DNA from: Paenarthrobacter sp. GOM3
GTDB taxonomy: Bacteria > Actinomycetota > Actinomycetes > Actinomycetales > Micrococcaceae
Length of the DNA: 64,000 nucleotides
NCBI RefSeq assembly: GCF_018215265.2
Contig: NZ_CP136562.1
Location: 2,790,001 to 2,854,000 of the forward strand
Direction: 5' to 3'
Within the stretch, counting starts at the first letter, position 1. Each line of letters starts with the position of its first letter. The position numbers and the translations under genes are program-made. Shown here in pieces: positions 1 through 64,000 of this stretch. Below the pieces are notes generated by a model, which was given only the letters and a program-made list of their open reading frames with translations, was not told the origin of the DNA and ran no database searches.

Positions 1-745
1 CAGCGAGCTCGGAAGCTGCGGCCTGCAGCATTGCTGCGAAAATGCGGGATTCGATGTAACGCGGGAGCAGTGCGTCAAGCACCTGCTCGGTTTCCGGTTC
101 GAATTCGTACAGCGGCAACAGCTCGGACTCCGAGGCTGCTTCCTCTTCGACGACCTCCAGCGGGAGCAAACGGATAACCGTAGGTTCCTGCGTCACCATG
201 GACTTGAAGCGGGTGTAGACGACGTGGATCTCGTCCACGCCTCCCTCTTCGAAGTCTGTGGAGAAGTCTTCCAAAAGTGCAGCGCCGACTTCCTGGGCGG
301 TTTCGAATTCCGGTGCGTCCGTGCCGCCGGTCCATACACGGGAGTATGACCGGTTGCGGAAATCGAAGTACGCCTGCGCCTTGCGGCCAACGAGGTACGC
401 TTTGACTTCCTTGCCTTCTGCGTGAAGAAGCTCGAAGAGACCTTCAGCCTGCTTGAGCACGCTGGCCGAGTAGGATCCTGCAAGGCCGCGGTCTGAGGTA
501 ATAATCAGGACAGCGGCACGGCGGATCTGCTCCGGCTCCGTGGTCAGAGGGTGATCGATTTCGCTCTGAGTTGCGACAGCAGAAACGGCGCGGGTAATGG
601 CGTTCGCGTAAGGCAGTGAAGCTGCTACGCGTGCGCGGGCCTTACCGATGCGCGAGGTAGCGATCAGTTCCATCGCCTTGAAGATCTTGCGCATCGACGT
701 CGTCGAGCTGATCTTCTGACGGTAGACCCGAATCTGGGCTCCCAT
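1..745 (-). CDS. atpG: ATP synthase F1 subunit gamma (3' end outside window)
   Basis: Gamma is the central rotor stalk of F1Fo ATP synthase and couples proton flow through the c-ring to catalysis in alpha/beta. Reading the minus strand from the ATG at 745 gives [20 protein letters not shown], followed by [14 protein letters not shown], the conserved N-terminal coiled-coil helix of gamma. The purine-rich GGAAAGGA upstream is a good ribosome binding site and supports this start. About 248 codons are present of a usual 290-300, so the C-terminal helix lies beyond the left edge. It is the last atp gene in the window, downstream of atpA, with a hairpin in the 76-bp gap. The reading frame is intact. 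Confidence 0.95.
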
Positions 746-773
746 ACTTATCCTTTCCTATGTTCCCGACGTG

Positions 774-811
774 CCGCCCTGCCGGGGCCCTTGCGGACCG
801 CGGCAGGGCGG
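774..811. repeat. Inverted repeat between atpA and atpG
   Basis: Arms of 11 bp (CCGCCCTGCCG at 774-784 and CGGCAGGGCGG at 801-811) are perfectly complementary, with a 16-base loop. No U-run follows on the minus strand. It is more likely an intercistronic mRNA-stability or partial-attenuation hairpin than a full terminator. Confidence 0.6.
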
Positions 812-821
812 GTTATCGAAA

Positions 822-2459
822 CTAGCGCTTCTGCTTGACGATCTTTTCCTGGTCGACGTCGCCGCCGGCGATCGCTGCGTGCTCTTCGTGGCCTGCGCCA
901 ACCAAGTGGTTGTCGCCCTGGCCGAAGAAGCCCTTCTTGAAGGAAACGATGGCTTCCTTCAGTGCAGCAGCGGTGTCGTCATCCAGGACGTTGGTCTGGG
1001 CCAGCGTGGTCAGGATGGAGGACTGGTGCTTGAGGTGCTCCAGGAACTCGGACTCGAAACGGCTGATGTCCTCAACCGGAACATCATCCAAGTAACCGTT
1101 GGTACCGGCCCAGATGGAGACAACCTGATTCTCGACCGGGAACGGCGAGTACTGGCCCTGCTTCAGCAGTTCCATCAGGCGGGCACCACGGGTCAGCTGC
1201 TGACGGGAAGCAGCATCAAGGTCGGATGCGAACATGGCGAAAGCCTGCATGTCGCGGTACTGGGCGAGGTCCAGCTTCAAAGTGCCGGAGACCTTCTTCA
1301 TGGACTTGACCTGCGCAGCACCACCCACGCGGGACACGGAGACACCAACGTCAACAGCGGGACGCTGGTTGGCGTTGAAGAGGTCCGACTGCAGGAAGAT
1401 CTGGCCATCGGTAATGGAGATCACGTTGGTCGGGATGTAGGCGGAAACGTCGTTTGCCTTGGTTTCGACGATCGGAAGACCGGTCATCGAACCTGCACCG
1501 AGCTCGTCAGAGAGCTTGGCACAACGCTCCAGCAGGCGGGAGTGCAAGTAGAAGACGTCACCCGGGTAAGCTTCGCGTCCCGGCGGACGACGCAGCAGCA
1601 GGGACACGGCGCGGTAGGCTTCGGCCTGCTTGGACAGGTCATCGAAGATCACCAGAACGTGCTTGCCGCCGTACATCCAGTGCTGGCCGATGGCCGAGCC
1701 TGCGTACGGTGCCAAGTACTTGAAGCCAGCGGGGTCGGATGCCGGGGAGGCCACGATCGTGGTGTACTCCAGGGCGCCGTGGTCCTCGAGGGTCTGGCGT
1801 ACTGCTGCAATGGTGGAAGCCTTCTGGCCGACACCAACGTAGACGCAGCGGACCTGCTTGGTGACATCTCCCGAAGCCCAGTTGGCCTTCTGGTTGATGA
1901 TGGTGTCCACTGCGATCGCGGTCTTACCGGTCTGGCGGTCACCAATGATCAGCTGACGCTGGCCACGGCCGATCGGGATCATGGCGTCGATAGCCTTGAG
2001 GCCGGTCTGCATCGGTTCGTGAACCGACTTGCGCTCGGTAACGCCCGGAGCCTGGAGTTCCAGTGCACGGGTGCCCTCTGCCTTGATCTCGCCGAGGTCG
2101 TCGATCGGCTGGCCCAGCGGGTCGACGACGCGACCCAGGAAGGCATCGCCAACCGGAACGGACAGGATTTCACCGGTGCGGTGAACTTCCTGGCCTTCTT
2201 CAATACCGGTGAAGTCACCGAGGATAATGACACCGATCTCGCGGACGTCGAGGTTCTGGGCGAGGCCCAGCGTGCCATCTTCGAAGCGAAGCAGCTCGTT
2301 CGCCATGACCGAGGGAAGACCCTCAACACGGGCGATGCCGTCACTTGCGGTGGTCACACGACCAACCTCTACGCGCTCTGCGTTACCGGGTTCGTAGGAC
2401 GCCGCGAACTCGTTCAACGCATTACGGACGTCGTCGGCGTTGATGGTCAATTCGGCCAT
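822..2459 (-). CDS. atpA: ATP synthase F1 subunit alpha
   Basis: Alpha is the non-catalytic nucleotide-binding subunit of the F1 hexamer. From the ATG at 2459 the protein is 545 residues, normal for actinobacterial alpha, and begins [15 protein letters not shown]. Walker A GDRQTGKT is at residues 173-180, and the C-terminal region carries the expected helical domain. The open frame extends 11 codons further upstream to 2492, but the family N-terminus and an AGGAG/GGGA stretch just before 2459 favour the shorter start. It lies between atpH and atpG in the standard order. Confidence 0.97.
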
Positions 2460-2544
2460 CTGCAGTCCCTGCTCTCCTGTTTTCGTGATCATCGTTGCTC
2501 ACGATGACCGGGATTTATATCAGTTAAGTTGTGCTTTGTCTTTG

Positions 2545-3372
2545 CTAGCCAGCGAGCTGGCGGCGGAGCTCGGTCAGGCGGGCAACAACCGAAGCGTCAA
2601 GCACTTCGTCACCTACCTGTACGCGGATTCCACCGATCAGTGCCGGTTCGACATTGACGTTGACCTTCAGTTCGCGGCCGTAGAGGGCATTCAGCCCGGC
2701 CTGCAGACGGCTGGCCTGCGTTTCCGTCAACGGACGGGTAACGCTGACGGTTGCAATCCAGCGCTGCTGGCGCTTGGCTGCAAGCTTGGCGAAGGACTCG
2801 ACGAGCTTGCTCGGCTTGACACCCCGCGGTTGCGTCACTGCCTGGCTGATGAGAACCTTGGCTTCCTCGCTGCTGCCAGGAACAAGCTTCTCGGCCAGTG
2901 CGATCTTTGCCGCGGGCGATGCCTGCGGCTCAGACAAAGCACGTTGTACTTCGTGGCTGGAAGCGACGGCCTGGTTGAAAGCAAACAGATCGTTTTCCAG
3001 CTCTTCCAGCCCCGTGATACCGGAGGCAGAAACGGCCGACTTGTTTTCAGCTACGGCAATGACCACCGTGGCGGCAAGGGTCTCGAGTGCATCGCCGATA
3101 TCGCGTGCGGACGCCCAGCGTGAGCTGGCCAACCCGCCTGCAATCTCAGCAGCATCAGCGGAGACTTTCCCGCCAACCAGCTGCTTGACCAGCGCCGACT
3201 TCTCGTCTCCGGTACGGGACGGGTCAGTCAGGGCGCGGCGCAAGCCAGCCGAGCTGTCCACCGTTCCCAGGATTCCGAAGAGGTCCTTAGCCAACTGCAG
3301 CGAGGCGAAAGGAAGCTTGGCTTCCAGTTGCGCCAGTGCTGTGGTCAGCGATTCGCTCGATATACCTGCCAT
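2545..3372 (-). CDS. atpH: ATP synthase F1 subunit delta
   Basis: Delta links the peripheral b-stalk to the top of F1. The protein has 275 residues, longer than the roughly 180 of E. coli delta; actinobacterial delta subunits are typically extended. The C-terminal part (GRELKVNVNVEPALIGGIRV, then LDASVVARL) is the conserved delta/OSCP signature. The ATG overlaps the atpF stop by one base (TAATG), so the two genes are probably translationally coupled. The long alanine-rich N-terminal half matches the delta-like domain of actinobacteria. Confidence 0.93.
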   Translation of the reverse strand: MAGISSESLTTALAQLEAKLPFASLQLAKDLFGILGTVDSSAGLRRALTDPSRTGDEKSALVKQLVGGKVSADAAEIAGGLASSRWASARDIGDALETLAATVVIAVAENKSAVSASGITGLEELENDLFAFNQAVASSHEVQRALSEPQASPAAKIALAEKLVPGSSEEAKVLISQAVTQPRGVKPSKLVESFAKLAAKRQQRWIATVSVTRPLTETQASRLQAGLNALYGRELKVNVNVEPALIGGIRVQVGDEVLDASVVARLTELRRQLAG

Positions 3373-3929
3373 TACTTAGCTGCACCTGCGCTCTGGGTCT
3401 CCAGATCAGCAAGGAAGCGGTCCACAACGCGTGCGGCGCGCTGGTCGTCGGTGAGTGCTTCACCAACGATGCGTCCGGCCAGCGTGGTGGCCAGGGTGCC
3501 AACCTCGGAACGAAGCGAGACAACAGCTGCCTGACGCTCCGATTCGATAGCAGCGTGTGCCTGCTCGGTGATCCGGGCGGACTCGGCAGCTGCCTTGGCC
3601 TTGAGGTCCGCGAGGATCTGGGCGCCTTCGGCGCGTGCTTCTTCGCGGATGCGGTTGGCTTCGGCGCGGGCGTCGGTGAGCTGCTGCTTGTACTCTTCAA
3701 GAGCTGCAGAAGCTTCCGCCTGGGCCGCTTCGGCCTTTGCAATGCCACCTTCGATTGCTTCGGCGCGCTCTGCGAAGGTCTTCTCGAACATCGGGACAAC
3801 AAACTTGACCACGATGTACAAGAGGACCGCAAAGCCGACGAGGACAACGCCCATTTCCCAGACGTTGGGAACGAGCGGGTTGCTCTTCGCTTCGCCTTCA
3901 GTGGCGGCTGAGATGATCAGCTGATTCAT
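3372..3929 (-). CDS. atpF: ATP synthase Fo subunit b
   Basis: Subunit b forms the peripheral stator stalk. The protein has 185 residues. A single membrane segment at about residues 25-47 (WEMGVVLVGFAVLLYIVVKF) is followed by a long charged alanine/glutamate-rich helix to about residue 165, as expected for the dimeric coiled coil. The 3' end overlaps atpH by one base. It lies between atpE and atpH in the usual Fo-to-F1 order. Confidence 0.95.
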   Translation of the reverse strand: MNQLIISAATEGEAKSNPLVPNVWEMGVVLVGFAVLLYIVVKFVVPMFEKTFAERAEAIEGGIAKAEAAQAEASAALEEYKQQLTDARAEANRIREEARAEGAQILADLKAKAAAESARITEQAHAAIESERQAAVVSLRSEVGTLATTLAGRIVGEALTDDQRAARVVDRFLADLETQSAGAAK

Positions 3930-3980
3930 ATTTCACCCGTCCTATCTACTCGTGCGTCGAATTCGCTTGGGTTCTTATTA

Positions 3981-4199
3981 TTAGGAAAGAACGAAAGCGA
4001 AGACGAGGCCGAGGATGGCAAGAGCTTCAGTCAGTGCCAGACCAAGGAACGCGATCGGCTGCAGCACACGCTGAGCTTCCGGCTGACGTGCAACACCGTT
4101 GATGTAAGCGGCGAACACGAGACCCACACCGATACCACCGCCGATGGCCGAGAGACCGTAGCCGATGAGGTTGAGGGAGCCGTTGATGGTGCCTTCCAT
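3981..4199 (-). CDS. atpE: ATP synthase Fo subunit c
   Basis: This is the proteolipid that forms the proton-driven c-ring. At 72 residues it consists of two membrane helices joined by the polar loop ARQPE (residues 37-41), the conserved contact to gamma/epsilon. The proton-carrying carboxylate is Glu58 within LALTEALAI. The glycine-rich first helix ([10 protein letters not shown]) is typical. It follows atpB by 80 bases. Bedaquiline-type inhibitors act on this subunit in mycobacteria, but nothing here allows a sensitivity call. Confidence 0.97.
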
Positions 4200-4279
4200 T
4201 TTTTCTTCCTTTCAAGATGCCGCCCGTGCGGCAGGTTGTTTGGGTTGCTTCATCCCCGCGAGGGGAAGTTTTTGGGAGC

Positions 4280-5080
4280 CTAGTGGCTGTCGGCGTGCAG
4301 GGCGCCTTCGATGTAGATCGCGGTCAGCAAGGTGAACACGTAAGCCTGCAGCGCCATGATCAGCGCTTCGAGCATGTACATCGCCACGGCACCAACGAGG
4401 ACCAGGACCGATGCGCCCTTGAGCAGGACGTTCTCCTGCATGACCAGGAACTCGATGCCGGAACCGGCAAGCATGACGATCAGGTGGCCGGCCAGCATGG
4501 TCGCGAACAGACGGAGGCTGTGCGTGACGGGGCGGACCAGGAAGTTCGAGATGATTTCGATCGGTACGACGATCAGCAGGATGTACCACGGAATGCCCGA
4601 CGGAACAGTTGCGAGCTTGAAGTACTTCAGGCCATTCTTCTTTACGCCAATTGCGATCCAGGTGAAGAAGACGATGCCGGCCAGCACGTACGCTCCACCA
4701 ACGTGGGAGAAGCTGGGCAGCTGGATGACGGGGATCGCGCCATAGATGTTGTTGACCAAAATAAAGAAGAACAAGCTGAACAACAGCGGGACATACTTGA
4801 TGAAGTCCTTGCCGCCGATGATGTCCTTGGCGATGCTGTTGCGGACGAAGCCGTAGGCCATCTCGCCTGCGAACTGCAGCTTGCCGGGAACCAGCTGCTG
4901 CTTACGTGCGGCGAGGATAAAGAATGTAGCGATAATGACGACCGATAGGATCACCAGCAGCATCTGCTTGGAGAAGCCATCGTGCGCACCCCAAGGCAGG
5001 ATTGCCGGCAGGTGCATTTCGTCGATTCCGGGTGGGGTGAAGGACCCCGAATCCTGGGCGGGGAGCGCAAGCGCGATCAA
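4280..5080 (-). CDS. atpB: ATP synthase Fo subunit a
   Basis: Subunit a is the static half-channel partner of the c-ring. It has 266 residues with several hydrophobic segments. The conserved fourth-helix region reads RPVTHSLRLFATMLAGH, with the essential arginine in SLRLFA, and the last helix reads ALQAYVFTLLTAIYI. The start codon appears to be TTG at 5080, preceded by GAGAGGAAACGCG. No better in-frame ATG lies upstream, and the next one (EMHLPAIL) would remove normal N-terminal sequence. Confidence 0.95.
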   Translation of the reverse strand: MIALALPAQDSGSFTPPGIDEMHLPAILPWGAHDGFSKQMLLVILSVVIIATFFILAARKQQLVPGKLQFAGEMAYGFVRNSIAKDIIGGKDFIKYVPLLFSLFFFILVNNIYGAIPVIQLPSFSHVGGAYVLAGIVFFTWIAIGVKKNGLKYFKLATVPSGIPWYILLIVVPIEIISNFLVRPVTHSLRLFATMLAGHLIVMLAGSGIEFLVMQENVLLKGASVLVLVGAVAMYMLEALIMALQAYVFTLLTAIYIEGALHADSH

Positions 5081-5161
5081 CGCGTTTCCTCTCTGCTGTG
5101 TCCATCATTGGGCATTGGTTGGAGTCCGGACGCGTTGGACGCATTCGTCATCCATGTGAAA

Positions 5162-5497
5162 TTATTTGGCATTACTGTCCCCGTCCGTGGACGGACCGCT
5201 GTCTGCGTTACTCTCGCCAGGAGTGGAACTTTGCCTGGTGAGGCCATGCATATGGGAAAGATAGAACCCTCCTGCGGCTCCCAGCAGAGCGCCAAGGAGC
5301 ACAATCCAGCGGGTCCCCCACAGAATATCCAGACCCCAGCCTACCAAACTCCAGACAATGATCCCGCCAATGATGTAGCTGAAGACGGCCATGCCGGCGT
5401 TATATCCGCCGTCGTTTCCGACGTCGCCGCTTTCGTTGCCACTGGCGGGTTGCTGGGAAGGAAGGGATGGGCGCGAATAGCGCTTACGAGGAGACAT
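5162..5497 (-). CDS. AtpZ/AtpI-family small membrane protein
   Basis: This small protein of 111 residues has two membrane helices: YIIGGIIVWSLVGWGLDI and WIVLLGALLGAAGGFYLSHM. The GWGLD motif and the gene's position just upstream of atpB match the AtpZ/AtpI group, whose members have been linked to c-ring assembly or Mg2+/Ca2+ handling for ATP synthase. The N-terminus is basic and the C-terminus is an acidic Ser/Asp/Gly-rich tail. The ATG at 5497 lies inside the preceding gene (14-bp overlap); a longer reading to 5605 would overlap it by more than 100 bp and is unlikely. Confidence 0.8.
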   Translation of the reverse strand: MSPRKRYSRPSLPSQQPASGNESGDVGNDGGYNAGMAVFSYIIGGIIVWSLVGWGLDILWGTRWIVLLGALLGAAGGFYLSHMHGLTRQSSTPGESNADSGPSTDGDSNAK

Positions 5498-5975
5498 CCG
5501 GACCACCCTCCTGTTCGGCTGGGTCGTTGTAGATCTGGAGTCGGGCCTTGCTGAAACCGTAGATTTCTGCGGCCTGCCAGAAGACAACGGCGACCACGGC
5601 GCCAATCAGGAACCAGCGGTGGTGGAGCCAGTCCGGAGCGCCGAGAACAAAGAGCACTACGGCAAATCCGATCACTTTGATGAAATATGTTGCAACAAAG
5701 AGGCCGACTGCGCCGGAAGGGTTGTTACGGCCAACAAAATGGCCGATCAGGAGGCTGATCCCGAAGAAGAGCATGACCAGGGCGGCGCCGAACGCTACTG
5801 AAAGAGCGCCCTGCCCGCCGTTCATGAAGGCCGCGATAACGCAGGTTATGGCTGTTGCTGCCACCGCTGCTGCGGCACTGAGCATGAGCAACCGGAGCCA
5901 CAACGAAGACTGGCCGCCAACGGATCCAACACCACGTTTACCGGACGGGCGTCCGGTTTCGGCGTTGGATGTCAT
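5484..5975 (-). CDS. atpI: ATP synthase protein I-like membrane protein
   Basis: The product has 163 residues with four hydrophobic segments: a long one at about 24-50, then about 58-80, 90-112 and 119-140. The size, topology and place between wecA and the Fo genes fit the poorly conserved AtpI-type protein of actinobacterial atp operons. No catalytic motif is visible. The ends are soluble and Gly/Ser-rich. The name rests on context and topology; hypothetical membrane protein is the safe alternative. Confidence 0.65.
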   Translation of the reverse strand: MTSNAETGRPSGKRGVGSVGGQSSLWLRLLMLSAAAAVAATAITCVIAAFMNGGQGALSVAFGAALVMLFFGISLLIGHFVGRNNPSGAVGLFVATYFIKVIGFAVVLFVLGAPDWLHHRWFLIGAVVAVVFWQAAEIYGFSKARLQIYNDPAEQEGGPDVSS

Positions 5976-6095
5976 GGGGATACCAATCCTCGTGGCACAG
6001 GTGCCATATTCTCAAAGTGGGGGATTTACGGGCGAGTGACTGTCCGCAGTAAGAATTCTACATGAGATAGAACTGTGACTCTAACCGGCCGTCAT

Positions 6096-7211
6096 CTACT
6101 GCTCCCCCGGCCGGGTCGAGTTCCGGGTGAAGTAGGGCCAGGCCGTGACGGCAGCCATGACGAGCGCGGCCGCTATGACCACGATGAGTACCACCTGCCA
6201 GGGAAAGACTGCAAAGGCGACACCGCCAAACGCAAGGATGCAGGTCCACACGTACAGCATGACGACGGCGGTGCGGTGCGAGTAGCCGAGGTCCACCAGC
6301 TTGTGGTGGAGGTGGCCACGGTCGGCGGACCATGGGGACTGGCCCCTTGCCGTCCTCCGTATCACTGCCATTCCGAGGTCAAGGAGCGGAAGGGACAGGA
6401 CGGCGAACGGGAGGAGGATGGGAACCACCGTGGGAATACCGTTTGCGCGGTCGTAGAGGCCGGACCCGATCTGCCCTGTTGCTACGACACCGGCGGAGGC
6501 CATCAGGAGCCCGATCAGCATGGCTCCTGAATCCCCCATGAAGATCTTTGCGGGGAACCAGTTGTGCGGCAGGAAGCCGATGCAACTGCCAACCAGGATG
6601 GCCATCAGCAGCGTGGCGAGGTCTGAATTGTCTGTGGAGGGGTTGTTGCGGTGGACCCAGTAGGCGGTGAGGAAGAACGCTCCCCCGCCGATGGTGGCGA
6701 CACCTGCTGCCAGTCCATCAAGTCCGTCAATAAAGTTCACGGCGTTCATGGTGGTGACAATCAGCCCGGCGGTGAGGACGATCTGGACCACCTCGGAGTC
6801 CAGGAAGATGGGTTCGGGGATGAACGGGACAACGGACATCCGAACGCCCCAGACGGCCACGATGAGGGCAGCCGCTCCTTGTCCGAGCAATTTGATCCAC
6901 CAACGGATGTCCAGGATGTCGTCCGCCACGCCGACGGCCACGATGACTACGGCGCCAGCCAGGATCCCCCACGGAGCATCGTTGTGCCTGAAGATGTCTT
7001 TGACGAAGAAGGAGTTGCTGGCCACAACGAGCGCAACGAAGAAACCGCAGAAGATCCCCAGGCCGCCAAGCTTGGAAATCAGGACGGAGTGCATGTCGCG
7101 GCTACGGATAGGCCGGTACAGCCGCAGTTTGTTCCCGGCTACGCGCGCGCCCCACGTTCCCGCGTAGGACACCACGGCAGCCGTGAGCGCCATCAGCAGA
7201 TACATGATCAT
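6096..7211 (-). CDS. wecA: Undecaprenyl-phosphate GlcNAc-1-phosphate transferase (MraY/WecA family)
   Basis: This integral membrane glycosyl-1-phosphate transferase loads a sugar phosphate onto undecaprenyl (or decaprenyl) phosphate at the cytoplasmic face, starting cell-wall glycan synthesis. At 371 residues with about 11 helices, it shows the family signatures VADDILDI (the Asp pair), NFIDGLDG, GDSGA and a C-terminal HLHH histidine motif. Actinobacteria usually keep this gene directly upstream of atpB, as here. Several nearby Met codons (7211, 7205, 7193) make the exact start uncertain. Confidence 0.93.
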   Translation of the reverse strand: MIMYLLMALTAAVVSYAGTWGARVAGNKLRLYRPIRSRDMHSVLISKLGGLGIFCGFFVALVVASNSFFVKDIFRHNDAPWGILAGAVVIVAVGVADDILDIRWWIKLLGQGAAALIVAVWGVRMSVVPFIPEPIFLDSEVVQIVLTAGLIVTTMNAVNFIDGLDGLAAGVATIGGGAFFLTAYWVHRNNPSTDNSDLATLLMAILVGSCIGFLPHNWFPAKIFMGDSGAMLIGLLMASAGVVATGQIGSGLYDRANGIPTVVPILLPFAVLSLPLLDLGMAVIRRTARGQSPWSADRGHLHHKLVDLGYSHRTAVVMLYVWTCILAFGGVAFAVFPWQVVLIVVIAAALVMAAVTAWPYFTRNSTRPGEQ

Positions 7212-7493
7212 GACGCGGCTCCCGGAAGCTGCCCGCTGGCTGGACCGGAAGCCATGGTCAGCGAACGTGGCCGCTTCCCCGCCTGGATGCCGGGGAATTC
7301 CGGGCAGCTCAAGGTGTGGAATTCTGTCTGTGGATAAATGGAACTACTCCGTCGCCATGCCTGCACCGGCTCTGCCGAATGTTGCGGGATTTTCGTGGAC
7401 TCTTGTCACGATACTAATGCCATCGGCCGTGACCAGCCTGTGACGCAGCCGCAGGACCCCAAGTTGTTTAGCTGCCTTAGCACCGCTTTTTTG

Positions 7494-8450
7494 TTACCGG
7501 ACGGGCTGCCGGACATCGCGCAGCGCATAGATCCCGGCCAGCACTTCGGCGTTGGATCGCGGGGCCTTAAGGCCGTCCCGGAGGCCTTTGAAAAGTCCAG
7601 CCAACAGTACCTTCCGGTTCTTGGAGGCGGCGATCGTGCGGGTCCAGTTCCGCAATGAAGCGCCGGTGAACAGTATCTTTTCCCACGGCGCCAGTGCGTT
7701 GGACCGCGTGTAGACCCACACCTTGTTGCGTACCTCGTAATAGAAGCGGGGGCCCGGGTCAGCGCCCGCATCTCCAAAGACTTTTGTGTGGTGGTTGGCG
7801 ACCGACGCGTTTGTGCTCAGTGCAATGCCTTTGCGTGAAACCCTGGCCGTGTACTCGAGGTCATCGTTCCAGATGAAGTAGTCGGCTATGGGGAGTCCGT
7901 GACGCCTGATTTCCGCTGCCGGGATCAGGACAGAAACGAACGACGCACTACGAATTTGCGTGGCGCCCAGCCGGGCAGCGGAGCTTCGGGATTCTTCGCT
8001 TGCTCCCATCCGGGGACGCATGCGGTTCATGGGGTGGTCCCGGCCGTCGGTCCACACGACGCGGCTGGCGATGAAACCGGGGACGTGTCCCGTGTCCTGG
8101 CCATATGCCTGGGCAAGGTCCAGCGCCTCTTGCAGCGCCTGGGGCTGGGGCTCGGTATCGTCGTCCATGATCCACACGTGGTCTGCGCCGTGGTCCAGGA
8201 CTGCGCGTTCCATCCCGACGGCAAAGCCGCCCGCGCCACCGACGTTGGTATTCAACGTCACCACGTCAGTGGTCACCGGCCCCTGGTAGGTCCGCAGGAA
8301 CTCCGCAGTTCCGTCTGTGGAGGCGTTGTCGACGACGACGACGGCGTCCGGCACCCGGGTGCCCGAGGCGATCCCTGCCAGGGTTGTCTGGAGCAGTTCA
8401 AGCCGGTTATAGGTCACCACGACGGCGACCACAAGGGGTTGGGAGGTCAT
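7494..8450 (-). CDS. Family 2 glycosyltransferase (rhamnosyl/galactofuranosyl-transferase-like)
   Basis: The product is a 318-residue GT-A-fold transferase. The N-terminal part reads VVAVVVTYNRLELL and VVVVDNASTDGT (nucleotide-sugar binding), followed by NVGGAGGFAVGME and IMDDDTEP, which holds the metal-binding Asp triad. This arrangement resembles GlfT1- and rhamnosyltransferase-type enzymes that extend cell-wall linkers. The substrate cannot be read from sequence. It abuts the stop codon of the upstream WecG-type gene and precedes wecA by 282 bp, suggesting a shared role in surface glycan assembly. Confidence 0.85.
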   Translation of the reverse strand: MTSQPLVVAVVVTYNRLELLQTTLAGIASGTRVPDAVVVVDNASTDGTAEFLRTYQGPVTTDVVTLNTNVGGAGGFAVGMERAVLDHGADHVWIMDDDTEPQPQALQEALDLAQAYGQDTGHVPGFIASRVVWTDGRDHPMNRMRPRMGASEESRSSAARLGATQIRSASFVSVLIPAAEIRRHGLPIADYFIWNDDLEYTARVSRKGIALSTNASVANHHTKVFGDAGADPGPRFYYEVRNKVWVYTRSNALAPWEKILFTGASLRNWTRTIAASKNRKVLLAGLFKGLRDGLKAPRSNAEVLAGIYALRDVRQPVR

Positions 8451-9236
8451 TCACTGGCCTTTGGTCTGGGATGGTTGGAAGCGGCGGCGAATCAAGAGCC
8501 CAGCCAGCTTCCACGGTTCAACAAATACCCTGTAGGCAACCCGCCCCGGATGGAGCAGTAGGCGCCACGCCCACTCCAGGCCCAGACGTCCGAGCCAGCG
8601 CGGGGCCAGCTTCTGAATGCCTGCCACCTGTTCAATGGCACCACCGACTGCGCAATACACAGCCGGCGGCAGCTCCTCGAGCCGTCGCAGGAGGACAGCT
8701 TCCTGGAGGGGCATACCCAGGCCCAGGAGCACCAGTTGGGGACGGAAGTCGCTGAGCCACTTCACTACTGCGTCCTCCGTGGCGCCGTCCCAGCCTTCAC
8801 CCGGCATGCCGTCAACCCGCACTCCTGGAACGATGGATCGCAACCGCACAACTGCCTTCTTGTTGGCCTCACGGCCAGCACCTACCACTGCCACGCGCTG
8901 CAATCCGGGCAATTTCCCGAGCTCCGGAATCCAGTCCATGGACCCAAGCCGGTAGGCCATGGCTCCCTGGCCGAGGGGGCGCAGTTGCTTCCTGTGGGCC
9001 AGGCCCCACAACAAGGCCACAGGCGCTCCGTCCAGCAGGACGATGGAACTGCCCTGGTAGAGGGAGCGGAAATCGGGGCAGGAGTGGAACAGCGTAACGC
9101 TGTGGAGGTTGTGACCCAGCACTGTGGCGGTATTGCCCTCCGCAATGAGGCCGCCCATGGCATGAATGAGCTCATCAACGCGCAGCGGAGTAGCGTCGAC
9201 GTCGAGGACGGGGACGCGCTGGCGGTCGGGAATCAT
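8451..9236 (-). CDS. WecG/TagA/CpsF-family glycosyltransferase
   Basis: This 261-residue GT26 protein belongs to the group that adds ManNAc(A)-type sugars to a lipid-linked GlcNAc, the step after WecA. Visible family features are LLDGAPVALL near residue 70, VAVVGAGREANKK, the LVLLGLGMPLQE segment and the late CAVGGAIEQVAG. A C-terminal basic amphipathic region (AWRLLLHPGRVAYRVFVEP) fits peripheral membrane attachment. Its start overlaps the preceding gene by 4 bp (ATGA) and its stop touches the GT2 start, so the three are tightly coupled. Confidence 0.88.
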   Translation of the reverse strand: MIPDRQRVPVLDVDATPLRVDELIHAMGGLIAEGNTATVLGHNLHSVTLFHSCPDFRSLYQGSSIVLLDGAPVALLWGLAHRKQLRPLGQGAMAYRLGSMDWIPELGKLPGLQRVAVVGAGREANKKAVVRLRSIVPGVRVDGMPGEGWDGATEDAVVKWLSDFRPQLVLLGLGMPLQEAVLLRRLEELPPAVYCAVGGAIEQVAGIQKLAPRWLGRLGLEWAWRLLLHPGRVAYRVFVEPWKLAGLLIRRRFQPSQTKGQ

Positions 9237-10033
9237 TCGGGCTTGGCTTGGGCTGGAGCGCTTGGTTCCGCGATATCGGCCTCAGGTGACTGCTCGTCGG
9301 CGGCAGTAACAGGCGCGTCGTCGGCGGTGGCTTCCTCAGGTTCAGCCTGCGGTGCCGGGACCTCCCCCAGGGTTTCCCCAAAACCGAGGATGGACGGAAC
9401 GATTTCACGCAGGCGCTCAAGCTCGATGGCGCCTTGGCGAACCACGCGGAAGGGCGTGGACGTCGCATCGACGATGGTGGACGGCAGCGCTGCGGTGCCT
9501 TTGACGGGCCGGAAGCCACCTTCCAGGTAAACCTCTACCGACTCCGCAAGCTGGAGGCGGGCCTCGGAGGCTGTCTGGGCCGCTTGCTGGCCGGTGCGGT
9601 TGGCGGAAGAGACAGCGAGCGGGCCGGTGAGGCCCAGAAGATCCAAAGCGATCTCGTCATCGGGCATCCTGAGGGCGACGGTGCCTTTGGTGTCGCCCAA
9701 ATCCCAGTCAAGGGACGGCTGCGCATGCAGAATGAGGGTCAGGCCGCCGGGCCAGAAAGCCTGGGCCAGGGACCTGGCATCCGCCGGAACATCGGTGGCC
9801 AACCCGTCGAGGGCGTTGATCCGGGGAATCAGAACCGGCGGAGGCATCTGGCGGCTGCGGCCCTTGGAAGCGAGCAGCATGGTGACGGCCAGGGGTGAGA
9901 AGGCGTCCGCACCGATGCCGTAAACAGTGTCCGTGGGAAGCACGATGCACTTCTTTTCGCTGATGGCGCGCTGGGCATGCTGGAGGCCCTCAGTCCGCTG
10001 GTCATCGGAAGTGCAGTTGTAGGTTGTGGTCAC
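9233..10033 (-). CDS. L-threonylcarbamoyladenylate synthase (TsaC/Sua5/YrdC family)
   Basis: It makes threonylcarbamoyl-AMP from threonine, bicarbonate and ATP for t6A37 modification of ANN-decoding tRNAs. The YrdC domain spans about residues 15-215: VLPTDTVYGIGADAF, KGRSRQMPPPVLI (the usual KxR binding motif), LTLILHA, VALRMPDD, and AVSSANRTGQ. A 40-residue Glu/Ala-rich tail follows and is too short for a Sua5 C-terminal domain, so TsaC-like is the better label. It starts with GTG at 10033. Its position after prmC and before wecA is the conserved actinobacterial order. Confidence 0.93.
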   Translation of the reverse strand: MTTTYNCTSDDQRTEGLQHAQRAISEKKCIVLPTDTVYGIGADAFSPLAVTMLLASKGRSRQMPPPVLIPRINALDGLATDVPADARSLAQAFWPGGLTLILHAQPSLDWDLGDTKGTVALRMPDDEIALDLLGLTGPLAVSSANRTGQQAAQTASEARLQLAESVEVYLEGGFRPVKGTAALPSTIVDATSTPFRVVRQGAIELERLREIVPSILGFGETLGEVPAPQAEPEEATADDAPVTAADEQSPEADIAEPSAPAQAKPE

Positions 10034-10045
10034 AGCCCTATTCTT

Positions 10046-10918
10046 TCACTCATCAGGAGCAGCGCCTGCCAGCACTGCGCTGGTGGCACGTTCCTTGCCG
10101 TTCAGGTCAAAGTGCGTGGTGACGTCATTCCAACGTCCCGAGCGTCGCAGCATCCCGGCGATCCACGCCGCCTGGACTTCCGCGTGTTCCATCACAAAGT
10201 AGCCGCCGGGTTTCAGGAGTCGCGCTGCTGAGGCTGCTGCCGCCGTCGGGAGTTCCATGCCGTCCGCTCCCCCACCGTACAGTGCCTCGGGGGGATCGTG
10301 GAGTGCAACTTCCGGTTCTGTGGGTATCGCCTCGGCGGGGATGTACGGCGGGTTGGAAACGACGACGTCGAAGGTGCCGTTGTGTTCGGGCAGGGCATCG
10401 CGCAGGTCGCCTTGAACCAGGGCGACCCCCAGCGGCTGGAGGTTCTTCGCTGCCCACGCGTGCGCGAACGGACTGAATTCCACTGCGTGGACGTCCCCCC
10501 CCGGGACCTCGTGGGCTATTGAACCTGCGATCGCACCCGAACCGGTACCCAGGTCCACCACCTTGGGGTTTGGCACTCCTGCCAGGTGATCGATGACCAA
10601 CTGGACGACCGATTCCGTTTCGGGCCGGGGTATGAACACACCGGGGCCGACGCGCAATTCAAGATAACGGAAGTATGCGACGCCGGTGATGTGCTGCAAA
10701 GGGACGCGCTCGGCGCGTTCGGCCACCAGGTCCGCATAGCCTTCCGGGGCAGGATCACTGCCGAGGAGCATGGCACGAAGTCGGCCAAGGCCGACTCCCA
10801 GGAGGTGCTCCGCAAGGAGTTCTGCGTCCACGCGGGGCGTGGGAACGCCGGCCGCGGTGAGGACGGCAGTAGCCTCGCGGACAGCGTCCGCGAGGCTCTG
10901 GCCTGCATAAAACGTCAT
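10046..10918 (-). CDS. prmC: Release factor glutamine methyltransferase
   Basis: PrmC N5-methylates the glutamine of the GGQ motif in release factors 1 and 2. The protein has 290 residues: an N-terminal helical substrate-binding domain (about 1-80) and a Rossmann methyltransferase domain. The SAM motif VDLGTGSGA is at 121-129, and the NPPY signature that binds the substrate glutamine is at 189-192. It lies just downstream of prfA, whose product is its substrate. Confidence 0.96.
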   Translation of the reverse strand: MTFYAGQSLADAVREATAVLTAAGVPTPRVDAELLAEHLLGVGLGRLRAMLLGSDPAPEGYADLVAERAERVPLQHITGVAYFRYLELRVGPGVFIPRPETESVVQLVIDHLAGVPNPKVVDLGTGSGAIAGSIAHEVPGGDVHAVEFSPFAHAWAAKNLQPLGVALVQGDLRDALPEHNGTFDVVVSNPPYIPAEAIPTEPEVALHDPPEALYGGGADGMELPTAAAASAARLLKPGGYFVMEHAEVQAAWIAGMLRRSGRWNDVTTHFDLNGKERATSAVLAGAAPDE

Positions 10919-10961
10919 TGGTGTCCCTGCTGCGTGTACGGCCCAGTCTTCCTTGCGGAGA

Positions 10962-12041
10962 CTATTCGCCGATGGCGTCCAGGCGCGCCTGCTCGTCAGC
11001 TTCGATGGCCGACTGGATGACGGGCTCCAGGTCGCCGTTCATCACGGCGTCGAGGTTGTAGGCCTTGTAACCCGTGCGGTGGTCCGCAATCCGGTTTTCC
11101 GGGAAGTTGTACGTACGGATCCGCTCCGAACGGTCCATGGTGCGGATCTGCGACTTGCGCTGCTCGGAGTTGGCGGCGTCGATCTGCTCCTGCTGGTGGG
11201 CGAGGAGACGGGCGCGAAGGACGCGCATACCGGCTTCACGGTTCTGCAGCTGGGACTTCTCGTTCTGCATCGCCACAACGATTCCCGTTGGCAAGTGGGT
11301 GATGCGGACGGCGGAGTCGGTGGTGTTCACGGACTGGCCACCGGGACCTGATGACCGGTAGACGTCGATCTTGAGGTCGTTCTGGTTGATTTCGAGCTCT
11401 TCGGGTTCATCCACTTCGGGGAGCACCAGCACGCCGGCGGCGGAGGTGTGGATGCGGCCCTGCGATTCGGTGACGGGCACCCGCTGCACCCGGTGAACGC
11501 CGCCCTCGAACTTCAACCGTGCAAACACGCCCTGCGCGGGATCGTTCGAGTTGCCCTTGATGGCAACGGCAACGTCCTTGTAACCGCCGAGGTCCGACTC
11601 GGTGGCGGAAATCATTTCGGTCTTCCAACCGCGGGACTCTGCGTAGCGCATGTACATGCGCAGGAGGTCGCCGGCGAACAAAGCGGCTTCGTCTCCGCCT
11701 TCGCCGCCCTTCACTTCAAGGATCACGTTGCGTGCGTCATCGGGATCGCGCGGGATCAGCAAACGGCGCAGCTTTTCCTGGGCGGCGGGAATCTGCTCTT
11801 CCAGCTGCTCAACTTCGGCCGCGAACTCCGAATCCTCGTCAGCCATCTCCTTGGCAGCTTCAAGATCATCGTTGAGCCCGCGCCACTTGTTGTAAGCCTC
11901 CACAATGCCCTGAAGCTGAGCCGAACGACGCCCCAACTTCCTGGCCGCAGACTGATCAGCATAAACGGCAGGATCGCTCAACTGCGCCTGAATAGCAGCA
12001 TGCTCATCAAGCAATCCCTGTACGGACTCAAACATTTTCAA
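10962..12041 (-). CDS. prfA: Peptide chain release factor 1
   Basis: RF1 reads UAA and UAG stops and triggers peptidyl-tRNA hydrolysis. The product has 359 residues, the standard length. The stop-codon recognition tripeptide is PVT at 189-191 (PAT in E. coli; PVT occurs in other bacteria), within [14 protein letters not shown]. The catalytic GGQ is at 234-236 in [10 protein letters not shown]. Domain order is normal: an N-terminal helical bundle, then domains 2-4. It is followed by prmC after 43 bp. Upstream, 248 bp separate it from rho. Confidence 0.98.
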
Positions 12042-12164
12042 ACCTCTTTCGACTTCTACAAGTCTAATAACTGCGTCGTGGGGTCACGCACAGCCCATCT
12101 GGGGCCCACATGGGGCGTTTCTGACCTCACGTGGTGTCGGGCCAAGGATTCCTTTAAACAAAGA

Positions 12165-12278
12165 CCGCTCAAAATATGCCGGCCAGGGAGTGGCTTCGGG
12201 CCTGCCGGAGCCGGGTAGCTTTCGATCGAAGATCGCAAGCTACCCGGCGTAGGGGCGGGGCCGGCATATTTTGAGCGG
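12165..12278. repeat. Nested palindromic intergenic element
   Basis: Outer arms of 20 bp are perfect inverted copies (12165-12184, CCGCTCAAAATATGCCGGCC, and 12259-12278). Inside is a second inverted repeat with 12-bp arms, GCCGGGTAGCTT (12210-12221) and AAGCTACCCGGC (12237-12248), enclosing GATCGAAGATCGC-type sequence. The whole element is 114 bp and sits between rho and prfA with no coding potential. It could be a REP/MITE-type repeat or a strong RNA structure ending rho transcription. No target-site duplication is evident at its borders. Confidence 0.75.
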
Positions 12279-12289
12279 TTAGAGCACAG

Positions 12290-14452
<2,163 letters not shown>

Positions 14453-14752
14453 GAAGGATCCTTCCCCCTCGACGGCGTCCAGAGCGAGAGCTGGACGCGA
14501 TGATTTGTTCTGGGCTGCAGTTCAGATCTGCAGCCTGCGATTTGGCCGTGCCTGATGGATTGTGGCCACCAGGGCCGGATACTGATCGTCATCACTGGAT
14601 CCAGTTACCCGGACAGCCGGCCGAATGATCAGGAACAGAGAAAGATCTGCGGCACCTGAGGCCGGAAAGAGACGACACCACCAACGTTGGCACAGTTGAC
14701 GAAAGGTACGGCGAAACTGCCGCGATCCAAAATCAGGGAACTGCCCGCGGTT
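14453..14752. other. rho leader / thrB-rho gap, no gene seen
   Basis: These 300 bp between the thrB stop and the rho start contain no open frame with family resemblance. They must hold the rho 5' leader, since rho and thrB are co-directional. Rho genes are often autoregulated through a long leader, but I see no clear terminator hairpin with a U-run and no confident promoter. Confidence 0.5.
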
Positions 14753-15727
14753 TTACCGGCGGTGCACTTCCACTCTAGCACCTTGAACGTCTACGGCCAG
14801 CGTCATCACACGCCAGCCGACGTCGGGTGTGTTGGCCGCCGTGAATGCCCCAATGAATTCAGCAACTGTGGCGGCTTCGCGTTCGCCGTTAGCCAGCACC
14901 ATCACGGTGGGGCCGGCGCCCGATACGACAGCTGCATGCCCCGCGGAACGCAGCGCCGAAATGAGATCCGCGCTGGGGCGCATTGCCTGCGCGCGGTAGC
15001 TCTGGTGGAGGTAGTCTTCAGTGCCCGGGAGCAGGAACTCAGGCTGCGCAGTCAGTGCGTGGATGAGCAGGGCTGCGCGTCCGGAGTTCATTGCTGCCGC
15101 GTGATGGCCAACGGATGCCGGGAGCAGGCCGCGGGCAGTTTCAGTGGACAGTTCGTAATCGGGCACGGCCACCACTGGGATCACGTCGGGTGCCACGTCG
15201 GCGCGGGTGCTGCTGTACTGCTCGCTGTCCTGCCATGACAGCGCCAGTCCGCCGAAAATCGCCGGTGCGACGTTGTCCGGGTGACCTTCGATCTCACTGG
15301 TCAGCTGCAGGATCCAGTCGCGGTCCTGCCGGGATTCCTCGGGAACCAAGGCATTGGCGGCCGTCACGGCCGCGACGACGGCCGACGCGGACGAGCCAAG
15401 CCCCCGGCCATGGGGATTGACGTTGACAGCCGTAATTTTCAGGCCCGAACGCTGGAAGCCCAGGCGATCCAGCGCCAAGTCGATGGCCCGGACCACCAAA
15501 TGACTGGCATCGCGAGGGAGGGTATCGGCCCCTTCACCGGAGAGCTCGAACTCGAGCTCTCCGGTGCCAAGGGTTTCCACCGTCAAGGTGTCGTAAATGG
15601 ACAAGGCCAAGCCGAGGCTGTCGTAGCCGGGGCCCAGGTTGGCACTCGTACCGGGCACCTTGACGGTCAGCAGCTGGCCTGCCGCGACGAGTGCACGATC
15701 GGTCGCGGTGGGCTGCGTTGATTCCAC
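14753..15727 (-). CDS. thrB: Homoserine kinase
   Basis: It phosphorylates L-homoserine to O-phosphohomoserine, the step before threonine synthase. From the GTG at 15727 the protein has 324 residues, normal for the GHMP-kinase family. The N-terminal VKVPGTSANLGPGYDSLGLA and the ATP-binding GRGLGSSASAVVAAV are family hallmarks, and the late SGAGPTVMVL is the third GHMP motif. The frame is open for another 83 codons upstream but only as an arginine-rich shadow inside thrC. GTG lies 2 bases after the thrC stop and has GGAAG upstream. Confidence 0.95.
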   Translation of the reverse strand: MESTQPTATDRALVAAGQLLTVKVPGTSANLGPGYDSLGLALSIYDTLTVETLGTGELEFELSGEGADTLPRDASHLVVRAIDLALDRLGFQRSGLKITAVNVNPHGRGLGSSASAVVAAVTAANALVPEESRQDRDWILQLTSEIEGHPDNVAPAIFGGLALSWQDSEQYSSTRADVAPDVIPVVAVPDYELSTETARGLLPASVGHHAAAMNSGRAALLIHALTAQPEFLLPGTEDYLHQSYRAQAMRPSADLISALRSAGHAAVVSGAGPTVMVLANGEREAATVAEFIGAFTAANTPDVGWRVMTLAVDVQGARVEVHRR

Positions 15728-15729
15728 TC

Positions 15730-16833
15730 TTAGTTTTCTTCCAGTCCCAGTTCTGCGGCAACGGTGACGACGTCGTTCGGCACCTTGACGGGCTGGACAT
15801 CGCTGCCGTCTTCGGTGCGAAGGGCCCACTGCGGATCCTTGAGGCCATGACCTGTGACGGTGATGACGATGGTCTTGCCCGAAGGAACCTCGCCCGCCGC
15901 GTGCTTCTTGATCAGGCCAGCAACGCCGGCTGCGGAGCCGGGCTCGACGAAGACACCTTCCTTGGCGGACAACCAACGGTGTGCCGCCAGGATCTCCTCA
16001 TCGGTGACGGCCTCGATCAGTCCGCCGGATTCGTCGCGGGCCGCTACAGCGGTGTCCCACGACGCCGGGTTGCCGATGCGGATGGCAGTGGCGATGGTGT
16101 CGGGCTCGGTGATGGGGTGCCCTGCTACGAAGGGCGCGGCACCTGCAGCCTGGAAGCCCCACATGATGGGGGTTTTGGTGGAGACGGCGGGAAGCGTTCC
16201 GTTGGCGGTCTCGAAGGGCGCGGAGTATTCCTTGTAGCCCTTCCAGTAGGCGCTGATGTTGCCGGCGTTGCCGACGGGAAGCACATGGATGTCGGGGGCG
16301 TCGCCCAGCGAGTCAACCACTTCGAAGGCACCGGTCTTCTGGCCCTGGATACGCGCCGGATTGACGGAGTTCACCAGGAAGACCGGGTAGGCCTCGCCGA
16401 GCTTGCGGGCGATGTCCAGGCAGTTGTCAAAGTTGCCATCCACCTGGAGCAAGGTGGCGCCATGCGCGATGGCCTGGCTCAGCTTGCCCATGGAGATCTT
16501 GCCTTCGGGGACCAGCACTGCGCATTTGAGCCCTGCGGCGGTTGCGTAGGCCGCCGCCGAAGCGGAGGTGTTGCCAGTAGAGGCACAGACAACGGCTTTT
16601 GCACCGGCTTCCACGGCCGCGGTCATGGCCATGGTCATGCCACGGTCCTTGAAGGAACCCGTGGGGTTCATGCCCTCCACCTTGAGGTACACCTCCGAGC
16701 CGGTGAGCTCGGAGAGCTTCTGCGCGTGAACGAGCGGAGTACCGCCCTCGCCGAGGGTGATGACCTTGGTGGCTTCCGTTACGGGCAAACGATCAGCGTA
16801 TTCGCGGATTACTCCGCGCCATTGGTGAGCCAC
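15730..16833 (-). CDS. thrC: Threonine synthase
   Basis: This PLP enzyme converts O-phosphohomoserine to threonine and phosphate. It has 367 residues, the short actinobacterial type. The N-terminal part reads [11 protein letters not shown], the PLP lysine lies in [10 protein letters not shown] near residue 62, and the phosphate-binding loop follows ([15 protein letters not shown]). The GTG start at 16833 directly abuts the hom stop, so hom-thrC-thrB is one tightly packed operon. Confidence 0.97.
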
Positions 16834-18150
16834 TTAGACCCCTTCTACCCGCAGTACGGATGTCACAGAATTGATGACGTCAAGGCCCTTTACGGCCTCG
16901 ACGGTTGCTGCGAGTGCAGCTTCGGATGCACGGTGCGTCACGATTTTCAGCTCCGCCGACTCGACCTTGGAGGCCGCGTCGCGGTGGATTGTCTGGCGCA
17001 TGGTCTCGATGGACACGCCGTGCTCGGCAAAGATGTGCGCAATGCGGGCCAGGACGCCCGCCTGGTCGGCGACATCGAGGCCAATGTAGTAACTCGTGTT
17101 CGAGGCATCGATAGGCAGCGCAGGGACATGCCCCGTGGTGGTTTCCGTTCGGCCCGGGCCACCCAGTACGAGGCGACGGGCTGCGGAGACGAGATCGCCC
17201 AGTACGGCGGAGGCGGTGGGGGTACCCCCGGCGCCCTGGCCGTAGAACATCAGTTCGCCGGCGTTTTCGGCCTCAATGAACACCGCGTTGAAGGCTCCGC
17301 GAACGGCGGCCAGCGGGTGCTCACGGGGCAGGAGGGTGGGGTGTACCCGCACCGAAATACCGCTGCCGTTATCCGAAGACTCAATCTTTTCGGCAATGGC
17401 GAGCAACTTGATGACAAAGCCCGCCTCTTTGGCCGAGGCGATGTCCGCAGCACTGACCTTGGTGATGCCTTCGCAGTAGACATCGTCCAAGGAGAAGCGC
17501 GTGTGGAAGGACAGGGACGCCAGGATGGCTGCCTTGGCGGCGGCATCGTGACCTTCGACGTCGGCAGTAGGGTCCGCTTCTGCGTACCCAAGCCGCTGGG
17601 CTTCAGCCAGGGCGTCAGCGAACTGTGCGCCGGTGGTGTCCATCTGGTCGAGGATGAAGTTGGTGGTGCCATTGACGATGCCCAGCACCCGGGTGATGCG
17701 GTCGCCCGACAGGCTGTCACGGATGGGGCGCAGGATGGGAATCGCGCCGGCCACGGCCGCTTCGTAGGAGAGCTGGACGCCTGCCTTGTCAGCCTCTTCG
17801 TAGAGGGTGGGGCCGTCCTGGGCGAGCAACGCCTTATTGCCGGTAACCACGCAGGCACCGTTCTGGATGGCCGTCAGGATCAAAGAACGGGCAGGCTCAA
17901 TGCCGCCCATCAGTTCGATGACGAGGTCCGCATCCTTGACCAGGGTGTCGGCATCAGTGGTGAACAGTTCACGGGGCAGCTCAACGTCGCGCGGTGCATC
18001 GATGGTGCGCACGGCAATGCCCGAAAGTTCCAGTCGGGCTCCGCTGCGGGCGGCCAAGGCTTCGGCGTCGTCAATCAGAATCCGCGCAACCTGGGCCCCA
18101 ACGTTGCCACAGCCCAGCAGGGCCACCTTCAAGGTTTGCACTTCAGACAT
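16834..18150 (-). CDS. hom: Homoserine dehydrogenase
   Basis: NAD(P)H-dependent reduction of aspartate semialdehyde to homoserine commits carbon to threonine and methionine. The product has 438 residues: a Rossmann domain with LLGCGNVGAQVARIL at about 10-24, the catalytic domain with NGTTNFILDQM and the YAEADPTADVEG segment, and a C-terminal ACT domain (DVADQAGVLARIAHIFAEHG) that typically senses threonine. The start overlaps the end of lysA by 8 bp. Confidence 0.97.
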   Translation of the reverse strand: MSEVQTLKVALLGCGNVGAQVARILIDDAEALAARSGARLELSGIAVRTIDAPRDVELPRELFTTDADTLVKDADLVIELMGGIEPARSLILTAIQNGACVVTGNKALLAQDGPTLYEEADKAGVQLSYEAAVAGAIPILRPIRDSLSGDRITRVLGIVNGTTNFILDQMDTTGAQFADALAEAQRLGYAEADPTADVEGHDAAAKAAILASLSFHTRFSLDDVYCEGITKVSAADIASAKEAGFVIKLLAIAEKIESSDNGSGISVRVHPTLLPREHPLAAVRGAFNAVFIEAENAGELMFYGQGAGGTPTASAVLGDLVSAARRLVLGGPGRTETTTGHVPALPIDASNTSYYIGLDVADQAGVLARIAHIFAEHGVSIETMRQTIHRDAASKVESAELKIVTHRASEAALAATVEAVKGLDVINSVTSVLRVEGV

Positions 18151-19615
18151 TCGCCACTCCCATGTCGCGGTTCAAGAGATCTTCTTCGGTTTCCCCGCGG
18201 ACAATCAGCCGGGCGGCTCCGTCGCGTACAGCGACAACGCCAGGCCGGGCCAGGTAGTTGTAGTTGCTGGAGAGGGCCCAGCAGTAGGCGCCGGTACCCG
18301 GTACTGCGAGCAAATCACCGGCTGCCACATCCGCGGGCAGATATACATCTCTAACAACTATGTCGCCGCTCTCGCAATGTTTGCCCACTACGCGGGACAG
18401 CTGCGGAGCGGCCGTGGAGTCGCGTGAAGCCAAAATTGCCGAATAATCCGCGTCGTACAGCACCGGACGGGCGTTGTCGCTCATCCCGCCGTCCACCGAC
18501 ACATAGCGCCGCGGATACGTAACGTTCCCCTCCCCTGTTTCACTCTCCGGGACGTCGACACGGACGGTTTTGAGCGTGCCAACTTCATAGAGCGTGAAGG
18601 TACTGCTTCCCACAATTGCGCGTCCTGGTTCGATGGAGATCCGTGGCGCAGTGATGCCCAGTTGGACACACGTGGAACGAACGACGTCGGCCATGGCCTG
18701 CGCGATCTCGGCGGCCGGCCGGGGCGTGTCCACAGGTGTGTAGGCGATGCCGTAACCTCCGCCGAGGTCCAGTTCGGGAAGCGTGATGGAGTATTTCGCC
18801 TGCATGGCAGCAAGGAAACCGAGGAGTTTCTCCGCAGCCAAGGCAAAGCCGTCAGGCTCGAAAATCTGTGAGCCGATGTGGCAGTGCAGGCCCAGCAGCT
18901 CGATGCTGTCGTAGGCGGTGGCCGCAGCCACTGCCTCTTCTGCTGCCGAGAGCCCTGCTTCGTCGGTGGAGTCCCCCGCCATGGAGAGGCCGAACTTCTG
19001 GTCCTCGTGGGCAGTGGCAATGAACTCATGGGTGTGGGCGTGAACGCCCGGGGTCAGCCGCAGCATGACTTTGGCTGTTTCGCCCCGGCTGGAGGCGATC
19101 TTTGCCACCCGTTCCAGTTCATCGAGGCTATCCACCACGATCCGGCCAAGGGACATGTCCAGGGCACGGTTGATTTCCGCGTCGGATTTGTTGTTGCCGT
19201 GCAGCCCAAGGTTGGGACCCTCGATCCCCGCACGGGCGGCAACTGCAAGCTCACCCCCGGAACAGGTGTCCAGGCGGAGGCCCTCTTCAGCCACCCAGGT
19301 GGCCACTGCAGTGCACAGGAAGGACTTCCCTGCGTAGTAGACGTCCACTCCCCCGCAGATGTCAGCGAAAGCTTCGTCGAAGGCGTCCTTGAACGCCCTG
19401 GCGCGGGATCGGAAATCCGACTCGCTCATGACGAACAGTGGTGTACCGAATTGTTCCTTCAGCGCACTGACAGCAAGGCCGTCGATGGTGACCTCGCCGG
19501 CGTCGTTCTTCTCCACGCCGGCAGCCCACATGGGCGACTGCAGGGCGTTGAGGTCCTCGGGGACGGCCAACCAATCCGGAGCGAGCGGTGAAGCGTGTGC
19601 AGCGTTTGTGTTCAT
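18143..19615 (-). CDS. lysA: Diaminopimelate decarboxylase
   Basis: It catalyses the last step of lysine synthesis, PLP-dependent decarboxylation of meso-diaminopimelate. The protein has 490 residues. The PLP-lysine strand reads VYYAGKSFLC at about 90, followed by LHCHIGSQIFE, GGGYGIAYTP (phosphate binding) and ISIEPGRAIVG. The C-terminal region has the dimer-interface Cys motif CESGDIV. It follows argS by 4 bp and precedes hom, the common argS-lysA-hom arrangement of actinobacteria. Confidence 0.97.
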   Translation of the reverse strand: MNTNAAHASPLAPDWLAVPEDLNALQSPMWAAGVEKNDAGEVTIDGLAVSALKEQFGTPLFVMSESDFRSRARAFKDAFDEAFADICGGVDVYYAGKSFLCTAVATWVAEEGLRLDTCSGGELAVAARAGIEGPNLGLHGNNKSDAEINRALDMSLGRIVVDSLDELERVAKIASSRGETAKVMLRLTPGVHAHTHEFIATAHEDQKFGLSMAGDSTDEAGLSAAEEAVAAATAYDSIELLGLHCHIGSQIFEPDGFALAAEKLLGFLAAMQAKYSITLPELDLGGGYGIAYTPVDTPRPAAEIAQAMADVVRSTCVQLGITAPRISIEPGRAIVGSSTFTLYEVGTLKTVRVDVPESETGEGNVTYPRRYVSVDGGMSDNARPVLYDADYSAILASRDSTAAPQLSRVVGKHCESGDIVVRDVYLPADVAAGDLLAVPGTGAYCWALSSNYNYLARPGVVAVRDGAARLIVRGETEEDLLNRDMGVANV

Positions 19616-19619
19616 GGCC

Positions 19620-21269
19620 CTACATCCGTTCCGGCGCCGAGACGCCCAGCAGTTCGAGTCCGTTGGCCAGCACCTGGCTGGTGGCGTCGTTCAACCACAG
19701 GCGGGTGCGGTTGACGTCCTGGACGGGTTCGTCGCCCTGGGGTGAGACACGGCAGGCGTCGTACCAGCGGTGGTAGGCGCCGGCGATGACCTCGAGGTGG
19801 CGGGCCACCCGGTGGGGTTCCCGCAGTTCGGCAGCTTTCGCAACGATTGAGGGGTAGCTGCCCAAGTAGGAGAGCAACTCGTTTTCCGTGGCGTGGTCCA
19901 GCAGCGACGCGTCGAAGACAGAACGGTCCACGCCGGCCTCCTCGGCGTTCCGCGCCGTACCGCGGGAGCGGGCGTGGGCGTACTGCACGTAGAACACTGG
20001 GTTCTCGTTGCTGTGCTTCTTTAACAGTTCCGGGTCCAGGGTCAGGGGGGAATCTGCGGGGAAGCGGGCCAGGGAGTAGCGGACAGCGTCCTTGCCGAGC
20101 CAGGAAATGAGGTCCTTGAGCTCAATGATGTTGCCCGCACGCTTGGACAGCTTGGCGCCGTTGACGGACACCAGCTGGCCGATCAGGACCTCAATGTTGA
20201 CTTCGGGGTCGTCACCGGCACACGCGGCAATGGCCTTCAAACGGTTGATGTACCCGTGGTGGTCCGCGCCGAGCAGGTAGATCTTCTCGGTGAACCCGCG
20301 GTCCTTCTTGGACAGGTAGTACGCGGCGTCCGCTGCAAAGTAGGTCGGTTCGCCGTTGGCACGGATCATGACGCGGTCTTTGTCGTCGCCGAAATCGGTG
20401 GTGCGCAACCAGACGGCACCGCCGTCGTCGAACACGTGGCCCTGCTCGCGAAGGCGCGCCACGGCGGATTCGATCGCACCGGCGTCGTGCAGTTCCTTCT
20501 CGGAGAAGAAGACATCGAACTCCACGCCAAACCCGGCCAGCGTGGTCTTGATGTCCGCCATCTGGGCCTCGTAGGCCGCAGCGCGGATGACCGGCAGCGC
20601 GGCCTCGTCCGTCAGTTCGCGGACATCCGGGTGGGCTTTCAGAACCTCGTCGCCGAGTTCCCGGATGTACTCGCCCGGGTAGCCGCCTTCGGGGACTCCA
20701 CGGCCGTGCAGCCGCGAAAGCACGGAGTTGGCGAAGACGTTCATCTGCGAACCGGCGTCGTTGATGTAGTACTCGGCGGTGACGTCGGCACCGGAAGCCC
20801 GGAGGACACGGGCGATCGAATCGCCTAAGGCAGCCCAGCGAGTGTGCCCGATGTGCAAAGGACCGGTGGGATTGGCTGAAACGAATTCCATGTTGACCAC
20901 GCGGCCCGCGAGGGCCTGGTTTGTCCCATAGCTGGTACCGGCCTCAACAATGGCTTTGGCCAAGGCACCGGCCGCAGCGGCATCGACTGTGATGTTAAGG
21001 AAGCCGGGACCGGCGATATCAACGCCCGTTACCCCGGGAATGGCCTGCAGCCGGTTGCTGAGGATGGTGGCGAATTCGCGGGGATTCATGCCGGCCTGCT
21101 TGGACAACTGCAACGCAATATTGGTGGCCCAGTCTCCGTGGTCCCGGTTCTTGGGTCGCTCCACCCGCACGGCGTCTGGCACGGACGTTTCCGTCAACGC
21201 GATTTCACCGGCGGAGACGGCGTCCTTGAGGCAGGCGGATATGGCAGCAGAGAGTTCTTCGGGAGTCAC
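19620..21269 (-). CDS. argS: Arginyl-tRNA synthetase
   Basis: Class I aminoacyl-tRNA synthetase that charges tRNA-Arg. The product has 549 residues: the N-terminal Arg-tRNA-synthetase domain, the HIGH motif in NPTGPLHIGHTRWAALG at about residue 133, the KMSKS counterpart GAKLSKRAGN, and a C-terminal DALR anticodon-binding domain ending in LGVSAPERM. It is the first gene of the long minus-strand block, divergent from the flavin cassette across 245 bp. A tRNA-Arg gene lies 3 kb away. Confidence 0.97.
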   Translation of the reverse strand: MTPEELSAAISACLKDAVSAGEIALTETSVPDAVRVERPKNRDHGDWATNIALQLSKQAGMNPREFATILSNRLQAIPGVTGVDIAGPGFLNITVDAAAAGALAKAIVEAGTSYGTNQALAGRVVNMEFVSANPTGPLHIGHTRWAALGDSIARVLRASGADVTAEYYINDAGSQMNVFANSVLSRLHGRGVPEGGYPGEYIRELGDEVLKAHPDVRELTDEAALPVIRAAAYEAQMADIKTTLAGFGVEFDVFFSEKELHDAGAIESAVARLREQGHVFDDGGAVWLRTTDFGDDKDRVMIRANGEPTYFAADAAYYLSKKDRGFTEKIYLLGADHHGYINRLKAIAACAGDDPEVNIEVLIGQLVSVNGAKLSKRAGNIIELKDLISWLGKDAVRYSLARFPADSPLTLDPELLKKHSNENPVFYVQYAHARSRGTARNAEEAGVDRSVFDASLLDHATENELLSYLGSYPSIVAKAAELREPHRVARHLEVIAGAYHRWYDACRVSPQGDEPVQDVNRTRLWLNDATSQVLANGLELLGVSAPERM

Positions 21270-21514
21270 GGATCTAGCCTACCGGGGGCCCGCAAAGTCG
21301 CGGAATTGAGGCTGCCGTATGTGGATACTTTCGACACAGCCTTGGCACAGGTTCGACTGGCGGCCGGCACAGACTGAACCATTAGGCTCATTTCAACGTT
21401 ATGAACACGTAAGGGGACGGCCCGAGCGGCCTCCCCGGACAAGCAAGGACTTTGGAGTCATTGCCCCTTATGCATACCGGTCCAGTCGAACGTTCAGTTG
21501 AAACGAGTAGAACC

Positions 21515-21991
21515 ATGACTACGCCACTCCGGAAGAGCCTCTACGTTGGATTTGCCGGCCTCTCCATCATCGGTACGGCCGCGGCCTGCGCCCCCAAAGC
21601 CGAGTCACCGTCCGTGGAGACTCCCGCTACCCAGAACGGCGGCCAGGTCTCAACCACCGCTCCGTCGTCACAGGCTGCCGCAGCCGGCGGGCAGTCCAGC
21701 TACAAGGACGGCACCTATAGCGCGGATGGAACCTATACCTCCCCGAACGGCCAGGAAACGGTTGGCGTAGAGCTGACGCTGGCTGCGGACAAGGTCACTG
21801 CGGTCAACATCACAACGCATCCCTCAAATCCGAACACCAAGAAGTTCCAAGGCGAATTTGCCAGTGGCATCGCGGGCCAGATTGTCGGCAAGGACATCGA
21901 TGAACTGAACGTCTCCAAGGTGGCTGGTTCGTCCCTGACCTCCGGCGGCTTCAACGAAGCCGTGGAACAGATCAAGTCCCAGGCCAAGTAG
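21515..21991 (+). CDS. FMN-binding domain protein, exported, putatively flavinylated
   Basis: This small redox carrier has 158 residues. The N-terminus (MTTPLRKSLYVGFAGLSIIG then TAAAC) is a hydrophobic export signal ending in a weak lipobox, with Cys25 as candidate lipid anchor. A Ser/Thr/Ala linker to about residue 62 leads into an FMN-bind domain (YKDGTYSADGTYTSPNG, VELTLAADKVTAVNI). The sequence AGSSLTS (137-143) sits where such domains carry the [ST]GA[ST] motif that ApbE modifies with FMN through a phosphoester bond, so Ser140 is the candidate acceptor. The next gene is apbE. An earlier ATG at 21452 is in frame, but it adds charged residues before the signal. Confidence 0.82.
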   Translation: MTTPLRKSLYVGFAGLSIIGTAAACAPKAESPSVETPATQNGGQVSTTAPSSQAAAAGGQSSYKDGTYSADGTYTSPNGQETVGVELTLAADKVTAVNITTHPSNPNTKKFQGEFASGIAGQIVGKDIDELNVSKVAGSSLTSGGFNEAVEQIKSQAK

Positions 21992-21996
21992 CAGCC

Positions 21997-22869
21997 ATGC
22001 CGCACCCAGGCTGGAGCCTTTTCGGCTTCGAGGGGATAGGTACCCAGTGGGAAATTTCGACGCCGGACGCCCTGGCCGCCGGGGTCCGGAACCAATTGCT
22101 TGACACAGTTTCCGCTTACGACGAAGTGTGGTCCCGGTTCCGGCCGGACTCGCTGGTGTCCAGCCTGTCCCGCAGCCCTGGGCGCATCACGCTTCCTGAT
22201 TACGCACGTGGCTTGCACAGGGTCTATTCGGCCCTGTACCGGCTCAGTGATGGAAGGATGACCCCGCTCATCGGGAGCAGCCTTGAGCGGCTCGGCTACG
22301 ACGCCGGTTACACCTTGGCAACCTCGGGCAGCCCGCAGGCCCCACCCCGGTGGGAAGGCACCCTGGAGTGGACAGGCCGGGAACTCATGGTCACCAAACC
22401 AGTGGTCCTCGACGTCGGCGCCGCGGGGAAGGGCCAGTTGGTGGATCTCCTGGGGGACGTCCTGCAGGCTTCCGGCCATACCGATTTCCTTGTGGACGGC
22501 AGCGGCGACATGCTGCATGCCGGTACGCATCCGGTCATCGTTGCGTTGGAGCATCCCTATAACCCGAAGCAGGCCATTGGCACCGTGGAACTGGCCAACT
22601 CCGCGTTGTGCGCCTCGGCATCCAACAGACGCGCCTGGGGTGATGGGCTGCATCATGTATTGGATGGCGCCACTGGCAGGCCCATCGAGACCACTGTTGC
22701 GACGTGGACCATGGCTGCGAGCGCCTTGGAGGCGGATGCGCTGGCCACGGCATTGTTCATGATGGATCCGGGGCCTTTGGAGGACGAGTTTGAGTTCTCG
22801 TGGCTCAAGGTGTCATCGGCGGGTGCTGCCACGTATTCGGCGGTATTTGAGGGGAGACTGTTTTCATGA
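21997..22869 (+). CDS. apbE: FAD:protein FMN transferase (ApbE family)
   Basis: ApbE enzymes move FMN from FAD to a Ser/Thr of target proteins, with Mg2+. The product has 290 residues. Family features are EVWSRFRPDSLVSSLS (47-59), the core LDVGAAGKGQLVDLL (138-152), VDGSGDMLHAG (167-176), HHVLDGATGRPI and the late ADALATALF metal/nucleotide segment. Its substrate is presumably the FMN-binding protein 5 bp upstream. No signal peptide is seen, unlike most ApbE proteins, which work outside the membrane. It overlaps the next gene by 4 bp. Confidence 0.92.
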   Translation: MPHPGWSLFGFEGIGTQWEISTPDALAAGVRNQLLDTVSAYDEVWSRFRPDSLVSSLSRSPGRITLPDYARGLHRVYSALYRLSDGRMTPLIGSSLERLGYDAGYTLATSGSPQAPPRWEGTLEWTGRELMVTKPVVLDVGAAGKGQLVDLLGDVLQASGHTDFLVDGSGDMLHAGTHPVIVALEHPYNPKQAIGTVELANSALCASASNRRAWGDGLHHVLDGATGRPIETTVATWTMAASALEADALATALFMMDPGPLEDEFEFSWLKVSSAGAATYSAVFEGRLFS

Positions 22870-24368
22870 TTGCCGCTAAGTCCCGACTGGATACCTGGTT
22901 GGGCCGCTTCACCATGTACCGCTTGATTCTCTGGGTCCTTGGCATCCTGGTTGCCTACAGTATGGTCCTGAACGTGCTGGGTTGGCTGACGTTCGGCATC
23001 CCGGAGATGCTGGTGCACCTGGTCCTCTGCGTTGGCCTGACGTACTTGTCCAACCGCCTGCTGGCCTTGTTGTTCCGTGTCAGGCCGCACTCGGAGTCCT
23101 CGCTCATCACAGGGCTTCTGCTGTACTTCCTGTTCCGGCCGGCGTTCGGGGCAACTGACATGGCCGGGGTGGCGCTGGCCTGCGTGTTGGCGAGCGTTTC
23201 CAAGTACGCGCTGGCTTTCCGTGGCCGGCACATCTTCAACCCGGCCGCGGCCGGTGCTTTCCTGACTGGCCTGACGGGCCTGAACATCGCGACCTGGTGG
23301 GCAGCGACTCCGGCGATGCTCTGGCTCCTGGTGCCCGGGGTGCTGGTTGTCCTGTACCGCACCCGGAAGATGCTCATGGCCACGGTGTTCCTGGTAGCCG
23401 CCACCGGGATCATCACCACTGAACTCCTGAGCCGCGGCATGACGTTCGGACAGGCCCTGTGGCAGCCCCTGGCTCAGCGTCCCTTGCTGTTTTTTGTGGG
23501 ATTCATGCTTTCGGAGCCACTCACCCTCCCTCCCCGACGCTGGCAGCAGTTGGCGCTTGCCGCCGTCGTGGGTGTTGTCTTTGCTGTCCCCTACAACCTC
23601 GGTTTCGTTGCCAACTCCCCGGAACTGGCGTTGCTGCTTGGCAACCTCATCGCGTTCTTCCTGGGCCAGCGGGGCGGTGTCGAACTGGTCTTCAAGGGTT
23701 CGCGTGCTTTGACGCCGGGGAGCACGGAGTTCAGGTTCGAACCTCAGCGGCCTGTCAGGTTCGCCGCAGGCCAGTTCATGGAATTGAACCTGCCGCATTC
23801 CGGCTCCGATGGGAAGGGTCGTCGCCGGGTCTTCAGCATGACCAACCCGCCGGGCGCGGCGGAGGTGACGTTCGGCGTCGGCACGGCTGAGCCGTTGTCC
23901 ACAGCCAAAAGGGCATTGTTGGCGCTTAGTCCCGGAGATACCGTCTCAGCGACGGCGGTGGGTGGTGACTTCCTCCTCCCGCACGACGCCGGCAAACCAG
24001 TGCTGCTGGTGGCGGCAGGGATCGGGATCACGCCGTTCCTGTCGCAGCTTGCGTCCGATGCGGGACAGCGGGACACGGTGGTGCTGTACCTCGCCAAAAG
24101 CAGCGCCGAACTGGCCGGAACCAGCCGGCTGGAAGCCTCGGGGGCGAAAGTGATTGCCCGGCTCGCGGACGGTTCCACTCCCCCGGAATTCATGCACGAC
24201 GCCGGAACGTCACGGATCGATGCAGGGCGCCTGAAGGAGCTGGTGCCGGATATCGACGAACGGGAGGTGTTTGTCTCCGGTTCGCCCTCAAGCGTGGACT
24301 CGCTGCGGGCGGCCGCCCGCGGTGCAGGTGCCCGACGCGTTCATGTGGACTCATTCGCGGGGTACTGA
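22866..24368 (+). CDS. NqrB/RnfD-like membrane domain fused to ferredoxin reductase-like domain
   Basis: This 500-residue fusion has an N-terminal half (about 15-265) with eight to ten hydrophobic helices. It carries RnfD/NqrB-like signatures: SSLITGLLLYFLFRP, GRHIFNPAAAGAFLTG and FFVGFMLSEPLTLPP. From about residue 275 a flavoprotein reductase domain follows, with FAD motif RRRVFS (319-324), NAD(P)-loop AAGIGITPF (383-391) and the C-terminal FAGY typical of ferredoxin/flavohaemoglobin reductases. Inference: electrons pass from cytosolic NAD(P)H through the flavin domain across the membrane to the exported FMN protein. It is the third gene of the cassette and overlaps apbE by 4 bp. Confidence 0.85.
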   Translation: MIAAKSRLDTWLGRFTMYRLILWVLGILVAYSMVLNVLGWLTFGIPEMLVHLVLCVGLTYLSNRLLALLFRVRPHSESSLITGLLLYFLFRPAFGATDMAGVALACVLASVSKYALAFRGRHIFNPAAAGAFLTGLTGLNIATWWAATPAMLWLLVPGVLVVLYRTRKMLMATVFLVAATGIITTELLSRGMTFGQALWQPLAQRPLLFFVGFMLSEPLTLPPRRWQQLALAAVVGVVFAVPYNLGFVANSPELALLLGNLIAFFLGQRGGVELVFKGSRALTPGSTEFRFEPQRPVRFAAGQFMELNLPHSGSDGKGRRRVFSMTNPPGAAEVTFGVGTAEPLSTAKRALLALSPGDTVSATAVGGDFLLPHDAGKPVLLVAAGIGITPFLSQLASDAGQRDTVVLYLAKSSAELAGTSRLEASGAKVIARLADGSTPPEFMHDAGTSRIDAGRLKELVPDIDEREVFVSGSPSSVDSLRAAARGAGARRVHVDSFAGY

Positions 24369-24464
24369 ACAAGTCCTCACCAACGCGGGGTTGCGGTTTT
24401 CATTTGCGGGTCAGTGGCTGCTAAGCTCTAGGACGTCCCACCGGCAACGGAGGGAACCCTGGAT

Positions 24465-24537
24465 GCCCTCGTAGCTCAGGGGATAGAGCGTCTGCCTCCG
24501 GAGCAGAAGGCCGTAGGTTCGAATCCTATCGAGGGCA
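24465..24537 (+). tRNA. tRNA-Arg (anticodon CCG)
   Basis: This 73-nt cloverleaf has acceptor arms GCCCTCG and CGAGGGC, D-loop GCTCAGGGGATAGAGC, anticodon loop CTCCGGA (anticodon CCG, reading CGG), and T-arm GTTCGAATCC. The discriminator is A and CCA is not encoded. A strong intrinsic terminator follows within 6 bp. Confidence 0.97.
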
Positions 24538-24542
24538 CATCG

Positions 24543-24577
24543 AAATACCCCGCCAGCCCTGCTGGCGGGGTATTTTT
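24543..24577 (+). terminator. Intrinsic terminator of tRNA-Arg
   Basis: The hairpin AATACCCCGCCAG / CTGGCGGGGTATT with loop CCCTG is followed directly by a T-run. Confidence 0.92.
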
Positions 24578-24693
24578 GTCTCCCGGTTACCCACTATCAC
24601 TTCGGGGCTTGCCGGGTCTCCAACACTATTTTGTCCGCCCCTGCTCCTAGGCTGATCCCAGATGGTCATAGTCCATAGCCAAAGGGGTTTGCC

Positions 24694-25737
24694 GTGATTT
24701 GCTCAATCGTCCCGCCGTACATGCTCCGTAGGATTGCTGCGCAAAACGAACCCCGCCTGCGGGCAGTTGCCAGGGCGGCCAAGGAATCCCTGCTGCACAT
24801 CAAGGACCTGCAGGCCATTCGGACGGCGCCCCTTCCAGCGGCACCGCCCAGCGCGCGCCAAGCCAAGCCTGGGCCACCGAAGCGGACCATCTACGACGCC
24901 GGGAGCCTGGAAACGCTGCCGGGCCGTGTCGTCCGGAAGGAAGGCGCCCCGGCGGTCGGGGACCCCGCCGCGGACGAAGCCTATGAAGGCTTGGGAAACA
25001 CCCACCGGCTATACGGCGAGATCTTCGGCCGGGATTCCATTGACGACGCCGGGCTCCCCCTCGACGCATCCGTTCACTACGGCAAGCTGTACGACAATGC
25101 CTTCTGGGATGGAAGCCAAATGGTCTTCGGCGATGGGGACGGCCAGATCTTCCAGCGCTTCACCAAGTCCGTGAGCGTTATCGGCCACGAGCTGGCCCAC
25201 GGCGTGACCCAGTACACCGCCAATCTCGCTTATCGCAACCAGGCCGGGGCCCTCAATGAGTCGATGTCGGACGTCTTCGGGGTGCTCGTGGAGCAGTTCG
25301 CGAAGAAGGAATCCGTTGAGCAGGCCAGTTGGCTTATCGGCGAGGGCCTCTTTACCGATCAGGTCCAGGGCGCCGCTCTTCGCTCCATGAAGGCGCCCGG
25401 TACCGCATACGACGACGACGTCCTGGGCAAGGACCCCCAGCCGGACTCCATGGACACGTACGTCAGGACCAGTGCCGACAACGGCGGTGTGCACATCAAT
25501 TCGGGCATCCCCAACAGGGCCTTTTACCTGGTTAGCGCCGCTTTGGGAGGCAACGCCTGGGAGGCTCCCGGCCAGATTTGGTACGGCACGTTGACCAGTG
25601 GGTCGCTGCCCGCGACCTGCACCTTCGGAAAATTTGCCAGGACCACGGCCGCCACGGCAGAAGAACTGTTCGGTGCGGGTTCAGCGGAGCATGACGCCGT
25701 CCTGAAGGCGTGGGACACTGTGAAGGTCAAGGTTTAG
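24694..25737 (+). CDS. Protealysin-type M4 metalloprotease
   Basis: This thermolysin-family zinc endopeptidase has 347 residues. The zinc/catalytic motif HELAH is at 165-169, the third ligand is Glu189 in ALNESMSDVFG, and the transition-state His lies in GGVHINSGI near 266. The N-terminal SIVPPYMLRRIA matches the short protealysin-type propeptide with its PPY/PPL motif, and PKRTIYDAG (about 62-70) resembles the start of mature protealysins. No Sec signal peptide is visible. The next gene encodes an emfourin-like inhibitor, the partner known for protealysin. Confidence 0.92.
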   Translation: MICSIVPPYMLRRIAAQNEPRLRAVARAAKESLLHIKDLQAIRTAPLPAAPPSARQAKPGPPKRTIYDAGSLETLPGRVVRKEGAPAVGDPAADEAYEGLGNTHRLYGEIFGRDSIDDAGLPLDASVHYGKLYDNAFWDGSQMVFGDGDGQIFQRFTKSVSVIGHELAHGVTQYTANLAYRNQAGALNESMSDVFGVLVEQFAKKESVEQASWLIGEGLFTDQVQGAALRSMKAPGTAYDDDVLGKDPQPDSMDTYVRTSADNGGVHINSGIPNRAFYLVSAALGGNAWEAPGQIWYGTLTSGSLPATCTFGKFARTTAATAEELFGAGSAEHDAVLKAWDTVKVKV

Positions 25738-25816
25738 TCAGCTGGCGGGACCCACGGCCGTGTTCAGACCCGCCGGGTGACTGGCATCTGAAGGTCAAGC
25801 GAGAAGCAGCCGGGTC

Positions 25817-26119
25817 ATGAAGATCACCGTCCAACGCAGTGGAGGAATCGCGGCGATGACGCGCGTCTGGATCGTCGAGGCCGTGTCTTCCGACGAGAAG
25901 GAACGGTGGGTTCCGATCGTTGAGGCGTGCCCATGGGACGAGGCACAGGCCATGGACCGCACGCTGAACGAACCGGATCGCTTCATGTACTCGATCAGGG
26001 CCGGCCAGCGCCGCGCCACCCTCCCCGAGTGGGCCGTTACGGGCCCGTGGCAGGAACTGGTGGAGTGCGCCAAGGCTGAGGGCTCGGAGTCACGCGGGAC
26101 GCGGGGCGGTCGGCGCTGA
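25817..26119 (+). CDS. Emfourin-like inhibitor of the adjacent M4 protease
   Basis: This small protein of 100 residues starts MKITVQRSGGIAAMTRVWIV, the signature opening (KI-x-RSGG) of emfourin/protealin-type inhibitors, which bind and block protealysins. Other family-like features are the PDRFMYSIRAG segment and the late GPWQELVECAK. The C-terminus is basic. It lies 79 bp downstream of the protease on the same strand, the classic protease-inhibitor bicistron. The assignment rests on recall of the family and on context. Confidence 0.75.
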   Translation: MKITVQRSGGIAAMTRVWIVEAVSSDEKERWVPIVEACPWDEAQAMDRTLNEPDRFMYSIRAGQRRATLPEWAVTGPWQELVECAKAEGSESRGTRGGRR

Positions 26120-26127
26120 CGCGAAGG

Positions 26128-27096
26128 CTAGATGGCCTCGGCCAACTGACCGCGGAACGCCCGGCGATAGCTCTGTGGGCTGGTGTCCAGCACCTTGGTG
26201 AAGTGGTGCCGGAGAAGCACCGAATGCCCAAACCCTGCCTCGCGGGCGATCTCGTCGATGTTCAGTTCCGTACTCTCCAGCAGTTCCTGGGCCCTTAGCA
26301 CGCGTTGGGAATTCAGCCATGCGGCGGGTGTTGCTCCGGTTTCCGCACGGAACCGGCGAGCGAACGTGCGGGGAGACATGTGGAGCCGGGCGGCGAGGTC
26401 GTTGACGCTGTGCTCGTGGTCAAGGTGCTGCACCATCCAGCGAAGGAGTTCCTCCATGGGCGCTGATCCGCATTGCGGCATGGGACGGTCGATGAACTGG
26501 GCCTGGCCGCCGTCGCGGTGCGGTGGAACTACCATGTCGCGGGCGATGGCCGCGGCGACGTTGGCTCCCAGCTCGACGCGGACCAGGTGAAGGCACGCAT
26601 CGATTCCGGCTGCCGTACCCGCACTGGTGATGATGGTGCCGTCCTGGACGTAAAGGACATTCTCGTCCACCATGATCTCCGGGTAGCGCGCTGCGAGGTC
26701 CTGGGAGTAGTGCCAATGGGTGGTGCAGCGGCGCCCGTCCAACAAACCGGCCCGGGCCAGCGCGTAAGCCCCTGAACAGATGGACATGACCCATGCTCCC
26801 CGCGCATGTGCCGCGCGCAGGGCCTCCAGCACGGACTCGGGTAGCTCTTGGTCCCGGCCGAAAGGCGTCATGATCACGAGGTCCGCATCGGCTGCAGCCT
26901 CAAGACCGTTCTCCACATGCAGGGAGAGTCCCGCCTTCATCCGGATATCGCCCGGTTCCGGGGCACAGACCCGGAAATCGAAGCCCGGAACTCCGGCGCC
27001 CCGGTCTGTCCTGTCAATGCCGAACACTTCAAAAGCCGTGCCGAATTCGAAGATCGAGAAGTTGGGGACAACGATCACCGCCACTGATTTCAACAT
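26128..27096 (-). CDS. GlxA-type regulator: DJ-1/PfpI domain plus AraC HTH
   Basis: This 322-residue transcription factor has an N-terminal class I glutamine-amidotransferase-like domain (about 1-190), with the nucleophile-elbow Cys107 in SICSGAYALA and a His in CTTHWHYS. The C-terminal AraC HTH pair (about 220-318) reads LAARLHMSPRTFARRFRAET and AREAGFGHSVLLRHHFTK. The architecture matches GlxA/AdpA-type regulators. The ligand and targets cannot be deduced. It converges on the emfourin gene and is divergent from the small membrane protein gene. Confidence 0.9.
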   Translation of the reverse strand: MLKSVAVIVVPNFSIFEFGTAFEVFGIDRTDRGAGVPGFDFRVCAPEPGDIRMKAGLSLHVENGLEAAADADLVIMTPFGRDQELPESVLEALRAAHARGAWVMSICSGAYALARAGLLDGRRCTTHWHYSQDLAARYPEIMVDENVLYVQDGTIITSAGTAAGIDACLHLVRVELGANVAAAIARDMVVPPHRDGGQAQFIDRPMPQCGSAPMEELLRWMVQHLDHEHSVNDLAARLHMSPRTFARRFRAETGATPAAWLNSQRVLRAQELLESTELNIDEIAREAGFGHSVLLRHHFTKVLDTSPQSYRRAFRGQLAEAI

Positions 27097-27177
27097 ACAT
27101 CCAGTGTGGCAGAAAATTATCTAAATGGGGCATTTCTGCCACTGTTTCTTCGTCCGCCACAGGAGCAGGCTGGAGGC

Positions 27178-27348
27178 ATGGAAATCTTCGGAGTCATCCT
27201 CTTCATCGTCCTCCTCACCGCCGTCGCAGCCACCGTTTCAGCCCTGTTGAAGGATGGCCGCGGCCACAACCCGCCGATCAACTCCAAGGAACCGTGGAGC
27301 GCTTTCGACGCTCCAAGCAGCCCGTATTGGAATCCCCGCATCTACTGA
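27178..27348 (+). CDS. Small single-pass membrane protein
   Basis: From the ATG at 27178 the product has 56 residues: one hydrophobic helix (IFGVILFIVLLTAVAATVSA) and then a polar tail ending in SPYWNPRIY. AGGAG lies about 13 bases upstream. The frame is open to 27106, but the extra residues are not signal-like and overlap the divergent promoter region of the GlxA-type gene. No family is recognised. It might be a membrane-anchored modulator; function unknown. Confidence 0.6.
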   Translation: MEIFGVILFIVLLTAVAATVSALLKDGRGHNPPINSKEPWSAFDAPSSPYWNPRIY

Positions 27349-27503
27349 GGAATCCAACGGCCCTGCCATCCAACCCGCAGCCCGCCCTCATCCATTCTTT
27401 GATCGACGCCCGACCCTTCGCGGAATTCTGCAGGATTCCCCGAACGGCGGGCGTCCCTACGTTCCGGACCCGTCCGGCGGCGGCATGGACTAGATTCGCT
27501 TGC

Positions 27504-28496
27504 ATGATCCAAACCTCAGCCCGGCTCCTCCAACTCTTGTCGCTGTTGCAGGTTCGCCGGGAGTGGACCGGACCAGACCTGGCTGACCGCATGGGCGTCA
27601 CCGAACGGACAGTGCGCCGCGACATCGACAAGCTCCGCAACCTCGGCTACCCCATTCATGCCACCCCCGGAATCGCCGGCGGCTACCAGCTCGGCGCGGG
27701 TGCGCAGCTCCCACCGCTCCTCCTGGACGACAACGAAGCGTTGGCCGTCGCCTTGGGCCTGAACTCCGTGGCCGCAGGCCCGGTGGCCGGAATCGGGGAA
27801 GCCTCGGTGCGTGCGTTGGCAAAGCTGGAACAGGTCCTGCCCTCCAGGCTTCGCCCTAAGTTCGCCATGTTGAAGGCGGCCGTAACCACCCTTCCCAGCA
27901 ATGCAGCGAGCGTCGATCCGCAACAGTTAACCGTTGTTTCGGCCGCGATCTCGGACAGGCGGCAGATTTCCTTCGAGTACGTCAGGTCCGACGGCGATTC
28001 GGCGCGTCGGCTGGTGGAACCCTACAGGCTGGTGGACACCGGCCGCCGCTGGTACCTGGTGGCCTGGGACCTGGAGCGCGAAGATTGGCGGACATTCCGG
28101 GCCGACCGCTTTGCTTCCCTGCCCACGGAACGCAAGAAGTACACGCCACGGCCGTTGCCTGCAGAAGACCTGGCAGCCTACGTACAGCAGTCCATTACCC
28201 GTTCGCCGTACAGGTTCGACGTCGTCGTGCGGCTCCGGGCGCCGCTCGCCGAGGTGGCCGCCGTCGTCAGTCCCCAGTACGCGACGTTGACGGCCGACGG
28301 CGACCAGGCCACCATCCTGCGCTCCGGTTGGGACAACCTGGCTACCCCTGCGGCCTACCTGGCGTCCTTGGACATGGATTTCGAGATCCTCGAGCCTGGG
28401 GAATTCAGGACCTTCGCCTTGGACCTATCCCATCGCCTGCGCGCAGCGGCCGGGACTGTGACGGAGGACGCGGACGCCGGTTCCAAGCCACAGTAG
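27504..28496 (+). CDS. WYL-domain transcriptional regulator
   Basis: The product has 330 residues. The N-terminal HTH_11-type winged helix reads MIQTSARLLQLLSLLQVRRE and ERTVRRDIDKLRNLGYPI. The central linker has the LPPLLLDDNEALAVALGL segment typical of YafY-like proteins. The WYL domain (about 165-245) contains VEPYRLVDTGRRWYLVAWD, a ligand-sensing SH3-like fold, and a C-terminal extension follows. ATG at 27504 is chosen because the upstream in-frame sequence is not protein-like. It ends 13 bp before hrpA and is probably co-transcribed. Confidence 0.9.
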   Translation: MIQTSARLLQLLSLLQVRREWTGPDLADRMGVTERTVRRDIDKLRNLGYPIHATPGIAGGYQLGAGAQLPPLLLDDNEALAVALGLNSVAAGPVAGIGEASVRALAKLEQVLPSRLRPKFAMLKAAVTTLPSNAASVDPQQLTVVSAAISDRRQISFEYVRSDGDSARRLVEPYRLVDTGRRWYLVAWDLEREDWRTFRADRFASLPTERKKYTPRPLPAEDLAAYVQQSITRSPYRFDVVVRLRAPLAEVAAVVSPQYATLTADGDQATILRSGWDNLATPAAYLASLDMDFEILEPGEFRTFALDLSHRLRAAAGTVTEDADAGSKPQ

Positions 28497-28509
28497 ACTG
28501 ACAGCAGCC

Positions 28510-31500
28510 ATGACACTTCATATCTCCTACCCCGCAGAGCTGCCCGTATCCGAGCGCCGCGAGGATCTGATGGCGGCCATCGCGGCCAACCAGGTAACCA
28601 TCATTGCCGGCGAAACCGGCTCGGGTAAGACCACCCAGATCCCCAAGATGTGCCTCGAACTGGGCCTTGGAGACAAGGGCCTGATCGGACACACCCAGCC
28701 ACGCCGCCTCGCGGCGCGCACTGTTGCCGAACGCATAGCCTCGGAACTTGACGTCGAGATCGGTCAGGAGGTCGGTTTCCAGGTCCGTTTCACCGGCGAG
28801 GTGGGCGCGTCCACCAAGATCAAGCTGATGACTGACGGCATCCTGCTGGCTGAGATCCAGCGGGACAAGCTGCTGCGGAAATACAGCACGATCATCATTG
28901 ACGAGGCTCACGAGCGCAGCCTCAACATCGACTTCATCCTGGGCTACCTCAAGCGGATCCTCCCCCAGCGGCCGGACCTCAAGGTCATCATCACCTCCGC
29001 TACCATCGACCCCCAACGCTTCGCCAAGCACTTCGGCAGCGATGAAGATCCCGCGCCGATCATTGAAGTTTCCGGGCGCACCTACCCGGTGGAGATCCGG
29101 TACCGCCCCCTGTCCCAACCGGCGGGTGCGGACGAGGAAGACTCGGACGACGAGCTCGAAGAGGACCGCGATCCCCTTGATGCCGTGTGCGACGCCGTTG
29201 ACGAGCTCGCCAAGGAAGCACCCGGCGACATCCTCATCTTCTTCTCCGGTGAACGCGAAATCCGTGACGCGGCAGAAGCCATCAATGGTCGTATCCAAAC
29301 GAACCGCCGGCTTGCCGGCACTGAAGTGCTGCCCCTCTTCGCGCGCTTGAGCCTTCAGGAACAGCACAAGGTCTTCAACCCTGGTGGCAAGCGACGGATC
29401 ATCCTGGCTACCAACGTGGCGGAAACATCGTTGACCGTGCCGGGAATCAAGTACGTCATCGACACCGGCACTGCCCGCATCTCCCGGTACTCGCACCGGA
29501 CCAAGGTCCAGCGCCTTCCCATCGAACGCGTATCCCAGGCTTCTGCCAACCAGCGCTCAGGGCGTTGTGGGCGCGTGTCCGAAGGCATTGCGATCCGGCT
29601 CTACTCAGAAGAGGACTTCGAGTCGCGTCCGCAATTCACCGACCCGGAGATCCTGCGCACCAACCTCGCGGCCGTCATCCTCCAGATGACAGCCATGGGG
29701 GTCGCCCGGAGCCCGAAAGACGTCGAGAACTTCCCCTTCGTGGAACCTCCGGAGTCAAGGGCCATCAACGACGGCGTCACTCTCCTTCGCGAACTCGGCG
29801 CCCTGCGTGCATCCAAGCCTGCCGATGCCGGTGGCAACGGCCGAAACGGGGGCGGGCTGACCGCTGTCGGCCATCAACTTGCCCAACTGCCGGTTGATCC
29901 CAGGCTGGGCCGCATGATCGTGGAGGCCGGCAAGCGCGGCTGCGTCCGGGAAGTCATGATCCTCGCCGCGGCTTTGACCATCCAGGATCCGCGGGAGAGG
30001 CCAACGGACAAGCAGCAGCTCGCCGCGGAGAAACACGCACGTTTCCGCGATGAGATCTCGGACTTTACGGGCTTCCTCAATCTCTGGAACTACATCCAGG
30101 AAAAGCAAAAGGAGCTCTCGTCCACCCAGTTCCGCAGGCTGTGCCGCAACGAGTTCATCAACTACTTGCGCGTCCGGGAGTGGCAGGATCTCTTCACCCA
30201 GCTCCGGCAAATGGCCAAGCCCTTGGGCATCGCGCTGGACAACAAACGCGAAGCAGATCCTGTGGGGAACTATGAGGGCATCCACATCAGCCTGCTTTCA
30301 GGGTTGCTGAGCCACATCGGCCTCCTGGATGAGCGCAAGCGTGAATACGCCGGTGCCCGGGGAACCCGTTTCGCGATCTTCCCCGGCTCCGCGCTGTTCA
30401 AAAAGTCGCCGGCGTTTGTCATGGCTGCCGAGCTGGTGGAAACCAGCCGCCTCTGGGCCCGCGTTGCCGCGAAGTTCGACCCCTTGTGGGCCGAGCAGGT
30501 GGCACCGGAACTGGTGAAGCGCTCCTACAGTGAACCGCACTGGTCCTCGCGCCAGGGCGCCGTCCTGGCCCACGAAAAAGTCACCTTGTATGGTGTGCCG
30601 ATCATTCCCAACCGCCGCGTCAATTACGGGCGGATCGACCCCGAACTGTCCCGGGAACTCTTCATTCGGCACGCCCTGGTGGAGGGTGAGTGGAAGACCC
30701 ACCACAAGTTCTTCCACCGCAACCGTGCCCTGCTGCAGGAAATCGAAGAACTCGAAACGCGCATGCGGCGGCGCGACATCCTGGTGGATGACCAGACCCT
30801 CTTCGAGTTCTACGACGCCCGTGTAGGCAAGGACGTGGTCTCCGAGAGGCACTTTGATAAGTGGTGGAAGGAGGCCCGCCAAGCGGACCCCACGCTTCTG
30901 GACTTCGACCAATCCCTCCTAATGAGCGAAGAAGCCGAGTCCTTGGACGACTCCGCGTATCCGAAGACGTGGCTTCATAAGGGCTTTGAGCTTCCACTGA
31001 CCTACGAGTTCCACCCCGTCGCACCAGGATCGGCTCCCAACCCTTCCGACGGCGTGACCGCTGAGGTTCCGGTGTTGTTCCTTAACCAGCTGGACGACGC
31101 CCCCTTCCGTTGGCAAATCCCGGGCCAACGTGCAGAACTGGTCACGGCCCTCATCAAGTCGCTGCCCAAGCAGGTGCGCAAGAACTTCGTGCCGGCACCC
31201 GACGTCGCGAGGCAGGCAACCGCTGCACTTGAGGCGGACTTCGATCCCGCAACCGACGAGCTGGAGCCTTCCCTGGAACTGGTGCTGCGCCGTTTGCGCG
31301 GGCATGTCATCCCTCCGGGCTCGTGGAACTGGGATGCCGTACCGGCACACCTCCGCGTGAGCTTCAAGGTAGTGGACAGCAAGGGCAAGGTCCTGGACGA
31401 GGGCAAGGACCTTGGTGAACTCCAGGAGAAGCTGGCCCCTGCTACCCGTCGCGCCATCGCCGAGTCGCTCGGAGCCACCCCGGCCACGACGTCCCGCGCC

Positions 31501-32457
31501 AAGAGCGGAACGGGAACCAGTGCGCCTGGTACCTCCACCGGCCAGCAGTCGGCTCCCGGCGCTTCAGTGGCGGGCGATGGCGCGGTGGCAGAAAGGAGCG
31601 GGATCACCGAATGGGACTTTGGCACCGTGGAACGCCAGGTCACGCGGACCGTCAAGGGCCATGCCGTTACTGGTTTCCCCGCCTTGGTCGATGAGGGCAA
31701 GTCTGTGGCGCTTCGGGTCTTTCAGACCCGGCAGGAACAGGAGGCCGCTATGCGGGGCGGAGTCATCCGGCTCCTGGCATTACGTATTCCGCCTCCCGAC
31801 CGTTACGTGCTGGAGCACCTGAGCAACATCGAGAAGCTCACGTTCAGCCAGAACCCGCACGGCTCCGTCAGCGCCCTGATCGCGGACTGCGCCCTCGCTG
31901 CCATCGATAAGCTGACGCCACAGGAACTTCCATGGGACCGACAGGCCTTTGATGCGCTGTATGAGGTAGTCCGGGCAGAACTGATCGATACCGTGTTCAC
32001 GGTGACCGCCGTCGTCGAGCGTATCTTGTCGAGCACGCGCCGCATCCAGAAGGAACTGAAGTCCAACGCGAGCCTGGCTTTGATCAGTGCGCTCAATGAC
32101 ATGAAGAGCCAGTTGGAGCAGTTGGTCTTTCCGGGTTTTGTGGCACGTACGGGCTACGCCCAATTGAGCCAGGTGCCGCGGTACCTGCAGGCCATTGAGA
32201 AGCGCTTGGAGAAGTTGCCTGGCAACGTCCAACGCGACGGCCTCAACATGGCAGTCGTGCAAGGCCTTGAGGATGATTACGATGACGCCGTTTCCGCCCT
32301 CCTGCCGGGACGTCGGGCGGGCACCGAGTTAACCCGGGTGCGCTGGATGATCGAAGAGCTGCGGGTAAGCCTTTTCGCAGTAGAGCTGGGAACCGCCTAC
32401 TCCGTGTCGGAGAAGCGCATCCGTACCGTCCTCAACCAGGCACTTGCCCCGGCATAG
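28510..32457 (+). CDS. hrpA: ATP-dependent RNA helicase HrpA (DEAH)
   Basis: This 1315-residue DEAH/RHA helicase has Walker A GETGSGKT at 34-41, DEAH at 131-134, motif III SATI, and motif VI QRSGRCGR. The ratchet and OB-fold domains follow. A long C-terminal HrpA-specific region includes a variable Ser/Ala/Thr/Gly linker near residue 995. HrpA unwinds RNA; in E. coli it rescues stalled or collided ribosomes on mRNA. An acidic insertion (DEEDSDDELEEDRD, about residue 210) sits between the helicase domains. The gene is followed by a terminator. Confidence 0.96.
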   Translation: MTLHISYPAELPVSERREDLMAAIAANQVTIIAGETGSGKTTQIPKMCLELGLGDKGLIGHTQPRRLAARTVAERIASELDVEIGQEVGFQVRFTGEVGASTKIKLMTDGILLAEIQRDKLLRKYSTIIIDEAHERSLNIDFILGYLKRILPQRPDLKVIITSATIDPQRFAKHFGSDEDPAPIIEVSGRTYPVEIRYRPLSQPAGADEEDSDDELEEDRDPLDAVCDAVDELAKEAPGDILIFFSGEREIRDAAEAINGRIQTNRRLAGTEVLPLFARLSLQEQHKVFNPGGKRRIILATNVAETSLTVPGIKYVIDTGTARISRYSHRTKVQRLPIERVSQASANQRSGRCGRVSEGIAIRLYSEEDFESRPQFTDPEILRTNLAAVILQMTAMGVARSPKDVENFPFVEPPESRAINDGVTLLRELGALRASKPADAGGNGRNGGGLTAVGHQLAQLPVDPRLGRMIVEAGKRGCVREVMILAAALTIQDPRERPTDKQQLAAEKHARFRDEISDFTGFLNLWNYIQEKQKELSSTQFRRLCRNEFINYLRVREWQDLFTQLRQMAKPLGIALDNKREADPVGNYEGIHISLLSGLLSHIGLLDERKREYAGARGTRFAIFPGSALFKKSPAFVMAAELVETSRLWARVAAKFDPLWAEQVAPELVKRSYSEPHWSSRQGAVLAHEKVTLYGVPIIPNRRVNYGRIDPELSRELFIRHALVEGEWKTHHKFFHRNRALLQEIEELETRMRRRDILVDDQTLFEFYDARVGKDVVSERHFDKWWKEARQADPTLLDFDQSLLMSEEAESLDDSAYPKTWLHKGFELPLTYEFHPVAPGSAPNPSDGVTAEVPVLFLNQLDDAPFRWQIPGQRAELVTALIKSLPKQVRKNFVPAPDVARQATAALEADFDPATDELEPSLELVLRRLRGHVIPPGSWNWDAVPAHLRVSFKVVDSKGKVLDEGKDLGELQEKLAPATRRAIAESLGATPATTSRAKSGTGTSAPGTSTGQQSAPGASVAGDGAVAERSGITEWDFGTVERQVTRTVKGHAVTGFPALVDEGKSVALRVFQTRQEQEAAMRGGVIRLLALRIPPPDRYVLEHLSNIEKLTFSQNPHGSVSALIADCALAAIDKLTPQELPWDRQAFDALYEVVRAELIDTVFTVTAVVERILSSTRRIQKELKSNASLALISALNDMKSQLEQLVFPGFVARTGYAQLSQVPRYLQAIEKRLEKLPGNVQRDGLNMAVVQGLEDDYDDAVSALLPGRRAGTELTRVRWMIEELRVSLFAVELGTAYSVSEKRIRTVLNQALAPA

Positions 32458-32473
32458 CAGCCAGTAAGCAAGA

Positions 32474-32506
32474 AACCCGGCGGAGCTGATTCAGCACCGC
32501 CGGGTT
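32474..32506. terminator. Bidirectional terminator between hrpA and the HIT gene
   Basis: Perfect 10-bp arms AACCCGGCGG (32474-32483) and CCGCCGGGTT (32497-32506) with a 13-base loop lie between two convergent genes. Confidence 0.8.
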
Positions 32507-32521
32507 AACTCTTGGATGGAA

Positions 32522-32950
32522 TCAGTCCGCCGGAATGGCGTCCCCGTGCCCGGCAGAGCGCAGGGCCGCACGTAGCTTCACCGCAGTAGCGTCCATGATT
32601 GCCGGGTCCGGGTGGTGGTCCACGTTGTGCACTTCGAAGTCCGCAGTGGAGTAGGCCGGCCACACGTGGACGTGCAGGTGCTCCACTTCGAAGCCTTCCA
32701 TCAGGACGCCCACGCGCTTGGCGTCAAAAAGCTCCTCCTGGACTTTTCCGATGCTCTGGGCAACGTCCATGACCTTGGCCAGCAGTTCCGGGCTTGCATG
32801 CGTCCACGAGTCGACTTCTTCCCGGGGCACTACCAACGTGTGGCCTTGCGTGAGCGGGGCGATGGTCAGGAAGGCGACCACTTCATCGTCCTTCCAGACG
32901 AAGCGGCCGGGAATCTCCCCGTCGATGATCCTGGTGAACAGCGTGCTCAT
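32522..32950 (-). CDS. HIT-family hydrolase
   Basis: This 142-residue protein of the histidine triad superfamily hydrolyses or transfers nucleoside monophosphates from substrates such as dinucleoside polyphosphates or AMP-conjugates. The catalytic triad motif HLHVHV (His91, 93, 95) is intact and followed by WPAY. The N-terminal part reads FTRIIDGEIPGRFVWKDDEV, typical of HIT/HINT proteins, and TQGHTLVVPREEVDSW. It overlaps the upstream alcohol dehydrogenase gene by 4 bp. The physiological substrate is unknown. Confidence 0.92.
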   Translation of the reverse strand: MSTLFTRIIDGEIPGRFVWKDDEVVAFLTIAPLTQGHTLVVPREEVDSWTHASPELLAKVMDVAQSIGKVQEELFDAKRVGVLMEGFEVEHLHVHVWPAYSTADFEVHNVDHHPDPAIMDATAVKLRAALRSAGHGDAIPAD

Positions 32951-34101
32951 GCGTCTGCCCTTTCCGATGGTTCTTGAAGTGTTGCGGTGTCCAGAACGAA
33001 ACGGTACTTCACGTCGCCGGCCACCATGCGGTCGTACGCCTCGTTCAGCTGTTCAGCTCCTACGATCTCGATGTCGCTGGCGACGCCGTGTTCGGCACAG
33101 AAGTCCAGCATTTCCTGCGTTTCGGCGATGCCTCCGATCAGTGAGCCCGCATAGGCGAGCCGTCGGCGGATGAGCAGCGCGGGGCTGACAGGCGGCATGT
33201 CGTCGGCGGGAAGGCCCAGCTGGAAGAGGGCACCGTCCAGGCGGAGCGTACGGAAATAGGGGTTGAGGTCGTGCGGTGCAGCGACAGTGTCGATGATGAC
33301 GTCGATGCTGCGGTTGGCTTCTTCCATGGCTTCGGAGTCCTTGGAGAGGACCACGTGGTCGGCTCCGAGTTCCCGTGCGGCGTCGAACTTGGATTCCGAG
33401 GTGGTGAACACAGTGACTTCCGCGCCCATGGCCTTGGCGATCTTGACGGCCATGTGACCCAGTCCGCCCAAGCCCACAACGCCCACGGTGTCGCCTTCTT
33501 CGACGTCGAAGTACCGCAGCGGGGAGTACGTGGTGATCCCGGCACACAACAGCGGCGCCGCTGCTGCGGGATCGAGCGCATCGGGGATCCTCAGCACGAA
33601 CCGACGGTCAACCACCACCGACGTCGAATATCCGCCCTGGGTGACAGCGTCGCCATGCCGGGGGTCTGCAGCACCATAGGTGCCGATGTTGCCCCGCTCG
33701 CAGTATTGTTCGAGGCCGTCGAGGCAGCTCTCACATTCGCGGCACGAGTCCACCATGCAACCCACCCCTACGCGGTCGCCGGGGGCGAAGTCCTGCACGC
33801 CGGTGCCCACACGGGTCACCCGCCCTACGATTTCATGCCCGGGTACCAGCGGGTAGGGCGGAACGCGCCATTCCCCCCGCGTGGCATGGACGTCCGAATG
33901 GCAGAGCCCACAGAATTCGATCGCGATCTCCACGTCATCTTCCGTGGGGACCCGGCGTGCTACGGTCAGGGGCACCAAACCGCTGTCCGGCGCCGTTGCG
34001 CCGTAAGCTGCGGCAAGCGTACTGGTTTCGACGCCGGTCCAGTCCGGATCAAGGGAGATGGGCTTGGCAAGGGGCGGGGGCACAGGGCGTCCGGGTGTCA
34101 T
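32947..34101 (-). CDS. Zinc-dependent alcohol dehydrogenase (AdhC/cinnamyl-type)
   Basis: This medium-chain NAD(P)-dependent alcohol/aldehyde reductase has 384 residues. Catalytic zinc ligands are in EFCGLCHSDVH and GHEIVGRV. The structural zinc Cys cluster reads CRECESCLDGLEQYC, and the cofactor loop VGLGGLGHMAVKIAK binds NAD(P). The family mostly uses NADPH on aldehydes such as cinnamaldehyde or other aromatic and aliphatic substrates. It is the middle gene of a three-gene operon with 4-bp overlaps on both sides. Confidence 0.9.
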   Translation of the reverse strand: MTPGRPVPPPLAKPISLDPDWTGVETSTLAAAYGATAPDSGLVPLTVARRVPTEDDVEIAIEFCGLCHSDVHATRGEWRVPPYPLVPGHEIVGRVTRVGTGVQDFAPGDRVGVGCMVDSCRECESCLDGLEQYCERGNIGTYGAADPRHGDAVTQGGYSTSVVVDRRFVLRIPDALDPAAAAPLLCAGITTYSPLRYFDVEEGDTVGVVGLGGLGHMAVKIAKAMGAEVTVFTTSESKFDAARELGADHVVLSKDSEAMEEANRSIDVIIDTVAAPHDLNPYFRTLRLDGALFQLGLPADDMPPVSPALLIRRRLAYAGSLIGGIAETQEMLDFCAEHGVASDIEIVGAEQLNEAYDRMVAGDVKYRFVLDTATLQEPSERADA

Positions 34102-35015
34102 GCTTCGACGCTACTCCCGGCAGTGGCGCTGGTGCCACTCTGACCCGAGTGACGGCTTTCACTCCCGGCGTCGGCGTCGAACGGTTCTGCACCCACAGCC
34201 ACCGGATTGCCGGAGTTGTTGGACCACTGCGAGAAAGATCCCGGAAAGAGTGATGCCGTGAAACCAGCGATATGCAGTGCGGCAATCTCGTGGGATGCCG
34301 TCACCCCGGAACCGCAATAGACGGCGAAATCGCTGGAATTTGCCAGGCCCAGGGCTTCGAACCGTCGGCGGAGTTGCCCTGCCGGCAGGAACGTACCGTC
34401 GGCTGCCACGTTCTCCGTGGTTGGAGCACTCACGGCCCCCGGAATGTGTCCTGCCCTGGGATCGATGGGCTCCACTTCACCCCGGTAACGCTCCCCGGCC
34501 CGGGCATCCAGCAACGTCCCGTGGCGGGACCACTCTGCGGCTTCCTCTTCGGTGATGACCGGCATGGCGCCGTCCCCCAAGGACACGTTCCCGACGGCGG
34601 CCCGCACCTCCCCCTCTTCCACCGGATACCCGTTTGCACGCCAAGCTGAAAGGCCGCCGTCGAGCAAGTAGACCGAGTCGAATCCTGCGTTCCTCAGCAT
34701 CCACCACACGCGGGCCGCGGCCATGCTGCCGCTGTTGTCGTACGCCACCACCGTGTCGCCGTCGTTAATTCCCCAGCTGCGGGCAGCCGTCTGGAAGCGT
34801 TCCGGGGCAGGCAAGGGGTGGCGGCCCCGTTCGGGCTGGGCGTGGTCAGCGAGTTCTGAGGGGAGGTCCACGAAAACCGCACCCGGCAGATGGGCGGCCA
34901 GGTACTCGCTATGTCCGTCGCTACGGCCCAGGACCCAACGCACATCCAGGAGCACAGTCCGCTCGCCCGATTCCTGGCGCCTGCGAAGCCCTGCAGCGCT
35001 GATCAGAGTGTCCAT
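34098..35015 (-). CDS. sseA: 3-mercaptopyruvate sulfurtransferase-like rhodanese
   Basis: This tandem-rhodanese protein has 305 residues. The active-site loop CGSGVTA starts at Cys234, and CG[ST]GVT is the 3-mercaptopyruvate type rather than the CRxGx[RT] thiosulfate type. The first rhodanese domain is non-catalytic (AYDNSGSMAAAR, with Asp93 at the Cys position). It transfers sulfur from mercaptopyruvate, made from cysteine, to thiols or cyanide. It is divergent from a cysteine desulfhydrase-like gene across only 71 bp, which supports a shared sulfur role. Confidence 0.9.
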   Translation of the reverse strand: MDTLISAAGLRRRQESGERTVLLDVRWVLGRSDGHSEYLAAHLPGAVFVDLPSELADHAQPERGRHPLPAPERFQTAARSWGINDGDTVVAYDNSGSMAAARVWWMLRNAGFDSVYLLDGGLSAWRANGYPVEEGEVRAAVGNVSLGDGAMPVITEEEAAEWSRHGTLLDARAGERYRGEVEPIDPRAGHIPGAVSAPTTENVAADGTFLPAGQLRRRFEALGLANSSDFAVYCGSGVTASHEIAALHIAGFTASLFPGSFSQWSNNSGNPVAVGAEPFDADAGSESRHSGQSGTSATAGSSVEA

Positions 35016-35086
35016 GGGTTCTCCTTCGGTCCGACGGCACGGGCACCATTGCTGTCGGCGCCCGCATTCCAGCCTAGGCTTATCCA

Positions 35087-36169
35087 GTGAGCAATTCGTG
35101 TATTCAGGACAGGGCCTGGGCCAACGAGGCCATCCGCACCATCGAGGCCGAGAACAACCGTTCGGCAGACACCCACCTTTACGCAGTGCCGCTGCCAGAG
35201 CATTGGGGCGTGCAACTGTACTTGAAGGACGAGTCCACGCACCGATCGGGCAGCCTCAAGCACCGCCTGGCACGTTCCCTGTTCCTGTACGGCCTGGTCA
35301 ACGGGTGGATCACCGAAGGCACCACCATCGTCGAAGCTTCCAGTGGCAGCACGGCGGTCTCCGAGGCCTACTTTGCCCGTCTGATCGGCCTGCCGTTCAT
35401 CGCGGTCATGACCAGGACAACCAGCCCCGAAAAGATCGCACTGATCGAAGACTTCGGCGGCACATGCCTGTTCGTGGACCACGCGTCGGAGGTCTATGCC
35501 GTGGCTGAAGAGACCGCGAAGACGTCCGGCGGCTATTACATGGACCAGTTCACCCACGCAGAACGGGCAACCGACTGGAGGGGCAACAACAACATTGCCG
35601 AATCCATCTTTGAACAGCTGGCCCTTGAAGAGCACCCTGTGCCCGAATGGATCGTGGTGGGAGCCGGAACCGGCGGCACCAGTGCCACGATCGGCCGCTA
35701 CCTCCGCTACAACCGATACAGCACCCGCCTTGCCGTAGTTGATCCCGAAAATTCGGCCTTCTACCCGGCATGGCGGGACGGCGACGCATCGACGGCCACA
35801 GGGCTGCCCTCACGCATCGAAGGTATCGGCCGTCCGCGCTCGGAACCGAGTTTCATCCCGGCGGTGATCGACCACATGATCCAGGTCCCTGACGCCGCGT
35901 CCGTCGCCGCCATGCGGCATCTCCGCGAACTCACGGGCCTGCACGCGGGACCTTCCACCGGCACCAACCTCTGGGGCGTCTGGCAGTTGATTGCAGGCAT
36001 GATCGCCGAGGGACGCCAAGGCAGCATCGTTTCGCTCATGTGCGACGGCGGCGACCGCTACGCAGGCAGCTACAACGACGCCGGGTGGCTGGCCTCGCAC
36101 GGCCTGGATCCCGCCCCGTATGAAACGGTGTTGAAGCACTTCCACGACACGGGAACCTGGACCGGCTAG
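35087..36169 (+). CDS. PLP-dependent cysteine desulfhydrase-like protein (Cds1 type)
   Basis: This fold-type II PLP enzyme of the cysteine synthase superfamily has 360 residues. The PLP lysine is Lys58 in [11 protein letters not shown], the phosphate-binding Ser/Gly loop is [10 protein letters not shown] (83-92), and [13 protein letters not shown] binds the cofactor phosphate. It resembles Rv3684 (Cds1) of mycobacteria, reported to release H2S from cysteine. The start is GTG at 35087. The 3' end overlaps the convergent MBL gene by 4 bp, with a shared CTAG supplying both stops. A cysteine synthase-like activity is the alternative. Confidence 0.82.
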
Positions 36170-36819
36170 ACCTCGACGGAGTCCCGCGGAGCCAGCGCCT
36201 GGTAGGTGGTCCCGTAGCGGGCACCAATCCGTGTGACATGGCCTTCCACAAGACCCCGTCCCAGCTCGTTGAGCAGTGCATCATGGACCGGGTATGCCTT
36301 GGGAGCGCGCACGGAGATCACGAAGTCCAGGACCTCGCCCACCTTGGACCACGGCGCATGGATGGGGACCAGGAGCGTCTTGACGTCCAGGCCGTCCGGA
36401 ACCACGAAGGAATCCCCCGGGTGGAACACGTTCCCGTCCACCAGGTAACCGATGTTCGCCACTACCGGAATCTGGGGATGGATGACCGCGTGCTGGCCGC
36501 CGAAAGTTCTGATGCCAAACCCTGCGGCCTGGAAGTCCGAGCCTGGCTCGGCGACGTGCACACGGGCGGCGACGTCGCTGTCTTCCTTCAGTGCTGCGGC
36601 GACACCGGCCGGAGCGTGGACTTCCAGCGAATCGTTGCTGCGAAGGGCTGCCAGAACGGCGGGTGAGTCAATATGGTCGTTGTGCTCATGTGTGATAAGT
36701 ACTGCGTGGGCCCCCTTCAGCGCTTCTTCGGCTTCCGAGAAGGCCCCGGGGTCGATGACAAGGACGCTTCCGTCCTTCTCCAAGCGGACACATGCGTGGG
36801 TGTACTTGGTGAGCTTCAT
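36166..36819 (-). CDS. MBL-fold metal-dependent hydrolase (UlaG-like)
   Basis: This 217-residue protein has the metallo-beta-lactamase motif HEHNDH (44-49) following [20 protein letters not shown], then [10 protein letters not shown] and [14 protein letters not shown]. It is a short single-domain member close to the UlaG-type lactonase group. The substrate is unknown. It is divergent from the Zur-like gene. Confidence 0.85.
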
Positions 36820-36913
36820 GGGGACAGCCTATGGGCGGCCCCTGACAGTTTCCAAGGTTCCCCTGCTGGTAAAATTGGGGTTTGCCAGCATCCCCACGGA
36901 AGTGAGTCAGTCA

Positions 36914-37381
36914 ATGCCACACGGCACCAGTTCCACCACGACAGGCCCGGCTACGCCGGCCTCCAGCGGTGTGAAGGAGCAGCGGGTCACCAAGCAACGC
37001 TTGGCTGTCAGCGCTGCCCTGGACGAATTGGACGACTTTGTCAGCACCCAGGAGCTGTACAGGCTGATGCAAAACAAGGGCATTTCAGTGTCCCTTGCCA
37101 CCGCATACCGCATCCTCCAGTCCCTGGCTGATGACGGACTGATCGATGTCCTGCGCAACGGTGAAGGCGAGGCGGTCTACCGTCGTTGCGCTGTCACGGG
37201 TCACCACCACCACCTGCTGTGCCGCAACTGTGGCAAAGCGGTCGAGGTGGAGGCCCCCGCCGTCGAGACCTGGGCTGCCCGCACTGCCGCGGAGCACGGC
37301 TTCACCGAGGTTGCGCACACGGTTGAAATCTTCGGGCTCTGCCCGGAGTGCACTGCGAAGAAAGCCGCCGGAAAGCTCTAA
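36914..37381 (+). CDS. zur: Fur-family regulator, probably zinc-responsive (Zur)
   Basis: The product has 155 residues. The winged helix reads STQELYRLMQNKGISVSLAT then AYRILQSLADDGLID. The metal region HHHHLLCRNCGKAVEV and the C-terminal FGLCPECTAKK supply two CxxC pairs for the structural zinc site. Lying tail-to-tail with a zinc-type ABC transporter argues for Zur rather than Fur or PerR. ATG at 36914 has GGAAGTGAG upstream; a much longer open frame to 36452 is a shadow of the MBL gene. It overlaps znuB by 4 bp at the 3' end. Confidence 0.88.
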   Translation: MPHGTSSTTTGPATPASSGVKEQRVTKQRLAVSAALDELDDFVSTQELYRLMQNKGISVSLATAYRILQSLADDGLIDVLRNGEGEAVYRRCAVTGHHHHLLCRNCGKAVEVEAPAVETWAARTAAEHGFTEVAHTVEIFGLCPECTAKKAAGKL

Positions 37382-38268
37382 AGCGCTCCCGCAGGTTGTT
37401 CCCGCGACACACGCCCGTTGAGGCCGCGGTTGGCGCGCACTCGTCCGATCACCCGGCACACCACGTAGATCAGGAATGACAACGTGGTGACGTAGGGGCT
37501 GATGGGGATCCTGCTTCCAAGGGCCAGAAGGATGCCACCCACGGTGGCGGTCATGGCAAAGGCCACGCTGAGCACCACCACCAACTTGGGCGAGGTAGTC
37601 ACCTTCAGAGCCGCTGCAGCGGGGGTGATCAGCAAGGCAAGCACCAGCAGCGCGCCAACGATCTGGATGGACAGCGCCACGCTGACGCCCAGAAGAACCA
37701 TGAAGCCAATCGCCAGGCCACGCACCGGCACACCGCGGGCTTCCGCCATCTCGGGGTCCACGCTCGCGAAGCTCAACGGCCGCCAGATAGCCACCAACGC
37801 AAGCATCACCACTACGGCAGTCCCGGCGAGAACCTGCAGCTGAACCGTGTCAACGGACACAATCTGACCCGTCAACAGCCCGAACTTGTTCGCTGCCCGG
37901 CCCTCGTACAGCGCCAGGAACAGGATCCCCAAGCCCAGGCCGAAGGGCATGATGACGCCGATGATCGAGTTCTTATCCCGGGCCCTGACGCCCATGAAGC
38001 CCAACAGCACTGCCGCGGCCACCGAGCCGATCAAGGACCCGAAGATGATGTCGGCACCAATCAGCAGCGCAAAAGCCGCTCCGGCAAAGGAAAGTTCCGA
38101 GATGCCGTGAACAGCGAACGCGAGATCGCGTTTCATCACGAAGGTGCCAACCAGGCCGCCAAGCAGCCCCAGGACGGCCCCGGCCCAGATGGAGTTCTGG
38201 ACGAGGACCAGCAGCTCCGGGTAGTTCTCGAAGTTGAAGATGGTCTGAAAAACAGAATCCAGGTCCAT
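37378..38268 (-). CDS. znuB: Zinc/manganese ABC transporter permease
   Basis: This ABC-3 family membrane permease has 296 residues and about eight helices, including LLGGLVGTFVMKRDLAFAVH with the family motif HGISELSFAGAAF. The segment AEARGVPVRGLAIGFM is the family EAA-like loop that contacts the ATPase. It is the last gene of the znuA-znuC-znuB operon, in order of transcription, and abuts znuC. Confidence 0.9.
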   Translation of the reverse strand: MDLDSVFQTIFNFENYPELLVLVQNSIWAGAVLGLLGGLVGTFVMKRDLAFAVHGISELSFAGAAFALLIGADIIFGSLIGSVAAAVLLGFMGVRARDKNSIIGVIMPFGLGLGILFLALYEGRAANKFGLLTGQIVSVDTVQLQVLAGTAVVVMLALVAIWRPLSFASVDPEMAEARGVPVRGLAIGFMVLLGVSVALSIQIVGALLVLALLITPAAAALKVTTSPKLVVVLSVAFAMTATVGGILLALGSRIPISPYVTTLSFLIYVVCRVIGRVRANRGLNGRVSREQPAGAL

Positions 38269-39120
38269 TTAGAGTTCCTCCCCGACGCTGGCGTGGGCAT
38301 CGTCATGGAAGTGCGTGGTTGCGTCGGGAAGACCGACGACGACGATCCTGCCGTTCGTGTGGATGACCTCCACATGGCTGTCGTACAGTTCCGAAAGAAC
38401 TTCCGTGGTCATGACTTCCTGTGGCGTTCCGACACGGAATTGCCCACCTGCCAGGTAGAGCACCCGGTCCACGTAGTCGATCACAGGATTGATCTCGTGG
38501 GTCACGAAAACCACGGCGCTGTTCCTCTCATGGCACTGTTTGTTGATCAGCGCACTGACGCCTTGCTGGTGATGCAGGTCCAACGAAAGCAGCGGCTCAT
38601 CGCACAGCAGGACCTGCGGTTCCGAGGCCAGCGCCTGGGCCACCCTGAGCCGTTGTTGCTCACCGCCGGACAGTTGGCCCACAGGAACCTTGGCGTAATC
38701 GGAGGCACCTACCTGCTCCAGCAAGTCGTCGATCCGTTGGTTGACCTTGCCCGACGATAGCCTGATGCCCCAGCGGTGTCCGTCGATCCCAAGCCCCACC
38801 AGGTCACGGGCACGTAAGGGAGTATCTGGCGCGAACGCCTTCTGCTGTGGAATGTAGCCGATCCGTTTGCTGCCCCGTTCCACCGGGTGGCCGCCCAAGG
38901 ACACGGTGCCGGAATGGAGTTCCTGCAATCCGAGGAGGACCTTCAGGAAGCTCGTCTTACCGCTGCCGTTGGGCCCCAGGACGGCGAAGAACTCTCCCGG
39001 GTTGATGTCCAGGTCCAGGTCCCGCCAGAGTGTCCTCTTGCCGAACTGCAGGCTGGCGCCGCGGAGGCTCACTACCGGTGTCAAAAGTTGTCCTCGATCC
39101 AAGCGCTGCTGGGAACGCAA
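38269..39120 (-). CDS. znuC: Zinc/manganese ABC transporter ATP-binding protein
   Basis: This 283-residue ABC ATPase has Walker A GPNGSGKTS at about 50, the Q-loop region YIPQQKAF, signature LSGGEQQRL, Walker B LLCDEPLLSLD, and H-loop VTHEIN. Cys in CDEP replaces the usual aliphatic residue but the catalytic Glu is present. It drives metal import with ZnuB and ZnuA. It lies 116 bp downstream of znuA. Confidence 0.92.
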   Translation of the reverse strand: MRSQQRLDRGQLLTPVVSLRGASLQFGKRTLWRDLDLDINPGEFFAVLGPNGSGKTSFLKVLLGLQELHSGTVSLGGHPVERGSKRIGYIPQQKAFAPDTPLRARDLVGLGIDGHRWGIRLSSGKVNQRIDDLLEQVGASDYAKVPVGQLSGGEQQRLRVAQALASEPQVLLCDEPLLSLDLHHQQGVSALINKQCHERNSAVVFVTHEINPVIDYVDRVLYLAGGQFRVGTPQEVMTTEVLSELYDSHVEVIHTNGRIVVVGLPDATTHFHDDAHASVGEEL

Positions 39121-39236
39121 TAGTTCTGGTGCTGGTGATGGCGGCTGTTCTGGTGGCAGGCAAAAGGCCCCGAAGCCATCCTGAATATCTTAGGACGCCG
39201 ACAGGACCCTTTACCTCAGGTGGGCCTTGGGTGGAG

Positions 39237-40205
39237 CTACTTCTTCAATGCCGAGGCGATGGACTCGACGTTGTCAGTCATCCACTGGACGTAGTCCTTG
39301 CCCTCCGGCAGCGTCTCGGTGAAATTCAGTACCGGCACACCGGAAGCTTCTGCGGCGCGCTTGACGGCTTCGGTCTGCGGGCCTTCGGTCTGCTCGTTGT
39401 AAGCAAGGAACCGCACCGACTTGGAACCGAGGAGGTCAGTTGTCTCCTTCAGTACCGAGGCAGGCACATCGGTTCCCTCTTCGACGGCAGCGCTGTAAGC
39501 CTCGGGAGTCTTGTTCTCCAGGCCTGCCGCCTCAAGGAGGTACAGGGGAACCGGCTCTGTGATGGCCACGGGTTGGTGTTCGTTGGCGGCCTTGACGGTA
39601 TTCAACGTGGTGGTCAGCCCATTGAGTTTCGCTTTGAAGGCATCCGCGTTGCCGGTGAAGGTCGCAGCGGACCGGGCGTCGAGGCTGCCAAGCTTGGCCG
39701 CCACCGCATCAGCGAGCTTGCCCATGGTGTCCAGGCTGTACCAGACGTGCTCGTTGAAGTCGCCGTGGTCGTGTGCGTGGGGCTCGTCGCTGTGGGCGTC
39801 CGCGCTGTGGGTTTCCTCCTCGGGAGCGAGCCCTGAAACCTCGACGGCGCTGATCATGTTCTCGTGGCCGATCTTGATCTCGTCCGCGATTTTGTGCAGG
39901 AACTCGTCGTACCCGCCGCCGTTCTCCACCACGAGCTTCGCCTTGGAAATGACCAGCTTGTCCTGGGCGCTGGCCTCATAGGAGTGCGGGTCCTGGCTGG
40001 TCTTGGTGATGATCGCCTTGACGTCCACTTTGTCGCCGCCGACGGCCTTGACGATGTCGCCGTAAACGTTCGTCGAGGTAACTACCTCGATGGCACCTGG
40101 CTGGGTCTGGTTGCCCGCCCCGGCCGGGCCGGCACAGGAGGACAGCAGGAGCGCGGCAAGGCCTGCAGAAGCGGCCAGGGACAGGCGGACGGCGGAACGA
40201 CGCAC
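39237..40205 (-). CDS. znuA: Zinc-binding lipoprotein of ABC transporter
   Basis: This is the extracellular metal-capture protein. From the GTG at 40205 it has 322 residues. The lipoprotein signal reads VRRSAVRLSLAASAGLAALL with lipobox LSSC. A histidine/acid-rich loop, THSADAHSDEPHAHDHGDFN, is typical of zinc-specific ZnuA. Conserved ligands include the His in QDPHSYE and the segment NEHVWYSLDTM. GAGG lies 5 bases before the GTG; an upstream ATG at 40244 would add non-signal residues and overlap a Fur-type box. Expression is probably repressed by Zur with zinc. Confidence 0.9.
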   Translation of the reverse strand: MRRSAVRLSLAASAGLAALLLSSCAGPAGAGNQTQPGAIEVVTSTNVYGDIVKAVGGDKVDVKAIITKTSQDPHSYEASAQDKLVISKAKLVVENGGGYDEFLHKIADEIKIGHENMISAVEVSGLAPEEETHSADAHSDEPHAHDHGDFNEHVWYSLDTMGKLADAVAAKLGSLDARSAATFTGNADAFKAKLNGLTTTLNTVKAANEHQPVAITEPVPLYLLEAAGLENKTPEAYSAAVEEGTDVPASVLKETTDLLGSKSVRFLAYNEQTEGPQTEAVKRAAEASGVPVLNFTETLPEGKDYVQWMTDNVESIASALKK

Positions 40206-40226
40206 GAAGACCTCGGATCTACTCAA

Positions 40227-40239
40227 AATGAGAATCAAA
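40227..40239. promoter_or_regulatory. Fur/Zur-type box candidate upstream of znuA
   Basis: AATGAGAATCAAA matches the classical Fur-family core AATGATAATCATT at 10 of 13 positions. It lies 22 bp upstream of the znuA GTG, before its ribosome binding site. It is only partly palindromic (TGA-N3-TCA). Confidence 0.35.
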
Positions 40240-40268
40240 CACAATTACTGACGGGATTCAGTGTAGCC

Positions 40269-40293
40269 CTAAATAGGAATGATTCCTATTTAG
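40269..40293. promoter_or_regulatory. 25-bp perfect palindrome upstream of znuA, probable operator
   Basis: Arms CTAAATAGGAAT (40269-40280) and ATTCCTATTTAG (40282-40293) are exact inverted copies around a single central G, 64 bp upstream of the znuA start. The A/T-rich form, 1-nt centre and placement suggest a dimeric metal-regulator operator such as Zur. Confidence 0.6.
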
Positions 40294-40334
40294 ACAATTC
40301 TGGCGTCGATCGAAACGACCGACGCCAGAACTGT
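40294..40334 (-). terminator. Hairpin after the CNNM/CBS operon
   Basis: Arms TTCTGGCGTCG (40298-40308) and CGACGCCAGAA (40320-40330), with outer partial pairing, lie 12 bp past the stop of the minus-strand CBS gene. It has no long U-run, so it may be a weak or Rho-assisted terminator. Confidence 0.55.
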
Positions 40335-40345
40335 CTTACTGTGCT

Positions 40346-41416
40346 TTATTGGGCTTGCTGGCCACCATAACGGCGGATCCCCGTCGCCTGCGTGGCGTCC
40401 CGGATCTCCCCCACCAACTGCTCAATGACATCCTCAAGGAAGAGCACGCCCTGGGTGTCGCCACCGGCACCAACGACTCGCGCCAAGTGTGATCCCGTGC
40501 GCTGCATGACCGACATGGCCTGCTCGATCTCGTCATCCGGTGCCAGGTTCGCCAAGGAACGGATGCGGCCTTCGGCAATGGGGTGCTTCCGGCCCTCCTC
40601 CGGGATGGACAGGATGTCCTTCACGTGCAGGTAACCGGCGAGTTCGCCGTCGTCGTCCACCATCGGGAATCGTGAGAAACCTGTCCGGCTGACTGCCTTT
40701 TCCAGGTCCACGGGGGTGGACGCCGTCTTGAGCACCATGAGCTTGTCCAGCGGAACCATGATGTGGGCCGCCGTGTGCTCGGAGAACTCCAAGGCTCCAC
40801 TCAACAGGCCCGTTTCATCGTCCACCAATCCATGGCGGGTGGACTCCTGGACGATCGATTGGACCTCTTCGAGCGTGAACGAGGAAGACACCTCATCCTT
40901 GGGTTCGATCTTCATCAACCGCAGGATGTGGTTGGCCAGCCAGTTGAGGGTCCAAATGACCGGATTGACCAAGCGGGCAATGAACATCAGCGGCGGGGCC
41001 AACAGCAGTGCTGCCTTGTCAGCCACGGACACCGAGATGTTCTTCGGAACCATTTCGCCAAAGGTGACGTGCAGGAACGTTACGAACAGCAGGGCGATCG
41101 CGAAGGCGATGATATCCGCCAGCTCGACCGGAACGCCCACCAGTTCAAGAGGCTCAGCCAGCAAATGGTGGATGGCAGGCTCCGCCACCTGAAGAATCAG
41201 GAGCGAGCAAACGGTGATGCCCAATTGGGCGCAAGCCAGCATGAGCGAGACATTTTCCATGGCGCGCAATGTTGTCTGCGCGCGTTTGGAACCGGCCTCC
41301 GCCAGCGGTTCGATCTGGCTGCGCCGGGCCGACATGACTGCGAATTCCGCACCCACGAAGAACGCGTTGCCGATTAGGAGCACGACGAGCCAGAGGATTC
41401 CTACCCAGTCGCTCAT
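40346..41416 (-). CDS. CNNM/CorC-family membrane protein with CBS domains
   Basis: The product has 356 residues. The N-terminal DUF21/CNNM transmembrane domain (about 1-190) reads FVGAEFAVMSARRS and FGEMVPKNISVS. Tandem CBS domains follow (about 205-330), with AAHIMVPLDKLMVLK and FPMVDDDGELAGYLHVKDIL. Members are linked to Mg2+/Co2+ export or regulation. This paralogue ends soon after the CBS pair and lacks the CorC_HlyC C-terminal domain. It overlaps the upstream paralogue by 4 bp. Confidence 0.88.
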   Translation of the reverse strand: MSDWVGILWLVVLLIGNAFFVGAEFAVMSARRSQIEPLAEAGSKRAQTTLRAMENVSLMLACAQLGITVCSLLILQVAEPAIHHLLAEPLELVGVPVELADIIAFAIALLFVTFLHVTFGEMVPKNISVSVADKAALLLAPPLMFIARLVNPVIWTLNWLANHILRLMKIEPKDEVSSSFTLEEVQSIVQESTRHGLVDDETGLLSGALEFSEHTAAHIMVPLDKLMVLKTASTPVDLEKAVSRTGFSRFPMVDDDGELAGYLHVKDILSIPEEGRKHPIAEGRIRSLANLAPDDEIEQAMSVMQRTGSHLARVVGAGGDTQGVLFLEDVIEQLVGEIRDATQATGIRRYGGQQAQ

Positions 41417-42765
41417 AGGGCACCTGCTTCATGACGGGCGCTTTCTGCGTCCTCTGGGGACGACTCGTCCGTCTCCACGTGATGGAAGCAGATCCTGTCG
41501 ATTCTCCGGCCGTCCATCCTGGTCACTGTCAGCGTGCCGCCGACGGCGTCCACGACGTCGCCGACCTTGGCGATGCGTCCCAGCTGGCTCATGACGTACC
41601 CGCCCACGGTTTCGTAGGCGGATTCGTCAGGGACTACCAGGTTGGGGATTTGCTCTGTTACTTCGTCGGGCCGCAGAAGGCCGGGGAAGTACCAATCCCC
41701 GGATGCGCTCTGCAGCACGCCGGGACGGACTTTGTCGTGCTCGTCCGCCACTTCGCCCACAATCTCTTCCACCAGGTCTTCGAGGGTGGTGATGCCGGCC
41801 GTGCCACCATATTCATCCAGGACAACGGCCAGTTGCAGGTTGCCCTCACGCAGTTCCGACAGGAGCGCATCCAGGTGGATGGTTTCCGGAACCTGGAGGA
41901 CGTCGGTCATGATCGCTCCGGCCTGGAGCTTGGAACGGCGCTCAGCGGGTACGGCCACGGCTTTCTTAACGTGGACCACCCCGCGGATATCGTCCGTGGA
42001 ATCGCCAATGACAGGGAACCGCGAGTATCCGGTCCTACGGGCGGCATCGAGGATGTCCGCCACCGACTGGTCGGCGTCGATCGTTTCCATCCGGATGCGC
42101 GGGGTCATGACGTCCGCCGCGGTGCGTCCCGAAAAGTTCAGGGTTCGCGCCACGAAGTTGGCCGTGCCGGCATCCAGCGTCCCAAGCTCAGCGGAACGCC
42201 GTACCAACGAGGCGAGTTCCGCGGGGGTGCGTGCGCCCGAGATCTCTTCCTTGGCCTCAAGACCGAAAAGGTTCAGCACCTTGTTCGAAAAGCCATTGAG
42301 CACCACAATCGCCGGTTTGAAGACCGCAGTGAACATCAGCTGCGGACGGGCGAGCCGCTTGCCCAGCGGGAATGCAAGGGCGATGGCCATGTTCTTGGGA
42401 ACCAACTCGCCGATCAGCATGGACAGGAGGGTCGCGAAGGCCATGGCAACGATCAACGCGACCGAGTGCACCACCTCGGAGGGAAGGCCCAGCAGGCCCA
42501 GGGGCCCTACCAGCAACTGCCCAACGGAGGGCTCCATCACGAAACCAGTCAACAGCGTGGTCAGCGTGATGCCGAGCTGGCAACTGGAGAGCTGGGTGGA
42601 AAGCGATTTCAGGCACTTCAGCAACGGGGCGGCCGCTTGGTCTCCGTTGTCGACTGCACGCTGGACACTGGACTGGTCCAGGGCAACGAGGGAAAACTCA
42701 ACTGCTACGAAAAAGCCGGTGCCAAGAATCAGGGCAAAGCCGGCCAGGAGAAGAATCCATTCCAC
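41413..42765 (-). CDS. CNNM/CorC-family membrane protein with CBS and CorC_HlyC domains
   Basis: This full-length member has 450 residues: DUF21 membrane domain (FFVAVEFSLVALDQS, IGELVPKNMAIALAFP), a CBS pair around residues 210-335 (AADVMTPRIRMETID, FPVIGDSTDDIRGVVHV) and a C-terminal CorC_HlyC FAD-like domain (YETVGGYVMSQLGRIAKVGD). Tandem paralogues of this type are common in actinobacteria and may form heterodimers. Mg2+ efflux is the likely role from family knowledge. Confidence 0.9.
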   Translation of the reverse strand: MEWILLLAGFALILGTGFFVAVEFSLVALDQSSVQRAVDNGDQAAAPLLKCLKSLSTQLSSCQLGITLTTLLTGFVMEPSVGQLLVGPLGLLGLPSEVVHSVALIVAMAFATLLSMLIGELVPKNMAIALAFPLGKRLARPQLMFTAVFKPAIVVLNGFSNKVLNLFGLEAKEEISGARTPAELASLVRRSAELGTLDAGTANFVARTLNFSGRTAADVMTPRIRMETIDADQSVADILDAARRTGYSRFPVIGDSTDDIRGVVHVKKAVAVPAERRSKLQAGAIMTDVLQVPETIHLDALLSELREGNLQLAVVLDEYGGTAGITTLEDLVEEIVGEVADEHDKVRPGVLQSASGDWYFPGLLRPDEVTEQIPNLVVPDESAYETVGGYVMSQLGRIAKVGDVVDAVGGTLTVTRMDGRRIDRICFHHVETDESSPEDAESARHEAGAL

Positions 42766-43248
42766 TTAGCGCATCACTCCAAGGGTGGGCGAGTGCAATG
42801 GGGATAACGCCATCGGCCTGGGGATTCGCCCCGGCGGAGGCTGGTCGGGCGCCGCGGACGCATGGTCTGCGGCACCACCGGCAGTAAACGCCGGCGCGTG
42901 ATGGGCATGTGAACGGGTATTGCCGGCTCGACGGGCACGCTGTGCGGAGTTGCCAGTTTGGCTCCCCCGACAGTTCCCAGGCCGGCACCTAGATTTACTG
43001 TCCATAAGACTTTCAGTCTACAGTCCGCCGGCAGGGACCCCACACGCGGGTTACCGCACATTAATGGACGCCTTGGTCCACTAAGTCAGCTCCAACATGA
43101 TTTAGGTCACCACTATTGGCAGTTAACCAACGATCCTAACTAGACTGTCAGGGGTCTGAGTTCGCGGGACCCGGACCCTGTCCCATCGTTGCGGAAAAGC
43201 AACCTTGGCCAGCGGGAAAACAACACTCATGGAAGAGGCGTATTTCAA
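42766..43248. other. Divergent promoter region between the CNNM genes and odhA
   Basis: These 483 bp hold no convincing gene; the frames seen are short and unlike proteins. Promoters for both directions must be here. A candidate for odhA is TTGGCA (43116-43121) with TAGACT (43141-43146), but the 19-bp spacer is long, so this is tentative. Confidence 0.4.
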
Positions 43249-46200
43249 GTGCCAGAGCAGCCCAGCCACCGTCTACCAGAGGAATTTGGCGGAAACGAGT
43301 GGCTCGTTGACGAACTGTACGAGCGGTACCAACAGGACAAGAATTCGGTCGACGCCAAGTGGTGGCCGCTCTTCGAATCCTTTGCCTCCGCTGACGGCAC
43401 TTCTTCCAACGGAACCTCCGCAGCTCCAGCAGCTGCCAATCCCCCAACCCAAGTACTTCCCGTAGTGGCTCCGGCCGCAGCGGCCCCGGCACCGGCGCCG
43501 GCCGCTCCCGCAGCTGCCACGGAGACTGCCCCTGCAGCACCGGCTCCGGCCAAGAAAGAACCGGCCACGGTTGCCCGGGACGGAGCAAAGAAGCCCGCCG
43601 GCGGCAACGCAACACAGCCCATACCGGCCCAGCTGCCCAAGAGCACCAAGGCCCCCACCGCGCCGGAAGAAGACGTCGTCTCCGTCCTGCGTGGCCCAGC
43701 CAAGGCAATCGCCACCAACATGGTCACCAGCCTGGAAGTACCCACCGCCACCAGCGTCCGGGCAGTTCCCGCCAAGCTGCTCATCGACAACCGTGTGGTC
43801 ATCAACTCCAACCTCGCCCGCGCACGTGGTGGCAAGGTGTCCTTCACGCACCTCATCGGCTACGCCGTTGTCCGTGCGCTCTCCCAGTTCCCCTCGATGA
43901 ACGTCTACTACGACGAAATCGACGGCAAGCCAAGCGCCGTGCAGCCCGCGCACGTCAACTTCGGCATCGCCATCGACATGCCCAAGCCCGATGGCACGCG
44001 CCTCCTGATGGTTCCCAACATCAAGAAGGCCGAGACCATGGACTTCGCCGAGTTCTGGCACACCTATGAGGACCTGATCAAGCGCGCCCGCAACGGCAAG
44101 CTGACGGCCGATGACCACGCAGGCACCACGGTTTCGCTGACCAACCCCGGCGGCATCGGCACGGTCCACTCCGTGCCGCGTCTTTCCAAGGGCCAGGCTG
44201 CCATCATCGGCGTCGGCGCCCTCGACTACCCGGCGGAGTTCCAGGGCGCCAGCGAGAAAATCATCGCCCAGAACGCCATCAGCAAGATCCTGACGCTGAC
44301 CTCCACCTACGATCACCGCGTGATCCAGGGCGCGGGCAGTGGCGAGTTCCTCAAGCTGGTCCACCAGCTCCTCCTCGGCGCGCAGAATTTCTACGACGAG
44401 ATCTTCGAAGCCCTGCGCATCCCGTACGAGCCCGTGCGCTGGAGCCCGGACCTGCAGGTGGATCCGGCCGACGAGATCAATAAGGTCGCCCGCATCCAGC
44501 AGCTGATCCACTCCTACCGCGTGCGCGGCCACCTGATGGCCGACACCGATCCCCTGGAGTACGTCCAGCGCAAGCACCCGGACCTGGATGTCCTGACCTA
44601 CGGCTTGACGCTGTGGGACCTGGACCGCGAATGGCCTACGGGCGGGTTCGGCGGTAAGCCGCAGCTGAAGTTCCGCGACATCCTTGGGGTGCTGCGCGAC
44701 GCTTACTGCCGCACCACCGGCATCGAGTACATGCACATCCAGGAGCCGGCGGAACGCAAATGGTTCCAGGACCAGCTGGAGCACCCGTACTCCAAGCCGA
44801 GCCGTGAAGAGCAGCTTCGCATTGTCTCCAAGCTCAATGCGGCTGAGGCTTTCGAAACCTTCCTGCAGACCAAGTTCGTCGGCCAGAAGCGCTTCTCCCT
44901 GGAGGGTGGCGAGTCGCTGATCCCGCTGCTCGACGCCGTCATCTCTGATGCAGCCGACGACGGTCTGGACGAGGTTGCCATCGGCATGGCCCACCGTGGC
45001 CGCCTCAACGTGCTGACCAACATCGCAGGCAAGACGTACGCCCAGGTCTTCCGCGAATTCGAAGGCACCCAGGACCCACGCTCTGTCCAGGGCTCCGGTG
45101 ACGTCAAGTACCACCTCGGCACCGAAGGCACCTTCACCTCGGACAACGGCAAGCAGACCAAGGTCTACCTGGCCGCGAACCCGTCGCACCTGGAGGCCGT
45201 GGATTCTGTCCTTGAAGGCATCGTCCGCGCCAAGCAGGATCGCCTGGACCAGGGTGAGTCCTTCCCTGTCCTGCCCATCATGGTCCACGGTGACGCAGCT
45301 TTCGCGGGCCAGGGCGTTGTGGCTGAAACCCTCAACCTCTCGCAGCTCCGCGGTTACCGCACCGGTGGCACCATCCACGTGATCGTCAACAACCAGGTTG
45401 GATTCACCACCGCTCCGTCCTCCTCGCGTTCGTCCACGTACTCCACGGACGTCGCCAAGATGATCCAGGCACCGGTCTTCCACGTGAACGGCGACGATCC
45501 CGAAGCCGTGGTCCGCGTTGCACAGCTCGCCTACGAGTTCCGTCAGCGTTTCCACAAGGATGTCGTCATCGACATGGTCTGCTACCGTCGTCGCGGCCAC
45601 AACGAGGGCGACGACCCCTCGATGACCCAGCCACTCATGTACAACCTGATCGAGGCCAAGCGCTCCGTTCGCAAGCTGTACACCGAGTCGCTGATCGGCC
45701 GTGGTGACATCACCGAGGAAGAAGCAGAGCAGTTGCTCCGCGACTACCAGGAACGCCTCGAGCGGGTCTTCGCTGAAACGCACGCTGCCCAGACATCGCC
45801 GATCCCGATCATCACCGCGGACTCGGCAGCTGTCTCGGACATCGAGCGGCCCATCGCCCAGCAGGCTGACTTCGGGACCAACTCCCCGGCATCCACCGCG
45901 ATTTCCGCTGAGACGCTTGCCCGCATCGGCAAGGCCCACCTGGAAGTCCCGGAAGGCTTCACCGTTCACTCCAAGCTCAAGCAGCTGTTGGAGAAGCGCG
46001 AGCAGATGTCCCGTGAAGGCGGCATCGACTGGGGCTTCGGCGAGATCGCGGCCTTCGGCTCGTTGATCATGGAGGGCGTGCCCGTTCGTTTGGCAGGCCA
46101 GGACTCCCGCCGCGGAACGTTCGTCCAGCGCCACGCAGTCTTCCACGACCGTGCCAACGGCAACGAATGGCTCCCCCTGGGCAACCTCTCGGATGACCAG

Positions 46201-47043
46201 GCCAAGCTGTGGATCTACGATTCGCTGTTGTCCGAATACGCAGCAATGGGCTTCGAATACGGCTACTCGGTAGAGCGCCCCGATGCCCTGGTCCTGTGGG
46301 AAGCCCAGTTCGGTGACTTCGTCAACGGTGCGCAGACCATCATTGACGAGTTCATCTCCTCGGCTGAGCAGAAGTGGGGCCAGCGTTCCTCGCTGGTGCT
46401 CATGCTGCCGCACGGTTACGAAGGCCAGGGTCCGGACCACTCGTCCGCACGCATTGAGCGCTTCCTGCAGATGTGCGCCGAGGACAACATGATCGTGGCG
46501 AACCCCACCACGGCCGCTTCGCACTTCCACTTGCTCCGCCGCCAGGCCTACAGCCGTCCGCGCAAGCCGTTGATCATCTTCACGCCCAAGCAGCTGCTGC
46601 GCCTCAAGGGCGCCGCTTCCGCCGTCGAAGACTTCACGAACGGCGGCTTCAGGCCGGTCATCAGCGATCCTGAGGTGCAGCCGGCTAACGTTGACCGCGT
46701 CATCCTGGTCTCGGGCCGTTTGTACTACGACCTCCTGTCCAACCGGCAGAAGTCCGGCGATACTTCCACAGCCATCATCCGCGTAGAGCAGCTTTACCCG
46801 CTGCCCAAGGCTGAGATCGATGCGGAGCTCGCCAAGTACCCGAACGCTGACGTCGTGTGGGCGCAGGACGAACCCGCTAACCAGGGTCCATGGCCGTTCA
46901 TGGGCCTGAACCTGGCACCGGAGCTTGATCGCAAGCTTCGCTTGGTGTCGCGTCCGGCGTCTGCGTCGACGGCGGCAGGTTCCATGAAGCGCCACGCTGC
47001 TGAACAGGATGCCCTGATCAAGCAGGCGTTCGAACGCAAGTAA
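43249..47043 (+). CDS. odhA: Multifunctional 2-oxoglutarate decarboxylase/dehydrogenase (E2o-E1o fusion)
   Basis: This TCA-cycle enzyme of the actinobacterial KGD/OdhA type has 1264 residues. The N-terminal E1 segment PEEFGGNEWLVDELYERYQQ is followed by an Ala/Pro-rich linker (about 50-110). An E2-like succinyltransferase domain has the catalytic His at about 355 in HRVIQGAGSGEF. The thiamine diphosphate E1 domain contains AIGMAHRGRLNVL, HGDAAFAGQGVV, and RRRGHNEGDDP. Family members use ThDP-dependent decarboxylation and a partner lipoyl E2. GarA/OdhI inhibits relatives; this is not tested here. GTG at 43249 has GGAAGAGG upstream. Confidence 0.96.
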   Translation: MPEQPSHRLPEEFGGNEWLVDELYERYQQDKNSVDAKWWPLFESFASADGTSSNGTSAAPAAANPPTQVLPVVAPAAAAPAPAPAAPAAATETAPAAPAPAKKEPATVARDGAKKPAGGNATQPIPAQLPKSTKAPTAPEEDVVSVLRGPAKAIATNMVTSLEVPTATSVRAVPAKLLIDNRVVINSNLARARGGKVSFTHLIGYAVVRALSQFPSMNVYYDEIDGKPSAVQPAHVNFGIAIDMPKPDGTRLLMVPNIKKAETMDFAEFWHTYEDLIKRARNGKLTADDHAGTTVSLTNPGGIGTVHSVPRLSKGQAAIIGVGALDYPAEFQGASEKIIAQNAISKILTLTSTYDHRVIQGAGSGEFLKLVHQLLLGAQNFYDEIFEALRIPYEPVRWSPDLQVDPADEINKVARIQQLIHSYRVRGHLMADTDPLEYVQRKHPDLDVLTYGLTLWDLDREWPTGGFGGKPQLKFRDILGVLRDAYCRTTGIEYMHIQEPAERKWFQDQLEHPYSKPSREEQLRIVSKLNAAEAFETFLQTKFVGQKRFSLEGGESLIPLLDAVISDAADDGLDEVAIGMAHRGRLNVLTNIAGKTYAQVFREFEGTQDPRSVQGSGDVKYHLGTEGTFTSDNGKQTKVYLAANPSHLEAVDSVLEGIVRAKQDRLDQGESFPVLPIMVHGDAAFAGQGVVAETLNLSQLRGYRTGGTIHVIVNNQVGFTTAPSSSRSSTYSTDVAKMIQAPVFHVNGDDPEAVVRVAQLAYEFRQRFHKDVVIDMVCYRRRGHNEGDDPSMTQPLMYNLIEAKRSVRKLYTESLIGRGDITEEEAEQLLRDYQERLERVFAETHAAQTSPIPIITADSAAVSDIERPIAQQADFGTNSPASTAISAETLARIGKAHLEVPEGFTVHSKLKQLLEKREQMSREGGIDWGFGEIAAFGSLIMEGVPVRLAGQDSRRGTFVQRHAVFHDRANGNEWLPLGNLSDDQAKLWIYDSLLSEYAAMGFEYGYSVERPDALVLWEAQFGDFVNGAQTIIDEFISSAEQKWGQRSSLVLMLPHGYEGQGPDHSSARIERFLQMCAEDNMIVANPTTAASHFHLLRRQAYSRPRKPLIIFTPKQLLRLKGAASAVEDFTNGGFRPVISDPEVQPANVDRVILVSGRLYYDLLSNRQKSGDTSTAIIRVEQLYPLPKAEIDAELAKYPNADVVWAQDEPANQGPWPFMGLNLAPELDRKLRLVSRPASASTAAGSMKRHAAEQDALIKQAFERK

Positions 47044-47049
47044 AACCGA

Positions 47050-47096
47050 AACTGCCCGGCCCGAGGAGCGATAAGCGCGCCTCAGGCCGGGCAGTT
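47050..47096 (+). terminator. Intrinsic terminator of odhA
   Basis: Arms AACTGCCCGGCC (47050-47061) and GGCCGGGCAGTT (47085-47096) are perfect inverted copies, followed by CTGTTT. They lie 6 bp after the odhA stop. Confidence 0.88.
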
Positions 47097-47181
47097 CTGT
47101 TTAATGGGACAGGTACCGGTTCCCGAACCGGCTGTTGAGCCTGAACCGTGCAAGGACCGTAACGAGTGTGAAGAGGTAACC

Positions 47182-47781
47182 GTGGAAGACAGGAAGCTGC
47201 GCATTGCAGCTGTAGGAGATGAACTGCTCGCGGGCCTGGGGGATCCCCGCGCATTGGGCTGGCTCGGAAGAGTGCTTGCCCGTACGCCCCAGGACTCCGT
47301 CGTAGTGGAGAGTTTCCCGCTCCCCTGTCCCATGGAGGGGACCGAGGGGCTCGCCGCGCGTTGGCAGGATGAAGCGGGCAGGCGTTTCAGCGACACCCAC
47401 GAGAACCGCCTGGTGATCGGCTTGTCCGGCCGCGACCTGGAGTTTGGCCTGTCCACTGCGCGGAGCAGGCTGAACCTCGCCAATATCCTGGACGGGGCCT
47501 CACACAGCAGCGTTGAGGTCTTTGTGGTCGGTCCCCCACCCACGCTCGATCCCGCCCGGAACAAGCGGCTTGCCGAGCTCAACACGGCGTTTGCCGATGT
47601 CACAACCCGGCGGAATCACCACTACGTTGACACTTTCTCCCCCTTGCTCAATCACGAGCAGTGGAGGACGGACCTTGCAGCCAACGGAGGGACGCCGGGC
47701 CAGGCGGGCTACGGGTTGATTGCCTGGCTGGTCCTGCACCGCGGCTGGTTCCAATGGCTCAACATCGCCCAGCCTGAGTAG
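47182..47781 (+). CDS. Degenerate SGNH/GDSL-hydrolase-like protein
   Basis: The product has 199 residues from the GTG at 47182, preceded by AGAGG. It resembles SGNH esterases in order: a block-I-like loop RIAAVGDELLAG near the N-terminus, the central segment RLVIGLSGRDLEFGLS, FVVGPPP at the end of a strand, and HYVDTFSPL plus GGTPGQAGYGLIAWLV at the C-terminus. The catalytic Ser of GDS is Glu here (GDEL), and the DxxH of block V is missing at GGTPG, so esterase activity is doubtful. An in-frame ATG at 47104 lies closer to the odhA terminator. Confidence 0.65.
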   Translation: MEDRKLRIAAVGDELLAGLGDPRALGWLGRVLARTPQDSVVVESFPLPCPMEGTEGLAARWQDEAGRRFSDTHENRLVIGLSGRDLEFGLSTARSRLNLANILDGASHSSVEVFVVGPPPTLDPARNKRLAELNTAFADVTTRRNHHYVDTFSPLLNHEQWRTDLAANGGTPGQAGYGLIAWLVLHRGWFQWLNIAQPE

Positions 47782-47840
47782 CCGGTAAACGGGTTCGCCG
47801 CCCTGCCTGATGCACGCAGACCATTGCACCTCCCCGATTC

Positions 47841-47877
47841 GCGATATATCGTGAGTTCCATCAACGCGATATATCGC
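47841..47877. promoter_or_regulatory. Two GCGATATATCGC palindromes, probable PadR operators
   Basis: Copies are at 47841-47852 (GCGATATATCGT) and 47866-47877 (GCGATATATCGC), with starts 25 bp apart. Both lie just upstream of the DUF4097/PadR operon, the second ending 14 bp before the ATG. Repeated palindromes of this type next to a PadR-family gene suggest autoregulation. Confidence 0.75.
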
Positions 47878-47891
47878 AATCTGGAGGGGAC

Positions 47892-48740
47892 ATGTCTGAG
47901 GAGCTATGGACCATAACTGGTCCGCAAACCATCGAAGTGGACCACGTCCGCTCGCTGAAATTGGGAATCGTCAAGGGTCGTTTCGACGTGGTGACCCATG
48001 ATGAGGACTTTGTCCGGATCGAAATCAGCGAGATTACCGGCGACCCGCTGACTGTCACCCTGGTGGATGGCCGCCTTGAAGTGCGCCATCAGCTACAGGG
48101 GCCGCAAGGCTGGTTCCGGAACCTGATGGGCACGGTCAACAACACCAGCACCAACTCCGTGGTGGTGGGAATCGCCCTCCCCAACGGCGTCGACGTCGAA
48201 GCGGGTACGGTCAGCGGCGACGGCATGGTGTCTGGCACCAGCGGCCGCACCCGGCTGAACACAGTCTCCGGTTCCGTCATGGCGGACGGCACCAGCGGCG
48301 AACTCCACGTCAACACGGTGAGCGGCGAGGTCATCGCCAGAAACCACGACGGCGTCCTGACCGCCAAAAGCGTCTCCGGCGAAGTTACCGCGTCGGGCAC
48401 GTTCAAGAACGTCCGTGCGAACACTGTCAGCGGTGACCTCAGCTTCGACCTTCAGGACTTCACGAACGATCTTGGGGCGAACTCCGTCTCCGGCGACCTG
48501 ACCATCCGGCTGCCCCACGACGTTGGCTTGGACATCGTCGCGAAGTCGGCCAGCGGATCAGTGGTGATCGACGATCAGATGTACGCCCAGCCGGGCAGCA
48601 ACGTGCACACCATCGTGGGGCCCGATGAGCGGCTGATGCTGGTCCGCACCAACACGGTTTCCGGCAAGACGTACATCATGCATGCCTCCGCGCCCACACC
48701 GGACCACGACCACCCTGCCAGCGGGGAAGCAGGCCTCTGA
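47892..48740 (+). CDS. DUF4097-type beta-strand-repeat protein
   Basis: The product has 282 residues built from repeated short strands: SGDGMVSGTSGRTRLNTVSG, LHVNTVSGEVIARN, AKSVSGEVTASGTF and NSVSGDLTIRLP. Repeats of NTVSGxV, roughly every 20 residues, form a right-handed beta-solenoid-like fold of the DUF4097 (bactofilin-like) family. No signal peptide or membrane segment is visible. GGAGGGG precedes the ATG, and the stop overlaps the PadR start by one base (TGATG), so both proteins are co-translated. Function unknown. Confidence 0.85.
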   Translation: MSEELWTITGPQTIEVDHVRSLKLGIVKGRFDVVTHDEDFVRIEISEITGDPLTVTLVDGRLEVRHQLQGPQGWFRNLMGTVNNTSTNSVVVGIALPNGVDVEAGTVSGDGMVSGTSGRTRLNTVSGSVMADGTSGELHVNTVSGEVIARNHDGVLTAKSVSGEVTASGTFKNVRANTVSGDLSFDLQDFTNDLGANSVSGDLTIRLPHDVGLDIVAKSASGSVVIDDQMYAQPGSNVHTIVGPDERLMLVRTNTVSGKTYIMHASAPTPDHDHPASGEAGL

Positions 48741-49354
48741 TGCCCCCGGTCTTCGCCCACGGGGCCCTGCGCCTCTACCTGCTTGCCTTGCTCGAAGCAG
48801 GCCCAAAGCACGGATATGAACTGATCAAGGCCCTGGGCGACCGCTTCGGCGGCACCTACTCCCCCAGCGCCGGCACCATCTATCCCCGCCTGGGCAAGCT
48901 GGAAGAAGAAGGACTCGTCGCCACCGAGACCGAAGGCAGGCGCACCAAGTACTTCATTACCGACGCCGGCCGCGCGGAACTGGATGGCAGACGGGCTGAA
49001 CTGGCCGATGTAGAGGACACCATCTCGGCATCGGTCAGGCGGCTCGCTGACAACCTGCGGGAGGACATCAAGACCAACATGCGTGGCCTGCGGGCAGACC
49101 TTGCAGCCACCGCGGAGGCCGCACGCAGCAGTGCTTCAGCAGCCGCCTCCCGAAGCCGGACCGGGGGGCACACGCCGGAGGGCCAACGCATCCTCAAGGA
49201 AGCTGAGCTGATGGTCCAGTCCTTCAGGGATGACATCCGGGTTGAATTGCGCCAGCACGGCGCTTCGCATCCGTTGACGCCTGTGGCCCTTGAAACAGTC
49301 CGTACCGTGCTGGACCAAGCACGCATATCGATCCGAAATTCGCTGCGGAGCTGA
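48740..49354 (+). CDS. PadR-family transcriptional regulator
   Basis: This 204-residue regulator has the N-terminal winged helix LRLYLLALLEAGPKHGYELI, GTYSPSAGTIYPRLGKLEEE and GRRTKYFITDAGRAELD, all diagnostic of PadR. The C-terminal half is a long charged helical region with an Ala/Ser-rich stretch (ATAEAARSSASAAASRSR), longer than in minimal PadR. The paired palindromes upstream of the operon are its likely target. The inducer is unknown. Confidence 0.92.
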   Translation: MPPVFAHGALRLYLLALLEAGPKHGYELIKALGDRFGGTYSPSAGTIYPRLGKLEEEGLVATETEGRRTKYFITDAGRAELDGRRAELADVEDTISASVRRLADNLREDIKTNMRGLRADLAATAEAARSSASAAASRSRTGGHTPEGQRILKEAELMVQSFRDDIRVELRQHGASHPLTPVALETVRTVLDQARISIRNSLRS

Positions 49355-49457
49355 CGGCCTGTTCCGCTCGGGGCGGCGCCGGTTCGCGACGCAGCACCCG
49401 GGTGTGCGAAACTGGAGGGCAGCTTTATTGAGTATCAATCCTTGAAGGAGGCCAGCT

Positions 49458-49532
49458 ATGAGCAAGCGTGCACGTAAGCGTCGTGACCGTAAGCGTGGCG
49501 GCGCGAACCACGGCAAGCGTCCCAACACCTAA
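49458..49532 (+). CDS. Ribosomal protein bL37 (24 residues)
   Basis: This is a tiny but convincing gene: MSKRARKRRDRKRGGANHGK followed by RPNT, with AAGGAGG seven bases before the ATG. It closely resembles the short bL37 protein found in mycobacterial ribosomes, which shares the KR-rich N-terminus and the ANHGKRPN ending. More than a third of the residues are Lys or Arg. It is flanked by a strong terminator and by the unrelated rsrA on the opposite strand. Confidence 0.88.
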   Translation: MSKRARKRRDRKRGGANHGKRPNT

Positions 49533-49562
49533 GCCAGCGGCTTAGTGTCACATGCCTAAAAG

Positions 49563-49600
49563 CGAGGGCCCCGGAAACCATTTGGTTTCCGGGGCCCTCG
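49563..49600. terminator. Bidirectional terminator between bL37 and rsrA
   Basis: Perfect 17-bp arms, CGAGGGCCCCGGAAACC (49563-49579) and its complement (49584-49600), flank a 4-base loop between convergent genes. Confidence 0.85.
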
Positions 49601-49646
49601 ACGCTTAATACCCTTTGCCGGGACTAATACCCTGTGCCGGGACGGA

Positions 49647-49907
49647 TCAGGCGTCCACGGGCTTGATGGAGTGAATCCTGTCAAGAATGGAATTCTTGAG
49701 GTTTTCCGGCGCGGACTCCGTGCACGAACGCTTAACCATGGTGCGGATAAGGCACTCGAGGTCGTACTGCTCGGCACATTCCTCGCAGGTATCGAGGTGC
49801 TGCTTGATTTCAGTGAGGTCCTCGCGGGTCAACGCACCGTCGAGGTACTCATAAATCCGCTGCATTCGCGTATCGTCGCAATCGCCCAATCCCTGGCAGT
49901 CGCTCAT
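49647..49907 (-). CDS. rsrA: Zinc-binding anti-sigma factor RsrA
   Basis: RsrA binds SigR under reducing conditions and releases it when its cysteines form a disulfide. The product has 86 residues with the ZAS motif H37-x3-C41-x2-C44 in [13 protein letters not shown]. Cys10 sits where RsrA of Streptomyces has the redox-active Cys11, and Cys4, Cys52 and Cys62 are additional. The start overlaps the 3' end of sigR by 4 bp. A mycothiol-related oxidative (thiol) stress response is expected. Confidence 0.93.
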
Positions 49908-50617
49908 TTCTCTTTCTCCTGATTGTTGCTTCCGGCCGCGGCCTGATCTTCGGTATGGGCCCTGAAGCCCCGTTCGGCGGCATAGTCCGCCAGCATGTCC
50001 CGCAGCATTTTCCTGCCGCGGTGCAACCGCGACATCACTGTGCCGATGGGAGTGTTCATAATTTCAGAGATCTGCTTGTACGCATATCCCTCGACGTCCG
50101 CGAAGTAGACCGCCAACCGGAACTCCTCCGGGATGGCCTGCAACGCGTTCTTGACGTCGGAGTCCGGCAGGTGGTCCAACGCTTCTGCTTCCGCGGACCG
50201 CAGCCCTGCTGAGGTGTGCGACTCGGCCTTGGCCAACTGCCAATCCTCAATCGTGTCCGAATTCGACTGCAGGGGCTCCCGCTGACGCTTCCGGTAGAGA
50301 TTGATGTAGGTGTTGGTCAGGATGCGGTACAACCACGCCTTGAGGTTGGTTCCGGGCTTGTATTGGTGGAAGGCGGAAAAGGCCTTGGTGTAGGCCTCCT
50401 GGACCAGGTCTTCCGCGTCCGAAGGGTTCCGTGCCATCCGCATCGCCGCCGAGTACAGCTGGTCCACGTACTGCATGGCGTCGCGCTCGAATCGGGCGCG
50501 CCGCTGCTCGGACGTCTCAGTTGCGACGTCGACGGCGGCCGGCGCCTCCGAAGTGCCCTCTGCGGACGAGTCGGCTGCTTCATACATGGCCGCTGCGGCC
50601 GGTTCAATGGTGCTCAT
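49904..50617 (-). CDS. sigR: RNA polymerase sigma factor SigR (ECF, thiol stress)
   Basis: From the ATG at 50617 the product has 237 residues. The region 2 core contains [40 protein letters not shown] and [19 protein letters not shown]; region 4 has [20 protein letters not shown] and [15 protein letters not shown]. RsrA is encoded next to it. A sigma-R-type promoter lies upstream, so the gene is likely autoregulated. The frame stays open upstream to a GTG at 50761 (48 extra codons), which may give a longer isoform (see findings). The ribosome binding site at 50617 is weak. Confidence 0.94.
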
Positions 50618-50777
50618 CGTTGCCAAGTCTACTGTCAGCTTCGGTGAAACCAGCTGTGAACCGTACCCAGGCTCGGACAGGACCGCCCGGTCCTTAACCA
50701 AAGTCAAAAAACCAACTCCGTTCAGCGAAGCGGCAACGCCATGCCGCGGTCCGGTCTCCACCGCACCTGAAGTTCAC

Positions 50778-50803
50778 AACGGCTGCCGCTGGGTAAATAT
50801 TCC
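50778..50803 (-). promoter_or_regulatory. Sigma-R-dependent promoter of sigR
   Basis: On the minus strand GGAAT (50803-50799) is followed after exactly 18 bases by GTT (50780-50778), matching the established actinobacterial SigR consensus GGAAT-N18-GTT. It lies about 160 bp upstream of the ATG and just upstream of the alternative GTG at 50761. Confidence 0.8.
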
Positions 50804-50887
50804 GCAAAGGTGCAAGACTAGAGCAGACTGCACCCCGTGAACACAACACTCATCGAATAGTGTGGCAAGCCATCCAGGAGGCAAGAC

Positions 50888-51403
50888 ATGTCTGTTATCC
50901 GTTTTCTCGCGCGTCCCATGCTCGCGTGCAGCTTCGTCGTCGCAGGTCTGGACAAGCTACGGAACGCGGACGACACCGCGAAGCAACTCTCGCCCGTGCT
51001 GCGCCGCGCATCGGAGTCGCTGCCCTTCAAAGCAGACGAGAAGACCCTTGCCCGCGTTATAGGTGGCGCCCAGCTGGGCGCAGGAACCTTGCTTGGCCTG
51101 GGCAAGCTTTCCCGTTTCGCAGCAACTGTGCTGGTTGTGACCTCGGCCCTTAACTCCTATGTCGAGTGGCGCTCAGCCGATATCAGCACCAAGGAAGGCC
51201 GGATCGCCCGCAAGGCCCGCCTTCTCAAGAACATTTCCCTCACAGGAGGCGTCCTCCTGGCTTCCGTTGACACCGAGGGGCGGCCGAGCATCGCCTGGCG
51301 GGCAGAACACCTCGCTGCCGATGCCAAGAAGGTCACCGGCAAGCAGATCAAGCGCGCCGATAAAGCAGTACGCAAGGCCGTAGACAACGCAGTTGGAGCA
51401 TAA
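50888..51403 (+). CDS. DoxX-family membrane protein
   Basis: The product has 171 residues. The N-terminal helix LARPMLACSFVVAGLDKLRN is followed by VIGGAQLGAGTLLGLGKLSR and further hydrophobic segments, as in the DoxX family. The C-terminal tail (KKVTGKQIKRADKAVRKAVD) is basic and soluble. DoxX relatives act in membrane oxidative-stress complexes in mycobacteria. It lies divergent from sigR and 6 bp upstream of aroA; AGGAGG precedes the start. Confidence 0.85.
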   Translation: MSVIRFLARPMLACSFVVAGLDKLRNADDTAKQLSPVLRRASESLPFKADEKTLARVIGGAQLGAGTLLGLGKLSRFAATVLVVTSALNSYVEWRSADISTKEGRIARKARLLKNISLTGGVLLASVDTEGRPSIAWRAEHLAADAKKVTGKQIKRADKAVRKAVDNAVGA

Positions 51404-51409
51404 GGAAGA

Positions 51410-52780
51410 ATGACAGGCACCACCCCCGCAAACACCGATCCAACAGCAACCAGGACCGAGCTTCCGCTGTGGTCCGCCCCCTACGCTCGGGGGCCGGTGA
51501 ATGCGTCGGTGACGGTACCGGGTTCGAAGTCCCTGACCAACCGTTACCTGGTGCTGGCGGCTTTGGCGGACGGCCCGTCACGCCTGCGGGCTCCCCTGCA
51601 TTCCCGCGACTCTGCCCTGATGATCCAGGCGCTCCGGCAGCTTGGCGCTACGGTCACCGAAGAACCCGGTGACGGCGACTACGGACCCGATCTTTTGATC
51701 ACACCATTGGATCCCCAGGCGACCAGCGCAGAAACTGCGATCGATTGCGGGCTGGCTGGAACGGTGATGCGTTTTGTTCCGCCGCTCGCCGCGTTGCGCC
51801 GCGGGGCTACCGTTTTCGACGGCGACCCGCACGCACGCAACCGGCCCATGGACACCATCATCGAGGCACTGGTTGCGCTGGGCGTTCCGGTCGCAGCTGA
51901 AGGCGGCAGGACGCCGTCGGCCCTTCCGTTCACCGTGGAGGGCACCGGCGAGGTGCGGGGCGGCCACCTGGTAATCGATGCCAGCGCTTCGTCGCAGTTC
52001 GTGTCCGCCTTGCTGCTGGTGGGTGCTCGATTCACCGAGGGTCTTCACCTGGAGCACGTTGGCAAGCCCGTTCCGAGCCTCGACCACATCTCAATGACCG
52101 TGGCCACCCTCCGCAGCGTAGGGGTCTCCGTGGACGATTCGGTGCCCAACCATTGGCGGGTCTCCCCCGGCCCCATCAACGCCTTCGACCAGCGGATTGA
52201 GCAGGACCTTTCCAACGCCGGCCCCTTCCTGGCAGCCGCGTTGGCTACCAAGGGAACCGTCAGCATTCCCAATTGGCCATCCGGCACCACCCAGGTAGGC
52301 GACATGTGGCGGAGCATCCTCGCCACGATGGGAGCTGAAGTCAGTCTTCAGGACGGGACCCTCACGGTAACCGGCGGGCAAGAGATCAAGGGCGCGGACT
52401 TCGACGAGACCAGCGAACTCGCACCCACCGTTGCCGCGCTTTGCGCACTGGCAGCCAGCCCCTCGCGGCTCACTGGCATCGCCCACCTTCGTGGCCACGA
52501 GACTGATCGGCTCGCTGCCTTGGTGGCCGAGATCAACAGGCTGGGCGGTGACGCTGAGGAAACGGCGGACGGCCTGGTTATCCGGCCAGCCGCCCTGCAT
52601 GCCGGCGTGGTGCACAGCTACGCAGACCACCGCATGGCCACAGCGGGAGCGATCCTTGGCCTCGCCGTCGAAGGCGTCAAGGTGGAAGACATCGCCACCA
52701 CCTCGAAGACCATGCCGGAATTCCCGGACATGTGGGTGCGGATGCTCGAATCTGCCGGCGCGGAAGAGGCCGGCAACTGA
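51410..52780 (+). CDS. aroA: 3-phosphoshikimate 1-carboxyvinyltransferase (EPSP synthase)
   Basis: This shikimate pathway enzyme transfers enolpyruvate from PEP to shikimate-3-phosphate. The product has 456 residues with VTVPGSKSLTNRYLVLAAL at 34-52, the substrate loop LAGTVMRF (115-122), the segment RNRPMDTIIEALVALG, and the C-terminal HSYADHRMATAGAILGLA. In class I enzymes the equivalent loop reads NAGTAMRPL, so this loop differs. It is followed by rsgA after 2 bp. Confidence 0.95.
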   Translation: MTGTTPANTDPTATRTELPLWSAPYARGPVNASVTVPGSKSLTNRYLVLAALADGPSRLRAPLHSRDSALMIQALRQLGATVTEEPGDGDYGPDLLITPLDPQATSAETAIDCGLAGTVMRFVPPLAALRRGATVFDGDPHARNRPMDTIIEALVALGVPVAAEGGRTPSALPFTVEGTGEVRGGHLVIDASASSQFVSALLLVGARFTEGLHLEHVGKPVPSLDHISMTVATLRSVGVSVDDSVPNHWRVSPGPINAFDQRIEQDLSNAGPFLAAALATKGTVSIPNWPSGTTQVGDMWRSILATMGAEVSLQDGTLTVTGGQEIKGADFDETSELAPTVAALCALAASPSRLTGIAHLRGHETDRLAALVAEINRLGGDAEETADGLVIRPAALHAGVVHSYADHRMATAGAILGLAVEGVKVEDIATTSKTMPEFPDMWVRMLESAGAEEAGN

Positions 52781-52782
52781 CC

Positions 52783-53898
52783 ATGGCCCGCGACGCACGC
52801 TCCTGGGATGAGTCCGACGTCCGTATCCGTCCCAACAAAAAAGGGTCACGGCCCAGGACCAAAGACCGCCCAAGCCACGATGACGCCGTCATTGGCCGCA
52901 TCATCACCGTAGACCGGGGCCGGTACAGGGCAATTGTCGGGGAGGACTCCGACAACGAGCGCCTGGTCATCGCGGCACGGGCCCGTGAATTGCGGCGTAA
53001 TCCCGTGGTCCCGGGTGACTTCGTCGCCTTGGTGGGCGACGTCTCCGGATCCCCGGATACCCTTGCCCGCCTGGTCCGCGTGGAAGAACGCAGGACGCTC
53101 CTGCGCCGCAGCGCTGACGACACCGATCCGATTGAACGCGTCGTAGTGGCCAACGCCGATCAACTTGTGGTGGTTGTGGCGGCGGCAAACCCCGAACCGC
53201 GGACCGGCTTCATCGACCGCGCCCTGGTGGCAGCATACGACGCCGGCATCGAGCCGTTGCTGCTCATCACCAAGGCGGACGTCAAGGACCCGGCGGAATT
53301 GCTCGCCAACTACCTCAGCCTGGACTTCCCCGTGATCATCAGCCGGACAGCCGACTCAGAGGCCGGCGGTATTGACGCCCGCTCCGACGACGGCTTGTCC
53401 GCCCGGCTCGATCGGGACGCCGTCGCGCAGCTCCGCTCCCACCTTGGCGGAAAAGTAACTGTCATGCTCGGCCATTCAGGCGTGGGCAAGTCCACCATGG
53501 TCAACGCACTCACGGGAGCCGAGCGCGCCACCGGCGGCGTGAACGCCGTGACGGGTCGCGGCAGGCACACCTCGTCGTCGGCGCTGGCGCTTAAACTCGA
53601 CGATGCCCCCTCGGGAAGCTGGATCATCGATACACCCGGTATCCGCTCCTTCGGTTTGGCCCACGTGGATCCGGACCGGATCCTGCGTTCCTTCCCCGAC
53701 CTGGAGCCCGGCACGGAAGCCTGCGAACGCGGCTGCAAGCATGACGCCACCGCAATCAACTGCGGCCTGGACGCGTGGGTAAACGAAGGGCACGCCGGGC
53801 CGTCAGGCGTTGCCCGCCTTGCCTCGCTGCGTCGCTTGCTCGGTGCTGATCCCAGGCTTGAAGCAAAAGAGGCCAAGGAATTGGGCACCGTCAACTGA
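52783..53898 (+). CDS. rsgA: Ribosome small-subunit GTPase RsgA
   Basis: This circularly permuted GTPase checks late 30S assembly. The product has 371 residues from the ATG at 52783, with an OB-fold N-terminus (VIGRIITVDRGRYRAIVGED), G4 LLITKADV, G1 GHSGVGKST, G3 DTPGIRS and a C-terminal zinc site with CERGCKHDATAINC. The order G4-G1-G3 confirms the permutation. Actinobacterial genomes often place aroA-rsgA-hisN together, as here. Confidence 0.95.
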   Translation: MARDARSWDESDVRIRPNKKGSRPRTKDRPSHDDAVIGRIITVDRGRYRAIVGEDSDNERLVIAARARELRRNPVVPGDFVALVGDVSGSPDTLARLVRVEERRTLLRRSADDTDPIERVVVANADQLVVVVAAANPEPRTGFIDRALVAAYDAGIEPLLLITKADVKDPAELLANYLSLDFPVIISRTADSEAGGIDARSDDGLSARLDRDAVAQLRSHLGGKVTVMLGHSGVGKSTMVNALTGAERATGGVNAVTGRGRHTSSSALALKLDDAPSGSWIIDTPGIRSFGLAHVDPDRILRSFPDLEPGTEACERGCKHDATAINCGLDAWVNEGHAGPSGVARLASLRRLLGADPRLEAKEAKELGTVN

Positions 53899-53952
53899 TC
53901 GTTGCGGCTTCACGTCCCCACCGCAGCGATTGATTCAGGATAGTTTGGTGGC

Positions 53953-54765
53953 ATGACCCATCCCGTTTCCACCTACAACGATGACCTGCGCCTCGCCCAC
54001 GTCCTCGCCGACTCAGTAGATGCCCAGACCATGGATCGCTTCAAGGCGCTGGATCTGCAGATCGAAACCAAGCCGGACCTCACACCCGTCACAGATGCGG
54101 ACAAGGCCGCCGAGGAAGCGATTCGCGGCCAGTTGTCCCGTTCCCGGCCCCGCGACGCCGTCCTGGGCGAGGAGTTCGGCAGCAGCGGGCACGGCTCGCG
54201 TCGTTGGATCATCGACCCCATTGATGGCACCAAGAACTTCGTTCGCGGCGTTCCGGTATGGGCAACGTTAATCGCGCTCGTCGATGAAGGCGAACCTGTG
54301 GTGGGCGTAGTGAGCGCCCCCGCACTGGGCAAACGGTGGTGGGCAGCCAAGGACATGGGTGCGTACATGGGCCGCTCGCTCGCCTCTGCCACACGCCTGA
54401 AAGTTTCCAACGTCTCCCGGTTGGCCGACGCCTCAATGTCCTACTCGAGCCTGTCCGGGTGGAAGGAACGCGGCAACCTGGATGAATTCATGGGACTCAC
54501 CGAGGACATCTGGCGTACGCGCGCTTACGGGGATTTTTGGTCCTACTGCCTCGTCGCCGAGGGCGCCGTGGACATCGCATGCGAACCTGAGCTGAATCTC
54601 TACGACATGGCAGCCCTGGTGCCCATCGTCACTGAAGCCGGTGGACGCTTCACGTCGCTGGAAGGTGAAGACGGCCCGTTCGGTGGCAACGCGTTGGCCA
54701 CGAACTCCATCCTGCATTCAGAAGTCCTCAAACGGCTGAACCCCGGACTGGACGACCTCCTCTAA
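53953..54765 (+). CDS. hisN: Histidinol-phosphatase, inositol monophosphatase family
   Basis: This Mg2+-dependent phosphatase acts in histidine synthesis in actinobacteria. The product has 270 residues with [27 protein letters not shown] (metal-binding DPIDGT) and the C-terminal [19 protein letters not shown], where the Asp is the last metal ligand. HisN-type is favoured over inositol phosphatase by its position after aroA and rsgA, as in Corynebacterium and Streptomyces. It is followed by an intrinsic terminator. Confidence 0.88.
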
Positions 54766-54809
54766 GCTGAGCGCGACTCCCGCGGAGTCTGGCCCTGACG
54801 AAATTTTCG

Positions 54810-54848
54810 ACGGCGGATGGCCCCTTTTGGAGCCGTCCGCCGTTTTTT
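54810..54848 (+). terminator. Intrinsic terminator of hisN
   Basis: Inverted arms ACGGCGGATGGC and GCCGTCCGCCGT (one G-U pair) enclose CCCTTTTGGA and are followed by a T-run. Confidence 0.85.
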
Positions 54849-54947
54849 CTTCGCCTAAACAGCGACTTTTCCGCCAACGTAACAATGCGCTTAACAAAGC
54901 CAACAGGCTTTGGAGGGGCCGGATCGTATGCTCTAACCTTTTTTACA

Positions 54948-55028
54948 GGTCACGAGTGCCAGCGCTAAACCCCGGTTTGCTGGCCGGCAACCCTCCATTC
55001 GCGGTGGGGTGCCCCGGGTGACGACCCG
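54948..55028 (+). promoter_or_regulatory. SAM-IV riboswitch
   Basis: The segment GGTCACGAGTGCCAGCG, then CCCCGGTTTGCTGGCCGGCA and ACCCTCC, with GGTGGGGTGCCCCGGGTGAC at the end, matches the SAM-IV consensus, an S-adenosylmethionine riboswitch of Actinomycetales. The conserved core and P1-closing GAC/GTC pairs are visible. It lies 65 bp upstream of a class V aminotransferase start. A downstream hairpin (GATCCCCCTGTGGGGGTC, about 55058-55075) lies just before the ribosome binding site GAGG and may be the expression platform. SAM probably represses the gene. Confidence 0.87.
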
Positions 55029-55093
55029 GCCGGTCCGGAACGGATACGGCAAGCGCGGATCCCCCTGTGGGGGTCCCTCTTGAGTGAGGTCCC

Positions 55094-56500
55094 ATGAGCA
55101 CCGTTACGTTGAACGCCAACACCATTCCGTCTTTTGCCGAGGCAACCACGGCACCCGTAGCAGCAGCACGGCCGCTGGCCGCTGTTACCGGCGCAGAGTT
55201 GCAGGCCCCCCTGATCCAGGGCGGCCACGTCCGTTACGCCAACCTTGACTACGGCGCATCAGCACCGGCCCTGACCATTGTTTCGGCGTACCTCAACGAA
55301 GTACTGCCTTATTACGCCAGCGTCCACCGTGGTGCGGGTTTCGCGTCGCAAATCAGCACATCCGTCTACGAGAATTCACGGAACATCGTGCGTGAATTCG
55401 TTGGCGGGCGGGCTGATGATTCCGTGATTTTCACCAGAAACACGACGGACTCCCTGAACTTGCTGGCCGGATGCCTTCCCGTGGTTGATGGCCAGGCAGC
55501 GGGCGAGGTCCTGTACCTGGACATCGAACACCACGCCAACCTGCTGCCCTGGCAAGGTGTGCCCCACCGAAGCGTCGTCGCCGCCCCTACACTTGCCGCT
55601 AGCTTGGACAAACTCCGCAGCGAACTCGCCCAAGGCGGCGTGAGCCTGCTGGCGGTCACCGGCGCCTCGAACGTCACCGGTGAAATCCTCCCCATCGTCC
55701 AACTCGCCTCCCTGGCCCACGAATTCGGCGCACGGATCGTGGTGGACGCCGCGCAGCTTGCACCGCACCGCCGCATCAACATCGCCGAAGCGGACGTCGA
55801 TTATGTCGTGTTCTCGGGTCACAAGCTCTACGCTCCGTTCGGCGCGGGAGTCGTTGTGGGGCGCCCTGACTGGCTCGACGCCGGGGTCCCCCACCTGGCT
55901 GGCGGCGGAGCCGTCCGTGAAGCCCGGTTGGATTCGGTCAGCTGGGCTACCGGCCCGGCCCGCCATGAGGGCGGTTCTCCCAACGTCCTGGGAGCGGCCA
56001 CCCTGGCACGTGCCACACAGGTCCTGGCCGGCCTGGACGAGCAGGAATGGCATGCCCACGAGGCGGCCATCCGTTCCTACCTGGTTGAAGGCCTGGAAGC
56101 GATCGAAGGCGTCTCGGTCCACAAAATCTTCACCGATTCCGTCGACACGATCGGCGTGGTCAACTTCTCCGTGGAAGGGTTCGACGCCGGTTTGGTCGCC
56201 GCCTACCTCGCGGCGGAGCACGGCGTCGGCCTTCGGGACGGCCGTTTCTGCGCCCACCCGCTGCTTAAGCGCCTGGGGCTCCCTTCAGGTTCGCTGCGGG
56301 CAAGCTTCGGCGTCGGCTCCCGGTTGGAGGACGCCACCCGGTTGCTGACAGGAATCGAAGAACTCAAGCGCAATGGACTTGGCTGGGACTACGTGGTGGA
56401 CGAAGGCCGCTGGGTGCCCGCGAACGACCACCGGAGCTACCCCGAATGGGCGCCCAACACTCCGGGCACGGCAGGCGCAGCGCCCTGCACGGTGGACTAG
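55094..56500 (+). CDS. Class V aminotransferase (cysteine desulfurase-like)
   Basis: The product has 468 residues in the SufS/NifS/CsdA superfamily. PLP-binding features are the Asp218 pocket (IVVDAAQLAPH), Lys244 in FSGHKLYAPFG and His in YLDIEHHANL. A candidate catalytic Cys386 lies in DGRFCAHPLL. The N-terminus is extended by about 45 residues of Ala/Thr. The SAM-IV riboswitch upstream suggests a role in sulfur amino-acid metabolism, for example cysteine mobilisation or a related C-S lyase reaction. It could also be a different class V enzyme. Confidence 0.85.
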   Translation: MSTVTLNANTIPSFAEATTAPVAAARPLAAVTGAELQAPLIQGGHVRYANLDYGASAPALTIVSAYLNEVLPYYASVHRGAGFASQISTSVYENSRNIVREFVGGRADDSVIFTRNTTDSLNLLAGCLPVVDGQAAGEVLYLDIEHHANLLPWQGVPHRSVVAAPTLAASLDKLRSELAQGGVSLLAVTGASNVTGEILPIVQLASLAHEFGARIVVDAAQLAPHRRINIAEADVDYVVFSGHKLYAPFGAGVVVGRPDWLDAGVPHLAGGGAVREARLDSVSWATGPARHEGGSPNVLGAATLARATQVLAGLDEQEWHAHEAAIRSYLVEGLEAIEGVSVHKIFTDSVDTIGVVNFSVEGFDAGLVAAYLAAEHGVGLRDGRFCAHPLLKRLGLPSGSLRASFGVGSRLEDATRLLTGIEELKRNGLGWDYVVDEGRWVPANDHRSYPEWAPNTPGTAGAAPCTVD

Positions 56501-56578
56501 GAATCCGCGCACTAAGGGGTTCCACGGCTGCGGTAAATTCGTAGGGTAACTTTTGGCAACCCTATGAAGGAGCTCCGC

Positions 56579-57409
56579 GTGTCCACGCCGTCCCCGGGAG
56601 CCGCCCACAGTACGGCAGGCATTCCCGGACCAGCAGGACCGAGGGGTCCCAAGCTCCACGCCACCCGCAGGCACGAACTCGGCCAAAGCTTCCAGGACGG
56701 CGGGGAGCACTATGACCGCGTGCGCCCCGGATACCCCATGGACTCCTTGGAGTGGATCCTGCCGCACGGGGCCCGGACAGCGGCCGACATCGGGGCGGGT
56801 ACCGGCAAGTTCACCTCCCTCCTCCTCCAGCGGGACCTGGAGGTTGCCGCCGTCGATCCTTCCCGGGACATGCTGGAACAACTTCGCAAAAGCTACCCGC
56901 AGGTCAACTCACTGGTGGGAACAGCCGAGGCAACAGGGCTGACGGACTCAGCATTCGACGTCGTCAGCGTTGCCCAGGCCTGGCACTGGTGCGATCCCCT
57001 CCTCGCCAGCACGGAAATCGCACGGATCCTCAGGCCCGGAGGAACATTGGGCCTGGTTTGGAACCAGTTGGACACGTCCATTCCATGGGTGCACCGGCTG
57101 TCCCGGATCATGCACGCAGGGGACGTCCACAAACCGGGATTCCGGCCAGTCATCGGCCCGGAGTTCCATGGCCTGGAGCGCCACCTGACGTCATGGGAGG
57201 ATCCCCTGACCCCGGAAGACATCATGGAGCTGGCGAAGTCACGCAGTTACTACCTCCGCGCCAGCGAGGCCACCCGGGCGAAAGTCATGGGGAACCTCCA
57301 GTGGTACCTCCACGAGCACCTTGGACATGCGACAGGCGAAACAGTCCCCGTGCCCTACGTGACGCAAACGTGGCGTGCACTCAAGGTCCAGGACGCGCTG
57401 CCACGGTAG
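56579..57409 (+). CDS. Class I SAM-dependent methyltransferase
   Basis: The product has 276 residues from the GTG at 56579, with AAGGAG upstream (an ATG at 56564 contains that site and is less likely). The SAM motif is AADIGAGTGKFTSLLLQ, then DPSRDMLEQLR, motif II-like FDVVSVAQAWHWCD and motif III LRPGGTLGLVW. The fold resembles UbiE/Coq5-like small-molecule methyltransferases; the substrate is unknown. It follows the riboswitch-controlled gene by 78 bp and could share its transcript. Confidence 0.85.
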   Translation: MSTPSPGAAHSTAGIPGPAGPRGPKLHATRRHELGQSFQDGGEHYDRVRPGYPMDSLEWILPHGARTAADIGAGTGKFTSLLLQRDLEVAAVDPSRDMLEQLRKSYPQVNSLVGTAEATGLTDSAFDVVSVAQAWHWCDPLLASTEIARILRPGGTLGLVWNQLDTSIPWVHRLSRIMHAGDVHKPGFRPVIGPEFHGLERHLTSWEDPLTPEDIMELAKSRSYYLRASEATRAKVMGNLQWYLHEHLGHATGETVPVPYVTQTWRALKVQDALPR

Positions 57410-57418
57410 GCTTGGGGT

Positions 57419-58132
57419 GTGAAGACCAGTACGCCATCCTCCTCGATCGAGGACTACGTCAAGGTCATCTACTCCTACACGGAGTGGCAGGACAAGCCGA
57501 TCACTTCCTCCCAGCTCGCCCAGAGGCTGGGCGTGGCCAACTCCTCCGTCTCGGAAATGGTCCGCAAGCTCAAGGACCAGGGCTTGGTGGACCACCAGCC
57601 GTACAGCGCCATACGGCTGACGTCCGAAGGCATGCGCCTTGCCTTATCCATGGTCCGTCGGCATCGGCTCATCGAGACGTACCTTGTGGAGGAACTGGGC
57701 TACAGCTGGGATGAGGTCCACGACGAAGCCGAAATGCTGGAGCATGCGGTGACCGATACCTTCATTGAACGCATGTCCGCCAAGCTTGGGCACCCCGTCC
57801 GGGATCCGCACGGCGACCCAATTCCGTCCGCCGACGGCACGGTGGAATTGCCGCACGCGTACCAAATGATCGAGCTGGACCAAGGCCACGCCGGCAGGAT
57901 CACCCGCATCAGCGACGAAAACCCCGATCTCCTTCGTTACCTGGCCGCCCAGGACATCGCGCTGGACGCCCCCGTTGAAGTTATGGGGCGCAAGCCCTTC
58001 GGCGGGGCACTGGTGGTAAAGATCGGCAGCGGACCGGACCGCCGTGAGTTTGACCTGGCCGACGAAGTCGCATCGGCCCTCTGGGTGCAGAGCGCCGGAG
58101 TCCATCCAGGGTGCGTTCTCCCAGCCACCTGA
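57419..58132 (+). CDS. DtxR/MntR-family metal-dependent regulator
   Basis: The product has 237 residues from the GTG at 57419. The N-terminal HTH reads TSSQLAQRLGVANSSVSEMV. The dimerisation domain includes RHRLIETYLVEELGYSWDEV and DEAEMLEHAVTD, and a C-terminal SH3-like domain follows (LDAPVEVMGRKPFGGALVVK). At the metal-site positions the helix reads SIEDYVKVIY, with Asp where MntR has Asp8 and DtxR has Met10, and Glu in place of DtxR Cys102, which favours Mn2+ sensing. Targets could include metal transporters; none lie beside it. Confidence 0.88.
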   Translation: MKTSTPSSSIEDYVKVIYSYTEWQDKPITSSQLAQRLGVANSSVSEMVRKLKDQGLVDHQPYSAIRLTSEGMRLALSMVRRHRLIETYLVEELGYSWDEVHDEAEMLEHAVTDTFIERMSAKLGHPVRDPHGDPIPSADGTVELPHAYQMIELDQGHAGRITRISDENPDLLRYLAAQDIALDAPVEVMGRKPFGGALVVKIGSGPDRREFDLADEVASALWVQSAGVHPGCVLPAT

Positions 58133-58149
58133 AGTAGCCAGGCGACAGG

Positions 58150-59604
58150 CTAGCTGCGCTGGCTGGCGGGCCCGCCGTCGTCGGACGCCGCATCAGTAAC
58201 GCTTCCTGCAGAAGCGGCCGCCTCACGCGGCGGATTCCGGATGCCGACCGCGGACGCCATCGCCCCGATGAGGAAAAGGGCCGCGGTGACCAGCAGGGCG
58301 TTGTCGAGGCCCTGCCGGGTGAACACCGGTCCGACGATCACCCCGGCGAAAGCGATCGTGATCAGGCCGGCAATGCGCGCTACTGCGTTGTTGACGGCCG
58401 AACCTATACCGGCTTCCTCGGTGGGCACCGCCCCAAGTATCGCCGCCGTCAGGGGAGCCACCAGCGTTGCCAAACCCACACCAAAGACAATCTGGCCGGG
58501 AAGCACCTGCGTCCAGTAGTTGAGGGGCTCCTGGACTGCCAAAGCCATCAGGAAGCCCACGCCACACAACACCGGACCCGCCGTCATGAACCATCGCGGC
58601 CCATATTTGCCGGCCAAGCCGCCAAAATAGGACGCGCACAGCATCAGGATGACCGTACCCGGAAGCAATGCAATGCCGGCCATCGTCGCACCCATGCCGC
58701 CCACCTGCTGGAGGTAGATGCCCAGGACGAAGAACCCCAGCGAAATCGCGCCATAAATAGCCAAGGTAGCCACATTGCCCCACCCAAAATTGCGGATGGC
58801 GAATAGCCTGAGGGGCAGCATGGGTTGGGCCGTCCTGGCCTCGTGGACGAGGAACAGCGCCAGCGCAACCGCACCAACCACCAACGGAGCCCACACCAGC
58901 GGGCTCGCCCAGCCCATCCTGCCCTGCTCGATGAAGGCATACACGGGGCCACCCAGGCCGACCATAGCGAGGAAAGCCCCGAGGTAGTCGATTTTCTTGC
59001 TCTTGTCCCGTGCGGCGTCACTTGCGCGCAAGCCTGCCAGCATGGGCCAAATCAGGGCTGCAGGGACAACGTTGATGAAGAAGATGACCCGCCAGGAAAG
59101 CATGTCAACGGAAACACCGCCGATGAGCGGCCCCACAATCGCAGCCGCGCTGGTCCACCCGGACCACTGACCGATGGCCTTGGACTGGGCAGGGCCGGAG
59201 AACGACGTGATGATCATGGCCAGCGAACTCGGCACCAGGAGCGCCCCGGCAATCCCCTGCAGGGCCCGTGAAATCACAAGCACTTCCCCGGTCCACGCCA
59301 GCCCGCACATGACGGACGTCAACGCGAAACCCGCCAGGCCCCATTCCAGGATCCTGGCCCTGCCGAAATGGTCGGACAAAGAGCCGGCCACGAGGATCAG
59401 GGCACCCAAAGTCAGCAGGTAGGCGTCCACCACCCATTGCTGGATGACCAGGCCGCCGCCCAGTTCCCGTCCGATGGCGGGAAGTGCGAGATTCACCACA
59501 AAACCATCAAGGATGGCAATGAACGAAGCCACGATTGCCACCACCAGCACGCGTTTTTGGAGCGGGGTGCTCGGATGCACAGCGGCTACGTCAGTCATGA
59601 GCAC
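58150..59604 (-). CDS. MFS drug/metabolite exporter, DHA2 (14-helix) type
   Basis: The product has 484 residues with about 14 hydrophobic helices. Helix 1 has the DHA2-like LDGFVVNLALPAIGRELG, and motif A reads GSLSDHFGRARIL. EmrB/QacA-type proteins export drugs, dyes or metabolites with protons. The substrate cannot be read. It is divergent from the next gene across 31 bp. ATG at 59604 or 59598 are both possible starts. Confidence 0.9.
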   Translation of the reverse strand: MLMTDVAAVHPSTPLQKRVLVVAIVASFIAILDGFVVNLALPAIGRELGGGLVIQQWVVDAYLLTLGALILVAGSLSDHFGRARILEWGLAGFALTSVMCGLAWTGEVLVISRALQGIAGALLVPSSLAMIITSFSGPAQSKAIGQWSGWTSAAAIVGPLIGGVSVDMLSWRVIFFINVVPAALIWPMLAGLRASDAARDKSKKIDYLGAFLAMVGLGGPVYAFIEQGRMGWASPLVWAPLVVGAVALALFLVHEARTAQPMLPLRLFAIRNFGWGNVATLAIYGAISLGFFVLGIYLQQVGGMGATMAGIALLPGTVILMLCASYFGGLAGKYGPRWFMTAGPVLCGVGFLMALAVQEPLNYWTQVLPGQIVFGVGLATLVAPLTAAILGAVPTEEAGIGSAVNNAVARIAGLITIAFAGVIVGPVFTRQGLDNALLVTAALFLIGAMASAVGIRNPPREAAASAGSVTDAASDDGGPASQRS

Positions 59605-59635
59605 AGCCTACGCCGGTGGAGTCCCGTATCGTTGA

Positions 59636-60010
59636 ATGGTGATTAGCAGACGTGAGGCCGCCCTGGCCCTGGATATTTCGATGGAAATGGCCCAACGCCA
59701 CGGCATTCCGTCCCGCCTTAGCGAGGCAGACCTTCGCGACATGCAGGACAATCCCCCGGCCTGGCTGGCGCAGTCCCGTGCCAACCGCACTGGAAAGCGC
59801 CCCGTCTGGGTCCACCTCACCTGCGCTGTGTGCGGCTACTCTGAGGCTGTCCGGCCCAAGAAGTGGTGGCCGGACTTCTCCTTCGTCTTTTGCGGCACGC
59901 ACCGGAACTCCGAGCTGCCCAAACTTTTCCTCGGCGAAGTCCGCAGCGAATATGAGGGTGTCGGCAGCCGCTTCGTCGGCGTCGTCGACGTACCCGAGAA
60001 CCAGGCCTAG
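59636..60010 (+). CDS. Small conserved-looking hypothetical protein with CxxC
   Basis: The product has 124 residues. The N-terminal helical region (RREAALALDISMEMAQRHG) is followed by DLRDMQDNPPAWLAQSRAN, then CAVCGYSEAV and a third Cys in FVFCGTHRNS. CAVC plus CGTH, about 23 residues apart, could form a zinc ribbon. No catalytic family is recognised. A short helical region followed by a metal-binding region suggests nucleic-acid or protein contact; this is an inference. Confidence 0.6.
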   Translation: MVISRREAALALDISMEMAQRHGIPSRLSEADLRDMQDNPPAWLAQSRANRTGKRPVWVHLTCAVCGYSEAVRPKKWWPDFSFVFCGTHRNSELPKLFLGEVRSEYEGVGSRFVGVVDVPENQA

Positions 60011-60015
60011 CCGCA

Positions 60016-61005
60016 CTAACCCGGCTGCTGGCTCATTTCCGACGGCACCGCTATGAGTTGGAACGTTCGGCCCTCCCGCAGCACGGTGAGGGGGAATGGC
60101 TCGCCAATAGCCTCCTCAAAGAGCAGCTTTTGGAGGCTCTCCGCGCTGGACACCGCCCGCCCCTGGGCACGCAGCACCAGGTCTCCTGGCTGGAGTCCGG
60201 ACCGTTCCGCAGGAGATCCTGCTATCACCTCGACGACGCGCAGGCCCTCCTTCTGGCCCGTGCGCACCACGGCGCTGGCATCAAGGGGAATCGGAGTGCT
60301 GACCAGGCCCAGATAGGCGCGTCGCACCCGGCCATCCCTCAGCAACGAGGCAATGATCCTCTGTGTCGTCCTGTTGATGGGAACAGCCAACCCGAGCCCA
60401 AGTCCGGCGACAGCGGTGTTGATGCCAACTATGCGGCCCCTGGTATCAGCCAATGCCCCACCGGAATTCCCTGGATTCAGCGCAGCATCGGTCTGAATGA
60501 CATCCTCAATCACCCGCCGGTGTTCCCCCGCCCGGACAGGGATGGAGCGGCCCAGACCACTGACCACACCGGCAGTCACGGAACCCGCCAGACCGAGCGG
60601 ATTGCCCACGGCAATCACCAACTGTCCCACACGCAAAGAGTCTGCGTTGCCCAACAGCGCCGGAGGCGGCGTCGACTTCAGCCCACGGACCACGGCCAGG
60701 TCGGACAAGGGATCCGCTCCCACCAGCTCCACGTCTGTGTGCTTGCCATCGGCGAAGACGGCCCTGCCCGACTGGATGCCCGCCACGACGTGGGCATTCG
60801 TCAACAGATACCCATCGCCGGTAAAGACGACGGCGGATCCGCTTCCCACACGCACCTGACCACGACGTCCTGTGCTTGTCATCTCGATGGCAGCAACGTG
60901 TGGTGTAACGGACTCGGCCACCCTGATGACGAGCCGCGAATACGCGTCCAGGGCCTCGTCTTCGTCCGGGATTTGCTGTTCAAACTCAGGCTCCGTACTC
61001 ATCAC
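60016..61005 (-). CDS. HtrA/DegP-like trypsin-type protease with PDZ domain
   Basis: This S1C-family serine protease has 329 residues. The catalytic triad is His in LLTNAHVV, Asp in PLSDLAVV and Ser in NPGNSGGAL. A C-terminal PDZ domain (VVEVIAGSPAERSGLQPGDL) follows. The N-terminus is an acidic soluble stretch (EPEFEQQIPDEDEALD) with no signal peptide or membrane anchor, unlike most HtrA proteins. It therefore looks cytosolic unless an upstream start was missed. Substrates are unknown. Confidence 0.88.
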   Translation of the reverse strand: MMSTEPEFEQQIPDEDEALDAYSRLVIRVAESVTPHVAAIEMTSTGRRGQVRVGSGSAVVFTGDGYLLTNAHVVAGIQSGRAVFADGKHTDVELVGADPLSDLAVVRGLKSTPPPALLGNADSLRVGQLVIAVGNPLGLAGSVTAGVVSGLGRSIPVRAGEHRRVIEDVIQTDAALNPGNSGGALADTRGRIVGINTAVAGLGLGLAVPINRTTQRIIASLLRDGRVRRAYLGLVSTPIPLDASAVVRTGQKEGLRVVEVIAGSPAERSGLQPGDLVLRAQGRAVSSAESLQKLLFEEAIGEPFPLTVLREGRTFQLIAVPSEMSQQPG

Positions 61006-61153
61006 TTGCCTCCTGCCAAACGTCGGACCGCGATCTGCCGAACCTGTCCGGCTTTGCGGTTACCCAGTACAACGACCGGCACTCAGCGGCTAGTCCGGTT
61101 TGCGGTACGCCGTGGGTGAACGTGGCTTGGGGCAGCTAGTTTGCGGGCACGAA

Positions 61154-61188
61154 GAAAGCCCCCGGATCACGTGGATCCGAGGGCTTTC
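61154..61188 (-). terminator. Intrinsic terminator of tmRNA
   Basis: Arms GAAAGCCC and GGGCTTTC, extended by CGGATC/GATCCG, lie just beyond the tmRNA 3' end on the minus strand and are followed by TTCTT. Confidence 0.8.
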
Positions 61189-61193
61189 AGGGG

Positions 61194-61559
61194 TGGAGAT
61201 GGGGGGAATTGAACCCCCGTCCGATGTCGTTTTGTCAGGGCTTCTCCGGGCGCAGTTTGCGTCGGATTTTCTCGGCCCCAGCCATCCTGCAAACAGGTAG
61301 CTGATCCGGGCCCAGTCATCTAAGAGTCCCGTTTACCTCAATGACGAAGGCAAACAGTAGTGGCTATCTAAATGACGCCAGGATCCGGGGCGATAGCAAC
61401 CCCGGGCTGACGGACTGTCTTACTGCTTAGGCAGCGAGAGCGAAGTCAGTGCGCTTAGATTCGGCACTTATTGGTTTGCAGACAGCGTTTACGAGATAAT
61501 TCTGCATCCTCGGCCCGCTTCACCTGTCGCGACTAACATCGTCGAAACCGATCATCCCC
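61194..61559 (-). ncRNA. ssrA: tmRNA (SsrA)
   Basis: Trans-translation RNA of 366 nt. The 5' end GGGGATG pairs with the 3' CATCTCC to make the tRNA-like acceptor stem, and the T-arm reads GGGTTCAATTCCCCCC-like sequence near the 3' end. The conserved GGTTTCGACGATG lies near the 5' end. The tag frame at 61465-61427 encodes AESKRTDFALAA and stop. CCA is not encoded. smpB lies next upstream. Confidence 0.95.
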
Positions 61560-61660
61560 GTATTTTGTTACCAAACCGGCAAGAACCCTGAGGTTCCCGT
61601 CGGACTACTCAGCATAGCGCATTAATCCGCTGTTTCATTCCCGGACACGCGCGAAGCCGA

Positions 61661-62131
61661 CTAGCGTCGGTTGCGTTCCCGCAGTTCACGCAGGGATTCA
61701 CGCTTGTCCTGCTGCTCACGGAGGGTTTGCCGCTTGTCGTAGTCCTTCTTACCGCGGGCAAGGGCGATTTCCACCTTGGCCCGCCCGTCCAGGAAATACA
61801 GCTGAAGCGGGACCACCGTGAAGCCGGACTCGCGGATCTTCTGCGAAATCTTGTCCAGTTCTTCCCGGTGCAGCAGGAGCTTACGACGCCGGCGCGCGGC
61901 ATGGTTGGTCCAGCTCCCCTGGTTGTACTCGGGAATGTGGATACCCTCCATCCACAGTTCGTCATTGTAGAAGGTACAGAAGCCGTCCACCATTGAGGCA
62001 TGGCCCTCACGAAGGGACTTCACTTCTGTTCCCATGAGGGCAATGCCTGCCTCATAGGTGTCCAGGACATGGTAGTTATGCCGGGCCTTCCGATTGGTGG
62101 CCACTACCTTACGGCCACTTTCCTTGGGCAC
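61661..62131 (-). CDS. smpB: SsrA-binding protein SmpB
   Basis: The product has 156 residues. The N-terminus reads [20 protein letters not shown], followed by [17 protein letters not shown], the beta-barrel fold that binds the tmRNA tRNA-like domain. The basic C-terminal tail ([19 protein letters not shown]) enters the mRNA channel of the stalled ribosome. The gene lies directly upstream of ssrA, as is usual. Confidence 0.97.
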
Positions 62132-62196
62132 GGTAGAACTCCTTGATAGATGTGGATTTCAACTAGTGTACGCCAGCCCCGGCGGGCTCCAGCACC

Positions 62197-63612
62197 TTAG
62201 AGAAGGTTCATGGGATCCACTGCCGAACCATTCAGCCAGGTTTCGAAGTGGGCGTGGCAACCAGTGGAGTTACCGGTGCTTCCCGAGTAGGCAATGAGTT
62301 GCCCCGCTGAGACTTGCTGACCGTTGGCAACCACAATGCTGCTGTTGTGATAGTAAATGGTGGTCAGCGAGTTGCCCTGGACAACGCCGTGGGAAATCTT
62401 CACGCGCCAGCCGCCTCCGTCTGCTGAGTTCCAGCCGGAGTTGAAGACCTCGCCTGCCGCGGCCGCATAGACAGGGGTGCCGCACGCCGCACCGAAGTCG
62501 ATACCGGTGTGCATGTAACCACCCGTGCCGTAGAAGTCGATGGTGCCCGGCGGCGTGGCCCGCCAACCGAAACCTGACGTGATGGGTACAGCGCTGGCGA
62601 AGGGGTGCCGCAAACCGAAGGCTGAGGGCGATCCCACTGCCGGCGGAACATATGGCTGCTCCGGGGGCGCCGGCTTGCCTTGTGCTGCCGCAGCCGCGGC
62701 CGCAGCGGCAGCAGCTTCCGCAGCAATCCGCCGCTGCTCCGCTTCCCACGCTTCCCGCAACTTGCGGTCCCGCTCCACGATTTCAGCCGCAACGCTGTCC
62801 TGCTCGGACTTCACCCGCGCAAGGTTGGCTTCAATCCCGGGCTTGGCCGCTTGCAGTTGACCATTCAGGCGGGTGGTGTCTTCGATCAGCTTGTCGACTT
62901 CGGCTTTCTTGCTCGCAGCCTCATCCCGCGCCGACTTTTCCCGCTCCAGCGCGGCATCTGCCTTTGCCTTCAGGTCCTGGATTTCCTCTTCGACTGCAAC
63001 CAGCCGTGCCTGTGAGTTCACGTTGGTGGCGTTCTGTTGGGTCAGTTTGGTCATCGCAGCGTTTTGGCTGCGCATGGCCTGGTCAGCCAAATCCATGGAC
63101 TCGGTCAGGCTTCCGGATTCACTGGACCCGAACAAAAGGGCAATGTTGGTCGGCACGCCGCCTGATTTGTACGCCTGTGACGCAATCTGCCCGATCAGCT
63201 TTTTGGTGTCAGTGATTTTCTGCTTATCACTTTCCAGCTGCTCGGTAATCTTCGCCTTGTTCTGCTGGGCAAGCTCAACCCTGGCAGCCAATGCTTCGAC
63301 TTCCTTGACTGCGCTTGCAACCCGGCCCTGTGCTTCCAGCAGCGCCTGCTGGGCACCCGGGAGGCGGCCTTGGTAGATCACCAAGTCACCGGCAGCCTTC
63401 GCGATATTCGCATCAACGAACTCAAGGGAGGCCTGGACCCGGGCTGATTCCGCTTCGAGGGCAGCCTGCTGATCATCCAGGTTGTCGGCCTGCGCTGTCG
63501 GGGCACCCGACAGGAGGCTGACAGCCAGGCCCACGGCAAGGACAGCACCCAGAATCCGAGCTTGGCCGGACGCAAGTCGCCGACGCAGGGAGGTCGGGTC
63601 CAACGTGGTCAT
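62197..63612 (-). CDS. M23 peptidase with coiled coil, FtsX-linked cell-wall hydrolase
   Basis: The product has 471 residues. The signal peptide (about 1-43, RILGAVLAVGLAVSLLSG and AQA) is followed by a long coiled coil (about 45-300, rich in Gln/Ala/Glu). An Ala-rich hinge leads to the C-terminal M23 zinc endopeptidase with HTGIDFG and GCHAHFE, the expected zinc-binding pattern. EnvC/RipC-like proteins are activated by FtsEX to cut peptidoglycan at division. ftsX lies immediately upstream, which fits. Confidence 0.92.
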   Translation of the reverse strand: MTTLDPTSLRRRLASGQARILGAVLAVGLAVSLLSGAPTAQADNLDDQQAALEAESARVQASLEFVDANIAKAAGDLVIYQGRLPGAQQALLEAQGRVASAVKEVEALAARVELAQQNKAKITEQLESDKQKITDTKKLIGQIASQAYKSGGVPTNIALLFGSSESGSLTESMDLADQAMRSQNAAMTKLTQQNATNVNSQARLVAVEEEIQDLKAKADAALEREKSARDEAASKKAEVDKLIEDTTRLNGQLQAAKPGIEANLARVKSEQDSVAAEIVERDRKLREAWEAEQRRIAAEAAAAAAAAAAAQGKPAPPEQPYVPPAVGSPSAFGLRHPFASAVPITSGFGWRATPPGTIDFYGTGGYMHTGIDFGAACGTPVYAAAAGEVFNSGWNSADGGGWRVKISHGVVQGNSLTTIYYHNSSIVVANGQQVSAGQLIAYSGSTGNSTGCHAHFETWLNGSAVDPMNLL

Positions 63613-63667
63613 CAGGAGTCCTTTTCGCTTATCAGCACGGTTGTTCGGTGAAATGGCATGGTCACGG

Positions 63668-64000
63668 CTAAACCTTAAGGTATCGCCGCAAGGTCAATAG
63701 TGACGATATACCGGCCAGTCCAGCGCCCAGCGCAATGAGGACCGGCGCGATCACCAGGACCTGCGCTGAAGATATGAACGGCGTATTAAGGAATTGCCTG
63801 GACAGGTCGCCGTTGAGCCAGAAGTGAGCCATCAGCCACAAGGTGACCGATGCCAACAGGGCTCCAACCACTGCGGCTATGACACCTTCGAGGATGAACG
63901 GCAGTTGGATCACCATCTTGGAGGCGCCGACGAGCCGCATGATGCCGGTTTCGCGGCGCCGGCTGAACGCTGAAAGGCGGATGGTGGTGGTAATCAGCAA
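63668..64000 (-). CDS. ftsX: Cell-division ABC protein FtsX (3' part only)
   Basis: The 3' end of ftsX; 110 residues are visible, continuing beyond the right edge. LITTTIRLSAFSRRRETGIM, RLVGASKMVIQLPFILEGV and the last two membrane helices are the C-terminal FtsX signature. With FtsE it couples the divisome to the M23 peptidase just downstream. The reading frame is complete to its stop. Confidence 0.9.
   Translation of the reverse strand: MLITTTIRLSAFSRRRETGIMRLVGASKMVIQLPFILEGVIAAVVGALLASVTLWLMAHFWLNGDLSRQFLNTPFISSAQVLVIAPVLIALGAGLAGISSLLTLRRYLKV

Follow-up and report, generated by a model that had tools for sequence, protein, structure and literature searches.

In Paenarthrobacter sp. GOM3, three tightly packed genes encode a predicted exported FMN-binding lipoprotein, an ApbE-type FMN transferase and a fusion of an NqrB/RnfD-like membrane domain with an NAD(P)H reductase domain; the transferase lacks a signal peptide. 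The cassette is a member of the already described NQR/RNF-like class, and its interest lies in the topology of flavinylation and in the link to a regulator. A further-reaching reading, with a probability of roughly 55%, is that ApbE has lost its signal throughout the taxonomic class of this bacterium, that FMN is attached to the lipoprotein precursor in the cytosol before the product is exported, and that the conduit is governed by its own OmpR-type two-component system within an envelope regulon. The cassette would be a compact three-gene version of the NQR/RNF-like systems in soil bacteria, equipped with a predicted switch. Positions given without a contig refer to the window, the 64,000-nucleotide stretch of contig NZ_CP136562.1 that was analyzed.

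All three genes lie on the forward strand. The FMN_bind lipoprotein (158 aa, 21515..21991) has its lipobox cysteine, Cys25, at 21587-21589 and the predicted FMN-bearing residue, Ser140, at 21932-21934. It is followed by ApbE (290 aa, 21997..22869; PF02424 E-value 4.1e-35, with 13 solved ApbE sequences matching at E ≤ 0.01) and by the fusion (500 aa, 22866..24368), whose NqrB/RnfD-like membrane domain covers approximately residues 1-267 (22866-23666) and whose FAD/NAD(P)H-type reductase domain covers approximately residues 270-500 (23673-24365). The packing described in the earlier note, a 5-bp gap and a 4-bp overlap, was confirmed, and no NqrD/E, RnfA/E or other NQR/RNF subunit was found within the operon. 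A tRNA-Arg (ccg) gene lies immediately 3' of the operon at 24465-24538, and a tmRNA gene at 61192-61559.

Of 80 named loci, 79 have the order FMN_bind, apbE, fusion, and the one exception lies near a contig end. Among 40 fetched loci the order is kept in 39: 14/14 inside the genus and 25/26 outside it, the latter being all 26 non-genus matches of a membrane-domain profile search. The named loci were 80 kept from the stretches of the named collection that encode a relative (at least 581); their titles give Arthrobacter, Paenarthrobacter or Pseudarthrobacter in 79 cases and a Micrococcaceae bacterium in one. Among the matches listed, the closest relative was Paenarthrobacter sp. AR 02 (95% identity). 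At E < 1e-180, 31 of 37 same-genus genomes gave a match, counting that of the organism itself, and the 22 other genomes of the order from the same draw gave none; in the profile search, 29 of the 394 genomes from the taxonomic class matched at E ≤ 0.001. The weakly matching L085 (E 2.3e-7) contains no cassette gene at all, and in two loci (L077, L090) about 2.6 kb separate the FMN_bind gene from apbE. In L081 (G193:C16) the fusion frame is interrupted, and those of apbE and the FMN_bind gene are intact.

The fusion joins an RnfD-like fold and an NqrF-like fold in a single chain (HHalign, VIA-align). VIA-align names RnfD, and Foldseek did not name it among the 50 matches listed. In a fold comparison of the FMN_bind protein, NqrC (7.8) was outscored by unrelated folds, namely a lipoate ligase domain (9.5), CO dehydrogenase (8.8) and IscU (8.6). 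Each of the 118 cassette partners found has a lipobox downstream of a hydrophobic region, and the serine site [AS]GSSLT[SA] is kept in every one. The interpretation in the earlier note is partly supported. Its domain assignments, its choice of Ser140 and its idea of a single polypeptide taking NAD(P)H electrons over the membrane agree with homology, with the model and with a published proposal; that reading had overlooked the missing signal of ApbE, which requires a different place for flavinylation, and the upstream operator.

The published class comprises 127 NQR/RNF-like clusters, mainly from Actinobacteria and the candidate phyla radiation, for which one-way flow from NAD(P)H was proposed (PMC8238504, 2021); the protein pair was later modeled, and the membrane domain was reported without the covalent-flavin threonine (PMC11334425, 2024). 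In both papers the class rests on computation, and the same conduit as here is already proposed (PMC8238504, PMC11334425). A new kind of system was rejected as an interpretation, since the class is in print (PMC8238504, PMC11334425). The cassette shares with it an exported FMN_bind subunit (signal predicted), an NqrB/RnfD-like membrane domain fused to a C-terminal NqrF-like NAD-binding reductase domain, a flavinylation cluster and a mainly actinobacterial distribution. In contrast, the window fusion falls under the Pfam cut-offs that define the 127 clusters: PF03116 gave 15.4 and 13.3 bits against a cut-off of 27.7, and PF00175 was absent from its matches at E ≤ 1. A same-genus relative (G002) reached 28.8 bits for PF03116, in-frame neighbors included. 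Homology of the window fusion to the class is evident from the other shared features. The published criteria would miss this fusion, and that may explain the low number of clusters counted. The signal-less ApbE, the serine-type [AS]GSSLT site and the operator/regulator link do not appear in the published passages on the class that were considered here.

Canonical Na+-NQR and RNF share with the window operon a membrane domain like RnfD, a reductase like NqrF and an FMN_bind domain as in NqrC/RnfG. The window operon differs in forming a single path, with no quinone or ferredoxin branch seen within it. Similarly, the MsrQ-like flavinylation system (PMC8238504) has an NAD(P)H-side reductase domain, a membrane domain, an FMN_bind protein and ApbE, but its membrane domain is of the ferric-reductase type, whereas that of the window is of the NqrB/RnfD type. 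A second flavinylation cassette lies elsewhere in the same genome (G000:C1:4029719-4032448; L034:4720-7449). It encodes a ferric-reductase-like membrane flavoprotein, an FMN_bind protein with GGATVTS and an ApbE without a signal-like N-terminus, and it resembles the published MsrQ-like system.

The absence of a signal was consistent across the cassette ApbEs, export signals being assessed by hydrophobicity and regular expressions. The window ApbE has a single in-frame start ahead of its core, 8 residues before FxFEGIGT. None of the 119 cassette ApbEs from 120 loci (L085 has no apbE) showed a hydrophobic stretch in a possible N-terminal extension, including the 18 with a start more than 20 residues before the core or with none counted, and none of the 117 assessable ones had a signal-like extension. 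In these 117 the nearest start was 3 to 22 residues ahead of the core (12 residues in 86); the two without a counted start codon were L084 and L172, the latter near a contig end. By one and the same script, a signal-bearing look was assigned to 0 of 30 ApbEs from the taxonomic class, taken as the best-scoring loci and not as a random draw. For Rnf-bearing genomes that belong to the phylum but to other classes, the figure was 27 of 30 (the loci obtained from 33 matches listed). The three control misses were a short open stretch (L253), a match whose start falls within the domain (L276) and the edge of a contig (L273).

An extracytosolic ApbE, usual though not universal, appears to be lacking here, judging from the N-termini. 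Most ApbEs seem to be secreted, and the cytosolic ones named have cytosolic substrates (review, PMC12052999), while work on a multi-flavin protein of Streptomyces takes the transferases to be extracellular (PMC10339131). By these precedents the lipoprotein would be flavinylated after export, with ApbE leaving without a classical signal or another transferase acting outside; the partner's lipoprotein signal, mostly without an RR motif, is consistent with that order. We consider it unlikely, given that no assessable cassette ApbE has a signal-like N-terminus and that the cassette ApbE is the sole one found in 12 of 21 chosen cassette genomes, the nine second ApbEs being signal-less (eight) or truncated (one). 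FMN is most likely joined to the lipoprotein before export, because ApbE would work in the cytosol. A transferase inside with its substrate outside would contradict the placing of bacterial flavin transferases outside (PMC10339131), and it raises the pointed question of whether a chain carrying covalent FMN is able to leave the cytosol, and through which export route. Tat export was discarded as a simple answer, an RRx(hydrophobic)(hydrophobic) motif being present in just 7 of 118 partners, with the RK variant in 76. Among the titles listed on ApbE or flavinylation, drawn largely from openly accessible journals, none dealt with a signal-less ApbE and an exported substrate. The second ApbE that looks truncated (L304; G010:C1 near 4097602) is preceded by residues resembling a ferric-reductase-like protein, and the two genes look as if merged by a deletion.

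The cassette probably encodes a two-subunit, NQR/RNF-like conduit that takes electrons from NAD(P)H across the membrane to an extracytosolic flavin, together with a dedicated maturase. On the cytosolic side, the FAD domain of the fusion would oxidize NAD(P)H and pass electrons to a flavin expected in the membrane domain, and from there to an FMN bound by a phosphoester to Ser140 on the outer face, which would hand them to a terminal acceptor; this path is the most likely one, the list of its parts being what the analysis shows. An assimilatory iron reductase seems an improbable alternative for the whole: a VIT1 iron transporter accompanies six published NQR/RNF-like clusters (PMC8238504), yet none of 20 scanned neighbor proteins (167 called) was an iron transporter, and a DtxR-type box, by an assumed consensus, occurred in 0 of 80 promoters. 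In the same scan of 20 neighbors, directed at the acceptor, each family was confined to one or two loci. The redox enzymes found were amine-oxidase-like flavoproteins (L086, L089), an alcohol dehydrogenase (L078) and a proline dehydrogenase (L081). The similarity of the C-terminal half to soluble flavin and ferredoxin reductases would also suit a fusion that feeds soluble or free flavin without membrane crossing, the lipoprotein being a separate activity. This is very unlikely given an RnfD-like domain in the same chain beside apbE and the FMN_bind gene in 39/40 and 79/80 loci. A conduit with two covalent FMNs, the other on Thr148 of the fusion as in NqrB/RnfD, is likewise very unlikely. HHalign pairs Ala147-Thr148 with the AT of RnfD's ATPL, Thr148 is invariant in 45/45 Arthrobacter-group sequences, and 21 of 25 relatives have a hydroxyl residue in that column (Thr 16, Ser 5), unlike the class as published; on the loss of this threonine the present data are thus less clear than the published account. 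However, the aligned pair is an island flanked by gaps, the Asp and S/T-G context of the RnfD flavin motif is absent around it, four relatives have Asn (2) or Ala (2), a cytosolic ApbE would need to act ahead of membrane insertion, and the flavin site is reported lost in these subunits (PMC11334425).

Upstream of the operon, on the forward strand, lies a candidate operator and promoter (21335..21388). CACAG repeats start at 21335, 21346 and 21368 (spacing 11 and 22), followed by TGAACC (21375-21380) and a -10-like TAGGCT (21383-21388). The general order is CACAG repeats at 11-bp phase, then TGAACC, then a -10-like TA[CG]GCT. The arrangement TGAACC..[CG]GT[TC] occurs in 75 of 80 promoters, and a stricter pattern in 74. 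CA[CT]AG pairs at 11, 22 or 33 bp were present in 42 of 79 named loci and missing from 37, versus 0.2 expected from shuffles, and four off-phase spacing sets gave 1 to 3 loci. The three-repeat pattern CACAGN6CACAGN6-17CACAG has a single occurrence in the 4.46-Mb genome. Ten assumed box patterns (DtxR, Rex, Zur, LexA, MntR, CRP and others) were rejected, each occurring in at most 1 of 80 promoters, about as in shuffles.

The genome contains ten copies of the shorter CACAGN6CACAG, against 5 of the reversed control. Three of the sites fall within 5 kb. Of these, one directly precedes a glycosyltransferase-2 gene and another the gene for an OmpR-type response regulator, which is followed by a histidine kinase (L336:6526-8766, about G000:C1:746525-748765). 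We searched for this regulator in ten genomes of one genus of another family and in one genome of the window's family (G346). In 10/10 of the former, a copy with 60-63% identity is located 1.5-3.2 kb past the fusion gene. It is the best match in nine, whereas in G240 it ranks second by a margin of 2 bits. Scores are 308-319 bits for the cassette-linked copies versus 215-224 for the next paralogues, and a histidine kinase adjoins the cassette-linked copy in 3/3 loci scanned. In G346 the regulator is 82% identical, yet away from the cassette. The phased motif is present in the regulator promoters of all ten other-family genomes and of the window genome itself, and in the cassette promoters of four of the ten and of the window (5/11). 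Spacings of 12/23/34 are also present in 8 of 11 regulator promoters because the repeats run 11-12-11. Since the regulator is near the cassette in one family and the operator is shared in another, the same regulator is indicated; judged from these patterns, transcription of the operon is probably switched by an OmpR-type two-component system whose genes lie at a distance of about 2 Mb, presumably through binding of its regulator at the candidate operator. Its sensor kinase offers a way to the physiological signal of the conduit. MtrA was rejected as the regulator: its mycobacterial motif GTCACAgcg, as quoted in the literature, was found at three mismatches, with 43 genome matches versus 44 for the reversed control, hence without enrichment. 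Two of these matches led to another OmpR-type regulator.

At least three of the CACAGN6CACAG sites look like chance occurrences: one within a peptidase-like gene or at its border, one opposite a Fur-like gene and one in what we take to be a DnaA-box-like sequence. The second of these is an exact match at 37217-37232 (minus strand), probably fortuitous because its opposite strand reads as what we assume is a Fur-type metal-binding stretch. Further sites lie 5' of an acyltransferase-3 gene, a small protein and an exported dioxygenase-like protein (PF00775; L358, G000:C1 near 4410006). The last carries SRRRTLGVF, presumably a Tat-like signal, and may be either a redox partner or another member of this envelope regulon.
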